Origin: Candidatus Nitrosotalea bavarica
GTDB lineage: Archaea > Thermoproteota > Nitrososphaeria > Nitrososphaerales > Nitrosopumilaceae
NCBI RefSeq assembly: GCF_900167955.1
Contig: NZ_FUYK01000010.1
Location: forward strand, 1-64,000
Direction: 5' to 3'
Length of the DNA: 64,000 nt
Shown: in pieces, positions 1-64,000 of the stretch
Position numbering within the stretch: the stretch's first letter is position 1
Layout of the letters: every line of letters starts with the position of its first letter
Notes under the pieces: generated by a model
Databases searched by the model: none
Told to the model about the DNA's origin: nothing
The model's input: only the letters and a program-made list of their open reading frames with translations
Made by a program: the position numbers and the translations under genes

Positions 1-323
1 TGATCATATACCATTCTCAATCTAGGAGCCATCTTTCTGGTTATAGTTCCCATGACAACAATAAGATCACATTGTCTGAGAGAACCAAATGCTTCGATAA
101 TACCAAATCTTTCAACGTCATATCTAGGACTAGATGCGGCACCAAATTCTACACTACAACATGCAGTCTCAAGATGAACTGGCCATAAAGAGTAAATTCT
201 GCCCCAGTTTATTGCCATGTCAAATGGTTTTCCGACTGCCTTGATAAGTACATCACCAAGCTTTCCAAGTAAAACATTAGTTGCGTGCGGTGCCGTATCT
301 TGATTAAGTAATTCTTTTAACAT
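1..323 (-). CDS. nuoB: NADH-quinone oxidoreductase subunit B, copy 1 (partial, runs off window start)
   Basis: This is the Fe-S subunit of complex I that carries cluster N2 at the quinone site. The start codon is the ATG at 323, and residues 1-107 are visible. The tandem Cys pair C55/C56 that ligates N2 is present; the two remaining N2 cysteines lie beyond the window. It sits 43 nt downstream of nuoA on the same strand, so this copy belongs to the nuo operon. Bases 1-329 match 63155-63483 except at positions 138 and 234. Both differences fall in third codon positions and are silent (Ala62, Val30). Confidence 0.95.
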   Translation of the reverse strand, partial: MLKELLNQDTAPHATNVLLGKLGDVLIKAVGKPFDMAINWGRIYSLWPVHLETACCSVEFGAASSPRYDVERFGIIEAFGSLRQCDLIVVMGTITRKMAPRLRMVYD

Positions 324-366
324 TATTCTTCCCTATCCCGAATCTTTTCCGTATTCGATTTAAAAG

Positions 367-783
367 TTACCAAATGTCTTTTCTCCCTGCCTGATATAGT
401 GCAAAGGCAAAAGCTGCAAAGATTATTGCAAGAAACCCTATAATTGGAAGAGTTTCAGACTTTGGCAAATTAAGTATACTGCTTCCCCAGGCATACAAAA
501 AGATCGATGCCACATCAAATACAACAAACATCAAAACATACGAGTAATACTGCATCATGAAATGAGTACGTCCTTCACCTTGTGGAACTTGACCAGATTC
601 CATTGGAAGGAATTTCACAGGATTTGGAGTACGTCTGGGCGCAATCATCCTAGAAAGAATTAGGGTTGGCCCTGTTGCTACGATTGCAAATATGAACAAT
701 AGTAAAATTGGGCTGAAACTACTAGCAGCTTCTCCTACCAAAGTAGCTATCAACCCAGTCGCAGAGTATAAAAATCTATTCAC
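367..783 (-). CDS. nuoA: NADH-quinone oxidoreductase subunit A
   Basis: This is a 138-residue membrane subunit of complex I with three predicted transmembrane segments (about 20-45, 80-102, 112-132). Between TM1 and TM2 is the family loop, with a KFLPMESG stretch (the usual PYESG region of NuoA). The YSYVLMFVVFDV segment matches the conserved TM2 start with its acidic residue. The length is normal for the family. It is the first gene of the visible nuo operon; nuoB follows after 43 nt. The upstream gap (784-928) is AT-rich and shared with a divergent peroxiredoxin gene, so it should hold both promoters. Confidence 0.93.
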   Translation of the reverse strand: MNRFLYSATGLIATLVGEAASSFSPILLLFIFAIVATGPTLILSRMIAPRRTPNPVKFLPMESGQVPQGEGRTHFMMQYYSYVLMFVVFDVASIFLYAWGSSILNLPKSETLPIIGFLAIIFAAFAFALYQAGRKDIW

Positions 784-928
784 ATTATACGATCAAAATT
801 TTCATTGCTAGTAAATTTTTCAACAATTTCTTTGAAATTAAGTAATATCTTCAATTTTTAATAACAATAGCTTTTAACCATTTTAAAATTCCAAAATGAT
901 TGATATATGTCAATAATGAAACTTTATC

Positions 929-1399
929 ATGGTAAATGTAGGACAAAAGGCACCGCCGTTTACTTTAGTAGATACAGAATTGAAAATGCGAAGCTTGGAT
1001 GAGTTTAAAGGCAAAAAAGTAGTCCTCTCATTCTTTGTAGCAGCAAGTTCTCCTGTATGTACAAAAGAAATGTGTACCTTCAGAGACGAATGGGATCAGA
1101 TATCAAAACTTGGAGCTCAAGTAATAGGAATTAGTAATGATGGTCCGTTTGCAAATAAAGCATTTGCAGAAGCACAACATCTCAATTTTCCTGTACTTGG
1201 AGACTACAAAAGTCAGACAATAAGAGATTATGACATTTTAATGCCTGACTTGTTGCATGTGAAAGGTTATGATGCAGCCAAGAGATCTGTATTCATCGTA
1301 GATGCAAGTGGATCAATAGTCTACAAATGGGTTTCAGATAATCCGTTGATAGAGCCAAACTATCAAGAAATTATAGACTTTCTCAAAAAAGGAAATTAA
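929..1399 (+). CDS. Peroxiredoxin (AhpE/BCP-like thiol peroxidase)
   Basis: This 156-residue protein has a thioredoxin fold of the AhpC/TSA family. It reduces hydroperoxides using the peroxidatic cysteine C44 in SPVCTKEMCTFRD; C49 could be a resolving cysteine in a 1-Cys or atypical 2-Cys mechanism. The usual P-x3-T-x2-C active-site motif is altered here: the Pro is Val and the Thr is Ser (VAASSPVC). No signal peptide is visible, so it should act in the cytoplasm. It is a single gene divergent from the nuo operon. The exact subfamily (AhpE versus BCP/PrxQ) is not resolved by eye. Confidence 0.9.
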   Translation: MVNVGQKAPPFTLVDTELKMRSLDEFKGKKVVLSFFVAASSPVCTKEMCTFRDEWDQISKLGAQVIGISNDGPFANKAFAEAQHLNFPVLGDYKSQTIRDYDILMPDLLHVKGYDAAKRSVFIVDASGSIVYKWVSDNPLIEPNYQEIIDFLKKGN

Positions 1400-1427
1400 A
1401 TTCCTTTTAATTTATTTTTAAAAATAT

Positions 1428-1940
1428 TTATTCAATCTCTGCGAGCACATCATTTTTTGCAACGGATGCACCCTGTTTCAATTTCATTGATTTTACAACA
1501 CCATCTTTATGAGATTTTATTGAGATTTGCATTTTCATAGATTCCAAGACACATACCACATCTCCTTTCTTGATATTATCTCCAGTAGCCACATTTATCG
1601 ATACAACTCTACCTGGAATTTGACTTTTGAGATTTATTTGAGAATCTGCAGATGAATCAGCTCCGGAGTTTTTGTATACAATTTTGTCCATCTCGGGGCG
1701 TTTGTTAAATGTAAGCTTTACTCCGTCAATAACTAGTGTTATTCGATTAGTACTATTTTCAAGATATTTCGTAATGTGATAAACACTATCTAGCATAAAC
1801 TCAACTTTATCGTGAGTCATTGTAATTACTTTGAGGTCACGTTCTTTTCCCTGAATTTTCAAGAGAAATTCGTTATTTCCAACTGACTTTATAATTTCTC
1901 CATCCAAGTTTTCATCAGTATTTTCTAGTTTGAATTTCAT
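1428..1940 (-). CDS. Biotin carboxyl carrier protein of acetyl-CoA/propionyl-CoA carboxylase
   Basis: The C-terminal biotinyl domain carries the ESMKM motif, whose Lys is biotinylated (Lys136 from the start chosen here). An N-terminal region of about 100 residues and a linker precede it. The ATG at 1940 follows the accC stop codon after one base. A longer reading from 1976 would overlap accC by 35 nt, so the shorter 170-residue form is preferred. It is the third gene of a pccB-accC-bccp operon. It shuttles CO2 on biotin between biotin carboxylase and carboxyltransferase in the 3-hydroxypropionate/4-hydroxybutyrate cycle. Confidence 0.93.
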   Translation of the reverse strand: MKFKLENTDENLDGEIIKSVGNNEFLLKIQGKERDLKVITMTHDKVEFMLDSVYHITKYLENSTNRITLVIDGVKLTFNKRPEMDKIVYKNSGADSSADSQINLKSQIPGRVVSINVATGDNIKKGDVVCVLESMKMQISIKSHKDGVVKSMKLKQGASVAKNDVLAEIE

Positions 1941-1941
1941 G

Positions 1942-3435
1942 TCAATGTCTATCCACTTGTGTTTTCCATCTAACACTGTGTTCTTTATGCGATTTTATCC
2001 TGTTTTTGAGAAATTCTGAGTGTATCAAGGTTGCAGCTAATGCAGCTTCTGATTTACCTGATGCCTCTTTTTTCATATCAGCGCGTAGTCTGTCAAGAAT
2101 TTTGAATCTGTCAAGAAAGTCAGTTGATAAATCACCACTAATGAATTCTTTACTATCCAAAATAGTCTTGTATAACGGAATTGCAGTTTCAACTCCTTCG
2201 ATATAGAAATCAGATAGTGCAAGTGTCATTCTCTGTCTAGCTTCTTCAAAGTTCTGTCCCCATGTGATAAGTTTGCCCATAAGTGAGTCGTAATAAGGCG
2301 AAACTGTACATCCCGGATAGAGATAAGTGTCTACTCTAACTCCTGGACCTGAAGGAATATTGACGTCAAAGATTTTTCCTGTTGACGGAGCAAAGTCTAG
2401 AAATGTATCCTCTGCATTAATTCTACATTCTATAGAACAACCATTTACTTTTAGATCTTTTTGTTTGAAAGGAATTTCTTTTCCATTTGCGATATCAATT
2501 TGTAATTTTACAAGATCAAGCCCTGAAACTAATTCAGTAACAGGGTGTTCAACTTGTAATCTGGCGTTTATTTCTATAAAGTAGAAAGCTCCATCATCTA
2601 ATCTTAGAAATTCTGCAGTTCCAGCATTATGATAATCTACAGCTACCGCGGCTTTTACTGCAAGTTCCCCAATTTCATCACGTATCTTTTGGTCAACAAC
2701 TGGAGATGGCGACATTTCTATGAGTTTTTGATGTCTTCTCTGGATAGAACATTCTCGCTCAAAAATATGTACTGCATTTCCATGTTTATCACGTGCTAGC
2801 TGAAATTCAATATGACGAATTTTTGGAAGGAATTTCTCAACAAATAGTGCAGACTTGCCAAATGCCGCTTTTGATTCTCCAGAAGCAATCTCAAAAGCTT
2901 CTCGTAGTTCTTTTTCATTATGTACTAGTCTGATTCCTCTACCTCCTCCTCCAAAAACTGACTTTAGTAAAACAGGATAACCAATACTATGAGCAACATC
3001 TAGTGCTTTCTCAACTTCTTCAACAATTCCCAAACTTCCTGGTACGGTTGGTACTTTAGCTTTTATCATTACATCTTTACATTCCATTTTATCACCACAC
3101 AGTCTCATTGATTTTCCAGAAGGTCCAATGAAGTTGATTTTCTTTTTCTCACAAAGATCTGCAAATTCTGCGTTTTCAGAAAGAAAACCATATCCAGGAT
3201 GAATTGCATCAGCTCCAGAGCTAATTGCAGTCTCTGCTATTTTTTCCATGTTAAGATAACTTTGTGAAGGAGATGCCGCACCAATGTGATATGCTTCAGA
3301 AGCCATCTTGACATGCTTTGAATTTACATCCTCATCAGAATAGACTGCAACTGATTTTATTCCTAATGCATTACATGTCTTGATGACACGTATTGCGATT
3401 TCTCCCCTGTTTGCGATTAAAATTTTCTTGATCAT
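1942..3435 (-). CDS. accC: Biotin carboxylase subunit of acetyl-CoA/propionyl-CoA carboxylase
   Basis: This 497-residue ATP-grasp enzyme carboxylates biotin on the carrier protein at the expense of ATP. The N-terminal domain begins with ILIANRGEIAIRV, and HPGYGFLSENAEFA follows at about 79-93. The Gly-rich ATP lid GGGGRGIR is at 162-169. The catalytic region contains EFLRLDDGAFYFIEINARLQVEHPVTE. Length is typical. It lies 6 nt after pccB and 1 nt before the carrier gene, which implies coordinated expression. In thaumarchaea one such enzyme carboxylates both acetyl-CoA and propionyl-CoA (family knowledge). Confidence 0.96.
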   Translation of the reverse strand: MIKKILIANRGEIAIRVIKTCNALGIKSVAVYSDEDVNSKHVKMASEAYHIGAASPSQSYLNMEKIAETAISSGADAIHPGYGFLSENAEFADLCEKKKINFIGPSGKSMRLCGDKMECKDVMIKAKVPTVPGSLGIVEEVEKALDVAHSIGYPVLLKSVFGGGGRGIRLVHNEKELREAFEIASGESKAAFGKSALFVEKFLPKIRHIEFQLARDKHGNAVHIFERECSIQRRHQKLIEMSPSPVVDQKIRDEIGELAVKAAVAVDYHNAGTAEFLRLDDGAFYFIEINARLQVEHPVTELVSGLDLVKLQIDIANGKEIPFKQKDLKVNGCSIECRINAEDTFLDFAPSTGKIFDVNIPSGPGVRVDTYLYPGCTVSPYYDSLMGKLITWGQNFEEARQRMTLALSDFYIEGVETAIPLYKTILDSKEFISGDLSTDFLDRFKILDRLRADMKKEASGKSEAALAATLIHSEFLKNRIKSHKEHSVRWKTQVDRH

Positions 3436-3441
3436 ATCATT

Positions 3442-4989
3442 CTAAAGATTAATGTTCCCATGCTTTCGCGGAATTCTTCTCTCCCTCTTATTTGCTAAAG
3501 CATCCAAGGCACGTATTAGTGCAGGTCGTGTTTCAGCAGGATCTATTACTGAATCAATAGTACCATAAGATGCAGCTACGTATGGGTTGGCAAATTTTTC
3601 AGTGAAATTATCTACAAGTTGTTTTTTTAGTGCAGCAGAATCTTTTGCAGCATCAAGTTCTTTTCTATTCATTATTCTTACCGCTGCTTCAGAACCTAGT
3701 ACAGCTATCTGTGCAGTTGGCCATGCATAATTCATGTCTGTTCCTAAATTCTTGCTTGACATTGCGATGTAGGCTCCACCATAGGCTTTTCCTATGATTA
3801 GTGTTATCTTTGGAACTGTAGCCTCACAGTAGGCATACAAGAGTTTACTTCCATGACGGATGATTCCAGCATGTTCCTGTTGTGTTCCAGGCATATATCC
3901 AGGAGTATCTACAAGAGTTATAATTGGAACACTATAGCAGTCACAGAATCTGATAAATCTTGATGCCTTGTTAGATGAATCAATATCCAAGGCCCCTGCA
4001 AGTACCATCGGTTGGTTTGCAACAATTCCTATTGTTCTTCCATGCAGTCTGGCAAATCCAATTATGACATTTGGTGCAAATAATTCATGTATCTCAAAGA
4101 ATACATGATTATCAACTATGGAATTTATGATTTCTTTCATATCATACGGTTGAAGAGGATTTTCTGGAATTATGTTTATGAGATTATTGTCTAGTCTGTT
4201 TGGATCATCACCAGTTTCTACAATCGGTGGTTCTTCCGTGCTATTTTGAGGAATATATGATAAGAGTGTCTTGACAATATCCATGCATTGATATTCATTC
4301 TTTGCAACAAAGTGTGCAACACCACTGTTCTTTCCATGTGACATTGCACCACCAAGCTCATCAAAAGATACGTCTTCACCAAGGACTGTCTTGACAACCT
4401 CTGGACCTGTTACAAACATTGTAGCAATCTTGTCAGCCATTATCACAAAGTCTGTCATTGCAGGTGAATATACTGCACCTCCTGCAGATGGTCCTACACT
4501 AACGGTAATTTGAGGAACTACTCCAGACGCAAGTTGATTATGATAAAAAATACTTGCAAAACCATCAAGACTTAGAATTCCTTCTTGAATTCTTGCTCCA
4601 CCCGAATCAACTATTCCAATAATTGGAGAACCAACGTTTGTAGCATGCTCCATAACTTTTGTAATTTTCTTGGCACCCATCTCACTTAGTGTTCCACCAA
4701 GAACCGTAAAATCATAAGCAAAAAGAAAAACTTGTTTTCCGTGTATAGTTCCATATCCTGTAACAACTCCATCTCCAAAGAACTTTTTGTTTTGCATATC
4801 AAATTCATAATAATGATGAGTTGTCATAGCATCAATTTCATTAAAACTTCCTTCATCAAGAAGCAGATCAATTCGTTCTCTTGCCGTTAGCTTGCCTTTA
4901 TCATGTTGACCCTGAACTCTTTCTTCTCCACCACTTTGTTCTGCCTGTCGCCTTTTATGTAAAAAATTTTTTATCTTTTCAGAATGCAT
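3442..4989 (-). CDS. pccB: Carboxyltransferase subunit of acetyl-CoA/propionyl-CoA carboxylase
   Basis: This is a crotonase-fold carboxyltransferase of about 515 residues. The N-terminal half has KLTARERIDLLLDEGSF and the oxyanion-type glycine stretch SVGPSAGGAVYSPA. The C-terminal half has VDTPGYMPGTQQEHAGIIRHG and KAYGGAYIAM. The ATG at 4989 is preferred; an upstream in-frame start at 5013 adds only eight residues of non-conserved character. It is the first enzyme gene of the pccB-accC-bccp operon and transfers CO2 from biotin to acetyl-CoA or propionyl-CoA. Confidence 0.95.
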   Translation of the reverse strand: MHSEKIKNFLHKRRQAEQSGGEERVQGQHDKGKLTARERIDLLLDEGSFNEIDAMTTHHYYEFDMQNKKFFGDGVVTGYGTIHGKQVFLFAYDFTVLGGTLSEMGAKKITKVMEHATNVGSPIIGIVDSGGARIQEGILSLDGFASIFYHNQLASGVVPQITVSVGPSAGGAVYSPAMTDFVIMADKIATMFVTGPEVVKTVLGEDVSFDELGGAMSHGKNSGVAHFVAKNEYQCMDIVKTLLSYIPQNSTEEPPIVETGDDPNRLDNNLINIIPENPLQPYDMKEIINSIVDNHVFFEIHELFAPNVIIGFARLHGRTIGIVANQPMVLAGALDIDSSNKASRFIRFCDCYSVPIITLVDTPGYMPGTQQEHAGIIRHGSKLLYAYCEATVPKITLIIGKAYGGAYIAMSSKNLGTDMNYAWPTAQIAVLGSEAAVRIMNRKELDAAKDSAALKKQLVDNFTEKFANPYVAASYGTIDSVIDPAETRPALIRALDALANKRERRIPRKHGNINL

Positions 4990-5024
4990 GATTCGAATTA
5001 GAACTGTCTGCAACCTATATTAAT

Positions 5025-5297
5025 TTAATCAGTTTTTACTTCTCGAATACCGTCTCGGCCACCCTTGGCGTTACGAAAAACATTCATGCCAATATGATAA
5101 TTTTGCCACAGTCCATCTATGACTTGAAGTGCTTCTCTTGCAGACTGTAATGTTTCCGGACTAGTCTGTGGATCGGCTTCTAATTTTGCAATCAGATTTC
5201 TCCTCTCTGTAAGAAGATCTTCTAATCCTACTTCATAGTTTGATTCCCCATGAAAGGCTGGATCTAATGGTGCTATCTTTGTGGTAGGCTTTGCCAT
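5025..5297 (-). CDS. Conserved-looking small protein of unknown function
   Basis: The protein has 90 residues and is soluble and charged, with no signal or membrane segment. A predicted helical core spans about 24-65, with a Glu/Leu/Ala-rich stretch and a WQNYHIGMN segment near 64. I do not recognise the family. It ends 35 nt before the preferred pccB start and is co-directional with the carboxylase operon, so it may be co-transcribed with it. Whether it is functionally linked to carboxylase (for example in assembly or regulation) is only a context inference. Confidence 0.65.
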   Translation of the reverse strand: MAKPTTKIAPLDPAFHGESNYEVGLEDLLTERRNLIAKLEADPQTSPETLQSAREALQVIDGLWQNYHIGMNVFRNAKGGRDGIREVKTD

Positions 5298-5370
5298 TGA
5301 TTTCTCAATCTGAAGGGTTAGATTTTAAGGTTTTACAGTATGTTTTGGGTCTAAATTGCACTTTCAATAG

Positions 5371-5628
5371 CTATAGAATCTTAGAAACAGTGTCCTTTAG
5401 ATCACTTGCTGCCTTTTTGCCTTTGGTGTTTGTATTTAGATTAACATGTTCTACAAGATCCTGAATTATTATTTCCATTGTACTATCAAGAGCTGCTCTA
5501 ACCGCAGTAATCTGCTGTACAATATCAGGATAGCCCTTTCCCTCATCAATCATCTTGCTAATGCCTTTGACATGCCCCTCGATTCTTGCCAGTCTTTTCT
5601 TTATCTCAGGCAGTTTATGATGAGTCAT
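5371..5628 (-). CDS. CsoR/RcnR-family metal-responsive repressor with altered ligand positions
   Basis: The protein has 85 residues and is a DUF156-type all-helical regulator (RLARIEGHVKGI, then VQQITAVRAALDSTM). Members form tetramers that bind G-tract operators and release on metal or sulfur signals. By ungapped hand alignment to CsoR and RcnR, the three usual ligand positions (Cys, His, Cys/His) are Tyr33, Leu58 and Val62. His3 and His4 at the N-terminus and His61 are present; RcnR is known to use an N-terminal His. It lies next to a metal-transporter gene whose upstream region holds a matching G-tract inverted repeat, so it probably controls that gene. The inducer is unknown. Confidence 0.88.
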   Translation of the reverse strand: MTHHKLPEIKKRLARIEGHVKGISKMIDEGKGYPDIVQQITAVRAALDSTMEIIIQDLVEHVNLNTNTKGKKAASDLKDTVSKIL

Positions 5629-5736
5629 GCGTTATTCTTCTTACAAGCTTGATATTTATCTAATCGGATGGTTTGTCCAACCTCCAAATAGATATATTTT
5701 ATCGAATCAAAATTGCAATGAACCATAAAATCATCT

Positions 5737-6384
5737 TCACCGTACAACAAGAACGTAGATTCCAATAGCCATAATCACAAATCCCACCATTGAATCATTA
5801 TATTTTTCTGGGATTTTTGCAAGTGTCTTTGCTAATCCTACAGTACCAAGCTGAACTAAAAGTAGAAGCGTAGTGATAGAAGCAACTGCAAAAACAACTG
5901 ACAACTCTAATGCAAAGTAAAATCCAGCTGATATTGCAGAAAGATAAATTGGAATAATGCTCGGGTCTGGAGAAAGTGCAGCCCCAAGAATTGCAAAATA
6001 TCCTACTTTCGAGGTAAGTTTGCCAAATTTCTTTTCTTCATTATGTTCGTGTTCATGATCATGATTATGAGGTGCACTCTTTCTTACTAGAGGCATGATT
6101 CCAACAACTAATCCTGCACCTACCATAACTAGTCCTATTCCAGTATCAAGATAGTATGAAATTAAATGAGAAAATACAAGTCCAATGACTACAACAATAA
6201 GTCCCAAAGCAACAGAAAGAGCTACATGACCGATAGCAGTCACAAATGATATTCCAAAGAGCTTTTTTGGGGCCCATTTTTTGTTTTTTGCAAGAACGCA
6301 TAGGGTAAGCCAATGATCAGGGGCAGACATGTGTAATATTCCTACTAGAGCAGCTCCAATTACATAAGCAAAGAGATTAGCCAT
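5737..6384 (-). CDS. Polytopic metal transporter, NicO/RcnA/UreH-like
   Basis: This 215-residue integral membrane protein has about six transmembrane segments. TM1 carries the motif HMSAPDHWLTL, resembling the His/Asp metal motif of Ni/Co transporters. A cytosol/periplasm loop at about 105-117 is His/acid-rich (HNHDHEHEH), typical of metal-binding loops. A second pair of helices contains ALSPDPSIIPIYLSA. The neighbouring CsoR/RcnR-like regulator and the G-tract operator 50 nt upstream point to metal-controlled efflux or uptake, with Ni, Co or Cu most likely. Ni supply for urease is one possibility, but the metal cannot be read from sequence. Confidence 0.75.
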   Translation of the reverse strand: MANLFAYVIGAALVGILHMSAPDHWLTLCVLAKNKKWAPKKLFGISFVTAIGHVALSVALGLIVVVIGLVFSHLISYYLDTGIGLVMVGAGLVVGIMPLVRKSAPHNHDHEHEHNEEKKFGKLTSKVGYFAILGAALSPDPSIIPIYLSAISAGFYFALELSVVFAVASITTLLLLVQLGTVGLAKTLAKIPEKYNDSMVGFVIMAIGIYVLVVR

Positions 6385-6433
6385 GCAATTACTCGTTCCC
6401 TATACTTGGATGAAAATTAGTTCCTAAAAAGCA

Positions 6434-6452
6434 TATCCTCCCCCCCAGGATA
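6434..6452 (-). promoter_or_regulatory. Candidate CsoR/RcnR-family operator (G-tract inverted repeat)
   Basis: On the minus strand this reads TATCCTGGGGGGGAGGATA: a perfect 6-bp inverted repeat around a run of seven G. Known RcnR sites have the form TACT-G6-N-AGTA, the same design of a G-tract between inverted half-sites. It lies 50-68 nt upstream of the transporter start at 6384, just before a T/A-rich TATA-like stretch (about 6420-6430). I did not see a second copy upstream of the regulator or the Cys-rich gene. Confidence 0.65.
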
Positions 6453-6548
6453 GGGGATTCAAAGACATAGTAACTTGAATGTTAAACATGATGAAGTTCA
6501 TTTTTAGAGATAGAATAAACAATTACAATCTAGTTTAAACTTCTGGGT

Positions 6549-7190
6549 TTACTTCTTTGTTCTAGTCATTTTGTAGCTTTCAATTATAGTTACTACAAAA
6601 GCGGCTGCAAACAAACCTAATGGCATTGACAACCACATTGCCTGTCTAAAAAATGCAAGATTTACTGTTTCTGCTGTAAGTATACATGCACTTTCTGCAG
6701 TAACTAAAATGTAAAGACTGGTCTTGATGATGTATTTTAGATTCGGTAACTCGTACAGATGCGGAATCATTTTCATTCCAATCCAGCAATAGCTAAAAGT
6801 ATTCTTCAAATTTGAAACAAGGCTGATATTGCTTCCCTGCTCTATGGCAGAACAGCACGCACCCAATCCTTGTTTTGAACGGTATCTTCCCAAAATGGTA
6901 CAAAATGTAGTCAGACTTGCAAGACCATAACCTAGAGTATATGACATGATTATTCCAAATAGATCATGATAACCAAATAGTACAAACGATATGCCTTGTC
7001 CTACCTGAGATGATAAAATGCACAGAACTATTATACCAACAGCAGAAGGATATGATTTTTTGATTTGATTGAAGAATAATGTAGATTTTTTTATCTTTGG
7101 GACTGGAGCACAACAACATGTTCCTGTAGGACAAATCTCACACATGGAATCTTCTGTGCATTTACAGTCAGTACATGAACAGTTTAGCAA
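6549..7190 (-). CDS. Membrane protein with Cys-rich (metallothionein-like) N-terminal tail
   Basis: The protein has 213 residues. Residues 4-27 hold nine cysteines in CxC, CxxC and CCC arrangements (C4, C6, C9, C11, C17, C20, C25-C27). Four hydrophobic segments follow at about 50-70, 75-100, 155-175 and 180-203, with a further CC pair near 110. I recognise no family for the whole protein. The Cys-rich tail looks like a soft-metal binding module (Cu, Zn or similar), and the gene stands upstream of the metal transporter and CsoR-like regulator in the same orientation. It may be a metal chaperone/transporter component; the role is inferred. Confidence 0.7.
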   Translation of the reverse strand: MLNCSCTDCKCTEDSMCEICPTGTCCCAPVPKIKKSTLFFNQIKKSYPSAVGIIVLCILSSQVGQGISFVLFGYHDLFGIIMSYTLGYGLASLTTFCTILGRYRSKQGLGACCSAIEQGSNISLVSNLKNTFSYCWIGMKMIPHLYELPNLKYIIKTSLYILVTAESACILTAETVNLAFFRQAMWLSMPLGLFAAAFVVTIIESYKMTRTKK

Positions 7191-7312
7191 CGTATCACTA
7201 TACTTGAAATTATGATTTAAGCAATTTCCAACAAATCACACTGTGTGAACTTCTAGATAGATGATGAAATTCCCTGTAAAAGGGGTTACATTTTTAGTTC
7301 AATACTCATGGT

Positions 7313-7630
7313 TTAAACTTCTAGATTTAGTAGAGAATATCGTTTCACTACAGAATTTTGATAGAGTGAAAAAGCATCTTTGCTATCGCTACATTTCTTA
7401 CAAATACACATCTGAGAGACTTTCATCAGATCACAATTATCTGCAAATTCACAGTCAGGACAACCTGCTGGGCCTCCACAGACTAGACATTTTAGTTGCA
7501 TAACTTCTGCACATGCCTGATGTTTAACACCTAATCCTTTGGCCCACAAGGCAACTTCATTGATTTCAATCTTTTTTTTACAGACTAGACATGTTCCAGG
7601 AAACTTCATAGGTATTGCACGCCAGCTCAT
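7313..7630 (-). CDS. Small multi-cysteine zinc-binding protein coupled to RFC-L
   Basis: This 105-residue protein has two or three probable zinc sites. The first is C14-x2-C17 with H37/C40; a dense C48/C51/C57/C60/C66 and C75/C77/C80 cluster follows. It starts with ATGA overlapping the rfcL stop codon, so translation is probably coupled to the clamp-loader gene. No enzymatic domain is recognised. A DNA- or protein-binding zinc-finger role, or an Fe-S cluster in the CxxC-rich half, are both possible. The gene looks real because of the paired cysteines and the coupled start. Confidence 0.72.
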   Translation of the reverse strand: MSWRAIPMKFPGTCLVCKKKIEINEVALWAKGLGVKHQACAEVMQLKCLVCGGPAGCPDCEFADNCDLMKVSQMCICKKCSDSKDAFSLYQNSVVKRYSLLNLEV

Positions 7631-8787
7631 TTCATCATCTCCAATTCTTTTTGTACAATTTCATAATCTGTCTCGTTTAGGTTCATTTCAAGAGATTTAT
7701 TTTTTATACAAAAAAGAAGATATGGTAGATAGAAAGTTGAAAACACACTACGTGAAACGTGCATTTGTTTTGCAAGATTACCAGTTAGTCCCTTTATTGC
7801 TCTGCCATCCCATCTAATTCTATTAAGGGTAGGCCATGGAAGATTAAATTGAGAATACTTTATTGCTGTTCCTTGTTTGTATAATTTCAATAATATGTTA
7901 TCTAGATATCGTAAGAGTCTCCATTCTTGATGCCTCATTATTTTTCCGTATAACATATCAGATTCAGAAAGTATTTCCAACATTTCTTTTAGAATATCTT
8001 TTGGAAGAGTACTTGTAATTACACTTGAATAAAATGCATTAATCTTTTCTCTAGGATCAATTCGTAAGGAATAAAGTATTATTTTTGCCTCCTCAGATGA
8101 TTTAGCATTAAAAAATGAATTTATTGATTCTTCCACGTTAGCAGTTAGGTTAGATTTATCAAGTTGAGGCTCAAATCCCCCAGCCAATACTTGGGCAGAA
8201 TTTAAAATTGATCTAATATCACCACGTGAATCTATAATCATCTTTATCATGCTACCAATTTTTATTGACGCATTTTCTCGCCTTAGAATTTCTTCAAGGT
8301 ATAATCTCATTAACCTTGGAGGAAGAGGTCTAAGTTTTACAGTAGTTACAGCTTTTTTTATAGATTTCATTTTGTCAGATATATCAGAATTTGCTGCAAG
8401 AATTATTGGAACAGTTGGCTCTTTTAGTATGTCAATCAATGCTTCTACTCCACCAAAATCAGATCTTCCATGTATTCCATCCACTTCATCAACGAAGATC
8501 ATAGGCTTTCCAAGTAGATTCCTATTACCAAGAATAGGATTAAGAATTTCTTGAATTTTCTGCTTGTTTCTTACATCACTTGCATTCATGCTGATTAAAT
8601 CATAACCAAATTGTTTTGCACTTAGGATTGCCATAGTAGTTTTTCCAATTCCGGGCGGACCAACTAAAAGAAGAGGTTTTGTTCCCTTGATCCATTTTCC
8701 AAGCCATTTTACAAAAGATTCCTTTGCTTCTTCATTTCCGACCATTTCAAGTAAATTCTTTGGCCTATACTTATCAGACCACATCAT
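7627..8787 (-). CDS. rfcL: Replication factor C large subunit
   Basis: This 386-residue AAA+ clamp-loader subunit loads PCNA onto primer-template junctions together with RfcS. Visible features are the N-terminal WSDKYRPKNLLEMVGN, Walker A GPPGIGKT (43-50), Walker B VDEVDGI (about 99-105), a sensor-1 region (AANSD) and a C-terminal collar. The start may be the first or second Met. It overlaps the downstream zinc protein by 4 nt and follows an unknown 376-residue gene by 6 nt, so all three form an operon. It is not adjacent to rfcS, which lies 24 kb away. Confidence 0.94.
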   Translation of the reverse strand: MMWSDKYRPKNLLEMVGNEEAKESFVKWLGKWIKGTKPLLLVGPPGIGKTTMAILSAKQFGYDLISMNASDVRNKQKIQEILNPILGNRNLLGKPMIFVDEVDGIHGRSDFGGVEALIDILKEPTVPIILAANSDISDKMKSIKKAVTTVKLRPLPPRLMRLYLEEILRRENASIKIGSMIKMIIDSRGDIRSILNSAQVLAGGFEPQLDKSNLTANVEESINSFFNAKSSEEAKIILYSLRIDPREKINAFYSSVITSTLPKDILKEMLEILSESDMLYGKIMRHQEWRLLRYLDNILLKLYKQGTAIKYSQFNLPWPTLNRIRWDGRAIKGLTGNLAKQMHVSRSVFSTFYLPYLLFCIKNKSLEMNLNETDYEIVQKELEMMK

Positions 8788-8793
8788 TTCAAA

Positions 8794-9924
8794 TCACTTT
8801 GGAATTTTGGATTCAAATTCTTTCCATAATTTTTCTTTTGAAAGTTGATTAAACCAATATAGATTGTAATGCTCTACTGTTAAAAAGAGAAACTCAAGAA
8901 AGTCTTTATGTGAGAAACTTTCTGGCAGTAGTTCCAAAGCAAGTCGTGCTTCACTTAGGTAAATGTCACTTTTTTTCATTGTAAAATCAAATCCTTTTTG
9001 AACATCACCTGTAAGAAATGTGTAATACAGAGGCCAGGAAGGAACTTTAACAAATTTGTTCTTAATAGAATCTTCAATTTCATTTCCACATCCAACTGAT
9101 TCTGCAGCTTTTGCCATTCCAAGATAGAAAATTTCTCCAAGTGGAAATCTTGCAAGAGTCATATTTTTTCCTGCAGTTCCCATTACCGCCCTATATTTTT
9201 TGTAGCATTGAATCATCTCTTCTTCAGATATGCTCTTAGGATTCATTTTTAATTTAAAATCAACGTATTGCCCGATTCGTGCATCTTTGAAACCCCTCTC
9301 AAATTCTTCTAAAACTTCTTTACCACCAACAGAAATCTTGTCTCTTGCAAGCTTCAAGATATATGGATTCATCAACTTGTAATCATCTAGAAATTCTACA
9401 TCTTCATCTTTGTCCATTATCCTATCCATTGGTTCACTTAGATCAATTGCGATAATATGACCATCAATGATATCTGTTTTTTTCTTACTATCTTCAACAT
9501 CGCCAAAATATTGAGCTGAAGCATCGTATAATGCACTAAAAACTGGGAATGTCATTTTAACAAAATTAGAATTGAGTATTCTTGAGACTCTATCTAGAAG
9601 AGTCTCATAGTTTTCTAGTCTCTTTTTTACCTCGTCTATTTGTGATTTTTGTAGAATTATCTCTGTAGAGCCAACTTCTTTGGCAAATTTTTCCTGAGTT
9701 TCAAACGGATTAGGATCAGATTTGATCGCATTTAATAGATCTTCAGTAAATCTTTTGGTGAATTTTGGAAATTCGTCCTCTGCCTCCTTTTTGTACTTGT
9801 CAAATAATCGATATCCTTTGCTTTTGAATAATGCCTGCTTGACTATGTCCTTGCCTGGTTTAGTGGATAGAAGAGCCTCTTTACTAAAAATAGAATCATC
9901 TTTACTGCTCACACAATGGCACAA
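8794..9924 (-). CDS. Unknown soluble protein upstream of rfcL
   Basis: The protein has up to 376 residues and is charged, mostly helical, with no signal or membrane segment. The furthest start is TTG at 9924; an in-frame GTG at 9912, giving an N-terminus beginning SSKDDSIFSK, is at least as plausible. A coiled-coil-like stretch lies at about 90-125. A central segment has repeated acidic residues (MDKDEDVEFLDDYK). I recognise no family. It is immediately upstream of rfcL (6 nt), which suggests expression with the clamp loader and perhaps a replication- or repair-linked role; that is inference. Confidence 0.75.
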   Translation of the reverse strand: MCHCVSSKDDSIFSKEALLSTKPGKDIVKQALFKSKGYRLFDKYKKEAEDEFPKFTKRFTEDLLNAIKSDPNPFETQEKFAKEVGSTEIILQKSQIDEVKKRLENYETLLDRVSRILNSNFVKMTFPVFSALYDASAQYFGDVEDSKKKTDIIDGHIIAIDLSEPMDRIMDKDEDVEFLDDYKLMNPYILKLARDKISVGGKEVLEEFERGFKDARIGQYVDFKLKMNPKSISEEEMIQCYKKYRAVMGTAGKNMTLARFPLGEIFYLGMAKAAESVGCGNEIEDSIKNKFVKVPSWPLYYTFLTGDVQKGFDFTMKKSDIYLSEARLALELLPESFSHKDFLEFLFLTVEHYNLYWFNQLSKEKLWKEFESKIPK

Positions 9925-9998
9925 CTTTTTTGCTATTTATGCATTCAGCCTACTTTTTTATTACTTAAAATAAATTAGGACATGGAAAAGAAAAACTT

Positions 9999-10811
9999 GT
10001 GAGAGTTATCGAAATTTTAGAAGAGGCTGCAAAAAGAGTATACAACAATGTAAAGCATCTTGCAGGAACAGAGGAATCTGGTGCGGATCATGGAATGGGA
10101 GCAGGCGGAGACATATCACGACGAATTGACATCGTAGCAGAAAAGACAGTTCTTGATTACCTGCGAGAGATAAATTTTGAGTGTACCGTTTTTGGAGAAG
10201 AGTGTGGCATGATAGAATTATCTCCAAATCCTAAAGGATTTGTAATAATGGATGCCATTGATGGCTCTACTAATGCAGTTAGGGGAATACCCTTCTTTTG
10301 CTGTTCGCTTGCATTTGCACCTGAAGATAATCTGAGTTCTGTGACAGATGGAGTAATTATCGATTTACATAACGGAGATTTGTATTCTGCGTCAAAAGGC
10401 AATGGTGCATACATGAATGGAAAAAAGATTCATGTTCACAAAGACAAACCAATTTACTTTGTTGTTGGGGTTGACATTTCAGGAATTTCGCCAGAGGCCC
10501 TACCTCAATTGGCGCCAATTCTTGCAGCATCAAATCATGTAAGACATTTTGGAGCAGTTGCTCTTGAACTTGCAATATTTGCCCGTGGACTAGTTGATGT
10601 ATTTGTAGATCTTAGAAGGAAATTAAGGATAACAGATGTTGCTGCGGGATATCTCATAGCTTTAGAAGCTGGAGGATATGTGGTTGATGAAAATGGGATG
10701 CCACTTGACTCAAAATTAAGTTATGATAAGAGAATCTCATTCATAGCTGCTGCAAATAAGGAAACACTTGATGATGTAATGAAAAAACTTGGATTATCAC
10801 CTAAGATTTGA
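9999..10811 (+). CDS. Inositol monophosphatase / fructose-1,6-bisphosphatase family enzyme
   Basis: This 270-residue protein is a Mg-dependent, Li-sensitive phosphatase of the IMPase fold. The metal site is formed by GEE (E67, E68) and DAIDGSTN (D85, D88). A C-terminal ITDVAAGYLIALEAGG block carries the third metal-binding Asp. Archaeal members hydrolyse inositol-1-phosphate and often fructose-1,6-bisphosphate, so both roles are possible. The start is GTG at 9999, because the upstream ATG at 9982 reads into a stop after six codons. It is a single gene, divergent from the rfcL operon. Confidence 0.88.
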   Translation: MRVIEILEEAAKRVYNNVKHLAGTEESGADHGMGAGGDISRRIDIVAEKTVLDYLREINFECTVFGEECGMIELSPNPKGFVIMDAIDGSTNAVRGIPFFCCSLAFAPEDNLSSVTDGVIIDLHNGDLYSASKGNGAYMNGKKIHVHKDKPIYFVVGVDISGISPEALPQLAPILAASNHVRHFGAVALELAIFARGLVDVFVDLRRKLRITDVAAGYLIALEAGGYVVDENGMPLDSKLSYDKRISFIAAANKETLDDVMKKLGLSPKI

Positions 10812-10835
10812 GATTTAATTTCTGAGAAAAATTTA

Positions 10836-10945
10836 TGGCGCCCTTGGCGGGATTTGAACACGCGTCGAGGCCGTGACAGGGCCCCATTCTAGACCGGGCT
10901 TTACGAGGATTGGAATTAACCGCATCCCCTCTATACTACAAGGGC
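10836..10945 (-). tRNA. tRNA-Asp (GUC) with non-canonical D-loop intron
   Basis: Acceptor strands 10939-10945 (GCCCTTG) and 10840-10846 (CAAGGGC) pair perfectly, with discriminator G at 10839 and CCA encoded at 10836-10838. The anticodon arm is GGGCC-CTGTCAC-GGCCT with anticodon GTC at 10875-10877. The gene is 107 nt without CCA, about 34 nt too long. The extra block lies at about 10894-10927. Removing it gives a normal D-loop (AGAGG joined to TCTA). Boundaries are uncertain by 1-2 nt because G runs flank both ends. The T-stem (GCGTG/CCCGC) has one T-C mismatch. Confidence 0.88.
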
Positions 10946-11043
10946 GTTAAAATATTGTGGAAGAAAATCTGAGTTTAAAGCTTTCTTTTCTTCAAAAAAT
11001 TTTGTAAAAGACTAAATTATACACAACTATGACGTTTTGCTAT

Positions 11044-11117
11044 GGGTTCGTAGCTCAGCCAGGTAGAGTACCGGACTTTTAATCCGGCTGTCCGGGGTCC
11101 GAATCCCCGCGAACCCG
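11044..11117 (+). tRNA. tRNA-Lys (UUU)
   Basis: A 74-nt cloverleaf. The acceptor GGGTTCG pairs with CGAACCC, and the anticodon arm CCGGA-CTTTTAA-TCCGG has anticodon TTT. The T-arm CGGGG-TCCGAAT-CCCCG is well paired. Discriminator G, CCA not encoded, and no intron seen. Confidence 0.95.
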
Positions 11118-11195
11118 CTTAAAATCAACAAATTAATCCAAGGTATGAAAATGTCAGATTTCTACTTGGAGTGTAACTTCAAAAAGAGAGGTTTT

Positions 11196-11435
11196 CTAAC
11201 TACTTAGATGCAGTTCTGGAAACTCTGCTTGCTTGATTCCCAAATCATTCTGAAGTGTTCTGATCTTCTTTGCATATTCGGACATTCTGGTGTTGTCGCT
11301 CTGAACCTTTGCGATTTTGTATCCTCGCCAGGCTTTTTTGAGTGCACCCCATGTCTGACCTGCAGTGTAGTTAGGGTTTTTTGATTGCGGTTGTACGAAT
11401 TGATACATACTGAGACGTAATGCGCGAAAATTCAT
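11196..11435 (-). CDS. Small basic protein of unknown function
   Basis: The protein has 79 residues and is rich in Lys, Arg and Gln, with conserved-looking aromatic residues (TWGALKKAWRGYK). It has no signal peptide. Met10 (MYQFVQ) is an alternative start. A central helix could bind nucleic acid, but no known fold is recognised. It lies between tRNA-Lys and the left repeat of the 3.3 kb insertion, so it belongs to the host chromosome. Function unknown. Confidence 0.55.
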   Translation of the reverse strand: MNFRALRLSMYQFVQPQSKNPNYTAGQTWGALKKAWRGYKIAKVQSDNTRMSEYAKKIRTLQNDLGIKQAEFPELHLSS

Positions 11436-11544
11436 TATTTGCCCATATGTTAAGTAAAATAAATATAAAAGTCAAATTTCCTACATTAAATTCAAGTAAT
11501 TACAAGTTTTACCTGTAAAAATTTCGATTTTCCTATGTTTCCCA

Positions 11545-11566
11545 CATATTTTAGGCTTTGTTTTTT
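11545..11566. repeat. Left direct repeat (attL-like)
   Basis: 22 bp, core TTTTAGGCTTTG followed by a T run. Identical to 14847-14868. Homology with the right flank resumes after a 2-nt offset (CAAGA on both sides), so the original site may have been slightly longer. Confidence 0.7.
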
Positions 11567-11669
11567 CAAGAGTTGTTTTGAATGGTTGTTGAATCTTGGT
11601 TTGCTGATTAAGCCCAAATTTCACAGAGAAAAAGCTTAATCAATAGTACATTAGTAATTCACAAGAATA

Positions 11670-12611
11670 ATGTTAGAAGCTGTGGATATACTTAGGCAAA
11701 GAATTTTCATAGATCATAGCTATAAAGCTAAAACATTCATCAAAGAAGAATTTACTTTCAGAACATTATTTGATGTTGTAACTAATGTATTCATAGTACA
11801 AGATCACTTCATGCCAAATCTACACATATACGACTCAGATGGTGAGGAGCTACCATTAGTTAGTAATGAACATACGTTTGCATTACTTACAGGTAGAATG
11901 AGAACTGCTGTAGGAACAGAAAGACAGGCAAAAGAGGATTTTTTACAAGAACTTAGAGATAAGAAAAAATTCATTTTATGGATAAGAATCCCCACGAAAA
12001 AAGCATTGACTAAAAATGAATTTAGGATAATAACATTAGAATATGATGCCCCAAAAGAAAAGCAAAAAAGTAATCAAATAACCACCGAATACAAGCGTAA
12101 TGCATTACATTCAGTTTTTTACATAATAAGAAAACCTGAGGATTATGAATTTACTAGAAAACCAAGAATTGCTTGGACTGATAATAAAGATGATTATAAG
12201 ATATTCACTGACTGGGAAATAAAAAAAGATGGAACTACACCAATGTATGTAAATGAAACTTCTGATACATTGTCTATAACAATTAGACCAGATGTGGTAA
12301 AATCTATGGATATTTCTTATTCATTTAGAGCAAACAAACATGTGGTTTTCTTTCCAGTTTTGGCTGCTACAGTTCTTGCTATTGCCACAATACCACTTTA
12401 TTTTTCACATCAATGCGATTGGTTTAATGCATGCGGTTCTACTGTTCCACCCACAATACAGCAATTAATAGATCATAGATTTGATTTTGCCATAGGTATC
12501 ATAGCCGCATCATTTGTGACAGCAGGCTTGATAAGAAATGAAGCAATTAGACATTCCCATAACATTCTATTCATAATCCCTCTAGCATTAGCGTTAATAT
12601 CATTGATTTAA
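11670..12611 (+). CDS. Unknown protein with C-terminal membrane segments (element cargo)
   Basis: The protein has 313 residues. The N-terminal 225 residues look soluble and charged with mixed alpha/beta character. The C-terminus has three hydrophobic segments at about 229-247, 272-290 and 298-313, with cysteines C249 and C255 between the first two. I recognise no family. This layout (soluble domain plus membrane anchor) occurs in effectors and signalling proteins, but no catalytic motif is seen. It begins 103 nt inside the left repeat. In a circular form it would lie directly downstream of the gene that starts at 14567. Confidence 0.7.
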   Translation: MLEAVDILRQRIFIDHSYKAKTFIKEEFTFRTLFDVVTNVFIVQDHFMPNLHIYDSDGEELPLVSNEHTFALLTGRMRTAVGTERQAKEDFLQELRDKKKFILWIRIPTKKALTKNEFRIITLEYDAPKEKQKSNQITTEYKRNALHSVFYIIRKPEDYEFTRKPRIAWTDNKDDYKIFTDWEIKKDGTTPMYVNETSDTLSITIRPDVVKSMDISYSFRANKHVVFFPVLAATVLAIATIPLYFSHQCDWFNACGSTVPPTIQQLIDHRFDFAIGIIAASFVTAGLIRNEAIRHSHNILFIIPLALALISLI

Positions 12612-12704
12612 TTTGTGCCTAAAATGGATACCAAATCCAGTAGACAAAATCAGTTAGCTTTATACTTTCATACGTTTATAACTTAAGTAAGAAGTGATTT
12701 CGTA

Positions 12705-12818
12705 ATGACTCCAAAACCTGAAGAACAGATGATAAAAGAGGCAGAAGCGATTTTTGACTGCCCAAATGACCCTGAAAGCTATATGGTCATTCCAGACGGC
12801 AAAGTCAAATTGAGCTAA
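12705..12818 (+). CDS. Possible 37-residue protein (element cargo)
   Basis: ATG at 12705, stop TAA at 12816-12818. The peptide is acidic (MTPKPEEQMIKEAEAIFDCP and on) with a single Cys. A TATA-like TTTATAACTTAA lies about 25-30 nt upstream, compatible with a leaderless archaeal transcript. The gene is convergent with the transposase, ending 3 nt before its stop. The length is too short for strong support; no family recognised. Confidence 0.4.
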   Translation: MTPKPEEQMIKEAEAIFDCPNDPESYMVIPDGKVKLS

Positions 12819-12821
12819 ATC

Positions 12822-13976
12822 TCAATTTACTTTTTTCATACTAAACTCCAACAAGTCAATCCATTTTGCCCTCTCTTTCATAATCCCTATTTTTTGTGCT
12901 GGACTACGACCATCTAACGCCATGTGAGGCTTTACACAGTTCATGTGAATCCTAAGACCTTCAGGAATCATGGTATCCATTGATTTCCATCCTCTCTGAA
13001 CCTTGATTCTTTCACGCTGTGTTCCATTGCTTCTTTCTAATCTGTTATTGTTGGCGTGTGGCTTGTTTATTCCAGTTCTAGCTTTGTGCCAAACTCCATT
13101 ATCAAATGTTTTTTTAATTGCTGGAACATAACCATCCAAGCCATCTGTGTTTATGGTATTTGGCAAGTGACCATTGGCATTTTTGATTGCTTCTTGAAAT
13201 GCTTGGATTGCACCATTAGTATCTCTGCGTTCTGAAAGCTTTGAAGCTAGAATATAGCGAGATTTGTAATCCATGACATTCCAAAGATAAGCTAGATGAG
13301 TTCCATCTCTTACTTCATTTCCATCTTTCATCTTGACAAAGACTTCATCTGCTGACCATGTTCTTAATGCTGTATCATTTGGCACAAGTGAATTAACATA
13401 CTTGGAAATGATTGGCACGTATGTTTTGATCCAGTTGTAAATTGTTGAATGATCAAGCTCTAAACCAAAATGATCATTTACACTTCTTGCTACTTTTCGA
13501 AGCGAAAGACCAGAGAAATAGAGGTCTAGTGTAAGTGTAACAATCTTTGGATCATATCTTGCCTTCTTTAGCAAGCTTGGTTCTCTGAACTTGTGCTTAC
13601 AATCTTTGCAGTAGAAGATCTGTTTGTCTGCACTTTTACCATAGTGAATAGTTCTGATTGAACTACATCTATCGCATTGGACTGAATCTTCTGCAAAGAC
13701 TTTTGGTTTTGGCTTGTTGTTAAGAAATGTATTAGTTGCAATCCAGAACTTGCAGGCGTAGCCGTGCTTACATGTGTCAATTTTTCTAAAAGTAAAATCT
13801 GCACAGTTACAGACGAATTTATTCTCAACAATTTTTACTGTATAAACACCATTCCCCGTCTGAGAAGGGACAGCAAAACTACCATCCTCATTCTCTCTTA
13901 TTGCTGAGGTTTCGGTTATTGCCATTCCTCTCATCATTCGGGTTTCCGATTGGTTATTTGGGTATTGTACTACCAT
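12822..13976 (-). CDS. DDE transposase with N-terminal SWIM zinc finger
   Basis: The protein has 384 residues. The domains in order are: a SWIM-type zinc finger (VCNCADF...DTCKHG, about 54-72), a zinc ribbon (CDRCSS...FYCKDC, about 100-126), an HTH region, and a DDE catalytic core. The core shows SADEVFVKM (first Asp), NTDGLDGY (second Asp) and NNRLERSNGTQRERIK (Glu), which resembles the IS6/IS240 group. The frame is intact. A TATA box at 14000-14008 puts transcription start at about the ATG. No clear terminal inverted repeats are seen around it, so it may be cargo or the mover of the surrounding 3.3 kb element. Confidence 0.85.
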   Translation of the reverse strand: MVVQYPNNQSETRMMRGMAITETSAIRENEDGSFAVPSQTGNGVYTVKIVENKFVCNCADFTFRKIDTCKHGYACKFWIATNTFLNNKPKPKVFAEDSVQCDRCSSIRTIHYGKSADKQIFYCKDCKHKFREPSLLKKARYDPKIVTLTLDLYFSGLSLRKVARSVNDHFGLELDHSTIYNWIKTYVPIISKYVNSLVPNDTALRTWSADEVFVKMKDGNEVRDGTHLAYLWNVMDYKSRYILASKLSERRDTNGAIQAFQEAIKNANGHLPNTINTDGLDGYVPAIKKTFDNGVWHKARTGINKPHANNNRLERSNGTQRERIKVQRGWKSMDTMIPEGLRIHMNCVKPHMALDGRSPAQKIGIMKERAKWIDLLEFSMKKVN

Positions 13977-14008
13977 ACTACTAGTATTACAACTACTACT
14001 TTATAAAG
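13977..14008. promoter_or_regulatory. Transposase promoter with repeated ACTACTA motifs (possible RHH operator)
   Basis: The minus-strand TATA (CTTTATAAA, 14000-14008) sits about 24-32 nt before the transposase ATG. Between them the plus strand reads ACTACTAGTATTAC then AACTACTACT: spaced copies of ACTACT, one part of a TACTAGTA palindrome. RHH repressors typically bind short repeated sites, and the divergent RHH gene starts 44 nt away, so autoregulation and transposase control are plausible. Confidence 0.4.
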
Positions 14009-14021
14009 ATTATATTACATA

Positions 14022-14030
14022 TTTATATAA
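14022..14030 (+). promoter_or_regulatory. TATA box of the RHH gene
   Basis: TTTATATAA centred 26 nt before the ATG at 14052, the spacing expected for a leaderless archaeal transcript. Confidence 0.5.
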
Positions 14031-14051
14031 TACTTCAAATATTATATTACT

Positions 14052-14204
14052 ATGACAGGTAAAGATCAAGTTAAAAAAGAAACCACATCAATCAAAGTAG
14101 ATCCTAATCTATGGAAGAAAGCTAAGATTAGAGCAGTTGAAACCGATATGGATCTTTCAGACCTAGTTGAAAAAGCATTGAAGGCGTGGTTGAAAGATGA
14201 GTGA
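14052..14204 (+). CDS. Ribbon-helix-helix (CopG/Arc-type) small regulator
   Basis: The protein has 50 residues. A short N-terminal basic arm precedes a beta strand (TSIKVDPNLW) and two helices (KKAKIRAVETD and LSDLVEKALKAWL), the pattern of RHH DNA-binding dimers. It overlaps the next gene by 8 nt (ATGAGTGA), so the pair is translationally coupled. RHH proteins serve as antitoxins or plasmid copy/transposition repressors; here it faces the transposase promoter. It may control the transposase and its own downstream genes. Whether the coupled 127-residue protein is a toxin is unknown. Confidence 0.8.
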   Translation: MTGKDQVKKETTSIKVDPNLWKKAKIRAVETDMDLSDLVEKALKAWLKDE

Positions 14205-14580
14205 AAAAATAATTCCTGATATGTTAATAAAAGGATTGCAGGATGGAATCAAAATTTTTGAGGGGTGGCAACAAAGTGAAAGTGAGTTTGCAAAAAGGCA
14301 AGAAGATAAAAAGAATTATGATTTAGAATATCTCTTCCATTCATTCAAGACTACATGGGGAATGTTTTCATTTTGCTATCAAGTAATGATTTTACAATCT
14401 AATGCAATTAACAATCTTTACGAGTCAATCGATAAACTTCCAGATAAGAAAGAATTTGATGATATAAAATCAGAATTGCATAAACAGAAAGAAAAGGTAA
14501 TTTCTACACTTGAACCATTAAAAGATCTTCTTGATCAGACAAAAGAACAAAGTAAGAGGGGTAATCATGTATACCGATAA
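14197..14580 (+). CDS. Helical protein coupled to RHH regulator (element cargo)
   Basis: The protein has 127 residues, charged and predicted largely helical, with a coiled-coil-like C-terminal half (KKEFDDIKSELHKQKEKV, about 84-101). An aromatic-rich middle segment (WGMFSFCYQVM) might be a buried helix. No known toxin or enzyme motif is visible. It starts inside the RHH stop region and overlaps the next gene (14567) by 14 nt, so three genes form one operon. Function unknown. Confidence 0.65.
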   Translation: MSEKIIPDMLIKGLQDGIKIFEGWQQSESEFAKRQEDKKNYDLEYLFHSFKTTWGMFSFCYQVMILQSNAINNLYESIDKLPDKKEFDDIKSELHKQKEKVISTLEPLKDLLDQTKEQSKRGNHVYR

Positions 14581-14932
14581 GAGTGATTATTTTATCGATT
14601 TAGGGATTAATCAAAAACTGAATTATGCCATACAGGTTAAGAGAATTAACGATGAATTACTGGAACACCTTTCATCCTCGATAATATGGCTTTTGAGATA
14701 TTCTCAATCCAATGGAATAGACCTACCCAACAAGGAACAGATATTTTTGCTTATCAATAGGGCGATAGAAATAGCTAGTAAACTACCTTCAGGAGAACCA
14801 ACCTATTTTCAACAACCGAATAAAACTCCCTCAGACTCGACAGAATCATATTTTAGGCTTTGTTTTTTATCAAGACTTTTAATTTACTTTCAAGGTCCTC
14901 AAATGCAGTCCTTACTTCATTTGTTCTTTTAG
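14567..14932 (+). CDS. Element gene whose C-terminus runs across the right repeat into argH
   Basis: ATG at 14567 is preceded by GAGGGG, a good ribosome binding site; a longer start at 14531 is less likely. The chromosomal reading frame gives 121 residues. From residue 94 on it is encoded by the repeat and then by the antisense strand of argH, so the last 20 or so residues are host-derived. In a circular element the same frame would pass through the repeat and continue to a stop at 11637-11639, giving 124 residues with a different tail (FKSCFEWLLNLGLLIKP and on). The N-terminal 93 residues are helical; no family recognised. Confidence 0.6.
   Translation: MYTDKSDYFIDLGINQKLNYAIQVKRINDELLEHLSSSIIWLLRYSQSNGIDLPNKEQIFLLINRAIEIASKLPSGEPTYFQQPNKTPSDSTESYFRLCFLSRLLIYFQGPQMQSLLHLFF
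14847..14868. repeat. Right direct repeat (attR-like), overlapping argH 3' end
   Basis: Identical 22 bp to 11545-11566. Sixteen bases (14853-14868) are the last codons and stop of argH (minus strand, ending K-N-K-A-stop). Six more extend past the stop. Confidence 0.7.
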
Positions 14933-16325
14933 TGGTCCCAACTACATATGCCTGAATTTTTCTTTTCCTGTCTGTAATCATTCTCTGTTGCTCATGTTTA
15001 CCAGAAGATCCTTGTGACCTTCTAGCATCTAATGATGATTCAGGAGTTGTTGACTGGATAATTTTGTAGAGTTCCTTTGCATCAATTTCTTTGGATGGAA
15101 TTGTTTCTTTTATTTCTGACAAAGATAGTTGTAATAGAGATTTTTTTGAATTTGCAGCTATTTGTACTAGATGTCCAACTATTTTGTGTGAGACTCTAAA
15201 GGGTATTCCTTTTCGTACCAGATTTTCTGCAATGTCAAGCGATATGGAAAATCCTTCATCTATCGCGTGCCTTAGTTTTTTCTCATTTACATTCATAGTT
15301 TTAAGAAGAGAATTGACTACAAGTAATGATGATATTACTATCTTAGAAGTTGGCCAAATAGAGACTTTGATTTGTTGGAGATCTCTGTTGTATCCAGATG
15401 GCAATCCCTTTAGATTTGACAAGATAGCCATTTGATATCCTATGACTTGAGCGGTTTTACCACGGATTAGCTCAAGAATGTCAGGATTTTTCTTTTGTGG
15501 CATAACACTTGATGTAGATGTAAATTTGTCCGATAATTCAAGAAAAGAAAATTCAGAAGTGGACCATATGATAAAATCTTCTGCCATTCTACTCAAGTTT
15601 GTCATTAGGATGCAGCAGTTTCCAACATATTCTGCCACAAAGTCTCGTGATGAAGTTGCATCAATTGAATTCTCTACTAGTCCTTTGAATCCAAGCATTT
15701 TTGCAGTATATTGCCTGTTAATTGGAATACTCGTTCCACCAACCGGGCCTGCACCAAGAGGTGATTCATTGACTCTGCCATATGTTACATAGAATCTGTC
15801 AAGATCACGAAAAAGTGCATCTGCATATGCAAGAAGAAAATGAGAGAACAAACCAACTTGGGCTTGTTGGAGATGAGTATACAGAGGCATTATGGTATTT
15901 TGATATTTTTCTGCTAGTTGTATTAGCGTAGAAATGACTTCATTTAGGCAGAAACAGATGATATTGATGTCATCGCGTATCTTCATGCGTATGTCAAGTG
16001 TAACTTGGTCGTTTCTTGAGCGTGCAGTATGCATCTTACCTCCAGATTCTTTTCCTGCTTTTTTTATAACTAGAGACTCGATGAGTTCATGAATATCTTC
16101 GGCTTCAGATTTTTCAGAAAATTCTTCTTTTTTGAGTTTCTCTAAAGCACTAAGAATTTTTGCAGCTTCAGATTTTGAAATAATTTTATTTTCTAAAAGC
16201 ATCATAGTGTGAGCTTGACTTCCTAAAATATCATACAAAGCAATTTGAAAATCATCAGAGATTGACGAGAGAAATTCTAAAGTGTTTTCATCCAATTTCC
16301 CTTCTAGTCTTGATCTGTACATCAA
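14853..16325 (-). CDS. argH: Argininosuccinate lyase
   Basis: This 490-residue enzyme of the fumarase/aspartase superfamily cleaves argininosuccinate to arginine and fumarate, the last step of arginine synthesis. Visible features are HTARSRNDQV near the N-terminus, AGPVGGTSIPINR, and the signature SSVMPQKKNPD of the flexible catalytic loop. Length is normal and the C-terminus is intact despite the adjacent insertion. It is divergent from the MIP18-family gene, with a 47-nt shared promoter region. Confidence 0.95.
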   Translation of the reverse strand: MMYRSRLEGKLDENTLEFLSSISDDFQIALYDILGSQAHTMMLLENKIISKSEAAKILSALEKLKKEEFSEKSEAEDIHELIESLVIKKAGKESGGKMHTARSRNDQVTLDIRMKIRDDINIICFCLNEVISTLIQLAEKYQNTIMPLYTHLQQAQVGLFSHFLLAYADALFRDLDRFYVTYGRVNESPLGAGPVGGTSIPINRQYTAKMLGFKGLVENSIDATSSRDFVAEYVGNCCILMTNLSRMAEDFIIWSTSEFSFLELSDKFTSTSSVMPQKKNPDILELIRGKTAQVIGYQMAILSNLKGLPSGYNRDLQQIKVSIWPTSKIVISSLLVVNSLLKTMNVNEKKLRHAIDEGFSISLDIAENLVRKGIPFRVSHKIVGHLVQIAANSKKSLLQLSLSEIKETIPSKEIDAKELYKIIQSTTPESSLDARRSQGSSGKHEQQRMITDRKRKIQAYVVGTTKRTNEVRTAFEDLESKLKVLIKNKA

Positions 16326-16342
16326 TTTAAGAATTAGAATGG

Positions 16343-16351
16343 TTATATATA
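16343..16351 (+). promoter_or_regulatory. TATA box for the MIP18-family gene
   Basis: TTATATATA centred 26 nt before the ATG at 16373, consistent with a leaderless transcript. Confidence 0.5.
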
Positions 16352-16372
16352 GCGTAGACGCTTTTTTGATTT

Positions 16373-16693
16373 ATGTCACAGGCATCTCTAGAATTAAGAA
16401 GGCAGATTTTTGATGAGCTAACGAAAGTAGTTGATCCAGAAATTAATGTCTCAATAATGGAGCTTGAACTAGTGGACAACGTTGACATTATTGGACCCGA
16501 AGTTAAAATCGACTTGCATTTGACAAGTCCTTTTTGTCCAGCAATATTTGGATTCAAGATTGCACAAGACGTGCATGACAATGTGCTCAAGATAGATGGC
16601 ATCGATGATGTAAAGGTAAACGTCTCAAATCATTTCATGGCAGAGGCCATAAACAATCAAGTTAACACTAGTAAAAATCCCAAAAAGCCTTAG
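16373..16693 (+). CDS. MIP18/DUF59-family Fe-S assembly protein
   Basis: This 106-residue single-domain protein belongs to the SufT/PaaD/MIP18 group (VVDPEINVSIMELELV...). The conserved Cys in the TSPFCPAIF segment (about C53) is the residue implicated in cluster or target handling in this family. Members help mature Fe-S proteins. It is convergent with sdhB (4 nt between stops), an Fe-S protein, though this adjacency alone does not prove dedication. Substrate specificity unknown. Confidence 0.85.
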   Translation: MSQASLELRRQIFDELTKVVDPEINVSIMELELVDNVDIIGPEVKIDLHLTSPFCPAIFGFKIAQDVHDNVLKIDGIDDVKVNVSNHFMAEAINNQVNTSKNPKKP

Positions 16694-16697
16694 AATA

Positions 16698-17477
16698 CTA
16701 TTTTGTAAATCCTAAGAGATATCCCCTAAGCAATTGTATTGCCATTGCAGGATCCACACCTTTTGGACAAACTTGACTACAAGATCCAGCAAAGTGACAT
16801 CGCCAAATTCCATGAGCGTCGTCTACAATTTTCAGTCTATCCTCTTTTCCTTTATCCCTGTTATCTGCTACGTATCTGTAAGCTTGTGCAAGTCCCTGTG
16901 GACCAATAAATGATGTATCCGTAGCCATTGTAGGACATGCAGCATTACACAGACCACATTTGATACAGTAGGAGAACTGGAGATACTTTTCAACGTCCTT
17001 TGGTGTTTGTATAAATTCTTTAGATTCAGGTGTAACTTCAGAATCTTCTCTTATGATAAACGGCTTCATTTTTTTATGGTTTGAGATTAGTTGTTTAAAG
17101 TCAACGGCAAGATCCCTAATTATTGGGAAATTATTCATAGGTTCAACTGTAATAATGTTTGAGTGTAGTTCTGAAACCTTTGTGTAACAAGCCAGTGAAG
17201 GTTTTCCATTAATCTTCATACCACAAGAACCACAGGATGCTTGTCTACAAGAGTACCTTACTGCTACAGCGTGATCAAGATTTTGTTTTACGTATAAGAT
17301 TGCTTCCAGAACTGTAGTCCATTTCTTTACTGGGACCTTGAATTCAGAATAGGTGGTTTCATGCCCTTCTGCAGGATTTGATCTTGCTATTCTCAGGGTT
17401 ATAGTGTTTAGTTCACCTGATGTTTTTTCAATTGTGATTAATTCTTCGGATGATGTAGGAGCTGTTACAACTGCCAT
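16698..17477 (-). CDS. sdhB: Succinate dehydrogenase iron-sulfur subunit
   Basis: The protein has 259 residues and carries electrons from the flavoprotein to the membrane anchor. The [2Fe-2S] ligands are C77, C82, C85 and C97. Downstream cysteine groups C171-x2-C174-x2-C177-x3-C181 and C227, C233, C237 match the [4Fe-4S] and [3Fe-4S] motifs. It is the last gene of sdhA-sdhC-sdhD-sdhB, separated from sdhD by 2 nt. The complex oxidises succinate in the TCA cycle and can also handle succinate made by the CO2-fixation cycle. Confidence 0.95.
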   Translation of the reverse strand: MAVVTAPTSSEELITIEKTSGELNTITLRIARSNPAEGHETTYSEFKVPVKKWTTVLEAILYVKQNLDHAVAVRYSCRQASCGSCGMKINGKPSLACYTKVSELHSNIITVEPMNNFPIIRDLAVDFKQLISNHKKMKPFIIREDSEVTPESKEFIQTPKDVEKYLQFSYCIKCGLCNAACPTMATDTSFIGPQGLAQAYRYVADNRDKGKEDRLKIVDDAHGIWRCHFAGSCSQVCPKGVDPAMAIQLLRGYLLGFTK

Positions 17478-17479
17478 GT

Positions 17480-17824
17480 CTAAGAAACCCCCATTCCTGC
17501 CATCAATATAGTTCTTGAGCCATAAGCAATCAAAATCGCCATAGCTGCAAGAGATCCATAGTTGACCATTTTCTCATAACCTGATCCTTGTTTTAGCTCC
17601 AAAAGAATTACTCGAAGACCATTAAAACCATGTACAGATAACAGTATCAATACAGCTTCTAACATCAATGCATATGGTAAGAAATGATAATTTGCAATTA
17701 CATTTTGATATTGTAATGACTGACCAAAGTTTTGTGTCATCCTCATTAAGATATGAACAGCTACAAGTACTACAGCTCCTAATGCTGTCCCATAATGTAT
17801 TTTCATGATAATACTTTCTCGCAT
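17480..17824 (-). CDS. sdhD: Succinate dehydrogenase membrane anchor subunit (SdhD-like)
   Basis: This small protein has three hydrophobic helices (about 12-30, 50-70, 88-108 from the chosen start) and anchors the dehydrogenase to the membrane. The ATG at 17824 lies just after the sdhC stop; an in-frame upstream Met at 17854 would overlap sdhC by 29 nt and is disfavoured. Sequence similarity of such anchors is low, so the call rests on position between sdhC and sdhB and on topology. Confidence 0.8.
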   Translation of the reverse strand: MRESIIMKIHYGTALGAVVLVAVHILMRMTQNFGQSLQYQNVIANYHFLPYALMLEAVLILLSVHGFNGLRVILLELKQGSGYEKMVNYGSLAAMAILIAYGSRTILMAGMGVS

Positions 17825-17825
17825 T

Positions 17826-18260
17826 TTAATCACCAAACAGAATTGATGCACCATACATCATAGCAAGAGCTGCAAGTCCGATAGAGACCCAGATGCAAAG
17901 TCTTTGTTTGTAGTTTAATGATGCTGCTTTGTATGGATATTCTGGTTGTCCAGGTTTTCCAACTCCTATGCCTCCATGACCAAGCATTACTCGAATTCCA
18001 TTTGCGGTATGAAAAACACACATGCCAATGACCAGTGTAAGTATAATATGCCCTTGTGGCGTCTGTGTAAATTCTAACATTTTATCCCATGCAACTTTTC
18101 CATGGACAATTGTACTTGTTTCAAAAATATGCCCTATCAAATAAGCAAGTAAACCAAGTCCAGTGAGTCTTTGTAACCAATATGCAACTCTTTCTATTCC
18201 ATATCGAGTAGGATTTGCCATTCCCTTTATGCCTTCACGGTTTGACAATCTTTCTGTCAC
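17826..18260 (-). CDS. sdhC: Succinate dehydrogenase cytochrome b556-type subunit
   Basis: The protein has 144 residues with three transmembrane helices. The RVAYWLQRLTGLGLLAYLIGHI segment at 24-45 is the classical SdhC signature. Histidines in TM1 and TM2 (H44; H83 in CVFHTANGIRVML) are the likely haem ligands. The GTG start at 18260 shares one base with the sdhA stop (TAGTG), indicating coupling. It forms the quinone/haem module with SdhD. Confidence 0.88.
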   Translation of the reverse strand: MTERLSNREGIKGMANPTRYGIERVAYWLQRLTGLGLLAYLIGHIFETSTIVHGKVAWDKMLEFTQTPQGHIILTLVIGMCVFHTANGIRVMLGHGGIGVGKPGQPEYPYKAASLNYKQRLCIWVSIGLAALAMMYGASILFGD

Positions 18261-19972
18261 TAGTATTTCCTCTCCACTGGCTTGTATTTAGTAATAGTTA
18301 CTGGATGTGTCTTAAGAACAGGCTCCTTGGTATCATAGTAAACAAGAGTATGGTGTAAGAAGTTCTTATCATCCCTATCAGGATAATCAACTCTCGCATG
18401 TGCACCTCTGGATTCCTTTCTTGCAATCGCACCCATCAGAATAACTTCAGCAACACGAAACATTGAATCAAGTTCCATGACATTTGAAAAGTTAGTGTTA
18501 TACTCTTTAGCTTTATCATCTACATGCTTCCAAGTTTTTTGGTGTAATTGTCGTACTTGTTTTAATCCTTCAACTAGGTTGTTTTCAGTCCTATAGACAT
18601 AAGCTTTTGAATTCATGATATCAGTCAACTCTTGACGTACTTCGTACGGGTTTACACTTCCACTTCCTCTAAAAATTTCATCATAGATTCTCTTTTCTTC
18701 TGTAGCAATAAGATGCATTGGGAATGGTGGTTGTGATTTACCTTCAAGAATGTATTTTGCAGCAAGATCTCCTGTTATCTTTCCCCAAACAAGACATTCA
18801 GATGTTGAATTTGCTCCTAATCTATTTGCTCCATGAACACTATTACATGCAGCTTCACCAGCTGCCCATATTCCTTGAATTTCGGTTGCACCATCTATGT
18901 TTGTATGAATTCCACCCATCATATAGTGACATACTGGCCTTACATCAATTGGTTCAGTTACTGGATCTACACCATTAAATTTCAAGGATATTTCTCGGAT
19001 GGCAGGAAGTTTTCCTATAATCACTTCTTTACCAAGATGTGTCAAATCTAATTTCAAACATTCTACTCCCGTCTCATTTTTGAAGCCTCTACCTTCGTTA
19101 ATTTCTGTCATCATTGCACGAGAAACAACATCTCTGGATGCAAGTTCAAGTTTGTTTGGAGCGTATTTTTTCATAAATCTCTCCCCATCCTTGTTAATCA
19201 GATAACCTCCTTCACCTCTAGCAGCTTCTGTAATTAGAATTCCAGATGGCAATATTCCAGTTGGATGAAATTGAACAAATTCCATATCTTTCAATGCCAT
19301 TCCTGCACGATACGCCATGTCCAAACCATCAGGGGTTGAAGATAATGAATAAGTTGAGAAACTGTAAACTCGTCCTGCTCCACCAGTTGCAATAATTAGC
19401 GCTTTTGCTTTGAATGTGTAAAAATTACCACTTGAAAGTTCGATAGCTGTAATACCACAGAAACTTTGACCGTCATGAATTACAGATGTAACAAACCATT
19501 CATTGTAAAATTCTATGTTGTCAAATTTCTGACAAGTATCATAAAGAGTCTGCATCTCATAGAATCCGACTTTATCCTGAGCATATGTTGCTCTGCTAAA
19601 GCTGTAACCTCCAAAAGGTCTCTGACCAATTCGTCCATCCTCTCTTCTTGACCAAGGCATTCCCCAATGTTCAAGCTGGTATATTTCAGATGGCATTTCC
19701 TGTACAAGTCTTTCAATAACATCCTGATCTCCAAGAAAGTCACTTCCCTTAACAGTATCATAAACATGAGATTCAAGAGAATCTCCATCTTCAGGATATA
19801 GAACAGCTGCTGTTCCACCTTCGGCAGATACCGAGTGTGAACGCATAACTTGAAGCTTTGAAATTACTCCTATCTTTAACTTTGAACTAACTTTTGCTGC
19901 TTGAATTGCGGCCCTAAGACCAGCAAGACCAGAACCTACTATCAAGAGATCAAGTTCTATGCTGTTAACCAT
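18260..19972 (-). CDS. sdhA: Succinate dehydrogenase flavoprotein subunit
   Basis: This 570-residue FAD enzyme oxidises succinate to fumarate. The N-terminal dinucleotide fold is VGSGLAGLRAAIQAA (12-26). The RSHSVSAEGG motif carries H46, the position of covalent FAD attachment. HPTGILPSGILITEAARGEGG contains active-site residues, and a capping domain precedes GIWAAGEAACNSVHGANRLG. Length is typical. It is the first gene of sdhACDB and is divergent from the isocitrate-lyase-family gene across a 149-nt promoter region. Confidence 0.96.
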   Translation of the reverse strand: MVNSIELDLLIVGSGLAGLRAAIQAAKVSSKLKIGVISKLQVMRSHSVSAEGGTAAVLYPEDGDSLESHVYDTVKGSDFLGDQDVIERLVQEMPSEIYQLEHWGMPWSRREDGRIGQRPFGGYSFSRATYAQDKVGFYEMQTLYDTCQKFDNIEFYNEWFVTSVIHDGQSFCGITAIELSSGNFYTFKAKALIIATGGAGRVYSFSTYSLSSTPDGLDMAYRAGMALKDMEFVQFHPTGILPSGILITEAARGEGGYLINKDGERFMKKYAPNKLELASRDVVSRAMMTEINEGRGFKNETGVECLKLDLTHLGKEVIIGKLPAIREISLKFNGVDPVTEPIDVRPVCHYMMGGIHTNIDGATEIQGIWAAGEAACNSVHGANRLGANSTSECLVWGKITGDLAAKYILEGKSQPPFPMHLIATEEKRIYDEIFRGSGSVNPYEVRQELTDIMNSKAYVYRTENNLVEGLKQVRQLHQKTWKHVDDKAKEYNTNFSNVMELDSMFRVAEVILMGAIARKESRGAHARVDYPDRDDKNFLHHTLVYYDTKEPVLKTHPVTITKYKPVERKY

Positions 19973-20121
19973 TATTCGAATTCTACTTTTCAGGCTTCAT
20001 AAATATGTCTTGTGAAGATTCTACACCCTCTTGATACATAATTCTCTGTGTTACCTAGGAATATGAAAAATAATCAGCAGTCAACCAAGTAATAAATAAT
20101 TGTAGAACATTATAGCCACAG

Positions 20122-20982
20122 TTGACAAATATTAGAAAATTATTATTAGACAAATCAAAACCTCTTGTTTTTCCAGGAGTATACGATGCAATAACTGCAA
20201 GAATAGCCCAGAAAGTAGGTTTTGAAGCAATGTTTCAGACAGGATATGGAACATCAGCAGCACTACTTGGTATGCCAGATTATGGTTTCATCGGCTCTAA
20301 AGAGACAATTGAAAATGCAACAAGAATATGCAAATCAGTCTCTGTTCCAGTCATAGTAGATGCTGACACAGGTTATGGAAATCCATTGAGCGTATGGAAA
20401 CTTGTAAATGAATTGGAGGCAGTTGGAGCATCAGGAATATTTCTTGAAGATCAGAAATGGCCAAAGAGATGTGGACACATGTCTGGTAAAGAAGTAATTC
20501 CAAAAGAAGAGTATGTTGAAAAACTGCGTGCTGCAGTTGATGCTAGAAAAAGTAAGGATTTCATAATTGTGGCAAGGACAGATGCCCGAGCTACTGAAGG
20601 TATTGACGCTGCAATAGAAAGAGGTTTACTTTATAAAGAAATTGGAGCAGATGCAATTTTTGTTGAAGCTCCAAAATCAATTGAAGAGATGAAAAAAATA
20701 GGAAAATCGATTAAAGCTCCTCTGGTTGCAAATATGATAGAGGGTGGAGCAACACCTGTTCTTTCATCCAATGAACTACACAAGATGGGATTTAATCTAA
20801 TTTTATATCCATTATCAGTGCTTTATGCAAACACATTTGCTACATTAAAGATTCTAAAGGAATTGAAAAAATCTGGAACTACTTTGAAGTTTAAAGAATC
20901 TCTTGTTAATTTTGATGAGTTTAACGATATTGTTGATCTTACAAAATTCAAGAAGATGGAAAACAAGTACTCGATAAAATAA
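20122..20982 (+). CDS. Isocitrate lyase / PEP mutase superfamily enzyme
   Basis: This 286-residue TIM-barrel enzyme is of the methylisocitrate lyase (PrpB) size class. DADTGYGNP (metal-binding Asp) and the catalytic loop KRCGHMSGKEV are present, so it should be active in C-C bond cleavage or formation of a 2-oxo or 3-carboxylate substrate. Candidates are 2-methylisocitrate lyase, oxaloacetate decarboxylase or a phosphonate-related mutase; sequence by eye does not decide. The start is TTG at 20122. It is monocistronic; the neighbouring sdh operon is divergent. Confidence 0.82.
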   Translation: MTNIRKLLLDKSKPLVFPGVYDAITARIAQKVGFEAMFQTGYGTSAALLGMPDYGFIGSKETIENATRICKSVSVPVIVDADTGYGNPLSVWKLVNELEAVGASGIFLEDQKWPKRCGHMSGKEVIPKEEYVEKLRAAVDARKSKDFIIVARTDARATEGIDAAIERGLLYKEIGADAIFVEAPKSIEEMKKIGKSIKAPLVANMIEGGATPVLSSNELHKMGFNLILYPLSVLYANTFATLKILKELKKSGTTLKFKESLVNFDEFNDIVDLTKFKKMENKYSIK

Positions 20983-21017
20983 TTAACAAAAAAGAAAAGT
21001 GTTTTTCAAGGTCCTAT

Positions 21018-21302
21018 CTAAGAGTTTGTTCTCTTTACTTCTATTTCTATAGTAGAAACATTTCTAGTACGTCCATCTTGTGATTGCATTTGTTCTGAAC
21101 CTATTGTGATGTTTCCCACGGCAAAGCCTGCATTTTCTGTCTTTCGTGCTATGATTTGAGCTACGTCTACTGCAGCGCCGATACTAAGTCCTCTTGCCTT
21201 GATTGATATTTTTGGTTGATTTGCCAACTGTATGAGCGCAGAAGTAACATACGCCATCAGAGGCTTCTTTCCTATGTAGATTATGTCTCTAGATTCGGAC
21301 AT
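21018..21302 (-). CDS. albA: Alba chromatin protein
   Basis: The protein has 94 residues. The N-terminal DIIYIGKKPLMAYVTSAL is the Alba signature, with Lys12/Lys13 of the IGKKP loop facing DNA or RNA. A glycine-rich ISIKARGLSIGAAVDVA and the beta hairpin (GRTRNVSTIEIEV) follow. It binds double-stranded DNA and RNA as a dimer and compacts the chromosome. It is monocistronic and convergent with the isocitrate-lyase-family gene. Confidence 0.93.
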   Translation of the reverse strand: MSESRDIIYIGKKPLMAYVTSALIQLANQPKISIKARGLSIGAAVDVAQIIARKTENAGFAVGNITIGSEQMQSQDGRTRNVSTIEIEVKRTNS

Positions 21303-21355
21303 ACATTGAGTATCATTTGGGATAATTTAAATCTAAGAATGAAAAATTCGAGGCA

Positions 21356-21763
21356 TTGAAGTTTTTACTGGTCATATTTTTTGGAATAGCAATAATAGGA
21401 ATTAGTTCTGCATACGGATATCAAGAGGTTTCAACATCAGATTTCAAAGTAGTAAATTCTCTTGGCGAGGATATCAAATCTCCTGTTGTTGATCAGCAGC
21501 TTAACTTACAAACTTCTTTAAAGAATTCAGGTGATAAGAACGTCAATTGGGCATACATAGTACAGGTAATTAATTCAGATGGGGCAATTGTTGATCTAAA
21601 TTATGCCACTGGATCTATTGTAAAAAATCAGACTCTTAACGCAGCGCTTTCATGGACACCACATACAAGAGGAAATTATAAAATTGAAATTTTTGTTTGG
21701 GATAATTTGCGCGACATTAATCCACTTGCTTCCATGTTAACTCATGCAATTACTGTAACTTAA
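21356..21763 (+). CDS. Small secreted beta-domain protein
   Basis: The protein has 135 residues. The N-terminal signal peptide (KFLLVIFFGIAIIGISSAYG) ends at about residue 21. The rest resembles a CARDB/Ig-like beta sandwich (SLKNSGDKNVNWAYIVQV, ALSWTPHTRGNYKIEIFVWD), common in archaeal surface proteins. No membrane anchor is visible at the C-terminus. The TTG start at 21356 is chosen because the upstream ATG at 21339 hits a stop after six codons. Function unknown. Confidence 0.7.
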   Translation: MKFLLVIFFGIAIIGISSAYGYQEVSTSDFKVVNSLGEDIKSPVVDQQLNLQTSLKNSGDKNVNWAYIVQVINSDGAIVDLNYATGSIVKNQTLNAALSWTPHTRGNYKIEIFVWDNLRDINPLASMLTHAITVT

Positions 21764-21768
21764 AAAAG

Positions 21769-21842
21769 TGGACCGGGTGGGATTTGAACCCACGATCTCA
21801 CCCATGCCAAGGGCGTATCCTACTAGGCTAGACGACCGGCCC
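21769..21842 (-). tRNA. tRNA-Ala (GGC)
   Basis: A 74-nt cloverleaf. The acceptor GGGCCGG/CCGGTCC has the G3-U70 wobble that marks tRNA-Ala. The anticodon arm CGCCC-TTGGCAT-GGGTG has anticodon GGC. T-loop TTCAAAT, discriminator A, CCA not encoded, no intron. Confidence 0.94.
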
Positions 21843-21973
21843 ATATTCAACCAGAATATTACATCTGATTTGCATTAACTTTTTTTGAGAGGTTATTAAC
21901 GTTTAGCGTGAATCAAAATTTGTATGCAAAATAATAGCATAAGATATTTAACCTTCTAAATCAAAAACTTCAC

Positions 21974-22816
21974 GTGGTCGTAGACAGTAAAGCGATAATT
22001 TCATACATACAAATTCAGAAAGAAGATTTAGCTGTTTTTAGATTCAAGCCAAAAGAAGGTGGCGAAGTTCCACAATACAAAGCTGGACAATTTCTTACAC
22101 TTGGGGCACACATACCAGCAGAGAATAAAGTTATTCGAAGAGCATATTCAATTGCATCAAATCCAGAGACCAGAAATTATATTGAATTATACATAAGATG
22201 GGTAAGAAAACCACTACCAGGACGTCTTACTACAGTTTTGTTTAGTGCAAAAGAAGGAGATGAGATAATTTGGTTAAAACCTACTGGACCTTTCACTATA
22301 GAAGAAAAAAAACCAGACGGTGAACCAGACAATAGAAGAATAGTATGTCTTGGCGGTGGCACGGGTCTTGCACCATTTGTTAGTTATGCAAAACACCTTC
22401 ATGCAATAGGAAGTAAAAGAGAAGTTGTAGTATTTCACGGAGCCAGTTATGTTGATGAATTAGGTTACAGAGAAGAATTAACTCGACTAGAAGAAGAGAG
22501 TCTTGACCGAGGAAAAGACAAGTGGAATTTCAAATACAGAGCTACTATTAGTAGATCAGATGAATGGTTTAACAGAACTTGGAATGGTAATAAAGGTAGA
22601 GTAGAAAGTTTCTTACAGTCAAAAGATGGCGAAATGTCAACACTTGAAAAGATGGTTGGTGAGAAAATTACAAAAGATAATACTGTCTTTTTCATTTGTG
22701 GATGGCAGGGAACTATTGATGGATGCATGGATGTTTTAACACCAAAAGGCTTTGTCACAGAAAGAAACAAGCGAGCAGACAAGAGCTTTGAGATAAAGTA
22801 CGAATCATACGGATAG
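21974..22816 (+). CDS. Ferredoxin--NAD(P) reductase-like flavoprotein
   Basis: The protein has 280 residues. The FAD-binding beta barrel has R56-A-Y-S59 (RxYS motif). The NAD(P)-binding domain has GGGTGLAPF (127-135), and the C-terminal CGWQGTIDG is typical of plant-type ferredoxin reductases. The start is GTG at 21974. It could transfer electrons between NAD(P)H and one of the ferredoxins encoded at 33.6-34.6 kb, but partner choice is inference. It is flanked by two tRNA genes and is probably monocistronic. Confidence 0.88.
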   Translation: MVVDSKAIISYIQIQKEDLAVFRFKPKEGGEVPQYKAGQFLTLGAHIPAENKVIRRAYSIASNPETRNYIELYIRWVRKPLPGRLTTVLFSAKEGDEIIWLKPTGPFTIEEKKPDGEPDNRRIVCLGGGTGLAPFVSYAKHLHAIGSKREVVVFHGASYVDELGYREELTRLEEESLDRGKDKWNFKYRATISRSDEWFNRTWNGNKGRVESFLQSKDGEMSTLEKMVGEKITKDNTVFFICGWQGTIDGCMDVLTPKGFVTERNKRADKSFEIKYESYG

Positions 22817-22865
22817 AAGAAATCATCTTTGAAAGAATAATATTCTATTACCTTGGCGAGTCTAC

Positions 22866-22939
22866 AGGGACGTAGGTTAGCTTGGTAGACTGCCAGCCTC
22901 GGGCGCTGGATGTCGTGGGTTCAAGTCCCATCGTCCCTA
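22866..22939 (+). tRNA. tRNA-Pro (CGG)
   Basis: Acceptor AGGGACG/CGTCCCT, anticodon arm CCAGC-CTCGGGC-GCTGG with anticodon CGG, T-loop TTCAAGT, discriminator A. 74 nt, no intron, CCA not encoded. Confidence 0.94.
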
Positions 22940-23007
22940 TGTTCGTGAGAATTTTATCACAATTCCAAATAAATGATTGAAATATGCCATAAAAACACAG
23001 AAGCCAG

Positions 23008-23604
23008 TTGACAATCGCAATATATCTTGCACATTTGAATCCCGTTACCAAGGCCCACGTAGAAATTATCAGTGAATTAAAAAATGAAAACGAGGTAAGA
23101 GTATTGCCAGTTATATTCATGAAGGATGATAAAGAAATCAACAGCAAAAGTTTTCCATTTAGTTATGACTTGAGAAAGAAAATGCTCGAGGCGGTGTTTG
23201 GTGATAGTATTACAGTTTTACCAAATTATACGTTTTATGCACCATTTTTAAAATACATGCCTCCGATGTTATCACCTTATTCATGGAAAATAAAAAAACA
23301 AATTCTTGATGAAATAACTAAAGACTATTTCACTTACACCGGAGACAAAGCTGAGGGTTTTGTCCTTAAACTCTATGGACTTAATCCCAAAATAGGAAAA
23401 AGAAAGGAAACTTCTGCATCGTCTGTAAAACAAAAGATGTTTGAGGCAGCTATGGGAAAAGATACAGATTGGGAAAATTATGTTGAGTCTGAAGTAGTAC
23501 AAATAATACGCGAAAACTGGGATACCGTAAAGAAATTTGCAAATGCTGAGGATCTTACATATCGTGTATTAGGAATGAAATTTCCAAGCATTGGATTTTG
23601 GTAG
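23008..23604 (+). CDS. HIGH-motif nucleotidyltransferase-like protein
   Basis: This 198-residue protein has an N-terminal strand-loop-helix, AIYLAHLNPVTKAHVEII, like the (H/T)xGH region of cytidylyltransferase/NMN-adenylyltransferase folds, although GH is AH here. A later SASSVKQKMFE stretch (about 137-147) resembles the second ISSTxIR-type nucleotide motif. It would transfer a nucleotide to a phosphorylated substrate; the substrate is unknown. The start is TTG at 23008. The next gene, ilvE, begins 36 nt downstream. Confidence 0.62.
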   Translation: MTIAIYLAHLNPVTKAHVEIISELKNENEVRVLPVIFMKDDKEINSKSFPFSYDLRKKMLEAVFGDSITVLPNYTFYAPFLKYMPPMLSPYSWKIKKQILDEITKDYFTYTGDKAEGFVLKLYGLNPKIGKRKETSASSVKQKMFEAAMGKDTDWENYVESEVVQIIRENWDTVKKFANAEDLTYRVLGMKFPSIGFW

Positions 23605-23640
23605 AAATAGATTAATTATAGACGGATTGGGTTTTTTAAT

Positions 23641-24558
23641 ATGAAACCTTTTGTAGCAAAATTTGTCTGGTTTGATGGAAAAATAGTAAAGGACGAAGAT
23701 GCAAAGGTTCCAGTTATGACCCATGCCATACATTATGGAACTTCGGTTTTTGAAGGGCTTCGCGGATATTGGAATTCTAAAAACTTGTATATTTTTAGAC
23801 TTGATGATCACATAAAGAGATTTAGAAATTCAGGTAAGGTGTATTCAATTTCTTTGAGATTTACAGATAAAGAAATAACTAATGCCATAATGGATCTTTG
23901 TAAAAAAAATAATGTAAAAGAATCATGCTACATAAGACCATTTTATTTTGTAGGCAGACATGGAATTAATCTCCATGTCACTGAAAATACTCCAACACAT
24001 GCAGTTGTAGTTATGTTTCCTTTTGGAGAATTGTTCAACAAAAATGGAATAAAGACTGGCATATCTTCTTGGAGACGAATTAGCGATATGTCTACACCAC
24101 CACTTGCAAAAATGGGTGGAAATTATCTTAATTCCATACTAGCAACACAGGAATCAAAGAGAAATGGTTACGATGAAGCCATATTATTAGATCATCTAGG
24201 AAACATAAGTGAGGCACCTGGCGAAAACATATTCATTATAAGAAATGGAAAGTTGCTAACTCCTCCACCTAGCTCATCAGCATTGGAAGGGATAACAAAG
24301 GATTCTGTTATTGAGATAGCAAAAGATCTTGGTTATCAAACAATTGAGCGAGAAATTCCTAGAACTGAGATTTATTTTGCTGATGAAGTATTTCTGACAG
24401 GAACAGCTGCAGAGATAACTCCAGTTATTTCAATAGATGGTAAAAAGATCGGAGATGGTAAAATAGGCAAGATTACGGGAAAGATTAGAACGATCTATTC
24501 AGATATTACAATTGGCAAAAATAAAAAATACTCAAAGTGGATTACAGCGGTATATTGA
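23641..24558 (+). CDS. ilvE: Branched-chain amino acid aminotransferase
   Basis: This 305-residue class IV PLP aminotransferase shows HYGTSVFEGLRGYW near the N-terminus, catalytic Lys157 in PPLAKMGGNYLN, and EAILLDHLGNISEAPGENIF. Length and motifs fit IlvE, which interconverts valine, leucine and isoleucine with their 2-oxo acids. The next gene begins 2 nt after its stop, so it shares an operon with a sugar-dehydrogenase-like gene. In that context an amino-sugar aminotransferase role is conceivable but not needed. Confidence 0.9.
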   Translation: MKPFVAKFVWFDGKIVKDEDAKVPVMTHAIHYGTSVFEGLRGYWNSKNLYIFRLDDHIKRFRNSGKVYSISLRFTDKEITNAIMDLCKKNNVKESCYIRPFYFVGRHGINLHVTENTPTHAVVVMFPFGELFNKNGIKTGISSWRRISDMSTPPLAKMGGNYLNSILATQESKRNGYDEAILLDHLGNISEAPGENIFIIRNGKLLTPPPSSSALEGITKDSVIEIAKDLGYQTIEREIPRTEIYFADEVFLTGTAAEITPVISIDGKKIGDGKIGKITGKIRTIYSDITIGKNKKYSKWITAVY

Positions 24559-24559
24559 G

Positions 24560-25495
24560 ATGAAAATAGTTCAAATAGGTACTGGTGGCTTCGGAAAAAA
24601 TCACGCTAGAATTCTTTCTCAACTTGGAGTTCTTTCTGCAATATGTGACATGAATGAGTCCCGTGCAGAAGAATTTGGCAAAAAATATTCTGTAAATTAT
24701 TATTCATCCCTAGATTCCCTTATGGATTCAGAGCAATTTGATGCAGCATTTGTTTGTACACCTACTTCAACTCATTTTGGCATAGCAAAAAAACTCTTAG
24801 AGCAAAAGAAAAATGTCTTTGTAGAAAAACCTATGACTTATCTTTCACATGAGGGTGAAGAGTTACTTGAGCTAGCCAAGAAAAACAAGGTGATTCTCAC
24901 AAGTGGCTACATTGAGAGATTCAATCCTGCTGTCTCACTTGTTAAAGAATATGTTAAGGCAAAGAAGTATGGTGAATTGATAATGCTTGAATTTCACAGA
25001 GAAAACAGAATGCCCAATCACATAAAAGATGTAGGAATTATTTATGATACTTCAGTTCATGACATAGATACTGCCATGTGGTTGTTTGATGATGTGCCAG
25101 AAGTTGTATTTGCAAGATCTGGAAAAATAAGACATGAACATGAAGATTTTGCAACAATTATGCTAGGCTTCAAAGATAACAGAGTTGCAATCATATCATC
25201 AAACTGGATTACTCCAATCCGTGTAAGAAAATTCATTGCTGTATGTGGAGATGCAATAATTTCTTCGGATTTTATTACACAAGAAGTAAAGATTGAAACT
25301 AGTTCCGGAGCTGAAATACCTCGCAAGGAAATGGAAGAGCCACTACTTTTAGAGATAAAGAATTTCATTTCGGCAATAGAGGGAAAAGATACCATAAGAG
25401 TAAAAGCAGAAGATGCTGTAAATACCACCAAAATTGCAGAAGCGGCACTTTTATCTAGTCAAAAAGGAACTCCAATCTATCTAGACCTAAAATGA
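24560..25495 (+). CDS. Gfo/Idh/MocA-family oxidoreductase
   Basis: The protein has about 311 residues from the ATG at 24560, one base after the ilvE stop; a start at 24512 would overlap ilvE. The N-terminal Rossmann fold begins MKIVQIGTGGFGKNHARIL. EKPMTYLSHEGEELLELAKKN contains the catalytic EKP motif. It resembles dehydrogenases acting on UDP-sugars (WlbA/WbpB type). The acetyltransferase gene three positions on supports a role in making N-acetylated nucleotide sugars for glycoconjugates. Substrate not proven. Confidence 0.86.
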   Translation: MKIVQIGTGGFGKNHARILSQLGVLSAICDMNESRAEEFGKKYSVNYYSSLDSLMDSEQFDAAFVCTPTSTHFGIAKKLLEQKKNVFVEKPMTYLSHEGEELLELAKKNKVILTSGYIERFNPAVSLVKEYVKAKKYGELIMLEFHRENRMPNHIKDVGIIYDTSVHDIDTAMWLFDDVPEVVFARSGKIRHEHEDFATIMLGFKDNRVAIISSNWITPIRVRKFIAVCGDAIISSDFITQEVKIETSSGAEIPRKEMEEPLLLEIKNFISAIEGKDTIRVKAEDAVNTTKIAEAALLSSQKGTPIYLDLK

Positions 25496-25761
25496 ACAGA
25501 AAACTGATAGAGATTTTAGCGTGTCCAATAGACAAACACTTTCCACTTGAGCTTGTAGAATTTAATTCCAAAGACGAAATTGTTTCCGACGGCGTAATAT
25601 TTTGCTCAAAGTGTTCAAGATATTATCCAATAATAGAAGAGATTCCCATAATGTTACCTGATGAACTACGTGACAAAAATCAAGATATTGAATTCTTAAA
25701 CAAGTACAAAAATACTCTTCCTGACAAGATAGTTTCAAAAGGCTTTCCATGGCATTTGTGA
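25492..25761 (+). CDS. Trm112/UPF0434-like zinc protein
   Basis: This 89-residue protein has the Trm112 pattern: an N-terminal LACPIDKHFPLEL with one Cys (C11) and a CSKCSRYYPIIEEIPIML block (C38, C41). Trm112 activates several methyltransferases by dimerising with them. The second N-terminal zinc Cys is absent, leaving three Cys (C11, C38, C41), so metal binding is uncertain. It overlaps the previous gene by 4 nt (ATGA), meaning coupled translation. Its place inside a sugar-modification operon is unusual. Confidence 0.8.
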   Translation: MNRKLIEILACPIDKHFPLELVEFNSKDEIVSDGVIFCSKCSRYYPIIEEIPIMLPDELRDKNQDIEFLNKYKNTLPDKIVSKGFPWHL

Positions 25762-25767
25762 TAAAAA

Positions 25768-26244
25768 ATGGTAACAAATTTTATTTCTGAAAAAGCAAAA
25801 CTTGGGAAAAATGTAAGAATATGGCATTTTGCTTACGTAGGAGATAATGCAGAGATTGGAGATAACGTCAAGATTGGTTCTCTTGCACATGTAGATTACA
25901 ATGTAAAGATAGGAGAAAATACAATGATAGAGGGACTTGTCTACATACCGCCTCTTTCCATAATTGGAAAAAATGTTTTCATTGGTCCAGCCGCAGCGTT
26001 AACCAATGATCCGTATCCTGCCAGTAAAAAGATGATGGGAGTAATCATAGAAGATGGAGCTGTCATAGGCTCCAGGGCAGTAATTAAGGCAGGAGTTAGA
26101 ATAGGTAAGAATAGTGTGGTGGCAATGGGTGCAGTAGTAACAAAGGATGTTCCACCCAATTGTGTTGTAGTTGGAGTTCCAGCCAAAGTCAAGTATTCAA
26201 GAGAAGAATACGATAAGAAGAAGAAGAAGTGGGAAGAAAGCTAG
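25768..26244 (+). CDS. Left-handed beta-helix sugar N-acyltransferase (WbpD/WlbB-like)
   Basis: The protein has 158 residues with hexapeptide repeats throughout (IGDNVKIGS, IGENTMIEG, IGKNVFIGP, VIGSRAVIKAGVRIGKNSVVAMGAVVTKDV), giving the trimeric LbH fold. The Asn/His/Pro-rich active-site region AALTNDPYPASKK fits UDP-2-acetamido-3-amino sugar acetyltransferases. It is the last of the ilvE, Gfo/Idh, Trm112-like row. It probably acetylates an amino-sugar nucleotide used for surface glycans or N-glycans. It is convergent with a small membrane protein gene, overlapping by 4 nt. Confidence 0.82.
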   Translation: MVTNFISEKAKLGKNVRIWHFAYVGDNAEIGDNVKIGSLAHVDYNVKIGENTMIEGLVYIPPLSIIGKNVFIGPAAALTNDPYPASKKMMGVIIEDGAVIGSRAVIKAGVRIGKNSVVAMGAVVTKDVPPNCVVVGVPAKVKYSREEYDKKKKKWEES

Positions 26245-26474
26245 TGACTCATTTGTTTTTGAAAAATCCAGTTCTTTATTTTTGACATTAGTAAAACCCA
26301 AAGCACCACTAGTATCATAGCAATGGCTGCTTTTACAATAGAATCCAGTATATGATCAAATACACCAAATCCATGTATTGAGAGCGGTGCTATAATTGTG
26401 ACAAGTAATCCACCACCGCCAATAATCAGTGCCCACATTACAAAAATGTAGAAAAAGATAGAGTTTCCTTTCAT
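26241..26474 (-). CDS. Small two-helix membrane protein
   Basis: The protein has 77 residues with two hydrophobic segments at about 7-29 and 44-63 and a short charged tail. It starts 4 nt inside the stop region of the GlcNAc-1-P transferase gene (ATGA), so it is the last gene of the large replication/glycan operon. No family recognised. It might assist the neighbouring polyprenyl-phosphate transferase; this is inference from coupling only. Confidence 0.65.
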   Translation of the reverse strand: MKGNSIFFYIFVMWALIIGGGGLLVTIIAPLSIHGFGVFDHILDSIVKAAIAMILVVLWVLLMSKIKNWIFQKQMSH

Positions 26475-27463
26475 ATTTTGATCTCCATCATAAAAGCTGT
26501 AATGATTGCCAATGCTGCAGAAAACAAGGCTAGTCTAAAAATCACAAACCCTACTTGCTTTTCAGTCATAGGTCCATTGGCTAAAATCAATCTCACAAGA
26601 GTTACTGGTGCTGATTTGTCATCACTTGCCATTAGCTTAAAGTCTTCAGTATGAATTACAGGCTTTGCTTTAATCTGTCTATGTTCAATCACTCTTTTTA
26701 CACTAGAGAGAAACAGAAAAGAGTTTATCACTGCAGGAAGTAATGCAATTGCTGCAATAACTTCAACGTGACCTACAATAGCTAATGTACCAAACATTGC
26801 TCCCATAGTTAGAGCACCAGAATCTCCAGGAAATATCCTACTAGGAACTTTATGATATTTGTAAAATGCTAGAGAGACAAAGCCCAGAGGTAAACTTGCC
26901 AGAGCAATATCATAATTATGTACAATTACAAGACAGATTGTAAGTGCAAAACTTGCAATTGTCATAAATCCACTTGCAACACCATTGAGTACATCAATAG
27001 AGTTTATCGCATTCCCCGTTATAGGAATCATAAAAATTATCAATGCTAAATAGAGTTCCGGTAAACGTACTGATCCAAATAATGGAAATGCAAGATGTGG
27101 ATAATACACTCCCAGCAAAATAATAGGTATTGCGGATCCCGCAAGGGCTAAAGGTTTGAACCAACCACTAAGGACTTTACGGTCATCAGCAAAACCTACA
27201 AGAAAAGCAAGTGAAGTTGTAATTATGATTGCCATTATTGCAGTAGAAGGGAAAAATGTATAGAGTACAAATTCAGAAGCCAAAATTCCTGCAAGTATAG
27301 AAGGTCCTCCAGGGCGAGCGACCATTGTTGCAACCTCTTTATTGTAGTCTTTTACAACCATGTTTCTCTTTGTTAGTACGTTAATCAGACTAGGAGTAAT
27401 TGCATAAACAGTAACAAATGCTATTGCTGAGATCAGTATTCCTACGATTGTTCTATCCAGCAT
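26471..27463 (-). CDS. Polyprenyl/dolichyl-phosphate GlcNAc-1-P transferase (MraY/Alg7-like)
   Basis: This 330-residue polytopic enzyme (about ten helices) is of the glycosyltransferase family 4/MraY type. Conserved loops include MVARPGGPSILAG, GFADDRKVLSGWFKPL (catalytic acidic residues), NSIDVLNGVASG and FPGDSGALTMGAMFG. It starts N-glycan or surface-glycan assembly by moving HexNAc-1-P from UDP-HexNAc to a lipid phosphate. The start shares one base with the Hel308 stop (TAATG). Confidence 0.88.
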   Translation of the reverse strand: MLDRTIVGILISAIAFVTVYAITPSLINVLTKRNMVVKDYNKEVATMVARPGGPSILAGILASEFVLYTFFPSTAIMAIIITTSLAFLVGFADDRKVLSGWFKPLALAGSAIPIILLGVYYPHLAFPLFGSVRLPELYLALIIFMIPITGNAINSIDVLNGVASGFMTIASFALTICLVIVHNYDIALASLPLGFVSLAFYKYHKVPSRIFPGDSGALTMGAMFGTLAIVGHVEVIAAIALLPAVINSFLFLSSVKRVIEHRQIKAKPVIHTEDFKLMASDDKSAPVTLVRLILANGPMTEKQVGFVIFRLALFSAALAIITAFMMEIKI

Positions 27464-29586
27464 TATCTTATCTTTTTCAGATGCGTCTTTATGTTTTCTG
27501 CGATAACTGGTCCTATCTTGTCCATTTTTGCTAGTTTTTCAGTAGGTATTTCATTTAGTTCCTCAGTAGTTTTTATGCCATTTTTGAAGAGTATTCTTGC
27601 TCTGACTCTTCCAATTCCTTTTACACGTACCAAATCAACAAGCTCTTTTTTGATTCCATAGGCAATTCTAGACCTTAAAGTATCAATCTCAATTAAGATT
27701 TCATCTTTTTTCTCTAGTTTTGCAATCTCATAAAGCGCATGGACAAGCCAGTCAGCAGTTTCTGCTATTCTATGCATGTCCCCAGATTCAATACCAAAGT
27801 TATCAGAGAGAAATATTTCACTTGACTCATTAATCCAAGCATGTATTGCAAGAAGACTTCTATTACAATCATATTCTGAGATATTTTCAATTAATTGATC
27901 AGCATAATTTTCAATCAAAGTACCTACAAGTTCATAATCTTTGTTTCTCAGTGAAAACTTTGGGAAAAAATCTTCAGAGCTTGTAATAACATGTAACAAA
28001 CCAAGAGTATGTCCTTTCGTTGAAATTTTTTCTAATGATTTTCTAAACAGAACTGCAGTTAGTGGATCAATATACAATGTAGAAGTTTTTTTGCCAAATT
28101 CTGTTGCAATGTACCTATTTCCTTTTTGTTTTACAAGTTCTTCAGATTCAAGATATCTTAGAGTAATTTGAATATGGAATTTTATTGTAGTCTTTCTTTC
28201 TTGAGAGCCTGAAAGTGTCTTTGAAAAAAATTCTACTATGTCTTCTCCTTTGATACCAGGACTAGTAGATACAAAGCTAAGAAGATGTATCCTTAATGCC
28301 TTGTCTCCAGTAAGCTTTGAAGAAATCGGTTCCGGAATTCCATTTATGTAATAATCAAAAATTTCTTCACTATTTGAGTTAGCAACGATGATTGCTTCTC
28401 CATATTCATCATATTGTGGTCTACCTGCACGACCACATAGCTGCTTGTACTCAAGTATGCTAATTGGTTTGTTAGCCCCATACTTTGCATCAAATCTAGT
28501 CACATTAGCAACAACTACTCTTCTTGCCGGAAGATTTACTCCTGCAGATAAGGTAGGAGTGGACGCTAGAATCTTTATCCTCTTATTTCTAAATTCAGAC
28601 TCGATTAGATCTCTGCAGTTTTGATTAAGACCGGCATGATGAAAAGCTACTCCATTTTTAACTAGAGTTGCCAAGGTCTTGACAAGTTCAGTTTGTTCAT
28701 TATCATTTAGAATTTTTTGTGAGATTTTTTCTAATGATTCTTTTTCATCGTTGTTTAGAGTCCTGTATACTGCTTCTGATGCCTTTGTAGCAAGTGATAC
28801 TGAACGAGTTCTTGTTTCTGCAAATAAAATGGCTTGACCTCCATTCTTCAGTGAATCCAACCCCAAGTCAACTGGCGGACCTCGGACACTTGTTTCAATT
28901 TCAAATTTTTTTCTATCTTGCATGGTTATTACGCCTTGATCATAAACTCCTTCTGACAAAGGAACTGGTCTCCATTCACTATGTACAAGTTTACATTCTA
29001 ACCAGTCAGAAATTTCATCAGCATTTGTAACAGTAGCACTAAGAGCTAGTATCTGAGGTTTTTGCGGTAACAATTTTAGTTTTGTAAGTATAATTTCAAG
29101 AGTAGGACCCCTATCATCATCACCTAACAAATGAACTTCATCAGCAATTACAAGACTTATTTCATCTATCCATTCCGCACCTTGCCTTATGATAGAATCC
29201 ATTTTTTCATTAGTTAATACAAGAATGTCATTTTGACCTAGGCTTTTGTCAGATATGTCAAAATCACCAGTTGATATTTGAATTTTTAAATTTTTTCCAA
29301 GGTCAACAGATTCAAGTTTTTTGAATTCATTAAATTTTTCTGATGCAAGAGCCTTTAGAGGACTAAGATATACCATCTTACCTTTTTTTTCAGACAGATG
29401 TTTTATTATTGCAAGCATCGCAAGTAATGTTTTACCACTTGCAGTTGGAGCAGAGACTAAGATACTTTTCCCTTCAAGCAATCCAGCTTTGATTGTTTTT
29501 TCTTGAGGAGGATATAGATTTACATATCCATTTTTTTGCAGAAATTCAATTGCGGAGGAAGGAATGTCTAACTGCTCTATTTTCAT
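27463..29586 (-). CDS. hel308: Hel308 family DNA helicase
   Basis: This 707-residue Ski2-like superfamily 2 helicase acts at stalled forks. Motif I is APTASGKT (46-53), motif II is DEVH (149-152), motif III is LSATVTN and motif VI is QLCGRAGRPQYDEYG. A winged-helix/ratchet region and a C-terminal helix-hairpin-helix (VRVKGIGRVRARILF...KIGPVIAENI) complete the Hel308 layout. It overlaps the MCM gene by 4 nt, so replicative and restart helicases are made from one message. Confidence 0.93.
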   Translation of the reverse strand: MKIEQLDIPSSAIEFLQKNGYVNLYPPQEKTIKAGLLEGKSILVSAPTASGKTLLAMLAIIKHLSEKKGKMVYLSPLKALASEKFNEFKKLESVDLGKNLKIQISTGDFDISDKSLGQNDILVLTNEKMDSIIRQGAEWIDEISLVIADEVHLLGDDDRGPTLEIILTKLKLLPQKPQILALSATVTNADEISDWLECKLVHSEWRPVPLSEGVYDQGVITMQDRKKFEIETSVRGPPVDLGLDSLKNGGQAILFAETRTRSVSLATKASEAVYRTLNNDEKESLEKISQKILNDNEQTELVKTLATLVKNGVAFHHAGLNQNCRDLIESEFRNKRIKILASTPTLSAGVNLPARRVVVANVTRFDAKYGANKPISILEYKQLCGRAGRPQYDEYGEAIIVANSNSEEIFDYYINGIPEPISSKLTGDKALRIHLLSFVSTSPGIKGEDIVEFFSKTLSGSQERKTTIKFHIQITLRYLESEELVKQKGNRYIATEFGKKTSTLYIDPLTAVLFRKSLEKISTKGHTLGLLHVITSSEDFFPKFSLRNKDYELVGTLIENYADQLIENISEYDCNRSLLAIHAWINESSEIFLSDNFGIESGDMHRIAETADWLVHALYEIAKLEKKDEILIEIDTLRSRIAYGIKKELVDLVRVKGIGRVRARILFKNGIKTTEELNEIPTEKLAKMDKIGPVIAENIKTHLKKIR

Positions 29587-31664
29587 ACCCGGTTATAATG
29601 ACCAGGTTTTGATTCATAAATAGCTGACTCTCTTTGCAATTTTTTCATATATTTTCTTGCTTCTTCTTCTGTGAACTTGCCAGTCTTGACCAATTCTTTG
29701 ACAAATGTTTTTTCTTCAACAGGTCTCTTTTCATCTCCCTCAAGTGATTTCATTACATCCATGAATAATTGCATCTTTGAGACTTCACTGTGAGGACGGC
29801 CCTGAAGTACACCAAGATCAACTTTTCCAGTATTCACATCAACTCCTGCGTCTTGCAACATACTTTGTATGAGAAAGATGGCTCTTTCTGCATCTTCTCC
29901 ATCAACTTGTGTTTTCATTAATAGTCTAGCTCTTGCTGTGGCTAATCTTACAAGTCCTTCTAGTTGTCTAGGTGTAACTGTTATCATTCCTTCAGATTCC
30001 ACATTTCTCATTGTCATATAGTAATTCAGAATTTTATCTTCTGCCTCGGGAGTAAGATTTGGATCAGATCTTTTTGCATATGACAGATATTTTGTAAGAA
30101 TATCAACATCAATTAGCGATTTTGTATCAGTTCCCGAAGCCCTGTGTAAATTCAATATGTGTCGTGCTATTATCGTATCTTTTTCTTTTGATGGAATATC
30201 TCTCACAACAAAGATAAGATCAAAACGTGTTAGAAGTGGAACTGGAAGGTTAACGTTCTCTGTAATGTTCTTGAAAGGATCATATTTTCCATACATTGGG
30301 TTTGCAGCAGCCAAAATTGATGTCCTTGCATTCAATGTTGCAACGATTCCACCTTTTGCTATACTTACAGACTGTTGTTCCATAGTTTCATGTAATGCAC
30401 TTCTATCTTCTGGTCTCATTTTATCAAATTCATCTATACAGACAAGACCTTGATCACCCAAGACTACGGCACCTGCCTCAAGCATCATTATACCAATTTT
30501 ATCCCTTACAACTGCTGCTGTGAGTCCTGCAGCAGTTGAACCTCTTCCAGATGTATATAGTCCTCTAGGGGCAATTCTTGCACAGAATTTTAACATCTCA
30601 CTTTTTGCCGTACCAGGGTCACCCACCAAAAAGATGTTGATATCACCACGAATTTTAGCACCATCAGCAAGAAGTCTTTGAGTAGACCCTACAATTAACA
30701 ATAAAATGGCTTCTTTGATTATATCATGTCCTTTTACATGAGGCGCAAACGAAGCTATAAGCCTATCATAAATATCAGCATTTTGGACAAGTGATTTGAT
30801 TATTCTTTCTTCATCAGGAGAAATTTCCTCTCGCTCAGTACTTCTAGAAGCCTTATTTCCACGTCCCCGATGAAACTCGATATTATTTCCCTGAATTCTT
30901 AATCTGTAAATCCCACTCTTCCCTCTCATAGTAGGGATATGTTCCTGTTCAATTCTTACAATTCCTGTCAGGATAATACGATCTCCAGGTCTTGCGTTGT
31001 CAACCAAATCTTGCAAGACTGTCACATCAAGGTAATGTGGCAATTGTCCTGGAGGCAAATCCTCTGGTAATTCTTGTAGTCTCACCATCTGGAAATCAAT
31101 AAACTTGCTTTGCTCAGGACTTATCTCAAGATCTCTATGAGTACATTTGCCATTATCGCATTTGAGTGGTTCCTTAAACTCTAGACCTTTTTCCTGAACT
31201 CTTACAGTCTTGTGATTATCTGGACAAAAATAGACTAGTTCTTTTGCAAGAGGTTTAATTTCAGAAGATCTAACAACCATTCCAGATACACTTATCATTT
31301 TTCCAATAACTTCTGCATTTACTTCACGCAAACTACGTTGAGATGGATAATTTGAGATTCTGGCTCGAATATCATGACGAATTTTTTCTGCGTATTGTGG
31401 AAATCTTTCTTTAAGAATATCTTTTATTGCACCACCAAAGGCTCGAAGAATTTCATCAGGATCAACATTAAATACTGATTCAATTTCAGGGTTTGATACT
31501 AGATCATTATAATCAGCTACAATGTATTGTGTTTTCTTTGCCATCATTTGATCTATTTCATCAACATATTTGTAAGAACCAGATTTGTCTTTGAATTGAC
31601 TTAAAAATTCTCTCACTTGATCTTGAAGTTTACTTTTTGAAATTGATTCAGATTGTGCAGTCAA
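29583..31664 (-). CDS. mcm: MCM replicative helicase
   Basis: This 693-residue hexameric 3'-5' helicase is the replicative helicase. The N-terminal zinc site uses C147, H151, C169 and C174. The AAA+ core has Walker A GDPGTAKS (348-355), Walker B CIDEFDKM (about 409-416) and arginine finger LLTRFDLIF. A C-terminal winged helix follows. It overlaps the GINS gene upstream and hel308 downstream by 4 nt each, forming a compact replisome operon. Confidence 0.97.
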   Translation of the reverse strand: MTAQSESISKSKLQDQVREFLSQFKDKSGSYKYVDEIDQMMAKKTQYIVADYNDLVSNPEIESVFNVDPDEILRAFGGAIKDILKERFPQYAEKIRHDIRARISNYPSQRSLREVNAEVIGKMISVSGMVVRSSEIKPLAKELVYFCPDNHKTVRVQEKGLEFKEPLKCDNGKCTHRDLEISPEQSKFIDFQMVRLQELPEDLPPGQLPHYLDVTVLQDLVDNARPGDRIILTGIVRIEQEHIPTMRGKSGIYRLRIQGNNIEFHRGRGNKASRSTEREEISPDEERIIKSLVQNADIYDRLIASFAPHVKGHDIIKEAILLLIVGSTQRLLADGAKIRGDINIFLVGDPGTAKSEMLKFCARIAPRGLYTSGRGSTAAGLTAAVVRDKIGIMMLEAGAVVLGDQGLVCIDEFDKMRPEDRSALHETMEQQSVSIAKGGIVATLNARTSILAAANPMYGKYDPFKNITENVNLPVPLLTRFDLIFVVRDIPSKEKDTIIARHILNLHRASGTDTKSLIDVDILTKYLSYAKRSDPNLTPEAEDKILNYYMTMRNVESEGMITVTPRQLEGLVRLATARARLLMKTQVDGEDAERAIFLIQSMLQDAGVDVNTGKVDLGVLQGRPHSEVSKMQLFMDVMKSLEGDEKRPVEEKTFVKELVKTGKFTEEEARKYMKKLQRESAIYESKPGHYNRV

Positions 31665-32176
31665 TTTTTATCACCCAGTATTTGTTTTTTGAATTCAGTG
31701 CTATTATTATGAATATAATCAAATAATGTACGTTCTTCAATTGTCAATTTCTTTGCTAAATCAGATGTCATCTTGGATGAATCTGCTAATCTGATTATTT
31801 TTCCCTGTCTTTTACGAATAAGAGAGTTCAACATGCTTTCTATTTTATCATGATCTTCCTGTGGAAGTCTTTGTGTGAATGAATTCACTTTGATGTAAAA
31901 GTCCAATTCTAGCGTAGAAAGATCAAAATCTCCTTGGACATTTTCTTTCATAACTGCTTGTTTCAAAGCTACTACCATATCCGTATCTTGTACTTGAACA
32001 AGTTTTTCTGCTGATAATACTTCGGCTACCCATCTAGAGACGCTCATTATCTCACCTTGCTTAGATTCTACTGTTACTGTGGGTGCCTCTATTTTGAGAT
32101 CATATACAAAATTGACTTTAACGTCCTGTAATCGATATCCTATACTATGTACTTGTATGAGTTCTGATATGTTCAA
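31661..32176 (-). CDS. GINS complex subunit
   Basis: This 171-residue all-helical protein is consistent with archaeal GINS (Gins51/Sld5-like, helical A domain first). The main support is the position: it overlaps mcm by 4 nt, and GINS activates MCM in the archaeal CMG complex. Motif evidence is moderate: LSTLELDFYIKVNSFTQRLPQEDHDKIESML, given here only as a conserved region at about 86-116, and a basic RKRQGKIIRLA stretch near 120. The start is TTG at 32176. Confidence 0.78.
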   Translation of the reverse strand: MNISELIQVHSIGYRLQDVKVNFVYDLKIEAPTVTVESKQGEIMSVSRWVAEVLSAEKLVQVQDTDMVVALKQAVMKENVQGDFDLSTLELDFYIKVNSFTQRLPQEDHDKIESMLNSLIRKRQGKIIRLADSSKMTSDLAKKLTIEERTLFDYIHNNSTEFKKQILGDKN

Positions 32177-32477
32177 TTTACTCGATCCTACTTCAGGCCT
32201 CTAAAGGGATCGATCGATCAATTCTGTTAACCATTTACTTTGATCATTTGATCTAGATTCTATTTGTACAGATCCATGTCTCTTCATAACTGAAATACCT
32301 TTTTTCTCATTCATCATTAGAATCTGAGTTATCATCCTTGCAATGTAAGTCTTTTTCAAACATAATAACAACAGGTCATAGAGCAATACCCAAGTGCCTG
32401 ATTTAGATCGATATTAGTAATTTACAATTTGATTTCCTAGACTTAATTTTATTAGTAGGTGAAAGACGTATGTTCCT

Positions 32478-33431
32478 ATGATAGAATCTTCGATGTGGGT
32501 AGAAAAATATCGTCCAACAAAGATCGCATCTATAATTAATCAGAAAGAGATAGTTGGTAGTCTACGATCGCTTCTAAAAAACACATCAGAAATGCCGCAT
32601 CTATTATTTTCTGGCTCGGCTGGAGTTGGTAAGACAACTACTGCATTATGTCTTGCAAGAGAAATTTTAGGAGATGCATGGCGTGAGTATACTTTGGAGT
32701 TGAATGCATCCGATGAACGTGGTATCAATATGGTAAGGGAGAGAGTAAAGAAATTTGCAAGGTTCTCGGGTTTGGATACTAACATTCCATTTAAACTTGT
32801 AATTTTGGACGAAGCTGATGAGATGACTTCAGATGCTCAGACCGCCTTAAGAAGAATTATTGAGGATACGTCAAAACATTGTAGATTCGTCATGATTGCA
32901 AATAACATATCAAAAATCATAGAACCTCTTCAAAGTAGATGCGCTGTTTTCAAGTTTACAAGGATATCAGAGGAAGATGTAGTAAGCCATTTAGAAGAAA
33001 TTTGTAAAAAAGAGAAGATAAAGTATAATGAAAATGGTCTAAAAACATTGTATTTGTATTCAGAAGGTGATATGCGTCATTCCATAAACATGTTACAAGC
33101 AACTGCAAGTGTTGGAACTATAAATGAAGAGAATGTAAAATCTTCTGCTGGACTTGCTAAAACAAGTGACGTTAGTGTTATTCTAAAACTTGCACTTGAT
33201 GGAAAACTTTCAGAAGCTAGGAGCAAGATGATTGAACTCATCAAAGTATACGGAATGTCTGAATCAGACTTTCTAAAATATCTCAATGAAGAATGTTACA
33301 GAATTAAGACGCCTCACTTGTCAGAGATTTTAGAAGCCATAGCAAAATATGACTATAGATTAATCATAGGAGCTAATCCAGAGATTCAGCTTTCAGCTTT
33401 ACTTGCAGAAATTGGAAATATAGAAAAATAA
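32478..33431 (+). CDS. rfcS: Replication factor C small subunit
   Basis: This 317-residue AAA+ clamp-loader subunit shows the N-terminal WVEKYRPTKIASIINQ, Walker A GSAGVGKT (46-53), DEAD box (111-114), and the SRC motif (LQSRCAVF). It has the full collar domain and normal length. It is divergent from the GINS-mcm-hel308 operon, with about 300 nt between that contains no convincing gene, only shared regulatory space and a GATCGATCGATC motif near 32209. Partner of RfcL. Confidence 0.96.
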   Translation: MIESSMWVEKYRPTKIASIINQKEIVGSLRSLLKNTSEMPHLLFSGSAGVGKTTTALCLAREILGDAWREYTLELNASDERGINMVRERVKKFARFSGLDTNIPFKLVILDEADEMTSDAQTALRRIIEDTSKHCRFVMIANNISKIIEPLQSRCAVFKFTRISEEDVVSHLEEICKKEKIKYNENGLKTLYLYSEGDMRHSINMLQATASVGTINEENVKSSAGLAKTSDVSVILKLALDGKLSEARSKMIELIKVYGMSESDFLKYLNEECYRIKTPHLSEILEAIAKYDYRLIIGANPEIQLSALLAEIGNIEK

Positions 33432-33434
33432 TAA

Positions 33435-33518
33435 CGCAGAGAGAGGGATTTGAACCCCCGCGTGCTTGCGCACATAGGCTCTCAAGGCCCACGCCATGCC
33501 GGGCTAGGCGACCTCTGC
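33435..33518 (-). tRNA. tRNA-Ser (UGA)
   Basis: An 84-nt class II tRNA. Acceptor GCAGAGG/TCTCTGC, anticodon arm TGGGC-CTTGAGA-GCCTA with anticodon TGA, a long variable hairpin (TGTGCGCAAGCACGC), T-loop TTCAAAT, discriminator G. No intron, CCA not encoded. Confidence 0.94.
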
Positions 33519-33619
33519 AAGTTTTTTTTGTAAGGACTTGTTAAAATTTGTTTAAGATCACATGTTTTTTAGACATCCGTAGGGATTATCAATAAGAAAA
33601 AGAAAAGGGACGAAAAATT

Positions 33620-34174
<555 letters not shown>

Positions 34175-34194
34175 TTATTTAAACCTAGATAAAA

Positions 34195-34641
34195 CTAAGC
34201 AAGTTTTGCAATCTCTTTTTCGTGAATATCCTGATTTAACTGATCAACCTTGATTGCCTTGGTCGGACAAACTTCAACGCAAGCCATGCACCAAATACAA
34301 TCTGCTTCTTTTACTGGATTTGCTTTGTCAGTGTAATCTTTTCTGTCATTTCTACCTGTTTCGCCAGGATTTTTGTACCATTCAAAAACCTTAACGGGAC
34401 AACTTAACAAACAGATGCCATCAGCAACACATGAATCCCAGTCTACTGCTACAAATGTACCATGTACTCCTATCGGTTTTATTTCTTCACCTGAAGCTTC
34501 CGAGTCAGATTTTACTTTAGGATCAGATGCAGCTTCAGCAAGACGTCCAGGACCCCAAACCAGATGATAGTTTTCACTTAATGGATCTTTGAATTTTTCA
34601 ATCACTTTGTGATTTGCTGGAAAATTTGAATCTATAGGCAC
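34195..34641 (-). CDS. Zinc-type ferredoxin, shorter paralogue with fewer His ligands
   Basis: The protein has 148 residues and aligns end to end with its neighbour: C71, C77, C81 (cluster I, Asp in place of one Cys) and C115, C118, C121, C125 (cluster II). The N-terminal extension retains only H26 of the paralogue's HFHF region (NYHLVWGPG) plus H11, and the linker before cluster II is shorter by about 16 residues. Zinc binding may therefore be altered or lost. Tandem duplication followed by divergence is likely. Confidence 0.88.
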   Translation of the reverse strand: MPIDSNFPANHKVIEKFKDPLSENYHLVWGPGRLAEAASDPKVKSDSEASGEEIKPIGVHGTFVAVDWDSCVADGICLLSCPVKVFEWYKNPGETGRNDRKDYTDKANPVKEADCIWCMACVEVCPTKAIKVDQLNQDIHEKEIAKLA

Positions 34642-34718
34642 ATTATCAGAAGTTCTTGTTTGTTATTTAAAGTGTGTACAAGATAAATTCATATCTTTAA
34701 CAAATCCCTCTAAGTTTA

Positions 34719-35390
34719 TTGGGAATTTTCAAGTATGATGTATATCGTAATCCTAATGTAGGAATATATGCCAAGTGTAACGACAAGTTTGTTTTCATAC
34801 CAAATGGATTTGCTCCTACGAAAGCAAAGAACTTGGCAGAATTTTTGAAAACTGATTATATCTTTACGTCAGTTGCAAATACAAGATTACTCGGACCACT
34901 AATGGTTGTAAATAACAAAGGACTTTTGCTTCCACATAATTGTTATCAAGAAGAGATAACTCATTTAAAAAAATCAACTGGACTTAATGTTGGTGTCCTA
35001 GACACAAAACATACCGCATTAGGAAATTTAATTTGTACAAACGATAAAGGAGCAGTAGTATCTCCACTCATTCCATCAGAATATGTCAAACAAATTGAAG
35101 ATGTATTAGGAGTAGAGGTGATAAGAAAAAGAGTTGCAGGATATCATCAGACTGGTGCAATGACAGTGGCAAATTCCAAAGGTGGAATTATTCATCCATC
35201 TACAGAAGAAGAAGATATCAAAACAATATCACAAGTACTAGGTGTAGAATTAGAGCCTGCCACAGTCAACGGTGGATCGCCGTATCTTGCTTCAGGCACT
35301 CTTGCAAATAATAATTCGTTAGTTGTAGGAGGTCTTACAAATGGTCCTGAGCTTATGATGCTTACAAAAGCCTTCAGAGTGGAAGACTAG
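34719..35390 (+). CDS. eif6: Translation initiation factor 6
   Basis: This 223-residue aIF6 has the five-fold pentein repeats, visible as recurring ...NNKGLLLP, NDKGAVVSP, NSKGGIIHP and NNNSLVVGG blocks. It binds the 50S subunit and prevents premature joining. The start is TTG at 34719. Its 3' end overlaps the end of convergent hisS by 17 nt. Confidence 0.95.
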   Translation: MGIFKYDVYRNPNVGIYAKCNDKFVFIPNGFAPTKAKNLAEFLKTDYIFTSVANTRLLGPLMVVNNKGLLLPHNCYQEEITHLKKSTGLNVGVLDTKHTALGNLICTNDKGAVVSPLIPSEYVKQIEDVLGVEVIRKRVAGYHQTGAMTVANSKGGIIHPSTEEEDIKTISQVLGVELEPATVNGGSPYLASGTLANNNSLVVGGLTNGPELMMLTKAFRVED

Positions 35391-36651
35391 ATTTTAGATC
35401 ATTTAACATAACAACTATCTTTACCTGTTTTTCAGAACCATCTCTCATATTTCGAATTATAACAGAATTATCAGCATATTCCTTTGGAGCAACTATTACA
35501 ACATATTTCGAGTTGGAGGCAATTTCCATCTGTTTTTTAAGTGATCTTCCTAATAGATCTACATCAGTCGGAATACCTTTTAGACGAAGTTGTGATGTAA
35601 GATTAATCGCAATTTTTTTCATATCATCATTTATGAAAACTACAGATATTCGATCTTCTTTAGATAGTATGTTTACATTCTGTTTCTCCAACAATAGAAC
35701 AATTCGCTCTACTCCTCCAGCTGCGCCTGTAGCACCAAGATCATTTCTTCCGAAGGCTTTAGTCAGTGCATCATATCTTCCACCCCCTACAAGTGCACCT
35801 ACATCATTGTTTTCAAATACCTCAAAAACTATTCCGGAATAATAGTCAAGACCTCGTACTATTCCAAAGTTTATTCTAACATTATCAACACCGCGATTTT
35901 TTAAAGTATCAAACAATTGCAAGATCTTGTCCCAATTTTTTAGTTGACTGACATCAACTTCTTTTTCAATTTCTTCAGGCAATCCCTTAATTTCAGAAAA
36001 TTTGAGAATTTGCTCTAGTGCAGGTACTGAGTATCCCTTTTCTTTGTATTCATTAATTATATCCTGTCTTCTCTTTTTTTGAATCTTATCAACAGCCCTT
36101 AGAATATCACCAATTACAGCAGAAGAGTCAGATTTGAATATACTTCTAACATACGATTCAATAAGTTCTCTATCACAGATATCAATTACAATATTTTCGA
36201 GTCCTAATTTTGTAAGAAATTTAGATGTAAAATCAATTATTTCAGCATCTGATTCGATGTTTGGTTCCCCATAGATCTCTATATCCCATTGATGAAAGAA
36301 TCTGTATCTGCCCTTTTGTGGTTCATCATAACGCCATACACCACCAAATGTTGAGATTTTAGCAGGCAATCTCATTGATTTTTGAGATGCAGCATAACGT
36401 GTTAGACCGATTGTAAAATCAAAACGTAGTGCTACTTCACGATTTCCTTTGTCAGTAAAATAATAAATTTCATTTTTTATTGATGGACCACTCTTTGTTT
36501 CTATCACTGATAGTAATTCAATTGGAGAAGATTCCATAAACTGAAAACCAAACAAATTTGAGGTCTCAATAAATTTCTGTCGTACAAATTCAATTTCAGA
36601 AGATTCCTTGGGTTCTATATCTCGCATACCGCGTGGTAGTTCCAATTTCAA
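35374..36651 (-). CDS. hisS: Histidyl-tRNA synthetase
   Basis: This 425-residue class II synthetase has the N-terminal LPRGMRDIEPKES and motif 2 near RYDEPQKGRYRFFHQWDIEI. The histidine-binding blocks are GLDYYSGIVFEVF and GGGRYDALTKAFG. The C-terminal anticodon-binding domain is complete. Length is normal. Its 3' end overlaps aIF6. Archease is divergent upstream. Confidence 0.96.
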   Translation of the reverse strand: MKLELPRGMRDIEPKESSEIEFVRQKFIETSNLFGFQFMESSPIELLSVIETKSGPSIKNEIYYFTDKGNREVALRFDFTIGLTRYAASQKSMRLPAKISTFGGVWRYDEPQKGRYRFFHQWDIEIYGEPNIESDAEIIDFTSKFLTKLGLENIVIDICDRELIESYVRSIFKSDSSAVIGDILRAVDKIQKKRRQDIINEYKEKGYSVPALEQILKFSEIKGLPEEIEKEVDVSQLKNWDKILQLFDTLKNRGVDNVRINFGIVRGLDYYSGIVFEVFENNDVGALVGGGRYDALTKAFGRNDLGATGAAGGVERIVLLLEKQNVNILSKEDRISVVFINDDMKKIAINLTSQLRLKGIPTDVDLLGRSLKKQMEIASNSKYVVIVAPKEYADNSVIIRNMRDGSEKQVKIVVMLNDLKSSLPL

Positions 36652-36742
36652 AACTCATTCTTTTTCCAATGCATTTAGACTTTCTGATTGCAAAAAATCA
36701 TGGTTAGAATAAATTAATAGTGTACTTTAGACCCACCAATCC

Positions 36743-37159
36743 ATGGCATACCGATATCTGGATCATATGACAGATGCATTTATCGAAGTAGTTGGAAATA
36801 CAACTGATGAAGCCTTTGCTAATGCAGGCATATCTGTGGTAGACACAATTGTAGATATCAACTCAGTAGAGAATAAAGAGGATAGAAAATTAGAAGTTAG
36901 TGCAGATGACCTGAAAGGGTTACTATATAGCTGGCTTGAGGAGATAATCATTCTTACCATAACAGATGGATTTGTAGGAAAAATATTTAACGTAAAGATA
37001 ACAAAAAATGGAAAATATCATATTTTAGCAAAAATTAGTGGAGAAGAAATTAATTTTGAAAAACACCATTTTAAGATGGAAATAAAGGCACCAACATATC
37101 ATCTCATGGAAATTAAAGATGAGAAACCAGTTTTGATGCGATTCATTCTTGATCTCTAG
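36743..37159 (+). CDS. Archease
   Basis: The protein has 138 residues: MAYRYLDHMTDAFIEVVG is the archease signature, with the conserved Asp residues of the metal site (D7, D11) and a C-terminal acidic residue. Archease activates the RtcB tRNA ligase in tRNA splicing. That is relevant here because tRNA-Asp in this window carries an intron. It is followed 40 nt downstream by a thioredoxin gene. Confidence 0.93.
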   Translation: MAYRYLDHMTDAFIEVVGNTTDEAFANAGISVVDTIVDINSVENKEDRKLEVSADDLKGLLYSWLEEIIILTITDGFVGKIFNVKITKNGKYHILAKISGEEINFEKHHFKMEIKAPTYHLMEIKDEKPVLMRFILDL

Positions 37160-37199
37160 GCTAAATTATTAAAGAGCTTTTATCTATTATTAATCAGAT

Positions 37200-37580
37200 T
37201 TGGTAGACGAAGAATTAGAGAAAATTATGAAAAAGAAATTAGAGGAAATGAAATCTCGTAAAGAACAAGAGATTCTAGAACTTACTGATTCTAATTTTGA
37301 CAAAGCCATAGTTGGTGATACACCAGTAATTGTGGATTTTTGGGCTACATGGTGTGGTCCATGTCAGTTCATGTTGCCTATTTTTGAGAGAATTGCAAAA
37401 AAATACAAGACTGTGAGATTTGCACGTCTAAATGTAGATGATGCACCTGGCATATCTCAAAGATATGGAGTATATTCAATTCCCACATTCATTGTTTTCA
37501 ACAATGGTGAACCTATTGACAAGGCTATGGGAGCAATAGGAGAACCAGGTCTTCACATGCTTGCTCAGAAATACGCCTAG
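37200..37580 (+). CDS. Thioredoxin with N-terminal charged extension
   Basis: The protein has 126 residues with redox site WCGPC at 51-55 and cis-Pro in YSIPTFIVF. An N-terminal Lys/Glu helix of about 28 residues precedes the core and is absent from the second thioredoxin at 50790-51122. The start is TTG at 37200. It reduces disulfides in the cytosol. Its 3' end overlaps the infB stop by 4 nt (convergent). Confidence 0.92.
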   Translation: MVDEELEKIMKKKLEEMKSRKEQEILELTDSNFDKAIVGDTPVIVDFWATWCGPCQFMLPIFERIAKKYKTVRFARLNVDDAPGISQRYGVYSIPTFIVFNNGEPIDKAMGAIGEPGLHMLAQKYA

Positions 37581-39361
37581 TAAGCATAAAGCGGATTAAC
37601 CTTTCTCTGAATTTCAATTATTTCTCGTAAGACTTGAAATTCTTCAGGACTAAGCTTATGAGAGAATGTTTTTAGCAACAATTTTGCTTCTGGAGATGGT
37701 GGAAAAGAATAGAAAACTTCTTCTTCAGATATTTGTCTACCCACGGTTACATTTTGAATTGAAACTGCAACCTCCTGACCTTTTTTTGCAACATCAACAT
37801 TTTTTCCGTTGTCTTGTAACTGATGTATCGTACCAACCTTTCTACCCGCTTTATTCATAACAGATACTTTTTGTTTTAGAACACCTGCATCTACCTGTAC
37901 TCCAAAAACTGCAGGATTATTTTTTCTGAATACATAGCCTTTAAGAAATGTAAATTTAGCAACAGGTGTAAGTTCTTGAAAAATAGCATTTTCTGCATTT
38001 GCAGTATCATCTTGAACCCAATTAGTATAATTATCAATCAGACTATAGATTACTTGATCATGAAAAATCTTGATATGGTTAGATTCTGCTTCTTCTTGGG
38101 CATCTTGTAAAACTTTAACATTAAATGCTATTATTACTCCTAAATGTCTATCATGTTCTTTTACGGCTAGCGCCTCCATTACATCTCGTCTTGTAACTGG
38201 TCCTATGTCTGCCATCGATATAGTCACGTTTTGTTTTTTTAACATTTCAGTCAAGGCCTCAAGAGATCCTATAGTATCACATTTTAGAATTACTCCTTTT
38301 GTATCAGTTTTGATAAATACTGATTTCATCTCAGACTCGATTAATTTTTTGAATTCCTCAATCTTTGATTCATCAGTAGTTGCATATACAGGACTTCCTG
38401 GAAGTACTCCCTCTAAATCTGGTGATGCAATTTTTATGCCAGCAGCTGCATCTACTTCATTTACAGGTCTGAATTTATCTCTAGGATCACGCATCTCATC
38501 AAGAGGTTTTGGAAGGAGTATTGCTTTTGGTTTTGTAATTATTACAGAGTCTCTCTTGGCAACTAGTATAGAGTCGCCCTTTCTTAGAGTACCGTCAATT
38601 AAGATAATGTTAGCAGTCATGCCAAGACCAATCTCTTCCTTTACCTCAAGAACTATGCCTCTTGTTGGTTTTTCAGCCTGTTCCAATTTTTTTTGCATGT
38701 ATTGTTGTGTAAGTCCTACCAATACTGCAAGTAACTCTGGCATACCTTCTCCACTTCTGGCACTAACTGGTACTATCGCAACTTCTTTTAAGAAATCTTT
38801 TACTCTGTAAAATGCCTCCGAGTTATATCCTAGAACAGATAATGTGCCCACTACATTATACAATAACTCATCAAGTGCAGTCTGGACAAATGGATCTTGT
38901 TCTTTAACAGATTGTGTAATAAATTTAGTTGTAGGATTTTTTTTCCACCCAGAAACCATATCCACTTTATTCAAAGCTATAACAAATGGAACTTTTCTGC
39001 TCTGTAAGATTTTGAGACTTTCATTAGTTTGTGGTTGAAATCCTCGGTTTACATCCACAACAAGAATTGCAATATCAGCAGCAGAGCCTCCTCTCGCTCT
39101 AAGATTTGTAAATATTTCATGTCCAGGTGTATCAATAACAAGTAAACCTGGAATTTCTTGATTTGCTCCTCCCATTTTTGCAAAAAGAGGTCCACAAACT
39201 TTCTTTAATGTTTCAGTCGGAAGAAAACTTGCACCAATATGTTGTGTAATTCCTCCAGCTTCTCTTGCTTGTACACCCGTACCTCTTATCTTATCTAAGA
39301 GAGATGTTTTACCAGAGTCTACGTGACCTAGAACTGCGACTATAGGCTGTCGTATTTGCAA
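37577..39361 (-). CDS. infB: Translation initiation factor IF-2 / eIF5B
   Basis: This 594-residue GTPase promotes subunit joining. G1 is GHVDSGKT (12-19), G3 is DTPGHE (77-82), G4 is NKVD (131-134), with the eIF5B-type domains 2-4 following. There is no inserted intein. It is the last gene of an rpl7ae-rps28e-rpl24e-ndk-infB operon, starting 7 nt after ndk. Confidence 0.96.
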   Translation of the reverse strand: MQIRQPIVAVLGHVDSGKTSLLDKIRGTGVQAREAGGITQHIGASFLPTETLKKVCGPLFAKMGGANQEIPGLLVIDTPGHEIFTNLRARGGSAADIAILVVDVNRGFQPQTNESLKILQSRKVPFVIALNKVDMVSGWKKNPTTKFITQSVKEQDPFVQTALDELLYNVVGTLSVLGYNSEAFYRVKDFLKEVAIVPVSARSGEGMPELLAVLVGLTQQYMQKKLEQAEKPTRGIVLEVKEEIGLGMTANIILIDGTLRKGDSILVAKRDSVIITKPKAILLPKPLDEMRDPRDKFRPVNEVDAAAGIKIASPDLEGVLPGSPVYATTDESKIEEFKKLIESEMKSVFIKTDTKGVILKCDTIGSLEALTEMLKKQNVTISMADIGPVTRRDVMEALAVKEHDRHLGVIIAFNVKVLQDAQEEAESNHIKIFHDQVIYSLIDNYTNWVQDDTANAENAIFQELTPVAKFTFLKGYVFRKNNPAVFGVQVDAGVLKQKVSVMNKAGRKVGTIHQLQDNGKNVDVAKKGQEVAVSIQNVTVGRQISEEEVFYSFPPSPEAKLLLKTFSHKLSPEEFQVLREIIEIQRKVNPLYAY

Positions 39362-39367
39362 CCGCTT

Positions 39368-39769
39368 TCACTTGAATACCACAGCTATTTCTTTTTCAAA
39401 ACTTTCTTTGGAATCAGAAGCATGGATTATGTTATCAGATATACCTAGTCCAAAGTCTCCTCTTATTGTTCCTGGTGTGGCATCAAATGATTTTGTTGAA
39501 CCTATCATCATCCTTGTAGTTGCAATCGCATTATTTCCCTCAATTATAGTAGCAACAACATTTCCTGATGTGATAAAAGAGACCAACTCTCCAAAGAATG
39601 GTTTTGTGTTATGAGCAGAATAGAATTCTTCTGCCATTTGTTTTGTGAAAGTAAACATTTTCAATTTCATTATATGAAATCCTCTATGCTCAAATCTAGA
39701 AATAATATCTCCCACTAATTTTCTTTCTACACCGTCAGGTTTTACTATGAAAAGTGTTTGCTCAGTCAT
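39368..39769 (-). CDS. ndk: Nucleoside diphosphate kinase
   Basis: The protein has 133 residues. The catalytic His is H116 in SDNIIHASDS, and the N-terminal EQTLFIVKPDGVERKLVG is diagnostic. It equalises nucleoside triphosphate pools. It sits between rpl24e (2 nt) and infB (7 nt), a linkage common in archaea. Confidence 0.96.
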   Translation of the reverse strand: MTEQTLFIVKPDGVERKLVGDIISRFEHRGFHIMKLKMFTFTKQMAEEFYSAHNTKPFFGELVSFITSGNVVATIIEGNNAIATTRMMIGSTKSFDATPGTIRGDFGLGISDNIIHASDSKESFEKEIAVVFK

Positions 39770-39770
39770 T

Positions 39771-39974
39771 TTATTTTTTGACCTTTATTCCGCCCTTGAC
39801 GTATTTGTTGGTCCACTTTAGTCTTCTTGGATCACGTTTCAGGATTAGCATATTCTTCTTGCATTTTGAAGAACAGAACCAAAATACTGAACCGTCATTT
39901 TTTACAAGCATAGTACCAGAACCCTTTGCTACTGGTCTATTACAAAAACTGCAAGGCTTAACAAGAACACTCAA
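39771..39974 (-). CDS. rpl24e: Ribosomal protein L24e
   Basis: The protein has 67 residues and is zinc-binding, with CSFCNRPV (C8, C11) and FCSSKCKKN (C34, C38). The basic C-terminus RDPRRLKWTNKYVKG is typical. It is a large-subunit protein in the rpl7ae operon. Confidence 0.94.
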   Translation of the reverse strand: MSVLVKPCSFCNRPVAKGSGTMLVKNDGSVFWFCSSKCKKNMLILKRDPRRLKWTNKYVKGGIKVKK

Positions 39975-39980
39975 TTTTTA

Positions 39981-40187
39981 TCACTTTATCTTTCTCGCTT
40001 CACGTTCTGTCTCTCTCAATATGAGAATGTCTGACATTCTGACAGAACCTTTTACGTTTCTTGTTAGAATTCTGCCTCTATCTTTACCATCTAGAATTTT
40101 TACTCGCACTTGAATAACTTCTCCAGCAATTCCGGTTCTTCCCACTATTTGTATAACTTCAGCGGAGGTTGGAACTTCAGTACTCAT
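39981..40187 (-). CDS. rps28e: Ribosomal protein S28e
   Basis: The protein has 68 residues. The OB-fold core [20 protein letters not shown] and the C-terminal [16 protein letters not shown] are diagnostic. It overlaps the end of rpl7ae by 4 nt. Confidence 0.95.
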
Positions 40188-40579
40188 TTGCTAGCTTGAC
40201 CACCTTTTATCTGCGACAATGATGCCACAATTTGGTCTACTATATGTTGAGCATCTCCCGAATCCAATATCGCAGCAGCGGCAGAGGTAACATCAATTCC
40301 CAAAGACTTTCCGAGCTCCTGTCTACTTGGAACAAAGCCATATGGAATTCCGTGTTCCTCACACAGTATAGGAAGGTGAGCAACTACCTCTGGTGGTTCT
40401 ACATCTTCTGCAATAATCACCAGTTTACTTATTCCTCTTTCGATTGCTTTTGTAACTTCGTTGGTACCTTTCTTTACTTTGCCACTTTGTTGTGCAACTC
40501 TTATAGCTTCATAGATTGGGCTAACCAAGTCAGTGGGCACCTGAAACTTTACGTAATAAGCCTTAGCCAGATGTATCAC
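40184..40579 (-). CDS. rpl7ae: Ribosomal protein L7Ae
   Basis: The protein has up to 131 residues. The kink-turn binding motif [13 protein letters not shown] (about 37-49) and [14 protein letters not shown] are diagnostic. It is part of the ribosome, of box C/D and H/ACA RNPs and of archaeal RNase P. The N-terminus may be a few residues shorter (start near the YYVKFQVP segment). It is the first gene of the five-gene operon reading to infB. Confidence 0.95.
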
Positions 40580-40630
40580 CCATTGGGATCATTTCCATTC
40601 TTTCTGTGTTTTCAATTGGTTTTAAAAGTG

Positions 40631-41977
40631 TTATCTGTCAGCTGTAGTCTTTACTTTTTGTAGGTATTTTGCAAAAATATCATCCAATCTAGATTGTGAG
40701 GAGGATTCAGCATAGATTCTAGCTATTGGTTCAGTACCGCTCAATCTTACCATAACCCAGCTTGACTTGTCTAGAAATAATTTGATTCCATCAGTAAGAT
40801 CTTTTTTGTAAGGTTCTGCTTTTAGAATTTCAAGTATTTTTTTAAAATTATCTTTTGAACATTCTATTTTTCCTTTTGTTGTAAACGATGGCGGTAATGC
40901 ATCCATCTCTTGTGACAAAGAGTTTGCACTATTTGCTAAAAGATCAATTAAGATAGCCATGGTCATAGAACCATCTCTTACATGATTATGTTTACCATAC
41001 ATGAAGCCACCATTTTCTTCAAAACCAATTAATGCATTTTCTTGTATCATCTTACGCGAAACCTCAACACTACCAACTTTAGTTCGTAGTACTTTAGACC
41101 CTGAATTTGATGCTATTTTTTCTATCACATATGTAGAATTAACTGAAGTAATTATCTTGGACTTTGGATATTTTTCTAAAAGATATTTGGATAAAAGTAA
41201 TGCTGATTTATCACCTGTGAGAATTTTTCCTTTCTCATCACAAAAAATACTTCTATCTCCATCCCCATCAAATGCTATTCCAAAATCAGCTTTTGATTTA
41301 ATCACCATACTTGAGAGTTTATCTAGATTTTGAAGTGTTGGCTCTGATCCTCTTCCTGGAAAAGTTCCATCTATTTTTTCATTTATTAAAACTACCTTAC
41401 ATCCTAGATCTCTACATAGAATAGGAGCTGTTACTGCTTGGGCGCCATTACCAAGATCTAGTATTACTTTAAGATTTCTTGATTTGATTTTTTTTATGTT
41501 GACATGTTTTTTAATTCCAGAAAGATACGTGTTGATAGTTTTTGGTTCATTTTTGATTGAGCCAAATTTATTTGAAATTTTCCATTTTTTCTTAAAATAG
41601 AATTCTTCCACCTTGAGTTCATCCTGTCTTGAGATCTCAATTCCATCTCTTGCAGTGACCTTTATTCCATTATATTGCGGCGGATTGTGGGATGCAGTAA
41701 TCATAATTCCTCCATTGTAACCAAGTTGCTTTGTAGCAAATTGCAAACAAGGTGTAGGAACTAAACCACAAACTGTAGAATCTAGACCAGCAGAGCTTAG
41801 TGCAGCTATTACTATTTTTGATATAATGACACTAGATTCCCGTCCATCATAACCTACTAAAATCGGTCCTTTTTTGAAAAGATTTGCAAGTGATAGAGTA
41901 ATTTCAGAGATAAACTCAAGTGTAATACCTTCTCCAAATACCCCTCTGATACCATTAGTTCCAAATAATTTCGCCAT
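40631..41977 (-). CDS. Phosphoglucosamine/phosphomannomutase family phosphohexomutase
   Basis: The protein has about 448 residues from ATG 41977 (a longer start at 41992 adds five residues). Four domains are visible: FGTNGIRGVFGEG, the phosphoserine loop TASHNPP (S96), the metal loop FDGDGDRS and the sugar loop FEENGGFMYG. A C-terminal phosphate-binding VRLSGTEPIARIYAES completes it. It interconverts hexose (glucosamine or mannose) 1- and 6-phosphates for glycan precursors. By sequence alone, GlmM versus ManB is undecided. Confidence 0.92.
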   Translation of the reverse strand: MAKLFGTNGIRGVFGEGITLEFISEITLSLANLFKKGPILVGYDGRESSVIISKIVIAALSSAGLDSTVCGLVPTPCLQFATKQLGYNGGIMITASHNPPQYNGIKVTARDGIEISRQDELKVEEFYFKKKWKISNKFGSIKNEPKTINTYLSGIKKHVNIKKIKSRNLKVILDLGNGAQAVTAPILCRDLGCKVVLINEKIDGTFPGRGSEPTLQNLDKLSSMVIKSKADFGIAFDGDGDRSIFCDEKGKILTGDKSALLLSKYLLEKYPKSKIITSVNSTYVIEKIASNSGSKVLRTKVGSVEVSRKMIQENALIGFEENGGFMYGKHNHVRDGSMTMAILIDLLANSANSLSQEMDALPPSFTTKGKIECSKDNFKKILEILKAEPYKKDLTDGIKLFLDKSSWVMVRLSGTEPIARIYAESSSQSRLDDIFAKYLQKVKTTADR

Positions 41978-42024
41978 ACAGACCATCAACAATAGATAAA
42001 TTTGTCTTAAAAGTCATGGTGCAT

Positions 42025-42109
42025 GCGGGAGTTGCCAAGCCTGGTCAAAGGCGCAGGGCTTAGGACCCTGTCTTTTAGGAGTTCGTGGGTTCGAATCCCA
42101 CCTCCCGCA
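42025..42109 (+). tRNA. tRNA-Leu (UAG)
   Basis: An 85-nt class II tRNA. Acceptor GCGGGAG/CTCCCGC, anticodon loop CTTAGGA with anticodon TAG, a long variable arm, T-loop TTCGAAT, discriminator A. No intron, CCA not encoded. Confidence 0.95.
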
Positions 42110-42110
42110 C

Positions 42111-42296
42111 TTAATGAATTATACAAAGTTGCATTTCTTTGTGATTGCGAAAATGAACACTACAAAAGTTATTTGAGCATTCATAACAGTGCCAATCACC
42201 AATTGTTGAACACACTTTACAAATTTTTATAGGATTGTTATGATCATAACTATTTCCCCTATTATGTGCCCTGTGAGAACTTTTTGGTTTATCCAT
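42111..42296 (-). CDS. Mini zinc-finger protein, B-box-like Cys/His spacing
   Basis: The protein has 61 residues. Spacing C26-x2-C29-x7-C37-x2-C40-x4-C45-x2-H48-x3-H52 resembles a two-zinc B-box-type finger. The N-terminus is basic and Ser/His-rich. The gene ends 2 nt from the tRNA-Leu 3' end and reads toward it. An overlapping plus-strand ORF lacks such a pattern, so this strand is preferred. It may bind protein or RNA; no direct family assignment. Confidence 0.5.
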   Translation of the reverse strand: MDKPKSSHRAHNRGNSYDHNNPIKICKVCSTIGDWHCYECSNNFCSVHFRNHKEMQLCIIH

Positions 42297-42455
42297 TATT
42301 TTTCCTCATTTAAGTCAAAATTTAAAAAACTTCTATCTATCATTCAACAACACATTACAGATTTAGGATATCTAGTTGGACTAGCATTCTTACAATACGT
42401 CATATTTCAAAAGGCTATTTAAGTATTAATAAGTGCAGTATGTCTAACAATTAGA

Positions 42456-43313
42456 ATGGATAAGACAATAGTAGAACTTGTTGTAGTTGGAAAAGACCAT
42501 GAAGGTGTAGTAGCAGGTTTTACTAATTTCATTTTTCAAAATAATGGTAACATAGAGAAGATTAACCAAAATGTCGTAAAGGGACTTTTTGGAATGTATT
42601 TGGAAGCATCTTTTGTAAAGAAGATAGACATGGCAAAATTCAATAAAGAAGCAGAGAACTTGGCAAAAAAACTCAAGATGGAAGTTAATATTCATTATGA
42701 AATATCAAAAAGAAAAAGAGTGGCAGTACTTGTAACAAAAGAGTCCCATTGTCTACAAGCTATTCTTGATGCAAGAGGAAAAGGTAAGATAAGAGGAGAA
42801 ATTGTAGTGCTAATAGGCACAGAAAATACTTTATCATCACTTGCAAAGAAGGAAAAGATTCCATTTGTTGTGATAGATGAAAAAGATCAGTTAGAGGCAG
42901 AAGAAAAAATAATTTCTACCATAAAAAAATTTGATGTTGATCTAATAGTACTTGCAAGATACATGCGAATACTTTCACCTAACTTTGTATGGAGGTATCC
43001 TAATAGAATTATTAACATACATCCATCACTTTTACCTGCATTTCCAGGTGCCTTTGCATATGTTCAAGCTTATGAGCGCGGTGCAAAAATTGTTGGATGT
43101 ACTTCACACTATGTAACTGAAGATCTAGATCAAGGCCCCATAATTTTTCAAGATGCTTTTTCTATAGATGAGAACGAAACTCTAGAATCCTTGAAAAAGA
43201 AAGGTCAAAAGTTAGAAGCTACAACACTTTTAGAAGCTGTAAAAATGCATCTAGATGGAAGATTAGAAGTATATTGGGGCAAGGTACATGTGAAACCCAA
43301 GAGATCTAGATGA
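42456..43313 (+). CDS. purU: Formyltetrahydrofolate deformylase
   Basis: This 285-residue protein has an N-terminal ACT domain (VELVVVGKDHEGVVAGFTNF) followed by a formyltransferase-fold domain. Catalytic residues are in NIHPSLLPAFPGA (Asn, His) and the Asp of HYVTEDLDQGPI. It hydrolyses 10-formyl-(tetrahydro)pterin to formate and the free cofactor, feeding formate-dependent purine synthesis. It overlaps the creatininase-family gene by 4 nt (ATGA). Confidence 0.9.
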   Translation: MDKTIVELVVVGKDHEGVVAGFTNFIFQNNGNIEKINQNVVKGLFGMYLEASFVKKIDMAKFNKEAENLAKKLKMEVNIHYEISKRKRVAVLVTKESHCLQAILDARGKGKIRGEIVVLIGTENTLSSLAKKEKIPFVVIDEKDQLEAEEKIISTIKKFDVDLIVLARYMRILSPNFVWRYPNRIINIHPSLLPAFPGAFAYVQAYERGAKIVGCTSHYVTEDLDQGPIIFQDAFSIDENETLESLKKKGQKLEATTLLEAVKMHLDGRLEVYWGKVHVKPKRSR

Positions 43314-44023
43314 TAGTACGAGACCTTACAAATACCGATATTCTCAAACTGACAAAAAGGAAAATAGTTGCTTTAATCCCAGTTGGATCAATTGAACAAC
43401 ATGGTCCTCATCTTCCCGTATCCACTGACTCGGATATAGTCTCACATATTGCAAAACAGGTCTCAGATAAAAATGGGTTTTTGCTATTACCTACTCTTCA
43501 ATATGGGGTATCTTTTGAGCATCACCCATTTTTCAATATGAGTATATCAACTTCCACATTACAGAAAATTTTGATTGAATTATGCATATCATTATCAAAA
43601 AATCATATCAATACAGTCATTATTCTTAATGGGCATCATGGAAATCAGGATGCCTTAAAAAAACTACAAAACAAAGTCTTCAAGAAAACAGGTATCAGAC
43701 AACACATTTTTGTCTATTCATATTGGCATTTTATGAAAAGGAAGTTTGATCATGCAGGATTTGTTGAAACATCAATAATGTTGGCAATTTCAGATAAAGT
43801 ACTCATGAATAAAGCCAAAAAGGGACTGATTCCTGATAATTTGTCAAAAAAGAAATTGAATCTACTAAACAAAAGAGCAAACAAGTCGTTTATTTCAGTA
43901 ACAAAAAATGGCATTTGGGGAGATCCGACTAAAGCTACTATAAAAGATGGAAAAATCATTTTAGGCGAAATAATCGCAAATATTGTAAAAAAGAGTCAAA
44001 CTTGCCTTACTGGAACAGGTTGA
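43310..44023 (+). CDS. Creatininase-family metal hydrolase (ArfB-like)
   Basis: The protein has 237 residues. Metal ligands are in VGSIEQHGPHLP (E28, H31 region), STDSDI, and ILNGHHGNQDA. In archaea this family includes ArfB, the deformylase of riboflavin/F420 precursor synthesis. Coupling to purU, which also removes a formyl group, makes a formamide-hydrolase role attractive. Creatinine itself is an unlikely substrate. Assignment to ArfB is inference. Confidence 0.78.
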   Translation: MIVRDLTNTDILKLTKRKIVALIPVGSIEQHGPHLPVSTDSDIVSHIAKQVSDKNGFLLLPTLQYGVSFEHHPFFNMSISTSTLQKILIELCISLSKNHINTVIILNGHHGNQDALKKLQNKVFKKTGIRQHIFVYSYWHFMKRKFDHAGFVETSIMLAISDKVLMNKAKKGLIPDNLSKKKLNLLNKRANKSFISVTKNGIWGDPTKATIKDGKIILGEIIANIVKKSQTCLTGTG

Positions 44024-44040
44024 AGATTACACCAATGAAA

Positions 44041-44053
44041 TTTTAATATATAC
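44041..44053 (+). promoter_or_regulatory. Strong TATA element of the Lsm/L37e operon
   Basis: TTTTAATATATAC lies 31-43 nt before the lsm ATG, giving a short leader of under 10 nt. Confidence 0.5.
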
Positions 44054-44083
44054 CCTCCATAGAGTGTGTAATAAGTGAAATAG

Positions 44084-44314
44084 ATGTCAGTAGATATGGC
44101 AGTAAAAGTACTTGATGAAAGCCTAAACAAGGTTGTCCTTATCAAGCTGAAAGGCGGTAAAGTGATAAGAGGCAATCTTCATGGTTTTGATCAACACATG
44201 AACCTGCTACTTGAATCTTCAGAAGAGATCCCTTCAGAAGGAGAGACGAAGAGTCTTGGAACCATAGTTGTCCGAGGAGACAACGTAGTTATCATATCTC
44301 CTCCACCAAAGTGA
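44084..44314 (+). CDS. Sm-like archaeal protein (Lsm)
   Basis: This 76-residue heptameric Sm-fold RNA-binding protein has Sm1 [26 protein letters not shown] and Sm2 [16 protein letters not shown]-contacting residues (His, Asn of the FDQHMNLLL loop; Arg-Gly of Sm2) are present. It is followed after 7 nt by rpl37e, the usual archaeal pair. It is involved in RNA processing. Confidence 0.95.
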
Positions 44315-44321
44315 GTGTATT

Positions 44322-44489
44322 ATGACTAAGGGTACTACCTCAATGGGAGGCTTTACACGAAAGCACGTACACATCAGATGTAGAAGATGTGGAAAGAATT
44401 CTTATCATGTAAGACACAAAAGATGTGGTAGTTGTGGTTATCCAGAGGCTAAGATAAGAAAATACAACTGGATCAAATGGTATACGTAA
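44322..44489 (+). CDS. rpl37e: Ribosomal protein L37e
   Basis: The protein has 55 residues, with a zinc ribbon [20 protein letters not shown] (four Cys) and an N-terminal [18 protein letters not shown] large-subunit protein. ATG at 44322 and stop at 44487-44489. The next gene starts at the following base. Confidence 0.95.
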
Positions 44490-45479
44490 ATGGAAGAAAT
44501 AGTGCTAATGTTTAGCTCTGTCGCAGGTGCCTGCACCGCAGTAGCACTTGACAAGGTTCCAAAAATAAAACGCACTAAACAAACTCCAACTATCAATTCT
44601 GCCATTACAAATCAATTACATTCACTTAGAATGGAAAAAGAAATACTATCAAAGACCATTGCAAGACTTCATCAACAAGAATCACAAGTCTCAATGATTC
44701 AAAAAGACAAACTTTTACTTCGTTATCAGCATCAGCTTGGAACTGTTATTTCCAAGATTGAAAAACTTGAATTAGCAAGCAAGTATCCTGATTTTGGTCC
44801 AGTAGGTGATAGTTTGATATCATTAATGGATAGCAGACTTTCACAATTAGATCAGAGGCTACATGAAATTTCTGCAAAGATTACAATTAGTACAATTACT
44901 CAAACAAAACAAGTAGAAAAACCAATTGAAGTATTAGAGAAAATTCAAACTAAGAAGAACGAGTCCAAATTAGAAACTCAAATAGAAAATATTCAAGTCC
45001 AAAAACAAAAAGTACAGATTCAAAACGAAATAGAAACTCAAAGTGTCATATCAGAGATTCAAGAAGAGAAAACACAGGAGTGGTTACCCCCTATCGAGGT
45101 TCCAATGTATGAAAAGCATAGAATGGTTGAGCTTAGCACTTTAACAGAGATAACAAACAAGGTCCCACAATTCCCTGCAGATCTAATCAGACCTTCTACT
45201 CAGCTAGAACCACAAATTCTAGATAAATTGATAGAGTCAGAAGTAATTCAGGAATCAGTTTTGATACCACAATCAAATATTCATGAAATAAGAGAAAAAA
45301 TTCTAGAACTACCAAAACCTGAAGTTGTACAACAAGAACCAGAAAAGAAAATTCAGCTTCCAGCAGCAATCAAGATACCTGAAGAAGAGAAATTGGAAGA
45401 TGATGACAAGGATTTAGATAAAATAAAAAGCGAAATAATGAAAGCATTATCAAAACTTGAGCAAGTAGAGGTAGAATAA
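44490..45479 (+). CDS. Coiled-coil protein of unknown function, Gln/Glu-rich
   Basis: The protein has 329 residues. A short hydrophobic N-terminus (IVLMFSSVAGACTAVAL) could be an anchor or signal-like segment. A long coiled coil follows (about 45-125), then a Gln/Lys/Glu-rich linker with repeated IQ and EIQ motifs (about 140-205), and a Pro-rich acidic C-terminus. No family recognised. It lies between rpl37e (0 nt) and rpiA (0 nt), so it is tightly embedded in the operon. Confidence 0.72.
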   Translation: MEEIVLMFSSVAGACTAVALDKVPKIKRTKQTPTINSAITNQLHSLRMEKEILSKTIARLHQQESQVSMIQKDKLLLRYQHQLGTVISKIEKLELASKYPDFGPVGDSLISLMDSRLSQLDQRLHEISAKITISTITQTKQVEKPIEVLEKIQTKKNESKLETQIENIQVQKQKVQIQNEIETQSVISEIQEEKTQEWLPPIEVPMYEKHRMVELSTLTEITNKVPQFPADLIRPSTQLEPQILDKLIESEVIQESVLIPQSNIHEIREKILELPKPEVVQQEPEKKIQLPAAIKIPEEEKLEDDDKDLDKIKSEIMKALSKLEQVEVE

Positions 45480-46154
45480 TTGACATCAGATGATGCCATT
45501 GAGGCATTATCACATCAGGCCTTAAAAATGGTAAAAGCGAATTATGTCATAGGACTTGGAAGTGGAAGAGCTGCAACTGCCATAGTGAGATTGCTATCAT
45601 CACATATTAAAAAAAATAAATTCACAGTCAAAGCAGTACCGACATCCCTACAAATTAAAATGGAAGCTGAAAAGGGCGGGATCCCGATAATAGAAGCAGA
45701 CCAAATTGATCATATCGACCTAGTTTTCGATGGTGCAGATCAAATAGATACTAAAGGAAATATGATAAAAGGTGGCGGGGGAGCTCTTTTACGAGAAAAG
45801 ATTTTGATAAGCATGGCAAAAAAAGTTGTAATAATTGCTGATGAATCAAAGTTTGTAAAGAAACTAAAACGAAGTGTTCCTGTAGAGGTCCATCCTTTTG
45901 CAAGAAATACTGCTGCAATTCAAATTCGAAAATATGGAGGAAAACCACATGTCAGATTATTAGAACGCGGTTATCCTTTTGTTACTGAAAATGGAAACAT
46001 CATACTTGATTGTGATTTTGGTGAAATATCAAATCCAAGGGAACTTGCAACAAAAATAATAGAAATTCCAGGAGTAATTGAAGTTGGAATATTTCCAAAG
46101 CCAGATATAATTTACAAAGCAAAAGAAAATGGCAAATATGAAGTTTTACGATAA
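45480..46154 (+). CDS. rpiA: Ribose-5-phosphate isomerase A
   Basis: The protein has 224 residues. VIGLGSGRAATAIVRLL binds phosphate, DLVFDGADQID holds the catalytic Asp, and KGGGGALLREKIL holds the catalytic region with Glu/Lys. It interconverts ribose-5-P and ribulose-5-P. The start is TTG at 45480. Its 3' end overlaps the convergent pyrC-like gene by 9 nt. Confidence 0.94.
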   Translation: MTSDDAIEALSHQALKMVKANYVIGLGSGRAATAIVRLLSSHIKKNKFTVKAVPTSLQIKMEAEKGGIPIIEADQIDHIDLVFDGADQIDTKGNMIKGGGGALLREKILISMAKKVVIIADESKFVKKLKRSVPVEVHPFARNTAAIQIRKYGGKPHVRLLERGYPFVTENGNIILDCDFGEISNPRELATKIIEIPGVIEVGIFPKPDIIYKAKENGKYEVLR

Positions 46155-47540
46155 TACAGGTCTTGAAACAAATTTACCATAGCCTGGTTTTTCAATCATT
46201 TTGAAGTCTTCAGCAACAATGTTTCCTCTTACCATAGTCTTTACAGGCCACCCTTTTAGATTCCAGCCCTCGTAAACACTATAATCAGAAAAACCATCAA
46301 GAGTTTGGGCAGAAACTTTGGCTTCCTTTTTTAGATCTACTAAAACAATGTCTGCGTCAGAACCTTTTTGGATGATTCCTTTTTTTGGATACATGCCAAA
46401 TATTTGTGCAGTATTGAAGCTGGTCATATTAGATAATTGTTGAAGATTGATTTTTCCTTTGTTTACTCCTTCACTTAATAAAATAGGCACCATCGTACCA
46501 ATCCCTGGAAATCCAGCAAGAGCATCCCATACAGTTTCTCCTCCAACTTTTAGTTTTAGACGGTTTGCTACATGATCAGATCCTATAGAATCTATTCTGC
46601 TACGTTGTATTTCCTTCCATACATATTCCATGTCTTGAGAAGAACGTATGGGTGGCATGACTTTAGCAAGGTAGCCTTGTTGAGATTCATGTGATAATGT
46701 AAGATAATGTGGACATGTTTCAATGTGTATTTTTGTTCCATTTTTCTTTTCTTCATAGATTGTATCAATAGCTGCTTTTGATCCAATATGTACAAAATAG
46801 ATAGAACAACCATATTTTCTTGCAAATTCAGATGCAGTCTTGATTGACTTGACCTCAGATTCAACAGGTCTACTTTGCGACCATGCTGCTAATCCATCCA
46901 TTTTTTTCTCTTTTGCAGTCTTGATTCCACAAGAGCATATTTGATAATCTTCTGCATGAACTAAAACTGTACAATTTAGAGAAGATGCTTTGGCAATTAT
47001 TTTTTCAATCATCTCCTTTGTCATCTCCACTCTTTCTTCCCTGAGAGATTTTTCTCCAGGTTGCATGTCCATATAGATATGGCCTACTTCATCCCCAAGA
47101 TTCATGTATATTTTAAACGAGTTGATTCCTTTGCTTTTACAAAATTCCATTTCATCAATCTGATTTTTATGAAGTATGGATGCATGAATAGAATAATCAA
47201 CATAATGAGCTTTTGAGCTTGCAGTAAGATGAGATTCTAGATTTTTCTTGTATGAACCACTTAGCCTGAGCATTCTCATCATTGTAGTTACTCCACCTAT
47301 TGCTGCAACTTTTGATTCAGTAATGGCAGCTTCATCAATTGGAGAATAAACTCCATAATGTACATGAGGATCAATTGCTCCTGGAAGAGAAACAAGACCG
47401 TCTCCTTTTATTTTAACATCACATTGTGGAATATCATTTGTCAAAGCAACAATTTTACCTTCATCAATTACAATGTTTTTGTCTACCATTCCATTTTGAA
47501 GAATAACGTGTGACCCCGTAATCACAGCATCAACAGTCAT
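46146..47540 (-). CDS. Dihydroorotase / hydantoinase-type cyclic amidohydrolase
   Basis: This 464-residue metal-dependent TIM-barrel enzyme has metal ligands HVH (59-61). The carbamylated Lys is expected in NSFKIYMN (about 142-149), with further His in VHAEDY, YFVHIGS and catalytic Asp in IGSDHVAN. It is long enough for either dihydroorotase class I or D-hydantoinase. In an archaeal housekeeping setting, dihydroorotase (pyrimidine synthesis) is favoured. Substrate unproven. Confidence 0.88.
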   Translation of the reverse strand: MTVDAVITGSHVILQNGMVDKNIVIDEGKIVALTNDIPQCDVKIKGDGLVSLPGAIDPHVHYGVYSPIDEAAITESKVAAIGGVTTMMRMLRLSGSYKKNLESHLTASSKAHYVDYSIHASILHKNQIDEMEFCKSKGINSFKIYMNLGDEVGHIYMDMQPGEKSLREERVEMTKEMIEKIIAKASSLNCTVLVHAEDYQICSCGIKTAKEKKMDGLAAWSQSRPVESEVKSIKTASEFARKYGCSIYFVHIGSKAAIDTIYEEKKNGTKIHIETCPHYLTLSHESQQGYLAKVMPPIRSSQDMEYVWKEIQRSRIDSIGSDHVANRLKLKVGGETVWDALAGFPGIGTMVPILLSEGVNKGKINLQQLSNMTSFNTAQIFGMYPKKGIIQKGSDADIVLVDLKKEAKVSAQTLDGFSDYSVYEGWNLKGWPVKTMVRGNIVAEDFKMIEKPGYGKFVSRPVLS

Positions 47541-47616
47541 CAGGAATTTTGCTTGAAAACCTAGTATTATTCTTTGAGTAAATGAATAAAAGCAGATACT
47601 ATTCTTGATAACAAAA

Positions 47617-47689
47617 GGGCCGGTAGTCTAGGGGTAGTGATGCCGCGTTCGCAACGCGGATGTCGGGGGTTCAAATCCCCCTCGGTCCA
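47617..47689 (+). tRNA. tRNA-Ala (CGC)
   Basis: 73 nt. Acceptor GGGCCGG/TCGGTCC with G3-U70; anticodon arm CCGCG-TTCGCAA-CGCGG, anticodon CGC (47666-region, exact 47650-47652); T-arm GGGGG-TTCAAAT-CCCCC. Discriminator A. No intron, CCA not encoded. Confidence 0.94.
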
Positions 47690-47858
47690 CCTCATCTGTC
47701 GGTGCAAATTGGTTTACGGTTCACTACATCTTCAAATCAAAATAGGTACCATTTTGCCATAATTTTTTTTGCTATATGTATTTCATAAATTAAGAAATTG
47801 GAAAATTTTTACAGATGCCCGATAAGCTTAAGGGAGGATCTGTCAGAACTCAGTTAAT

Positions 47859-49793
47859 TTGAGTAGTAAAATGCGCACAATTTTTTCTGAGAATGTGGAG
47901 TCAAGATGGTTTTTACCTATTCTATTTTTGTCAGGTATTACACTTTTCATTTTGAGAAAATCAATCTTTGTGTTGATTCAACCGGGCAGGGTTGAAGATG
48001 TTGATGTTCTTTTGAGAGAAGCTATTCAATATTCGTGGGGAAGTATTTTTGTTGTTTACAACTTTTACTTGCATTTCATTCCAAGACTTGTAACAATTTT
48101 TTCTCTATACTTGTTTGGCATTGCCAATGTCAACCTAGCAATGAATATTGCCGCAATAATTATTGCAACACTTTGCGCAGTATTTTTTTCTACCAAACAA
48201 TTCCGATTTATAATAAAAAACGATACGCTGCGAGCTCTTTGTTCTTTATTCATCATAGCAGCTCCAGGCATGAGTGAAATCTATTCAAACATTTCAAGCA
48301 TCCAATGGTTTTTGAACATATTCACAATGCTATTTACACTATTGTTATTATTTAGATATGAAGAGTATCAAAAACAGTCAAAGAAGAAAAAGTATCTCTA
48401 TGCATTTTTCTGTTCCGCATCATTTCTGTCTTCTGCCTTTTCAATCGTTTTTCTTCCTGCATTAATTTATGTCATAATTCGTGAGATTAGGAAAAAAAGG
48501 GGAGAAATAATTACAATAATTAGCTATGCAATACCAACAAGTCTACTATTATTACAAACATTACTTTTATACTTTAATTATTCTCAACAATTCAAGTCCC
48601 CCATTGTTCAGGTTAGTACAGATATTGTTAGATCAACAATTCAGATATTTTCTGCAAGTGTAATCAAGGTCTTCTATTACAACATTTTCCAATATTCTGG
48701 AGAGTGGATGTATCTCATACCGATTGGAGTAATTGCATTTATTTTATTGAATTCCATTAGAAATGGATTGAAATTTGAAATTTTCGTTTTATGTTGTGTA
48801 ACTGCTACATTGTTTTGGTCTGTAATAGTCAGAGGAGGAATGGCAGAGAGATTCATGTCATTTGCAATTGTATTTTTATTCATACTCGTTGTTAGACAAT
48901 TTGACAAGAAAAAATCACTACTTTTTAGATTGATTTTTTTTGCTGTAATGATAATTGTTATTTCAAATATTGCCTCTGGATTTTTCATATCATCTTCTGC
49001 TGACAAAAACTGGAAATATGTTACAGATCTTTATGATCCATCGGGCAAATACCAGTGCTATGTTGGAGAAGTTCCCCATGGTTGGGCAATTTTAGTTCCA
49101 TGTTTAAAACCAATGTCAAACAATGCAACTACAATACCAACAAGTTCTTCATCTACATCATCCGGTCCTTTGATAACATTTACTCCTCCAGTAGTATCAA
49201 CAACTACATCAATAATGTCAAGTTCTTCATCTACGATATCTGGTCTATTAGTAACATTTACCGCAACAATATTACCAACACCCGACTATGGCACAGTACA
49301 ATTCTACATTGATGATACCGTAACAGGAAGGCCAGTAACAATTTTCGGGGGTCAAGCTACCTTTAGCATATCTTCACTGTCAGTAGGTTCACATCATATC
49401 TCTGCATCATATTCTGGCGCTCCCAACTTTTACGCCAGTATATCAGATCAGACTACTATCACAGTATTATCAACTTCAAACCTAAAAGGTGCAAACCTTT
49501 CGGGTATCAACATACAAGGCATCAGTCTATCGGGGGTTGATTTACAAGGTACAAATTTGTCTGGAGCCAACATGCAAGGAATTGATCTTTCCAATGCCAA
49601 TCTCCAAGATGCAGATTTGCATGGAGCCGTACTCCAAGGGACCAATTTGAAAGGAGCAAACTTGATGGGTGCCAATCTTAATGGTGTTGTTCTCTCAGGT
49701 ATTGATCTCTCAGATGCCAATCTCAAAGGTGCAAATATCAAAGGAGCTAGTTTTGCAGGTGCTATTACTAATGGTTGTAATGGATGTCCATAA
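47859..49793 (+). CDS. Polytopic membrane protein fused to Ig-like and pentapeptide-repeat domains
   Basis: The protein has 644 residues. About ten hydrophobic helices lie in 18-385, resembling glycosyltransferase-like or lipid-flippase-like polytopic proteins, but no motif fixes the family. A Ser/Thr-rich linker (about 415-475) follows, then an Ig-like repeat of the Big_3 type (GTVQFYIDDTVTGRPV..., 480-545). The last 90 residues are A(N/D)LxG pentapeptide repeats forming a beta helix. Start TTG at 47859, with an alternative ATG four codons on. The exported half is probably extracellular. I know of no described protein with this combination. Confidence 0.78.
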   Translation: MSSKMRTIFSENVESRWFLPILFLSGITLFILRKSIFVLIQPGRVEDVDVLLREAIQYSWGSIFVVYNFYLHFIPRLVTIFSLYLFGIANVNLAMNIAAIIIATLCAVFFSTKQFRFIIKNDTLRALCSLFIIAAPGMSEIYSNISSIQWFLNIFTMLFTLLLLFRYEEYQKQSKKKKYLYAFFCSASFLSSAFSIVFLPALIYVIIREIRKKRGEIITIISYAIPTSLLLLQTLLLYFNYSQQFKSPIVQVSTDIVRSTIQIFSASVIKVFYYNIFQYSGEWMYLIPIGVIAFILLNSIRNGLKFEIFVLCCVTATLFWSVIVRGGMAERFMSFAIVFLFILVVRQFDKKKSLLFRLIFFAVMIIVISNIASGFFISSSADKNWKYVTDLYDPSGKYQCYVGEVPHGWAILVPCLKPMSNNATTIPTSSSSTSSGPLITFTPPVVSTTTSIMSSSSSTISGLLVTFTATILPTPDYGTVQFYIDDTVTGRPVTIFGGQATFSISSLSVGSHHISASYSGAPNFYASISDQTTITVLSTSNLKGANLSGINIQGISLSGVDLQGTNLSGANMQGIDLSNANLQDADLHGAVLQGTNLKGANLMGANLNGVVLSGIDLSDANLKGANIKGASFAGAITNGCNGCP

Positions 49794-49837
49794 ATTAAAT
49801 AAAAAACAATATACATCTATTCCAATTAGTGCATTTG

Positions 49838-50203
49838 ATGAAAGTATTCAACGGTAAGACAGCAGCTGATGATTACATGTCTAGTCATACATTGACTTTT
49901 TCAACACCTGAGCTTACATTAACCAGATTTGCATTGTGGTTAGGCGACATGGTACCTGATTCAAAAAATCCAGGACAGCAGATGCCTAGAATTATGAATT
50001 TTGTGGAAGAGAAAGATTTTGCTCCAACTCCATTAGTAGATGATGACAAGTTTGTACCAACAGGAGCTATGAAATCCATGGGTGGTCTTTACGGTAGTGT
50101 AAACACTCAGACTGATTCAGATTCAAAATTTTGTTCAGAGTGTGGCTCAAAATTATCATTGATTGCAAAATTCTGTACTGAATGCGGTGCAAATCAAGAT
50201 TAA
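49838..50203 (+). CDS. Protein with C-terminal double zinc ribbon
   Basis: The protein has 121 residues from ATG 49838 (GTG at 49829 is in frame). The N-terminal 90 residues are of unknown fold. The C-terminus has two half-ribbons CSECGSKL and CTECGANQ, i.e. one zinc site of four Cys. The same ribbon ending is seen in the proteins at 50232-50732 and 52726-53442. Function unknown; adaptor or nucleic-acid binding is possible. Confidence 0.72.
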   Translation: MKVFNGKTAADDYMSSHTLTFSTPELTLTRFALWLGDMVPDSKNPGQQMPRIMNFVEEKDFAPTPLVDDDKFVPTGAMKSMGGLYGSVNTQTDSDSKFCSECGSKLSLIAKFCTECGANQD

Positions 50204-50231
50204 TTCCAATAGTAGAATTTTTCTTTTATTA

Positions 50232-50732
50232 CTAAATCTTATTTCCGCACTTGGGACAAAATTTTGCATTATCTTTTACAGCAGACCCACAAGAATTGCA
50301 TGCAAGACCGCTAGCTGAACTTTGTTTTGGCATGAGTGCAGGATCTGGGGGTGGTAGAATGCCAGGTGTTGAGAAAGCTGCAGCAGCTGAGATAATAGAT
50401 GGAGGTTGACCAAGTCCTGGTAAAGTTGATGCTTGCTGTCCCATACCTGGAGGCATTGGACTTACCATAGTTGAACCAGAAGTACGACCGCGTGATATTT
50501 TATCAAGTGATTTCTTTAACTCAAAGATTACTTTGACAGATAAAAATTCTAATGATGAATATGATACAACATAATCACCTAGTTTCTCAAAAAATTCCTT
50601 GTCTGTCAGCTTTCCTTGTTTGTACATTGTATTAGCATCAAGAAATGATTCATAGTATCCTTGGGTATCATTTAGTAGATTTTGTAGTTTATCAAATAGA
50701 AGGTTTAGAGTATCAATATCTCCAAATGACAT
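50232..50732 (-). CDS. Helical protein with Pro/Gly/Met linker and zinc ribbon
   Basis: The protein has 166 residues. The N-terminal helical domain (about 1-80) is followed by a low-complexity Pro/Gly/Ala/Met-rich linker (85-138) and a C-terminal zinc ribbon CNSCGSAVKDNAKFCPKCGN. It is convergent with the other ribbon gene at 49838-50203. The domain order suggests a tethered ribbon that docks to another protein or RNA. No family assignment. Confidence 0.74.
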   Translation of the reverse strand: MSFGDIDTLNLLFDKLQNLLNDTQGYYESFLDANTMYKQGKLTDKEFFEKLGDYVVSYSSLEFLSVKVIFELKKSLDKISRGRTSGSTMVSPMPPGMGQQASTLPGLGQPPSIISAAAAFSTPGILPPPDPALMPKQSSASGLACNSCGSAVKDNAKFCPKCGNKI

Positions 50733-50789
50733 GTGGATTGTTTCTCTGACCGGTATTAATTATTTTAGATTGAAAAAAGAAGATAAGAT

Positions 50790-51122
50790 TTAGATTTTTG
50801 ATAGAGCACTATCTATCATATTTTTATAGGATCCCTTCGATGCAGCACCTACCTGTTGTGCTACAATCTGACCTTTACTGAATAATGCAAGAGTCGGTAT
50901 ACTAAAGACATTATACTTTGATGCAAGCTCGTTGTTTTCATCAACGTTAACCTTCACAAAGTTGATCTTTCCTGCATATTCACTTGCTAGTTCTTCTATT
51001 ACAGGACTTACCATCCTGCATGGGCCACACCATTCAGCCCAAAAATCTACAAACACAGGAATCGAAGAAGCCATGACTTCTTTTTCCCAGTTCTTAGAAT
51101 CTACTGGTTTTGCTTTATCCAT
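50790..51122 (-). CDS. Thioredoxin
   Basis: The protein has 110 residues with redox motif WCGPC (31-35) and cis-Pro in FSIPTLALF, of typical length. It reduces disulfides in the cytosol, possibly those of the surrounding Cys-rich proteins. It is a single gene between a zinc-ribbon gene and the helicase gene, both co-directional. Confidence 0.93.
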   Translation of the reverse strand: MDKAKPVDSKNWEKEVMASSIPVFVDFWAEWCGPCRMVSPVIEELASEYAGKINFVKVNVDENNELASKYNVFSIPTLALFSKGQIVAQQVGAASKGSYKNMIDSALSKI

Positions 51123-51164
51123 GCATTATAAAATTCTGAATCCCTAAATATATTGAACGGTTTC

Positions 51165-52502
51165 TTACCAGCGACTTCTTAGACCATAGTATTTCTTATC
51201 GTCAGTTCGTCGACGATCGCCCCTTCTATCATCCCGTCTATCATCACTTCTACCATAGCCACCACCGCCTCCACCAGATCTACCATAACCTCCACCAGAT
51301 CTACCATAGCCACCACCGCCTCCACCAGATCTACCGAAACCTCTCCTATGACTTACTTCTCTCTTCAATGGATCAGGAATATTGACTACAATGCCTAGCT
51401 CTTTGTTTAGATCTATCATCTGAACCTTAGTTTGACGTGATATTGCCTTGAAATCACCAATTGAAGAATATGATACCAAAGTGATTGCCCTACCTTTTTC
51501 TCCTGCTCTTGCGGTTCTTCCAATCCTATGGAAATATACCATGTCTTGATTTGGAACATCATAGTTTATCACTAGTGCAACTTTTGGGACATCTATACCT
51601 CTAGCTGCTACGTCAGTAGCCACCAAAATGTCTGCTTTGCCTTTTTTAAACATGTACATTGCTTTATCTCTTCTAAATTGGGACATGTCGCCTTGAATTG
51701 AAACTACGTTGAATCTTCCTTGCTCTAGTTCATGAGCAACTCTTCTTGTTCTATCTTTTGTAGAACAGAAAACTATTGCTTGACCAGCACCATTTTCTTT
51801 TATAAATTTAAACAAGTAATCTGTTTTTTCTCTATCTTTTATTACAAGAAATGCTTGTTCTATTCCCTCTCCACTTAGATCATCGGAATCTATGAATATT
51901 TTTTGTGGATTTTTCATATACTTTTCTGCCAACATTAGTATTGTAGCTGGCATCGTAGCTGAGAATAGAGCATTTACATGATCTTCTGGAACCAAATCCA
52001 AGATGAATTTAATATCATCAATAAATCCCATGTCAAGCATCGTATCTGCTTCATCAAGTATAACCCACTTTACTTTCTGTAATTTTATTGATCCACGTTT
52101 GATATGATCAATAAGACGTCCAGGTGTAGCAACTACAATTTCTACTCCCCTATGAAGTTCGTCTAGTTGTATATTCATGCTTTGACCACCGTAGATGGTC
52201 ACACTTCTAATTCCAATATGCCTTGAAAATTTTACAATTTCAGATGATATCTGTACAGCAAGTTCTCTTGTTGGAGCTATGATGAGCGCTTGTATTCCAC
52301 CTTTAGGAATAACATTCTGAATTATGGGCAAAGAGAATGCAGCTGTCTTTCCTGTTCCGGTATGCGCTTGACCTATAACATCTTGGCCTGAAAGAAGTAC
52401 TGGAATTGCACCTACTTGAATAGGAAATGGCTCTTTGAAACCCATTTCATTAAGTGCAGTAAGTATTGTATCCTTTAGTCCTAGTTCTTCAAATTTTGTC
52501 AA
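51165..52502 (-). CDS. DEAD-box RNA helicase with Gly/Arg-rich tail
   Basis: This 445-residue protein has Q motif, motif I AHTGTGKT (about 41-48), motif II DEAD (about 150-153), SAT, and motif VI HRIGRTARAG. The core ends at about 375. The last 60 residues are a low-complexity GGGGGYGRSGGG-type repeat followed by an Arg/Asp-rich stretch (DDRRDDRRGDRRR). Such tails bind RNA and promote assembly. It is related to cold-shock helicases (CsdA/RhlE). The tail's DNA consists of perfect 30-bp repeats. Confidence 0.94.
   Translation of the reverse strand: MTKFEELGLKDTILTALNEMGFKEPFPIQVGAIPVLLSGQDVIGQAHTGTGKTAAFSLPIIQNVIPKGGIQALIIAPTRELAVQISSEIVKFSRHIGIRSVTIYGGQSMNIQLDELHRGVEIVVATPGRLIDHIKRGSIKLQKVKWVILDEADTMLDMGFIDDIKFILDLVPEDHVNALFSATMPATILMLAEKYMKNPQKIFIDSDDLSGEGIEQAFLVIKDREKTDYLFKFIKENGAGQAIVFCSTKDRTRRVAHELEQGRFNVVSIQGDMSQFRRDKAMYMFKKGKADILVATDVAARGIDVPKVALVINYDVPNQDMVYFHRIGRTARAGEKGRAITLVSYSSIGDFKAISRQTKVQMIDLNKELGIVVNIPDPLKREVSHRRGFGRSGGGGGGYGRSGGGYGRSGGGGGGYGRSDDRRDDRRGDRRRTDDKKYYGLRSRW
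51251..51345. repeat. Tandem repeat within helicase Gly-rich tail
   Basis: Two perfect 30-bp copies (51251-51280 and 51302-51331) flank a shortened 21-bp copy (51281-51301). A partial copy follows. The unit encodes the Gly/Ser/Arg/Tyr repeat on the minus strand. All units keep the reading frame. Confidence 0.8.
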
Positions 52503-52725
52503 ATTTATTCATCATCTTTTTATTGAAACGACAGAGAGAAGTTTGATTACCTATTTCCGTCTATTTTTGTTTAACATAGCCCTCTGGCTCTAATAACTCT
52601 TTCCAAATTATTGAAAAAAAGTAGATAATTTTTAAAAATTGTATAATCTCTTGCTCTGATACGTAGTATAGATTTGACCAATCAAAATGATATACATAAT
52701 TATCTGACATCTTGTAGGTTAAAGC

Positions 52726-53442
52726 ATGAGTAGCGAACTTCGATTAAAAAAATTGAGAGGATCTGGAGGTTTTATCATGGCAACAGTAAATGATGATCAG
52801 CAAAGAAAAGGCAACCTTGGTGGACCAGATTTGTTTCTTGCTCCGATTGGTCGTCTAGATTCAGAAAAAATTTCAAAATATTCTTGTAATACATGTGAGA
52901 AAGAATACGAAGGAAGTCCAAAGATAGAATTTGAAAATCCTAACGAGACAGTAGCAGAAAATCTGGTTCTACTAGAAAAAGGTCAATACATCTGTACTAC
53001 TTGCGGTTCAATTCTTGCAGAGTATAGAAATTTTAGTAAACCCGATGAAGCTGCTTCAGTGGGAGTTGCAATACCTGTTACTAGTACTAATGTTGTTACA
53101 TCGCCTTCAGCTCAAAACGTTGAATTACAAAATCAGCCAAAAACTTCTAGTGTAAAGACATTCAGTTCCATTACAGGTTTAGGGGTGTATGATACTGAGG
53201 CAAAAAGAGTTGGAGTGGTCAAAGAGATGGGTATTCAGCCAGATCAATCAAGCATAGTTCTAGTTGTAACAAAAAATGATGGAACAGATGTTACAATAAA
53301 GTGGGACGAGATAAGAAAGATTGGTGAGATTGTGTTACTTGGGGGCTCACTTGGTGAAAATAATTTAAAATGTATCAAGTGTAATTATACCAATAGCCAA
53401 GGCTCAAAATTCTGTGAAAGTTGTGGTAACAAGCTAAAATAA
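52726..53442 (+). CDS. Zinc-ribbon and PRC-barrel protein
   Basis: The protein has 238 residues. An N-terminal treble/ribbon region (CNTCEKEY...CTTCGSIL) is followed by a disordered Ser/Thr/Val linker and a PRC-barrel (GVYDTEAKRVGVVKEMGI... to GEIVLLGG). The C-terminal ribbon is CIKCNYTNS...FCESCGNKL. PRC-barrels serve in RNA processing, photosystem and cell-division (CdvA) proteins. Here CdvA is unlikely because its coiled coil is absent. Role unknown; it may recruit partners through two zinc modules. Confidence 0.8.
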   Translation: MSSELRLKKLRGSGGFIMATVNDDQQRKGNLGGPDLFLAPIGRLDSEKISKYSCNTCEKEYEGSPKIEFENPNETVAENLVLLEKGQYICTTCGSILAEYRNFSKPDEAASVGVAIPVTSTNVVTSPSAQNVELQNQPKTSSVKTFSSITGLGVYDTEAKRVGVVKEMGIQPDQSSIVLVVTKNDGTDVTIKWDEIRKIGEIVLLGGSLGENNLKCIKCNYTNSQGSKFCESCGNKLK

Positions 53443-53494
53443 AGCATCATTGTTAAGTAAGATTTATCTTACGATTTTAGAGAACTAGAAACAA

Positions 53495-54190
53495 TTGAGT
53501 AAACTTTCTCTTAAATCAGGCATTGTAAAGGACATCATAATAGTAGTAATAGGTATTGCAATAATTTGGATTGGTCTTCGAGTAGCCTTTGGAACAGAAA
53601 ATCCATTTTATGTGGTCTCAAGTGGAAGTATGATACCAAATCTGAATATCTATGACGTTATAGTGGTTCAGGGACATGTAAATTTTGATCAATTAAAAGT
53701 TGGAGATATCATAGTGTTCAATAGGCCAATTGTGCATGATAAGGTAATAGTTCATAGAGTTGCAGAGATACTAAACAAAGATCCTTTGGTAATCAGAACA
53801 AAAGGAGATGCAAATCCTGGTTCCATACCTGGAACTGACTTTCCAATTACAAAGGGTGACTACATTGGAAAAGTAGAATACGTTGTTCCTCAGATAGGTT
53901 ATGTCACAAGAATACTAACACCTCCAATAAATTACATCATAATAGCTGTCATTGTTGGGATAATGCTAGTAAAACAATTTGGAAAACCAAAGTCCAGCAT
54001 AGAAAATTGGTCTGATAATAATCCAGATCAACCAAAGGATTCAAACGAGTTGACAAAATCTGATATGAAAAATTTGTCAAATGAACCATACATAACAAAG
54101 GATTCAAATGAATTTGAAAGTAAGTCAGATGATAAACTTGGAAAAAGTCAGACTACAGAAGATAAAGATTCAGATAAAAAACAAGATTGA
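53495..54190 (+). CDS. Signal peptidase I with acidic C-terminal tail
   Basis: This 231-residue archaeal-type (SipW/Sec11-like) peptidase has catalytic Ser45 in SSGSMIP, His87 in VIVHRV, and Asp in GDANPGS. There are two membrane helices (14-32 and about 145-160). After the second helix a hydrophilic Ser/Asp/Lys-rich tail of about 70 residues extends the protein. It removes signal peptides from exported proteins such as those at 60-63 kb. The start is TTG at 53495. Confidence 0.9.
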   Translation: MSKLSLKSGIVKDIIIVVIGIAIIWIGLRVAFGTENPFYVVSSGSMIPNLNIYDVIVVQGHVNFDQLKVGDIIVFNRPIVHDKVIVHRVAEILNKDPLVIRTKGDANPGSIPGTDFPITKGDYIGKVEYVVPQIGYVTRILTPPINYIIIAVIVGIMLVKQFGKPKSSIENWSDNNPDQPKDSNELTKSDMKNLSNEPYITKDSNEFESKSDDKLGKSQTTEDKDSDKKQD

Positions 54191-54201
54191 ATAAATTTTA
54201 A

Positions 54202-55704
54202 CTATTTTCTCATCTTGAATACACGTTGAAAGTAATCAGATTGTTCAGGCTCTGATTCTGAATTTTCTTTAACATTTGCAAGATTTTTAGCAAGTTTTTT
54301 CTTGTATCCAAGCTGCATTTGACGTGCAATGTTAATTCTTTGAGCTTGTGGCGAACCTGCACCATGCATTGATTCAGTAAGATATCCTACTGCATTTCTG
54401 CCCAAGGTCATGTTTTCTATGAGTCTTAAGATTCTGAACCTATCTTCAACATCAACTCCCTTGCGTCCTTTCAAATATTTTTTCAATATTGGACCTGTAA
54501 TTGGATTTCTTAGATCTTTCTCAGATGGAAGTGTAACAACAAGACCACCGGCAATATCCTGGGCAAGTCTACCAATTTCATATGGAAATCTAGTTACATT
54601 ATGTTTGGTAACATTTGCTAACATATCATCATTTATCCATACACCGGATTTTGTTTTATGAGCTTGAAATGAAGAAGCAATACCAGATGCATATATTGTT
54701 TCATTGAGATGAGTCATTTCGATTAGCTTGTCTTTAATGTGAGAAACATTAGGCACTCCATTGTAATCAGCAATTGCAGCAGCTGCACCAATTAGAACAT
54801 CGCCCAAGCCTGTCTTGCACACATAACTTCTTCTATGATAACAAGTAAACCTCTCTACAAGCATTGCAGCAAATTCGTATTCACCAAACATAAACACCTT
54901 ATCCCATGGAATGAAAACTCTATCAAAAATCATCAATGCCTCTTGTCCTGCAAATTTTGAATTTCCTGAATCAATATCTCCTTCCTCCATACTTCTTGTA
55001 TCACATGACTGACGACCATAGATGTATGATATACCAGGTGCATCAGCAGGCATTGCACCCACTATTGCATAGTCTTTGTCTTTTTCTTGCAGTCTCATGG
55101 TGGGCATTACTATAATCCAGTGTGAGTTTATACAACCAGTCTGGTGAGCCTTGGCTCCTGTAACAAATATTCCCTTGTCATTTTTTTCTACTACACGTAA
55201 AAATACATCAGGATCTTCCTGTTCATGTGGTGCTTTACTTCTATCTCCTTTCGGATCAGTCATGGCACCACCTATGACAAAATTCTCCTTTTGAATCATC
55301 TTGATAAATTCAACTAGTCGTTTATGATAATCAGTCTTGAATTTTTCATCAATTTCAAAAGTAACAGAATATAATGAATTTAATGCATCCATTCCCACAC
55401 ATCTTTGGAAACATGTTCCAGTAAGTTGCCCAAGTTTTCGCTGCATCTTATTTTGGTTTACTAGATCATCTGCACTTTCTGCAATATGTAAGAATCTATT
55501 AACTTGTAAACCAGTTATAGATGACTTTGCAGTTGCAACCTCACTTTCCTTTTCAGCAAGATCATATGTCTCCGCTACTGCATTAATTGAAGGTCTAATC
55601 ATTGGATGATCCACAGGTTCTTTCACAAGTTCCCCAAAAAGGTAAACCTTCATGTTACGGCCTCTGAGACTTTGGATATACTCAGAAGCTGTCCTAATTG
55701 GCAT
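54202..55704 (-). CDS. 4-hydroxybutyryl-CoA dehydratase
   Basis: This 500-residue radical flavoprotein ([4Fe-4S] and FAD) dehydrates 4-hydroxybutyryl-CoA to crotonyl-CoA, a key step of the thaumarchaeal CO2-fixation cycle. Cluster ligands are C98 and C102 (GTCFQRCVG), H290 (CYHRRSY) and C296 (YVCKTGLGD). Length and motifs fit the family, which is shared with 4-hydroxyphenylacetate hydroxylase large subunits. It ends the left part of a pair with the acyl-CoA synthetase (53 nt apart). Confidence 0.95.
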   Translation of the reverse strand: MPIRTASEYIQSLRGRNMKVYLFGELVKEPVDHPMIRPSINAVAETYDLAEKESEVATAKSSITGLQVNRFLHIAESADDLVNQNKMQRKLGQLTGTCFQRCVGMDALNSLYSVTFEIDEKFKTDYHKRLVEFIKMIQKENFVIGGAMTDPKGDRSKAPHEQEDPDVFLRVVEKNDKGIFVTGAKAHQTGCINSHWIIVMPTMRLQEKDKDYAIVGAMPADAPGISYIYGRQSCDTRSMEEGDIDSGNSKFAGQEALMIFDRVFIPWDKVFMFGEYEFAAMLVERFTCYHRRSYVCKTGLGDVLIGAAAAIADYNGVPNVSHIKDKLIEMTHLNETIYASGIASSFQAHKTKSGVWINDDMLANVTKHNVTRFPYEIGRLAQDIAGGLVVTLPSEKDLRNPITGPILKKYLKGRKGVDVEDRFRILRLIENMTLGRNAVGYLTESMHGAGSPQAQRINIARQMQLGYKKKLAKNLANVKENSESEPEQSDYFQRVFKMRK

Positions 55705-55757
55705 ATCTGCTATACCCTTTAGAAGTAATATAAATATTATAACAAATTTGTGAGTCT

Positions 55758-57863
55758 TTAAGCAAGTCCAATTCTTACATCAACGACTTTGCAACCTTTA
55801 CCCTTTTCAAATACAAGAACTGGATTCATGTCAAGCTCTTTAATTTCTTGGAAATCAGTCACTAGTTGAGAAATTCTTTGAATACAATCAGAAAGTTTGT
55901 TTATATCAGATGGTTTTTCTCCTCGTACACCTTGTAACAACTTGTTTGTCTTAATTGATGATATCATCTCATCTGCCTCAGAATCTGTAACAGGTGCAAC
56001 TCGGAATGTGACATCTTTTAGGACTTCAACATAAATTCCGCCCATTCCAAACATAACTACAGATCCAAATCCTGGTTCTTGTTTTGAGCCGACAATAGTT
56101 TCTTTTCCACCTTTTACCATCTCTTGGACCAGCACACCTTTGATGATGGCTTTCTTGTCGTATTTTTTTGCGTTTTTTATTATTTCTTTAAAGGCTTTTT
56201 TGACTTCTTGTGGAGTTTTTAATCCCACTTTTACTCCACCTGCATCAGACTTGTGAATAATTTGTGGAGAAGCTATTTTCATAACTACTGGATAACCAAT
56301 TTTTTTCGCTGCTTGAATTGCCTCACGTTCTTTTGTAGCAAGAATACTTTTTGGTATAGGAAAACCGTATGCTTTCAAAACTTCTTGGCCTTCTTCTTCT
56401 AATAGATTTTTTCTTCCCTCTAACTTGACTTTAGAAAATACTTGTTCTACTTTTTTCTTGTTTACTTTGAATTGTTGTATTTTTCCTTCTGGTGTTTGTG
56501 ACCATTGAGTAAATCTTAGCATTGCTTTGAGTGCTCTTATTGCCCTTTCGGCATAAGTATAATGTGGGACTCCACCTTCTGACAGAATTTCTTTATTCTT
56601 TATTCCTTCGTCAAGACCCATTAAACTTGCAAGAATTGTTTTGTTGTATTTCTTTGATGCAGTAACAATGACTTCGGCAAGATTGTTGTAATCAAGTGTT
56701 GCAGATGGTGTACACATTGTTATAACTGAACCAACATTTGGATGAACAAGTACAAGATTTAGTACATGATCAAATCTATTGAAATCAGCATCACCTACAA
56801 TATCTACAGGATTTCTAGAATTTCCCCAAGGAGGAATAACTGCATTAATTTGTGGTCTTATGTCATCTATATTTGCCATTTTAATCCCCATCTTTGAGCA
56901 AGCATCAGTAGAGATTATTGCTGGCCCTCCTGCATTTGATACTATTACCAAATCTCCTTTGAGAGGTAATGGTTGCTTTGAGAAAGCTACAGCGTAATCA
57001 AATAATTCTTCCATTGTATCTACTCTTATTGCACCAGATTGTGTTAACAGTGCGTCATAGATTTCATCAGAACCCATAAGTGCACCTGTATGAGACATTG
57101 CTGCTTTTGCACCCTCTGGACTTCTACCAGATTTTAGAACAAGTACAGGTTTCTTTAGTTGATTTAATCTAGTAATTTGCTTGCATATTTTCAAAAATTC
57201 TTTTCCATTTCCTATATCCTCAAGATACATTACAATGACCTTTGTCTGTTCATGTTCAGCAAGCATTTTGAGAATATCAACTTCGTTGAGGTCTACTTTA
57301 TTTCCCATGCTAATTACAGAAGAAAATCCTATTCCTTGAGCACTAGCATCTTCAACAAGTGCTGCACATATTGCACCGCTCTGGGATACCAGGGCAATTC
57401 CACCAGACTTTGGAGTTACTTTTAGGAAAGTGGAATTCATCATTGTTTTTGGTGCTAGATTCATCACACCAAGACAGTTTGGTCCTATAATTTTGATATT
57501 GTATTGCTTTGCAATTTCTGCAAGTTTTTTCTCAAGTTTTGCACCTTCTTCGTTGACTTCTTTGAATCCAGCTGTTATTACAATTGCTCCCTTGATTCCT
57601 TTTTTACCACATTCTTCAAGTACTGCTGGAACTACATCGTTCTTTGTAATTATAACTGCAAGATCAATTTCTTCTGGTACATCTAAAACACTTTTGTATG
57701 CTTTTTTATCAAATACGGTTTCTCTTGTTGGGCTAATTGGAAGAATCTTTCCGGTATACCCCTTCAATATATTAGATGTAATTGCGCGCCCTACACTTCC
57801 CTCCTTATCTGAAGCTCCTATAATAGCAATAGATTTTGGAGATAGGAAAATTGACTCACTCAT
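55758..57863 (-). CDS. ADP-forming acyl-CoA synthetase (4-hydroxybutyryl-CoA synthetase candidate)
   Basis: The protein has 701 residues with alpha and beta parts fused. The N-terminal CoA-binding domain is IAIIGASDKEGSVG. The phosphorylated His is H258 in AMSHTGALMGS. The C-terminal ATP-grasp domain has IHKSDAGGVKVGLKTPQEV and a catalytic core. It makes acyl-CoA with ATP going to ADP and phosphate. Its adjacency to the 4-hydroxybutyryl-CoA dehydratase supports 4-hydroxybutyrate as substrate (adjacency seen in related thaumarchaea, from family knowledge). Confidence 0.9.
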   Translation of the reverse strand: MSESIFLSPKSIAIIGASDKEGSVGRAITSNILKGYTGKILPISPTRETVFDKKAYKSVLDVPEEIDLAVIITKNDVVPAVLEECGKKGIKGAIVITAGFKEVNEEGAKLEKKLAEIAKQYNIKIIGPNCLGVMNLAPKTMMNSTFLKVTPKSGGIALVSQSGAICAALVEDASAQGIGFSSVISMGNKVDLNEVDILKMLAEHEQTKVIVMYLEDIGNGKEFLKICKQITRLNQLKKPVLVLKSGRSPEGAKAAMSHTGALMGSDEIYDALLTQSGAIRVDTMEELFDYAVAFSKQPLPLKGDLVIVSNAGGPAIISTDACSKMGIKMANIDDIRPQINAVIPPWGNSRNPVDIVGDADFNRFDHVLNLVLVHPNVGSVITMCTPSATLDYNNLAEVIVTASKKYNKTILASLMGLDEGIKNKEILSEGGVPHYTYAERAIRALKAMLRFTQWSQTPEGKIQQFKVNKKKVEQVFSKVKLEGRKNLLEEEGQEVLKAYGFPIPKSILATKEREAIQAAKKIGYPVVMKIASPQIIHKSDAGGVKVGLKTPQEVKKAFKEIIKNAKKYDKKAIIKGVLVQEMVKGGKETIVGSKQEPGFGSVVMFGMGGIYVEVLKDVTFRVAPVTDSEADEMISSIKTNKLLQGVRGEKPSDINKLSDCIQRISQLVTDFQEIKELDMNPVLVFEKGKGCKVVDVRIGLA

Positions 57864-57937
57864 TTAATGAGATCGACTCGGATGGATTTGTATAATAAGT
57901 TTATCCAAGAGAATTACTTGATCTCAATAGATTGGTA

Positions 57938-58294
57938 CTAGCTGCCAAGCATTTTTCCAGCGATATTTTCATTTCGTGGAATCCAGTTTATCTTTAGATT
58001 TGCAAACTTGGGTATCAATTCCCATGCTTCTCTTGCAAGACTCCTCAATTGCTCATTGTTTATAGCATATTCATGGTTTAATTGCGAAACAGTATTTTTG
58101 GAGTCACTATAGATGACAACCTCATCGGTATTACCTGCAAATTTTTTTAGAACAGAAATTATGGCCAGATATTCTGCCTGGTTGTTTGTTATGTCAGATT
58201 TTTTTTCGTAGAACGATTCTCCAGTCTCTTTGACAAAGAATCCAAAGCCAGAGTTTGTTCCTCCCGAGCCGTCAACAAATATGCTAAGGACCAT
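57938..58294 (-). CDS. RNase HI-like protein, last catalytic Asp replaced
   Basis: This 118-residue RNase H-fold protein has the first Asp in IFVDGSGG, Glu in NNQAEYLAI and Asp in YSDSKNT. At the C-terminal position, where Asp of an A-D motif is expected, the sequence reads NIAGKMLGS, so the fourth acidic residue seems to be Gly. Activity could be low, or another residue could supply the charge. It overlaps the upstream membrane gene by 11 nt. Confidence 0.85.
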   Translation of the reverse strand: MVLSIFVDGSGGTNSGFGFFVKETGESFYEKKSDITNNQAEYLAIISVLKKFAGNTDEVVIYSDSKNTVSQLNHEYAINNEQLRSLAREAWELIPKFANLKINWIPRNENIAGKMLGS

Positions 58295-58736
58295 CTTTGT
58301 ATAACCTCATAAATTTTACACTCAGGTTTACTGTAATCATATAGATTACAGTCGATATAGATTGTGACACTAGTGATGCAATATAGGCATGATATGAATT
58401 TGTAAGTAAATAATATTGAAGAGACCATCTACAAACTGTATAAACAACCTCGCCTATTCCAAGTGAAGAAATTATTTTTATCAAATCTCTTCTAAGACTT
58501 GCCTTGTCTATCTCGCCTGTTTTGAGAAGATATTTTTTCTTGTTGTCAAAATAATAAAGTGTTCCAAAAGTGGAAAAATATACAATGTAATCAGCACCTA
58601 AAGTAATGGTAGCATTTACGTAATTTTGTTGGCCAGAAAACAATTCTGCAATAATTGCTGAAACAACAATTGATGCCAAGAATCCAAGGAAAATATTCTT
58701 GTTAAGTTTTAGATATTCCTTGTATTGTGGCTTCAC
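58284..58736 (-). CDS. Four-helix membrane protein of unknown function
   Basis: The protein has 150 residues with hydrophobic helices at about 14-32, 45-62, 88-103 and 118-140. No known family motif. It overlaps the RNase H-like gene by 11 nt, so the two are translated together. It follows a smaller membrane gene by 35 nt. Role unknown. Confidence 0.65.
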   Translation of the reverse strand: MKPQYKEYLKLNKNIFLGFLASIVVSAIIAELFSGQQNYVNATITLGADYIVYFSTFGTLYYFDNKKKYLLKTGEIDKASLRRDLIKIISSLGIGEVVYTVCRWSLQYYLLTNSYHAYIASLVSQSISTVIYMITVNLSVKFMRLYKDGP

Positions 58737-58771
58737 AAACTGTTTTTGTTTCTCTTACAAATAAATCAAAT

Positions 58772-59056
58772 CTATTGCAGAGTTATTCTCAACAATACCA
58801 GTATGCCTGCAAGTTCTGCAACATGTATTGCTAGCAGGTATGGTAACAATGCAGCAGCATAGAGATCCATCATTGTAAAGTATGCATAGACTCCAATCAT
58901 ATTATGCAAAAACAACAAGCCTGCAAAAAATATCATCCCAAGTGGCAATTGCGCTTTTGTTTTGGAATACATCTTGGCAAAGACTCCAATTAATACTCCA
59001 AGAGATATCAGATTGGCTCCAGACACGATTGTACTTGCAGTCATTATTGGTTCCAT
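58772..59056 (-). CDS. Small three-helix membrane protein
   Basis: The protein has 94 residues with hydrophobic segments at about 10-28, 36-58 and 65-90. The gene sits 25 nt after the HTH regulator and precedes the four-helix gene, all on one strand. The regulator could control it. Family not recognised. Confidence 0.65.
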   Translation of the reverse strand: MEPIMTASTIVSGANLISLGVLIGVFAKMYSKTKAQLPLGMIFFAGLLFLHNMIGVYAYFTMMDLYAAALLPYLLAIHVAELAGILVLLRITLQ

Positions 59057-59081
59057 TTGAAAAACACTATCCCCACTTTAC

Positions 59082-59390
59082 TTATGTACTTTTTTCCAAT
59101 TTGCTTACAATTTCATCAAAGACATCCAAATTCACCTCAAGAAATGTAGATATGAAAAATGTTGCACCATACTTGTCACCCACACGAGTTATCAGATTAT
59201 TCTTTTCAAGCACTCCTACATGATGCTGTATTGCTTTGTAGTCAAGATTCATTTCCTTGGCAAGCTGATTTGCGTTGAGGGGTTTATTTCTAATATGAGA
59301 AATAAAACGAATTCTGTTTAATCCACCTTTTGAGCCCATAAAGATAAACCACAGCAAGCGTTTGGCATATGGATCTGTTGGCATGTTCAT
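59082..59390 (-). CDS. Winged-helix transcriptional regulator (ArsR-like)
   Basis: The protein has 102 residues. The helix-turn-helix region is LNANQLAKEMNLDYKAIQHH (about 38-57), followed by a wing (NNLITRVGDKYGATFFIS). No metal-binding cysteines are present. It heads a row with two membrane proteins and an RNase H-like gene, a common layout of a local regulator with membrane targets. Confidence 0.82.
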   Translation of the reverse strand: MNMPTDPYAKRLLWFIFMGSKGGLNRIRFISHIRNKPLNANQLAKEMNLDYKAIQHHVGVLEKNNLITRVGDKYGATFFISTFLEVNLDVFDEIVSKLEKST

Positions 59391-59523
59391 ATATCGTCAG
59401 TTAATAGATCTTTTATCTTCTACTGCTCTAGAAATCAAAGGATAAGCATTATTCAATTATAATAAAATTTAAAGCATTTTTGCAGCAATACAGATCGAAT
59501 AACTGATAAGATAGATTGAGTAG

Positions 59524-60411
59524 ATGAATACAATGTTTGATTATGATTATCCCCTTTACAGGCCTCCATCTGAAGCCAAGTCATTAATTTTCCAGGTTAC
59601 TCTGGGCTGCTCATTTAACAAGTGTTCATACTGTAACATGTATCGCTCAAAGGAATATTCTGAAAGACCTTGGGAGGAAATCAAGGCCGAGATTGATCTT
59701 GCCTCAAAGCACATGCCAAATAGTAAAAGAATATTTCTTGCAGACGGTGATGCACTAAACTTGCCAACGAATAGAATGCTGCAGATTTTAGGATACATAC
59801 GAGAAAAATTTCCAGACTATGAACGTATATCATGCTATGCCATGCCACAAAACATTCTAAAAAAATCGCCCGAAGATCTCAAAAAGATGTATGATGCTGG
59901 ACTGACAATGTTTTACATTGGAATAGAAAGTGGTTCAGACATAATTCTCAAAAAAGTTACTAAAGGAGCTACTGGTCAGACAATCATAAAGGCTTGTCAA
60001 AAGGCAAAAGATGCTGGATATACGATATCATGTATGATCATTCTAGGTCTAGGTGGAAAGACTTACTCAAAACAACACATAGAAGAGACTGCCAAAGTTT
60101 TGAGCGCATCTGCACCTCATTATGTTGGAACACTTACTTTACATTTAGAAGATGGAATACGTGATGAATTTCTGACAAAATTTAAGGAACCATTTTTACC
60201 AATTGATGACTCTGAAGCACTAGATGAATTAGAACTTCTAATTTCAAAAATGGAACCTAGTAGTGAAGTTGTCTTTCGCGCAAACCACGGTTCAAATGCA
60301 TATCCAATAGGTGGAACTTTTCCACAAGATAAACAATCCATGCTTCAGAAAATTTCTCATCTAAGGTCACATCCAGAGTTATGCAGACCAGTAGGTCTCA
60401 GAGGATTTTAA
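59524..60411 (+). CDS. Radical SAM protein with CX4CX2C cluster motif
   Basis: This 295-residue protein has cluster cysteines C29, C34 and C37 (GCSFNKCSYC), i.e. CX4CX2C instead of the common CX3CX2C. The Gly-rich SAM region is FYIGIESGSD, followed by IILGLGGKTYSKQHIEET (Elp3/HemN-like). A C-terminal ANHGSNAYPIGGTFPQD is conserved-looking. The substrate is unknown. The gene is single, ATG at 59524. Confidence 0.85.
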   Translation: MNTMFDYDYPLYRPPSEAKSLIFQVTLGCSFNKCSYCNMYRSKEYSERPWEEIKAEIDLASKHMPNSKRIFLADGDALNLPTNRMLQILGYIREKFPDYERISCYAMPQNILKKSPEDLKKMYDAGLTMFYIGIESGSDIILKKVTKGATGQTIIKACQKAKDAGYTISCMIILGLGGKTYSKQHIEETAKVLSASAPHYVGTLTLHLEDGIRDEFLTKFKEPFLPIDDSEALDELELLISKMEPSSEVVFRANHGSNAYPIGGTFPQDKQSMLQKISHLRSHPELCRPVGLRGF

Positions 60412-60456
60412 GTGGATCCATAGATTTCTTTACCCACAGAGGGTTTGGACAGGACG

Positions 60457-60482
60457 TTTTGTGAAAATAATTTCACACAAAA
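60457..60482. terminator. Inverted repeat between convergent genes
   Basis: TTTTGTG (60457-60463) pairs with CACAAAA (60476-60482), with inner GTGAAA/TTTCAC (60461-60466, 60471-60476). It lies between the 3' ends of the radical SAM gene and the PEFG gene; a bidirectional terminator or RNA-stability element is possible. The rest of 60412-60598 shows nothing gene-like. Confidence 0.35.
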
Positions 60483-60598
60483 TGGGCAGTAAGCTTACCA
60501 TAGCTACAAAACTCTTTTCCTTAATTTTTTATTTTTAAATTTGTAAAACAGATTCATTAAATTTTAGTAAATCTATTTTAAAATTTTATAATCTACAA

Positions 60599-61027
60599 TT
60601 ATGAGAATCTCAATCTTGTTCTTGACGAGATGATTATGATTGACATTATGGAAATAACAAGTACTGCTAATGAGATTGGACCAAATTCTGGAGTTGTTGC
60701 GCTGGATGTTGGACTAGCTGTTTGAGGTGTATTTGTAAGACTTGTTGAATTGTTACCTAGTGCTGCGCCCAAGTCTGTAGAGTTGTCAGGAGAAAGAGCA
60801 CTCAAGTCTGTCGCGTTGTCAGATGGAGCACCAGAGCTTGTAGAGTTGTCAGACGGAAGACCCAAGTCTGTCGAGTTTGGTAATTGATTAGCACCAAAAC
60901 TGCGAGGAGTTTGCGCATATGCTGCATTGGAAAGAGACGAAAAAGATGTAGAAATATTTGGAAAAGCAAGATTAGTGAAAGTAAGAGTGAGAAGTGTTAT
61001 CAAGAATAATGTAGACCCTAGACGCAT
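60599..61027 (-). CDS. Secreted PEFG-CTERM protein with repeated N-glycosylation sequons
   Basis: The protein has 142 residues, with a signal peptide (about 1-38, ending near AAYAQ). The middle is low-complexity with repeated NSTDL/NSTS/NATDL sequons. The C-terminus has TTPEFGP followed by a hydrophobic helix and a basic tail, the sorting signal of the PEFG-CTERM/archaeosortase system. It is predicted to be processed and attached at the cell surface. The function of the short mature part is unknown. Confidence 0.78.
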   Translation of the reverse strand: MRLGSTLFLITLLTLTFTNLAFPNISTSFSSLSNAAYAQTPRSFGANQLPNSTDLGLPSDNSTSSGAPSDNATDLSALSPDNSTDLGAALGNNSTSLTNTPQTASPTSSATTPEFGPISLAVLVISIMSIIIISSRTRLRFS

Positions 61028-61128
61028 AAAAATTCCGTGTGAAGATAATATTTAAAACTTGTTTCATCATGTGATTTGGTAACAATACAGCGCATTCCTT
61101 ATATCTGATATTTTATGAAATATACTAA

Positions 61129-61836
61129 ATGAATTATAAATCGGATAAACAAAGTAGGTCCGGAATAGGAATTAAAACTGCAATAGCTGGAAGTATGATT
61201 TTCATATTGCTATTTGGTTTTACAGCCCATCTAGATTTTGCAGCCGCACAAATATCTAACAATACAGCTAGTCCAAATTCGACTACCAATAGTTGTGCGG
61301 TGACAGCAAAACAGACCTACCAGTCAGCATTACAAAGTGCAAAGACAGCTCGAGATTCTGCAATACAGCAAATAAAACAAACTGATCAAACATCAGAGAA
61401 GCAATTCAGAGCAGATTATCAACAAGCTGCACAAGCTGCACAGTCTTTGTACAAAACTCAGCAGCAAGCAAATCTTACAGCTGCAAAAAGTAATTTAACC
61501 GCAGCTCAGCAGACCTTAAAGACTGCTCTTACGACAGACAAGGGAGATCCTACCAAAATTGCTGCAGACAGAGTACAACATGCCAATACCGTTGATGCAA
61601 CATACGCTCACTATTACCTAACGATATACCAAGAAGCTTCTGAGAGAGCGCACACCATTTGGAGTGCAGCTGCTACAAGGGATGCTAATATCGAAGGCGT
61701 TAGAGAGACAATGTGGACCAACATAGGTCAGGCATATGCAGCTTACTATGGCACTATTAATGGACTTGAGGTTACTTACGACGATGCGTTAGCTGCGTGC
61801 AAGTCACAAACCACAAGTACTGCTGGAACAGGTTAA
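61129..61836 (+). CDS. Secreted Ala/Gln-rich helical protein
   Basis: The protein has 235 residues with a signal/anchor segment at about 16-41 (IAGSMIFILLFGFTAHLDFA). The mature part is an Ala/Gln/Lys-rich long helix or coiled coil (60-190) with NxS/T sequons. Two Cys (C56 and C226) near the ends could form a disulfide. No PEFG signal. It is the upstream neighbour of the WIKN-motif relic. Function unknown. Confidence 0.72.
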   Translation: MNYKSDKQSRSGIGIKTAIAGSMIFILLFGFTAHLDFAAAQISNNTASPNSTTNSCAVTAKQTYQSALQSAKTARDSAIQQIKQTDQTSEKQFRADYQQAAQAAQSLYKTQQQANLTAAKSNLTAAQQTLKTALTTDKGDPTKIAADRVQHANTVDATYAHYYLTIYQEASERAHTIWSAAATRDANIEGVRETMWTNIGQAYAAYYGTINGLEVTYDDALAACKSQTTSTAGTG

Positions 61837-61885
61837 TTCTCAAAAAGAGAATTTCCTCAAATATTTTTATTTTAGACCTTTGAGA

Positions 61886-62038
61886 CCTATTACATCTAAC
61901 CAGCCGCAAGAAATTCCTGCATGGATAAAAAACATTGCAAGCTGGTGAAGTAAGAGTCAAGCTGAAGATACCTACTTTTCAAGTATAACACAGTGGATAA
62001 TACAAACTCTAACAGCAGAAGAACCCATCAAACAGTGA
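61886..62038 (+). pseudogene. Relic of a WIKN-motif secreted-protein gene
   Basis: The frame reads PITSNQPQEIPAWIKNIASW, then TGA at 61946-61948, then SKSQAEDTYFSSITQWIIQT and on to TGA at 62036-62038. The pattern IPxWIKNxAxWW...F...I.(W/Y)LI is a repeated module in thaumarchaeal secreted proteins, and the stop replaces the second Trp of WW (TGG to TGA). No start or signal peptide is visible upstream, so the N-terminal part is missing. Confidence 0.6.
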
Positions 62039-62180
62039 GGTAATCTACACGAATCATAGTCATCAAGAATGGTGAAAATATTTACATGTGATACAATCAT
62101 CTAAACAAGAGATAATTTTTACAAAAAGAATAATTTCAATGTCATTTAGTTTTTATGAGAGAAAATTTCCCAATGTTATC

Positions 62181-62720
62181 ATGAAGATTCTAGTTTTGGT
62201 TTCATTATTGATAATTACAGCTATCATGGGACAATATCAAACCAAAGCATTTGGAGAAATATCTACTCTTACACCACCTCAAAATATAATCAAAGTAAAT
62301 GGAACAAGTTTCACAATTCCCTATAGCGTTACAGGAGGGACTGTTACTTTGATTCAAGCTGATACGGATGCAAAATCGATAGATGTGAACGTACAATCAT
62401 CAAATGGAGGCAGCTTGACGATAACCTTGCCAACCCGACTTATTGACGCATACGAAGGCACGTCTCTAGAACCAGAACATCTACACGATGTAGGCAATGA
62501 AGCTCATTTGGTGGTAATGAGTAAAAATCATGGAATTTCGTATAAATCAGTTGATACATCTGATAATAGAACACTGACTATACCATTGAGTGTTGGAAGT
62601 AATACAATTGAAATTAAAGGTACGTACATGGTTCCAGAATTTGGATCCTTGACATATATCATGCTAGTAATTGCAGTCATTTCCGTAATTGCAATATCGA
62701 AGAATTGTTCTAAATTATGA
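62181..62720 (+). CDS. Secreted PEFG-CTERM protein
   Basis: The protein has 179 residues from ATG 62181, which begins a clear signal peptide (KILVLVSLLIITAIM); earlier in-frame starts at 62088 and 62139 add a charged leader. The middle is a beta-rich domain (TFTI-like strands, GGTVTLIQADTDAKSIDVNV). The C-terminus is VPEFGSLTYIMLVIAVISVI plus a basic tail, the PEFG-CTERM sorting signal. It is the second such protein here. Surface protein of unknown role. Confidence 0.78.
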   Translation: MKILVLVSLLIITAIMGQYQTKAFGEISTLTPPQNIIKVNGTSFTIPYSVTGGTVTLIQADTDAKSIDVNVQSSNGGSLTITLPTRLIDAYEGTSLEPEHLHDVGNEAHLVVMSKNHGISYKSVDTSDNRTLTIPLSVGSNTIEIKGTYMVPEFGSLTYIMLVIAVISVIAISKNCSKL

Positions 62721-62783
62721 TTGGTAAGCTAAACTTTCAGAACCCATCAGATCTTCGATCTTGTATTAATTTATAAAAATTTC

Positions 62784-62842
62784 AACCCCGAAAGTTAGCA
62801 CGGAGAACTTCAATGGCTGAAACCCTATCTACTATGGGGTTT
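62784..62842 (+). ncRNA. Possible structured RNA or terminator region
   Basis: Nested complementarity: AACCCC (62784-62789) with GGGGTT (62836-62841), enclosing GAAAGTT (62790-62796) with AACTTC (62806-62811). AAACCC (62820-62825) can alternatively pair with GGGTTT (62837-62842), followed by ATTTT. A TATA-like TTTATAAAAA lies at 62770-62779. It may be a small RNA or the terminator of the upstream PEFG gene. Confidence 0.3.
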
Positions 62843-62949
62843 ATTTTCTGGTTCCAATCAATACGTGTTTTAATCATCAAATGTGATTAAAAGATATATT
62901 CTCTAAAATTTATGGTTTATAGATCAAATGAGACATGGTATTGACTCTA

Positions 62950-63477
62950 CTATTTAGCCTTCATCCGTTTTATTTTTTCTTGAAGTAACATACATCCTTG
63001 GATTAGTGTTTCTGGTCTAGGCGGACAACCTGGAACATAAACATCAACGGGAAGAACCCCATCGATTCCTGGTAGTACATTATATGAGTCAAAGTATAAT
63101 CCTCCAGTTATTGCACATGCTCCCATTGCTATGACATATTTTGGATCAGGCATCTGATCATATACCATTCTCAATCTAGGAGCCATCTTTCTGGTTATAG
63201 TTCCCATGACAACAATAAGATCACATTGTCTGAGAGAACCAAATGCTTCGATAATACCAAATCTTTCAACGTCATATCTAGGACTAGATGCTGCACCAAA
63301 TTCTACACTACAACATGCAGTCTCAAGATGAACTGGCCATAAAGAGTAAATTCTGCCCCAGTTTATTGCCATGTCAAATGGTTTTCCTACTGCCTTGATA
63401 AGTACATCACCAAGCTTTCCAAGTAAAACATTAGTTGCGTGCGGTGCCGTATCTTGATTAAGTAATTCTTTTAACAT
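62950..63477 (-). CDS. nuoB: NADH-quinone oxidoreductase subunit B, copy 2 (stand-alone)
   Basis: A full 175-residue NuoB with all N2 ligands in place: C55, C56, C121 and C151; C85 is also conserved. It has no nuo neighbours: a PEFG protein lies on one side, a rhodanese-like gene on the other. Its visible overlap with copy 1 differs at two silent positions only. Upstream, a TATA-like GTTTAATA overlaps a 12-bp palindrome, so it appears to have its own promoter. The identity with copy 1 ends 6 nt upstream of the ATG. Confidence 0.95.
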   Translation of the reverse strand: MLKELLNQDTAPHATNVLLGKLGDVLIKAVGKPFDMAINWGRIYSLWPVHLETACCSVEFGAASSPRYDVERFGIIEAFGSLRQCDLIVVMGTITRKMAPRLRMVYDQMPDPKYVIAMGACAITGGLYFDSYNVLPGIDGVLPVDVYVPGCPPRPETLIQGCMLLQEKIKRMKAK

Positions 63478-63508
63478 TATTCTGTGTCTATTACGTCTCA
63501 GTCCCTAT

Positions 63509-63520
63509 TAAACCGGTTTA
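63509..63520. promoter_or_regulatory. 12-bp palindrome overlapping the promoter of nuoB copy 2
   Basis: TAAACCGGTTTA, perfect dyad, 32 nt upstream of the ATG. The minus-strand TATA-like GTTTAATA overlaps its edge, the position expected for a repressor or BRE-type site. Confidence 0.4.
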
Positions 63521-63574
63521 GATTATTTACACGGTACAACAGTTCTAAATTGTAATTTTTTTATTTTCAGACGA

Positions 63575-63594
63575 TTGAGTCCCATAAGACTCAA
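63575..63594. terminator. Perfect hairpin between rhodanese-like gene and nuoB copy 2
   Basis: TTGAGTC-CCATAA-GACTCAA (7-bp stem). It lies 74 nt past the rhodanese-like stop; possibly a terminator or an operator. Confidence 0.35.
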
Positions 63595-63667
63595 ACTCAC
63601 ACATGTCTCAAAGGCTAAAGGGTCTAAAATAAAATAATGACAGAACTTTGATCTTATCAGATACTTG

Positions 63668-64000
63668 TTATTCGGTAGCTACTCGTACCAATTGAGAAAT
63701 TTGCTTGCCTTTCCCTTGAGAAAGTGCGTTTATCCCACCATTCAAACTTTCAGCCGCAATTCCTTTGCCAGCAAGTACTTGAGCAACCATGAGCGAAGTA
63801 TTTCCCATCATGCAAACAAGCAATGACTTTCCATCAGCTCCTCCAAATGCTGCATCCAATTCTTTTGGAATCTCGTGGGTTGCTAAAAGTCGTTCCACAT
63901 CTCTGGCCTTTGGAACAAAGATTTTACTTTCATCAACGCCCAGCGAATTTGCAATTAGCTCTATTCCTTCCTTTTGTGGAGTATACTGTGTATGAATCCA
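63668..64000 (-). CDS. Rhodanese-like protein, C-terminal part (runs off window end)
   Basis: The reading frame is open to the window edge (at least 110 codons); an internal GTG at 63898 is not needed as start. The visible part ends with LLVCMMGNTSLMVAQVLAGKG and ESLNGGINAL, the active-site loop (Cys of CxxGxTS) and closing helix of a rhodanese/sulfurtransferase domain. The N-terminal part and any partner domain lie outside the window. It may transfer sulfur for thiolation or detoxification. Confidence 0.72.
   Translation of the reverse strand, partial: WIHTQYTPQKEGIELIANSLGVDESKIFVPKARDVERLLATHEIPKELDAAFGGADGKSLLVCMMGNTSLMVAQVLAGKGIAAESLNGGINALSQGKGKQISQLVRVATE

Follow-up and report, generated by a model that had tools for sequence, protein, structure and literature searches.

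The G-tract dyad TATCCT-G7-AGGATA, which we termed M1, is very probably the operator of an 85-aa PF02583 repressor, the gene of which lies just after the transporter gene preceded by M1. It was studied within the window, that is, the whole 64,000-nucleotide stretch of Candidatus Nitrosotalea bavarica DNA that was analysed. We consider the operator reading strongly supported because M1 is unique, is conserved at transporters, was not found where the regulator is missing, and is common to ATPase promoters and distant PF02583 genes. This analysis gives a predicted operator and target set for archaeal CsoR-family repressors, for which none were described in the papers that we found.

Results

M1 in the transporter promoter

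A pattern search of the window located TATCCTGGGGGGGAGGATA exactly at positions 6434-6452 (-), where it forms a perfect 6+6 dyad around G7. With up to three mismatches allowed, this was the single match in the window, compared with 0.03 expected in shuffles, and also the single match in the whole 1.55-Mb genome, in which the reversed pattern used as a control gave none. A spacing of 49 nt separates M1 from the downstream ATG of a gene for a 215-aa membrane protein (5737-6384 (-)), and the regulator gene (5371-5628 (-)), which a genome-wide search identified as the sole PF02583 gene of the genome, begins 108 nt past the stop of that gene. The original prediction had placed such a dyad upstream of a transporter gene, with a CsoR/RcnR-family gene just downstream of the latter, and this arrangement was confirmed.

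Directly downstream of M1 lies the TATA-like element TTTTTAGG (6423-6430 (-)), which presumably serves as the TATA box; its T-run is kept in orthologues, and the first two T columns reach 2.0 bits. The neighbouring gene at 6549-7190 (-) encodes a membrane protein of 213 aa that belongs to no Pfam family and is rich in cysteine at its N-terminus (CSCTDCKCTEDSMCEICPTGTCCC), and in several Nitrosotalea (L007, L194 and L207) it likewise adjoins the transporter-regulator pair.

Conservation of M1

We surveyed 250 genomes of the class, 28 of which contain the regulator and 27 the transporter, using the pattern TATCCTRGGGGGGAGGATA. Because a class-wide scan with three mismatches was noisy and its many matches in regulator-less genomes represent background, counts were restricted to sites with at most one mismatch. 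All 15 of these sites are located upstream of transporter orthologues, including one (L113, genome G156) at which the contig breaks off after 25 codons of the transporter and one (L117, genome G106) that precedes a broken transporter copy. This broken gene (L117:2230-2750) retains its M1 operator, and the regulator of G106 sits with a P-type ATPase instead.

Within the window's family, each of the 18 transporter promoters that we inspected carries M1 at a distance of 31-52 nt from the start, in part in degenerate form (at most four mismatches in 17 promoters and five in one); degraded copies include those of G064/L004 with five mismatches and G117 with four. Anchoring the 18 promoters on M1 gave a mean information per column of 1.68 bits inside the motif versus 0.33 bits for the 30 nt before it and 0.77 bits for the 30 nt after it; the conservation after the motif resides in the TATA-like T-run, a conserved TTTTTA-like element directly downstream of M1. 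Because of this phylogenetic footprint, a chance origin of M1 is excluded, and additional named Nitrosotalea loci agree. The gene upstream of M1 varies between loci, and M1 therefore travels with the transporter-regulator pair. Inspection of upstream stretches and the pattern scan did not find M1 at the transporter relatives of six genomes lacking PF02583 (G096, G168, G217, G221, G240 and G026). Conservation upstream of orthologous transporters, which had been put forward as a check of the original prediction, was thus seen in every promoter examined, and this check did not refute the prediction.

M1 as a member of an operator family

Type-1 operators of the PF02583 superfamily are defined as a single G tract with flanking inverted repeats (PMC12724321), and M1 agrees with this definition. 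The NreA operator TATCCTCTCGGGGGGGATA from Mesorhizobium, published in 2025 with the consensus TATCCYCtccrgGRGGATA, was proven in reporter assays, in which the TCC-N9-GGA ends were essential and mattered most (PMC12724321), and the operator of RcnR is TACT-G6-N-AGTA (PMC7055735). M1 ends in TATCC and GGATA and so has the NreA-like form TATCC-N9-GGATA and not the RcnR form. Counted by eye, the identity to the NreA operator is 15/19 for M1 of the window and 17/19 for an ATPase site in genome G225. Judged by sequence, the best experimental match of M1 is NreA's TATCC-N9-GGATA rather than RcnR's TACT-G6-N-AGTA. On the basis of its sequence, its conservation and the NreA parallel (PMC12724321), we predict that M1 is a type-1 CsoR-family operator and the repressor site of the transporter promoter. 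The CsoR/RcnR operator design originally proposed for this site therefore fits with regard to the G-tract, the flanking dyad, the position and the combination of exporter and small repressor, but the arms and the 19-bp length match NreA and not RcnR.

Sites of this type also occur at other target genes. In Nitrosotenuis, Nitrosocosmicus and some Nitrosotalea, the regulator gene follows a P-type ATPase gene (PF00122/PF00702), and at the promoters of these ATPases an M1-type dyad is located between a TATA-like element and the ATG, as exemplified by TATATCCTATCCTCCCCCAGGGGATATC-ATG in L114. Nitrosocosmicus additionally has an M1-type dyad between the regulator gene and a divergent EamA transporter gene. 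Because of the ATPase sites in relatives, such repressors would control different exporters, and because M1-type sites occur both upstream and downstream of the TATA element, we infer repression rather than activation.

The P-type ATPases adjoining the regulator (L114:3139-5028, L118:1044-3086, L123:3804-6002 and L199:1759-3798) lack the CPx motif of heavy-metal pumps, the place of which is taken by GACGLAVGTP in most of them and by SPAELGLATP in L114, and most begin with MSGACEY or MSGACEF. We also considered an assignment of these ATPases to the P1B-4 cobalt pumps and rejected it, as the SPC/HEGGT motif was sought in them and not found.

The dyad TATCC-N9-GGATA, with at most one mismatch and within 150 bp upstream, was found at 13 of 37 distant and mostly bacterial PF02583 genes, where control stretches taken from these loci predict 0.31; it was absent from some regulator loci, namely L248 and several of the Chloroflexota relatives. 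The operator code is that of the NreA-like branch and, being common to distant bacterial relatives, is probably ancestral.

The regulator lacks the canonical metal ligands

The 85-aa regulator scored 70.2 bits against the PF02583 profile (cut-off 22.8), and its AF2 model (pLDDT 88.9) has the three-helix fold of this family. Foldseek returned InrS, CsoR, CstR and FrmR as top matches of the model with a probability of 1.00 and E-values of only ~1e-3, with InrS as the closest solved structure (TM 0.74). The regulator missed the NCBIfam cut-offs of RcnR, RicR and FrmR by a wide margin (39.6 versus 138 bits for RcnR), and its best NCBIfam match was the copper-associated RicR, far under the cut-off. 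The protein had been assigned beforehand to the CsoR/RcnR family; its PF02583 membership holds, but it lies far below the curated RcnR, RicR and FrmR cut-offs, by which it is neither RcnR nor CsoR. As it lacks the canonical ligands, a metal response is not assured.

NreA and the regulator align without gaps. The DNA-contact residues tested in NreA (R17, R20 and Q44) correspond to R12, R15 and Q39 of the regulator, and the Ni ligands C38, H63 and C67, which NreA requires for its Ni response (PMC12724321), correspond to Y33, L58 and V62. The DNA code is thus kept and the sensor site changed. The regulator also does not display the PF02583 ligand fingerprint of a Cys at the start of alpha-2 with a His and a Cys/His in alpha-2. 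Across 25 archaeal sequences, Tyr33 and Leu58 are the same throughout; Val, Ile or Tyr occupies the third site, with Cys there only in the deepest archaeal lineages. An archaeal exception is L254, a record labelled Bathyarchaeota (MAG) with bacterial-like Cys and His, which may stem from transfer or from mis-binning of the contig; within this set, Cys is retained by the bacterial relatives and His by nearly all of them. In the archaeal set, conservation of Thr2-His3-His4 reaches at least 90% and Asp57 does not vary, with His3/His4 kept except in the deepest lineages.

The metal ligands of RcnR are the N-terminal amine, His3, Cys35, Glu63 and His64. With the offset worked out by hand, the regulator has Tyr at the Cys35 position, Val at the His64 position and His61 at the Glu63 position, and only an N-terminal His of this set is kept. 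Because the window protein contains no cysteine at all, it cannot use Cys-based sensing of Cu(I), persulfide or formaldehyde, and because Tyr-Leu replaces the Cys-His(-Cys) site, direct metal sensing, if any, needs other ligands. The N-terminal His3/His4, together with Asp57 and, where present, His61, are the best candidates, and Co/Ni sensing via the N-terminal His and carboxylates would be plausible.

The putative exporter

The 215-aa membrane protein belongs to no Pfam family: a Pfam search up to E 10 gave only a weak PF03596 match at 0.068, and the NicO profile gave no match up to E 10. NCBIfam yielded nothing usable and a PDB profile search nothing credible, a profile-profile comparison of its family with NiCoT produced no meaningful alignment, and the AF2 model (pLDDT 52.9) is too poor for classification. 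Close to its N-terminus the protein has an H-x4-DH motif (H18, D23 and H24), invariant in 21 of 21 transporter sequences, which we take to be a NiCoT-type signature, and further features are a His-rich loop and an invariant ALSPD motif. Based on H-x4-DH, the His-rich loop and the genomic context, we regard the protein as a putative Co/Ni exporter, with the direction of transport and the metal both presumed.

A second dyad in the regulator promoter

In Nitrosotalea, the regulator gene mostly has a promoter of its own, which contains the dyad TTGGAT-AAACC-ATCCRA ~35 nt before the start. In the window, this second dyad, M2 (TTGGACAAACCATCCGA, 5664-5680 (-)), ends 35 nt before the regulator ATG, and the TATA-like element TAGATAAATATC (5651-5662 (-)), conserved in the Nitrosotalea loci examined, is presumably the TATA box of the regulator promoter. 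M2 is lost or weakened at the regulator in three Nitrosotalea loci, and genome G079 has an additional, broken repressor gene (L199:1449-1724), found as two pieces, which is located after a P-type ATPase gene and has retained its M2 dyad. The forecast of a regulated promoter at 6434-6452 is supported by conservation of the predicted operator; M1 is not the sole regulated site, however, because the regulator has its own promoter with the different conserved dyad M2.

The next-best genomic copy of M2 is located between a NiCoT gene (NicO, PF03824) and a divergent HTH-DUF4443 gene (G000:C13 6585-6601). Across 81 family genomes, M2 sites with at most one mismatch mostly lie at cbtBA (PF09489/PF09490), NiCoT, DUF4443 or regulator genes, with one site at cbiX, and M2 within one mismatch was present upstream of DUF4443 in most of 30 loci tested. 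The DUF4443 gene stands beside NiCoT or cbtBA in Nitrosocosmicus, too. Because M2 occurs in G040 and G095, both of which lack a PF02583 gene, we disfavoured the idea that the PF02583 protein itself uses M2 as a further site. Judging from this distribution, the most likely binder of M2 is the HTH-DUF4443 protein, the gene of which adjoins Co/Ni uptake genes, and in the simplest reading the gene of the efflux repressor is a member of the HTH-DUF4443 Co/Ni regulon. The repressor gene thereby appears wired to cobalt-uptake control, with HTH-DUF4443 as a candidate for an undescribed cobalt regulator; the literature that we searched mentions neither DUF4443 nor an archaeal M2-like regulon. Predicted regulons of the cobalt transporter CbtAB and of NiCoT are already known (e.g. 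PMC2667541), and the M2 target genes belong to these known families.

Discussion

The closest parallel to the M1 locus is the nreAXY system of Mesorhizobium (PMC12724321), with which it has in common the 19-bp type-1 operator with TATCC...GGATA ends and a G-rich centre, a small PF02583-type repressor of metal exporters (here putative), a compact promoter and the three aligned DNA-contact residues. In contrast to NreA, which heads its own operon, the regulator gene here follows the transporter, has its own M2 promoter and belongs to a locus with an archaeal TATA-type promoter. The RcnR-rcnA system of E. coli (Ni/Co) resembles the locus in the G-tract with a flanking dyad, the repressor beside a membrane exporter (putative here) and the retained N-terminal His; it differs in the TACT/AGTA operator ends, in Cys35 and His64, which are not kept here, in the missed RcnR cut-off and in the transporter, which was not detected as RcnA/NicO. 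CsoR (Cu), InrS (Ni), FrmR and CstR have the PF02583 fold that is predicted here, but the present regulator has no Cys/His sensor site. The operator code thus seems to outlive the sensor chemistry, and the reading of DNA would be separable from the sensing of the effector in a family that is usually classed by its ligands.

We also weighed readings in which M1 has nothing to do with the adjacent PF02583 protein. M1 could act at the RNA level as the intrinsic terminator of the upstream 213-aa gene, since its palindrome (stem TATCCT/AGGATA) is followed by the T-run TGCTTTTT and this gene is co-directional in the window, but we give this almost no credence: folding was no better than in shuffles (z 0.96, -0.47, 0.51 and -0.20), M1 persists at loci with other upstream genes, some of which point in the opposite direction (L113 and L213), stem-breaking changes (TATCCA...AGGATA) are tolerated while the sequence is conserved, and the motif occurs without a T-run at ATPase promoters. 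Binding of M1 by an unrelated transcription factor is very unlikely, because M1 with at most one mismatch was found, save for one contig-end case, only in genomes with PF02583 genes, the motif accompanies the regulator at targets from three different gene families, M1 matches the experimentally proven operator of the PF02583 protein NreA, and the same dyad occurs upstream of distant PF02583 genes.

For M1 as the operator of the neighbouring repressor, we propose the following mechanism. At low metal, the repressor, presumably a tetramer, would occupy TATCC-N9-GGATA beside the TATA/BRE of the transporter promoter and block TBP/TFB, so that the exporter is off. An inducer, most likely Co(II) or Ni(II) in excess, would change the repressor, M1 would be released, and the exporter would be made. 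The M2 regulator would probably shut off uptake when metal is plentiful and also lower synthesis of the efflux repressor, by which export would be reinforced. M2 at both the regulator and the uptake genes suggests such a two-tier cobalt/nickel circuit. As a tentative generalisation to ammonia-oxidizing archaea, possible but short of probable, an HTH-DUF4443 metalloregulator would act on TTGGAT-N5-ATCCAA at cbtBA, NiCoT, cbiX and the gene of a Cys-less CsoR-type repressor, which in turn would act on the G-tract operators of exporters.

At its extreme, the two-tier circuit would turn the efflux repressor into a relay without a sensor, reached by the metal signal solely via its own transcription: under cobalt-replete conditions, HTH-DUF4443 would shut off the uptake and repressor genes, the repressor would be diluted, and the exporter would be switched on. 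The replacement of Cys/His ligands by Tyr/Leu in nearly all archaeal sequences and the fact that M2 precedes uptake genes as well as the majority of Nitrosotalea regulator genes are in line with this relay. We nevertheless hold it to be unlikely, if still worth considering, as His3/His4 are retained in all but the deepest lineages, M2 at the regulator is lost or weakened in three Nitrosotalea loci, and several Nitrosocosmicus paralogues with the same Tyr/Leu have an M1-type promoter instead of an M2 promoter, which points to an inducer of their own. Ammonia-oxidizing archaea need copper in quantity, and RicR is the best NCBIfam match of the regulator, though far under the cut-off. There is nonetheless only a very slim chance that the operon handles copper under a copper-responsive CsoR, given that Cu(I)-sensing CsoR requires Cys-His-Cys and the window protein has no cysteine, that CPx, the motif of copper pumps, is missing from the ATPases adjoining the regulator in relatives, and that M2 links the regulator gene to cobalt/nickel uptake genes.

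Ammonia-oxidizing archaea are regarded as important environmental producers of vitamin B12, and M2 names a candidate regulator (HTH-DUF4443) and a candidate regulon for their cobalt supply. The form TTGGAT-N5-ATCCAA was found at cbtBA, NiCoT and cbiX promoters beside HTH-DUF4443 in many of these organisms (loci include L134-L159 and L287-L301). In genome G087 (L193 and L194), M2 dyads additionally precede an Lrp-like HTH gene and an operon ending in a gene that, by eye, resembles B12-independent methionine synthase.
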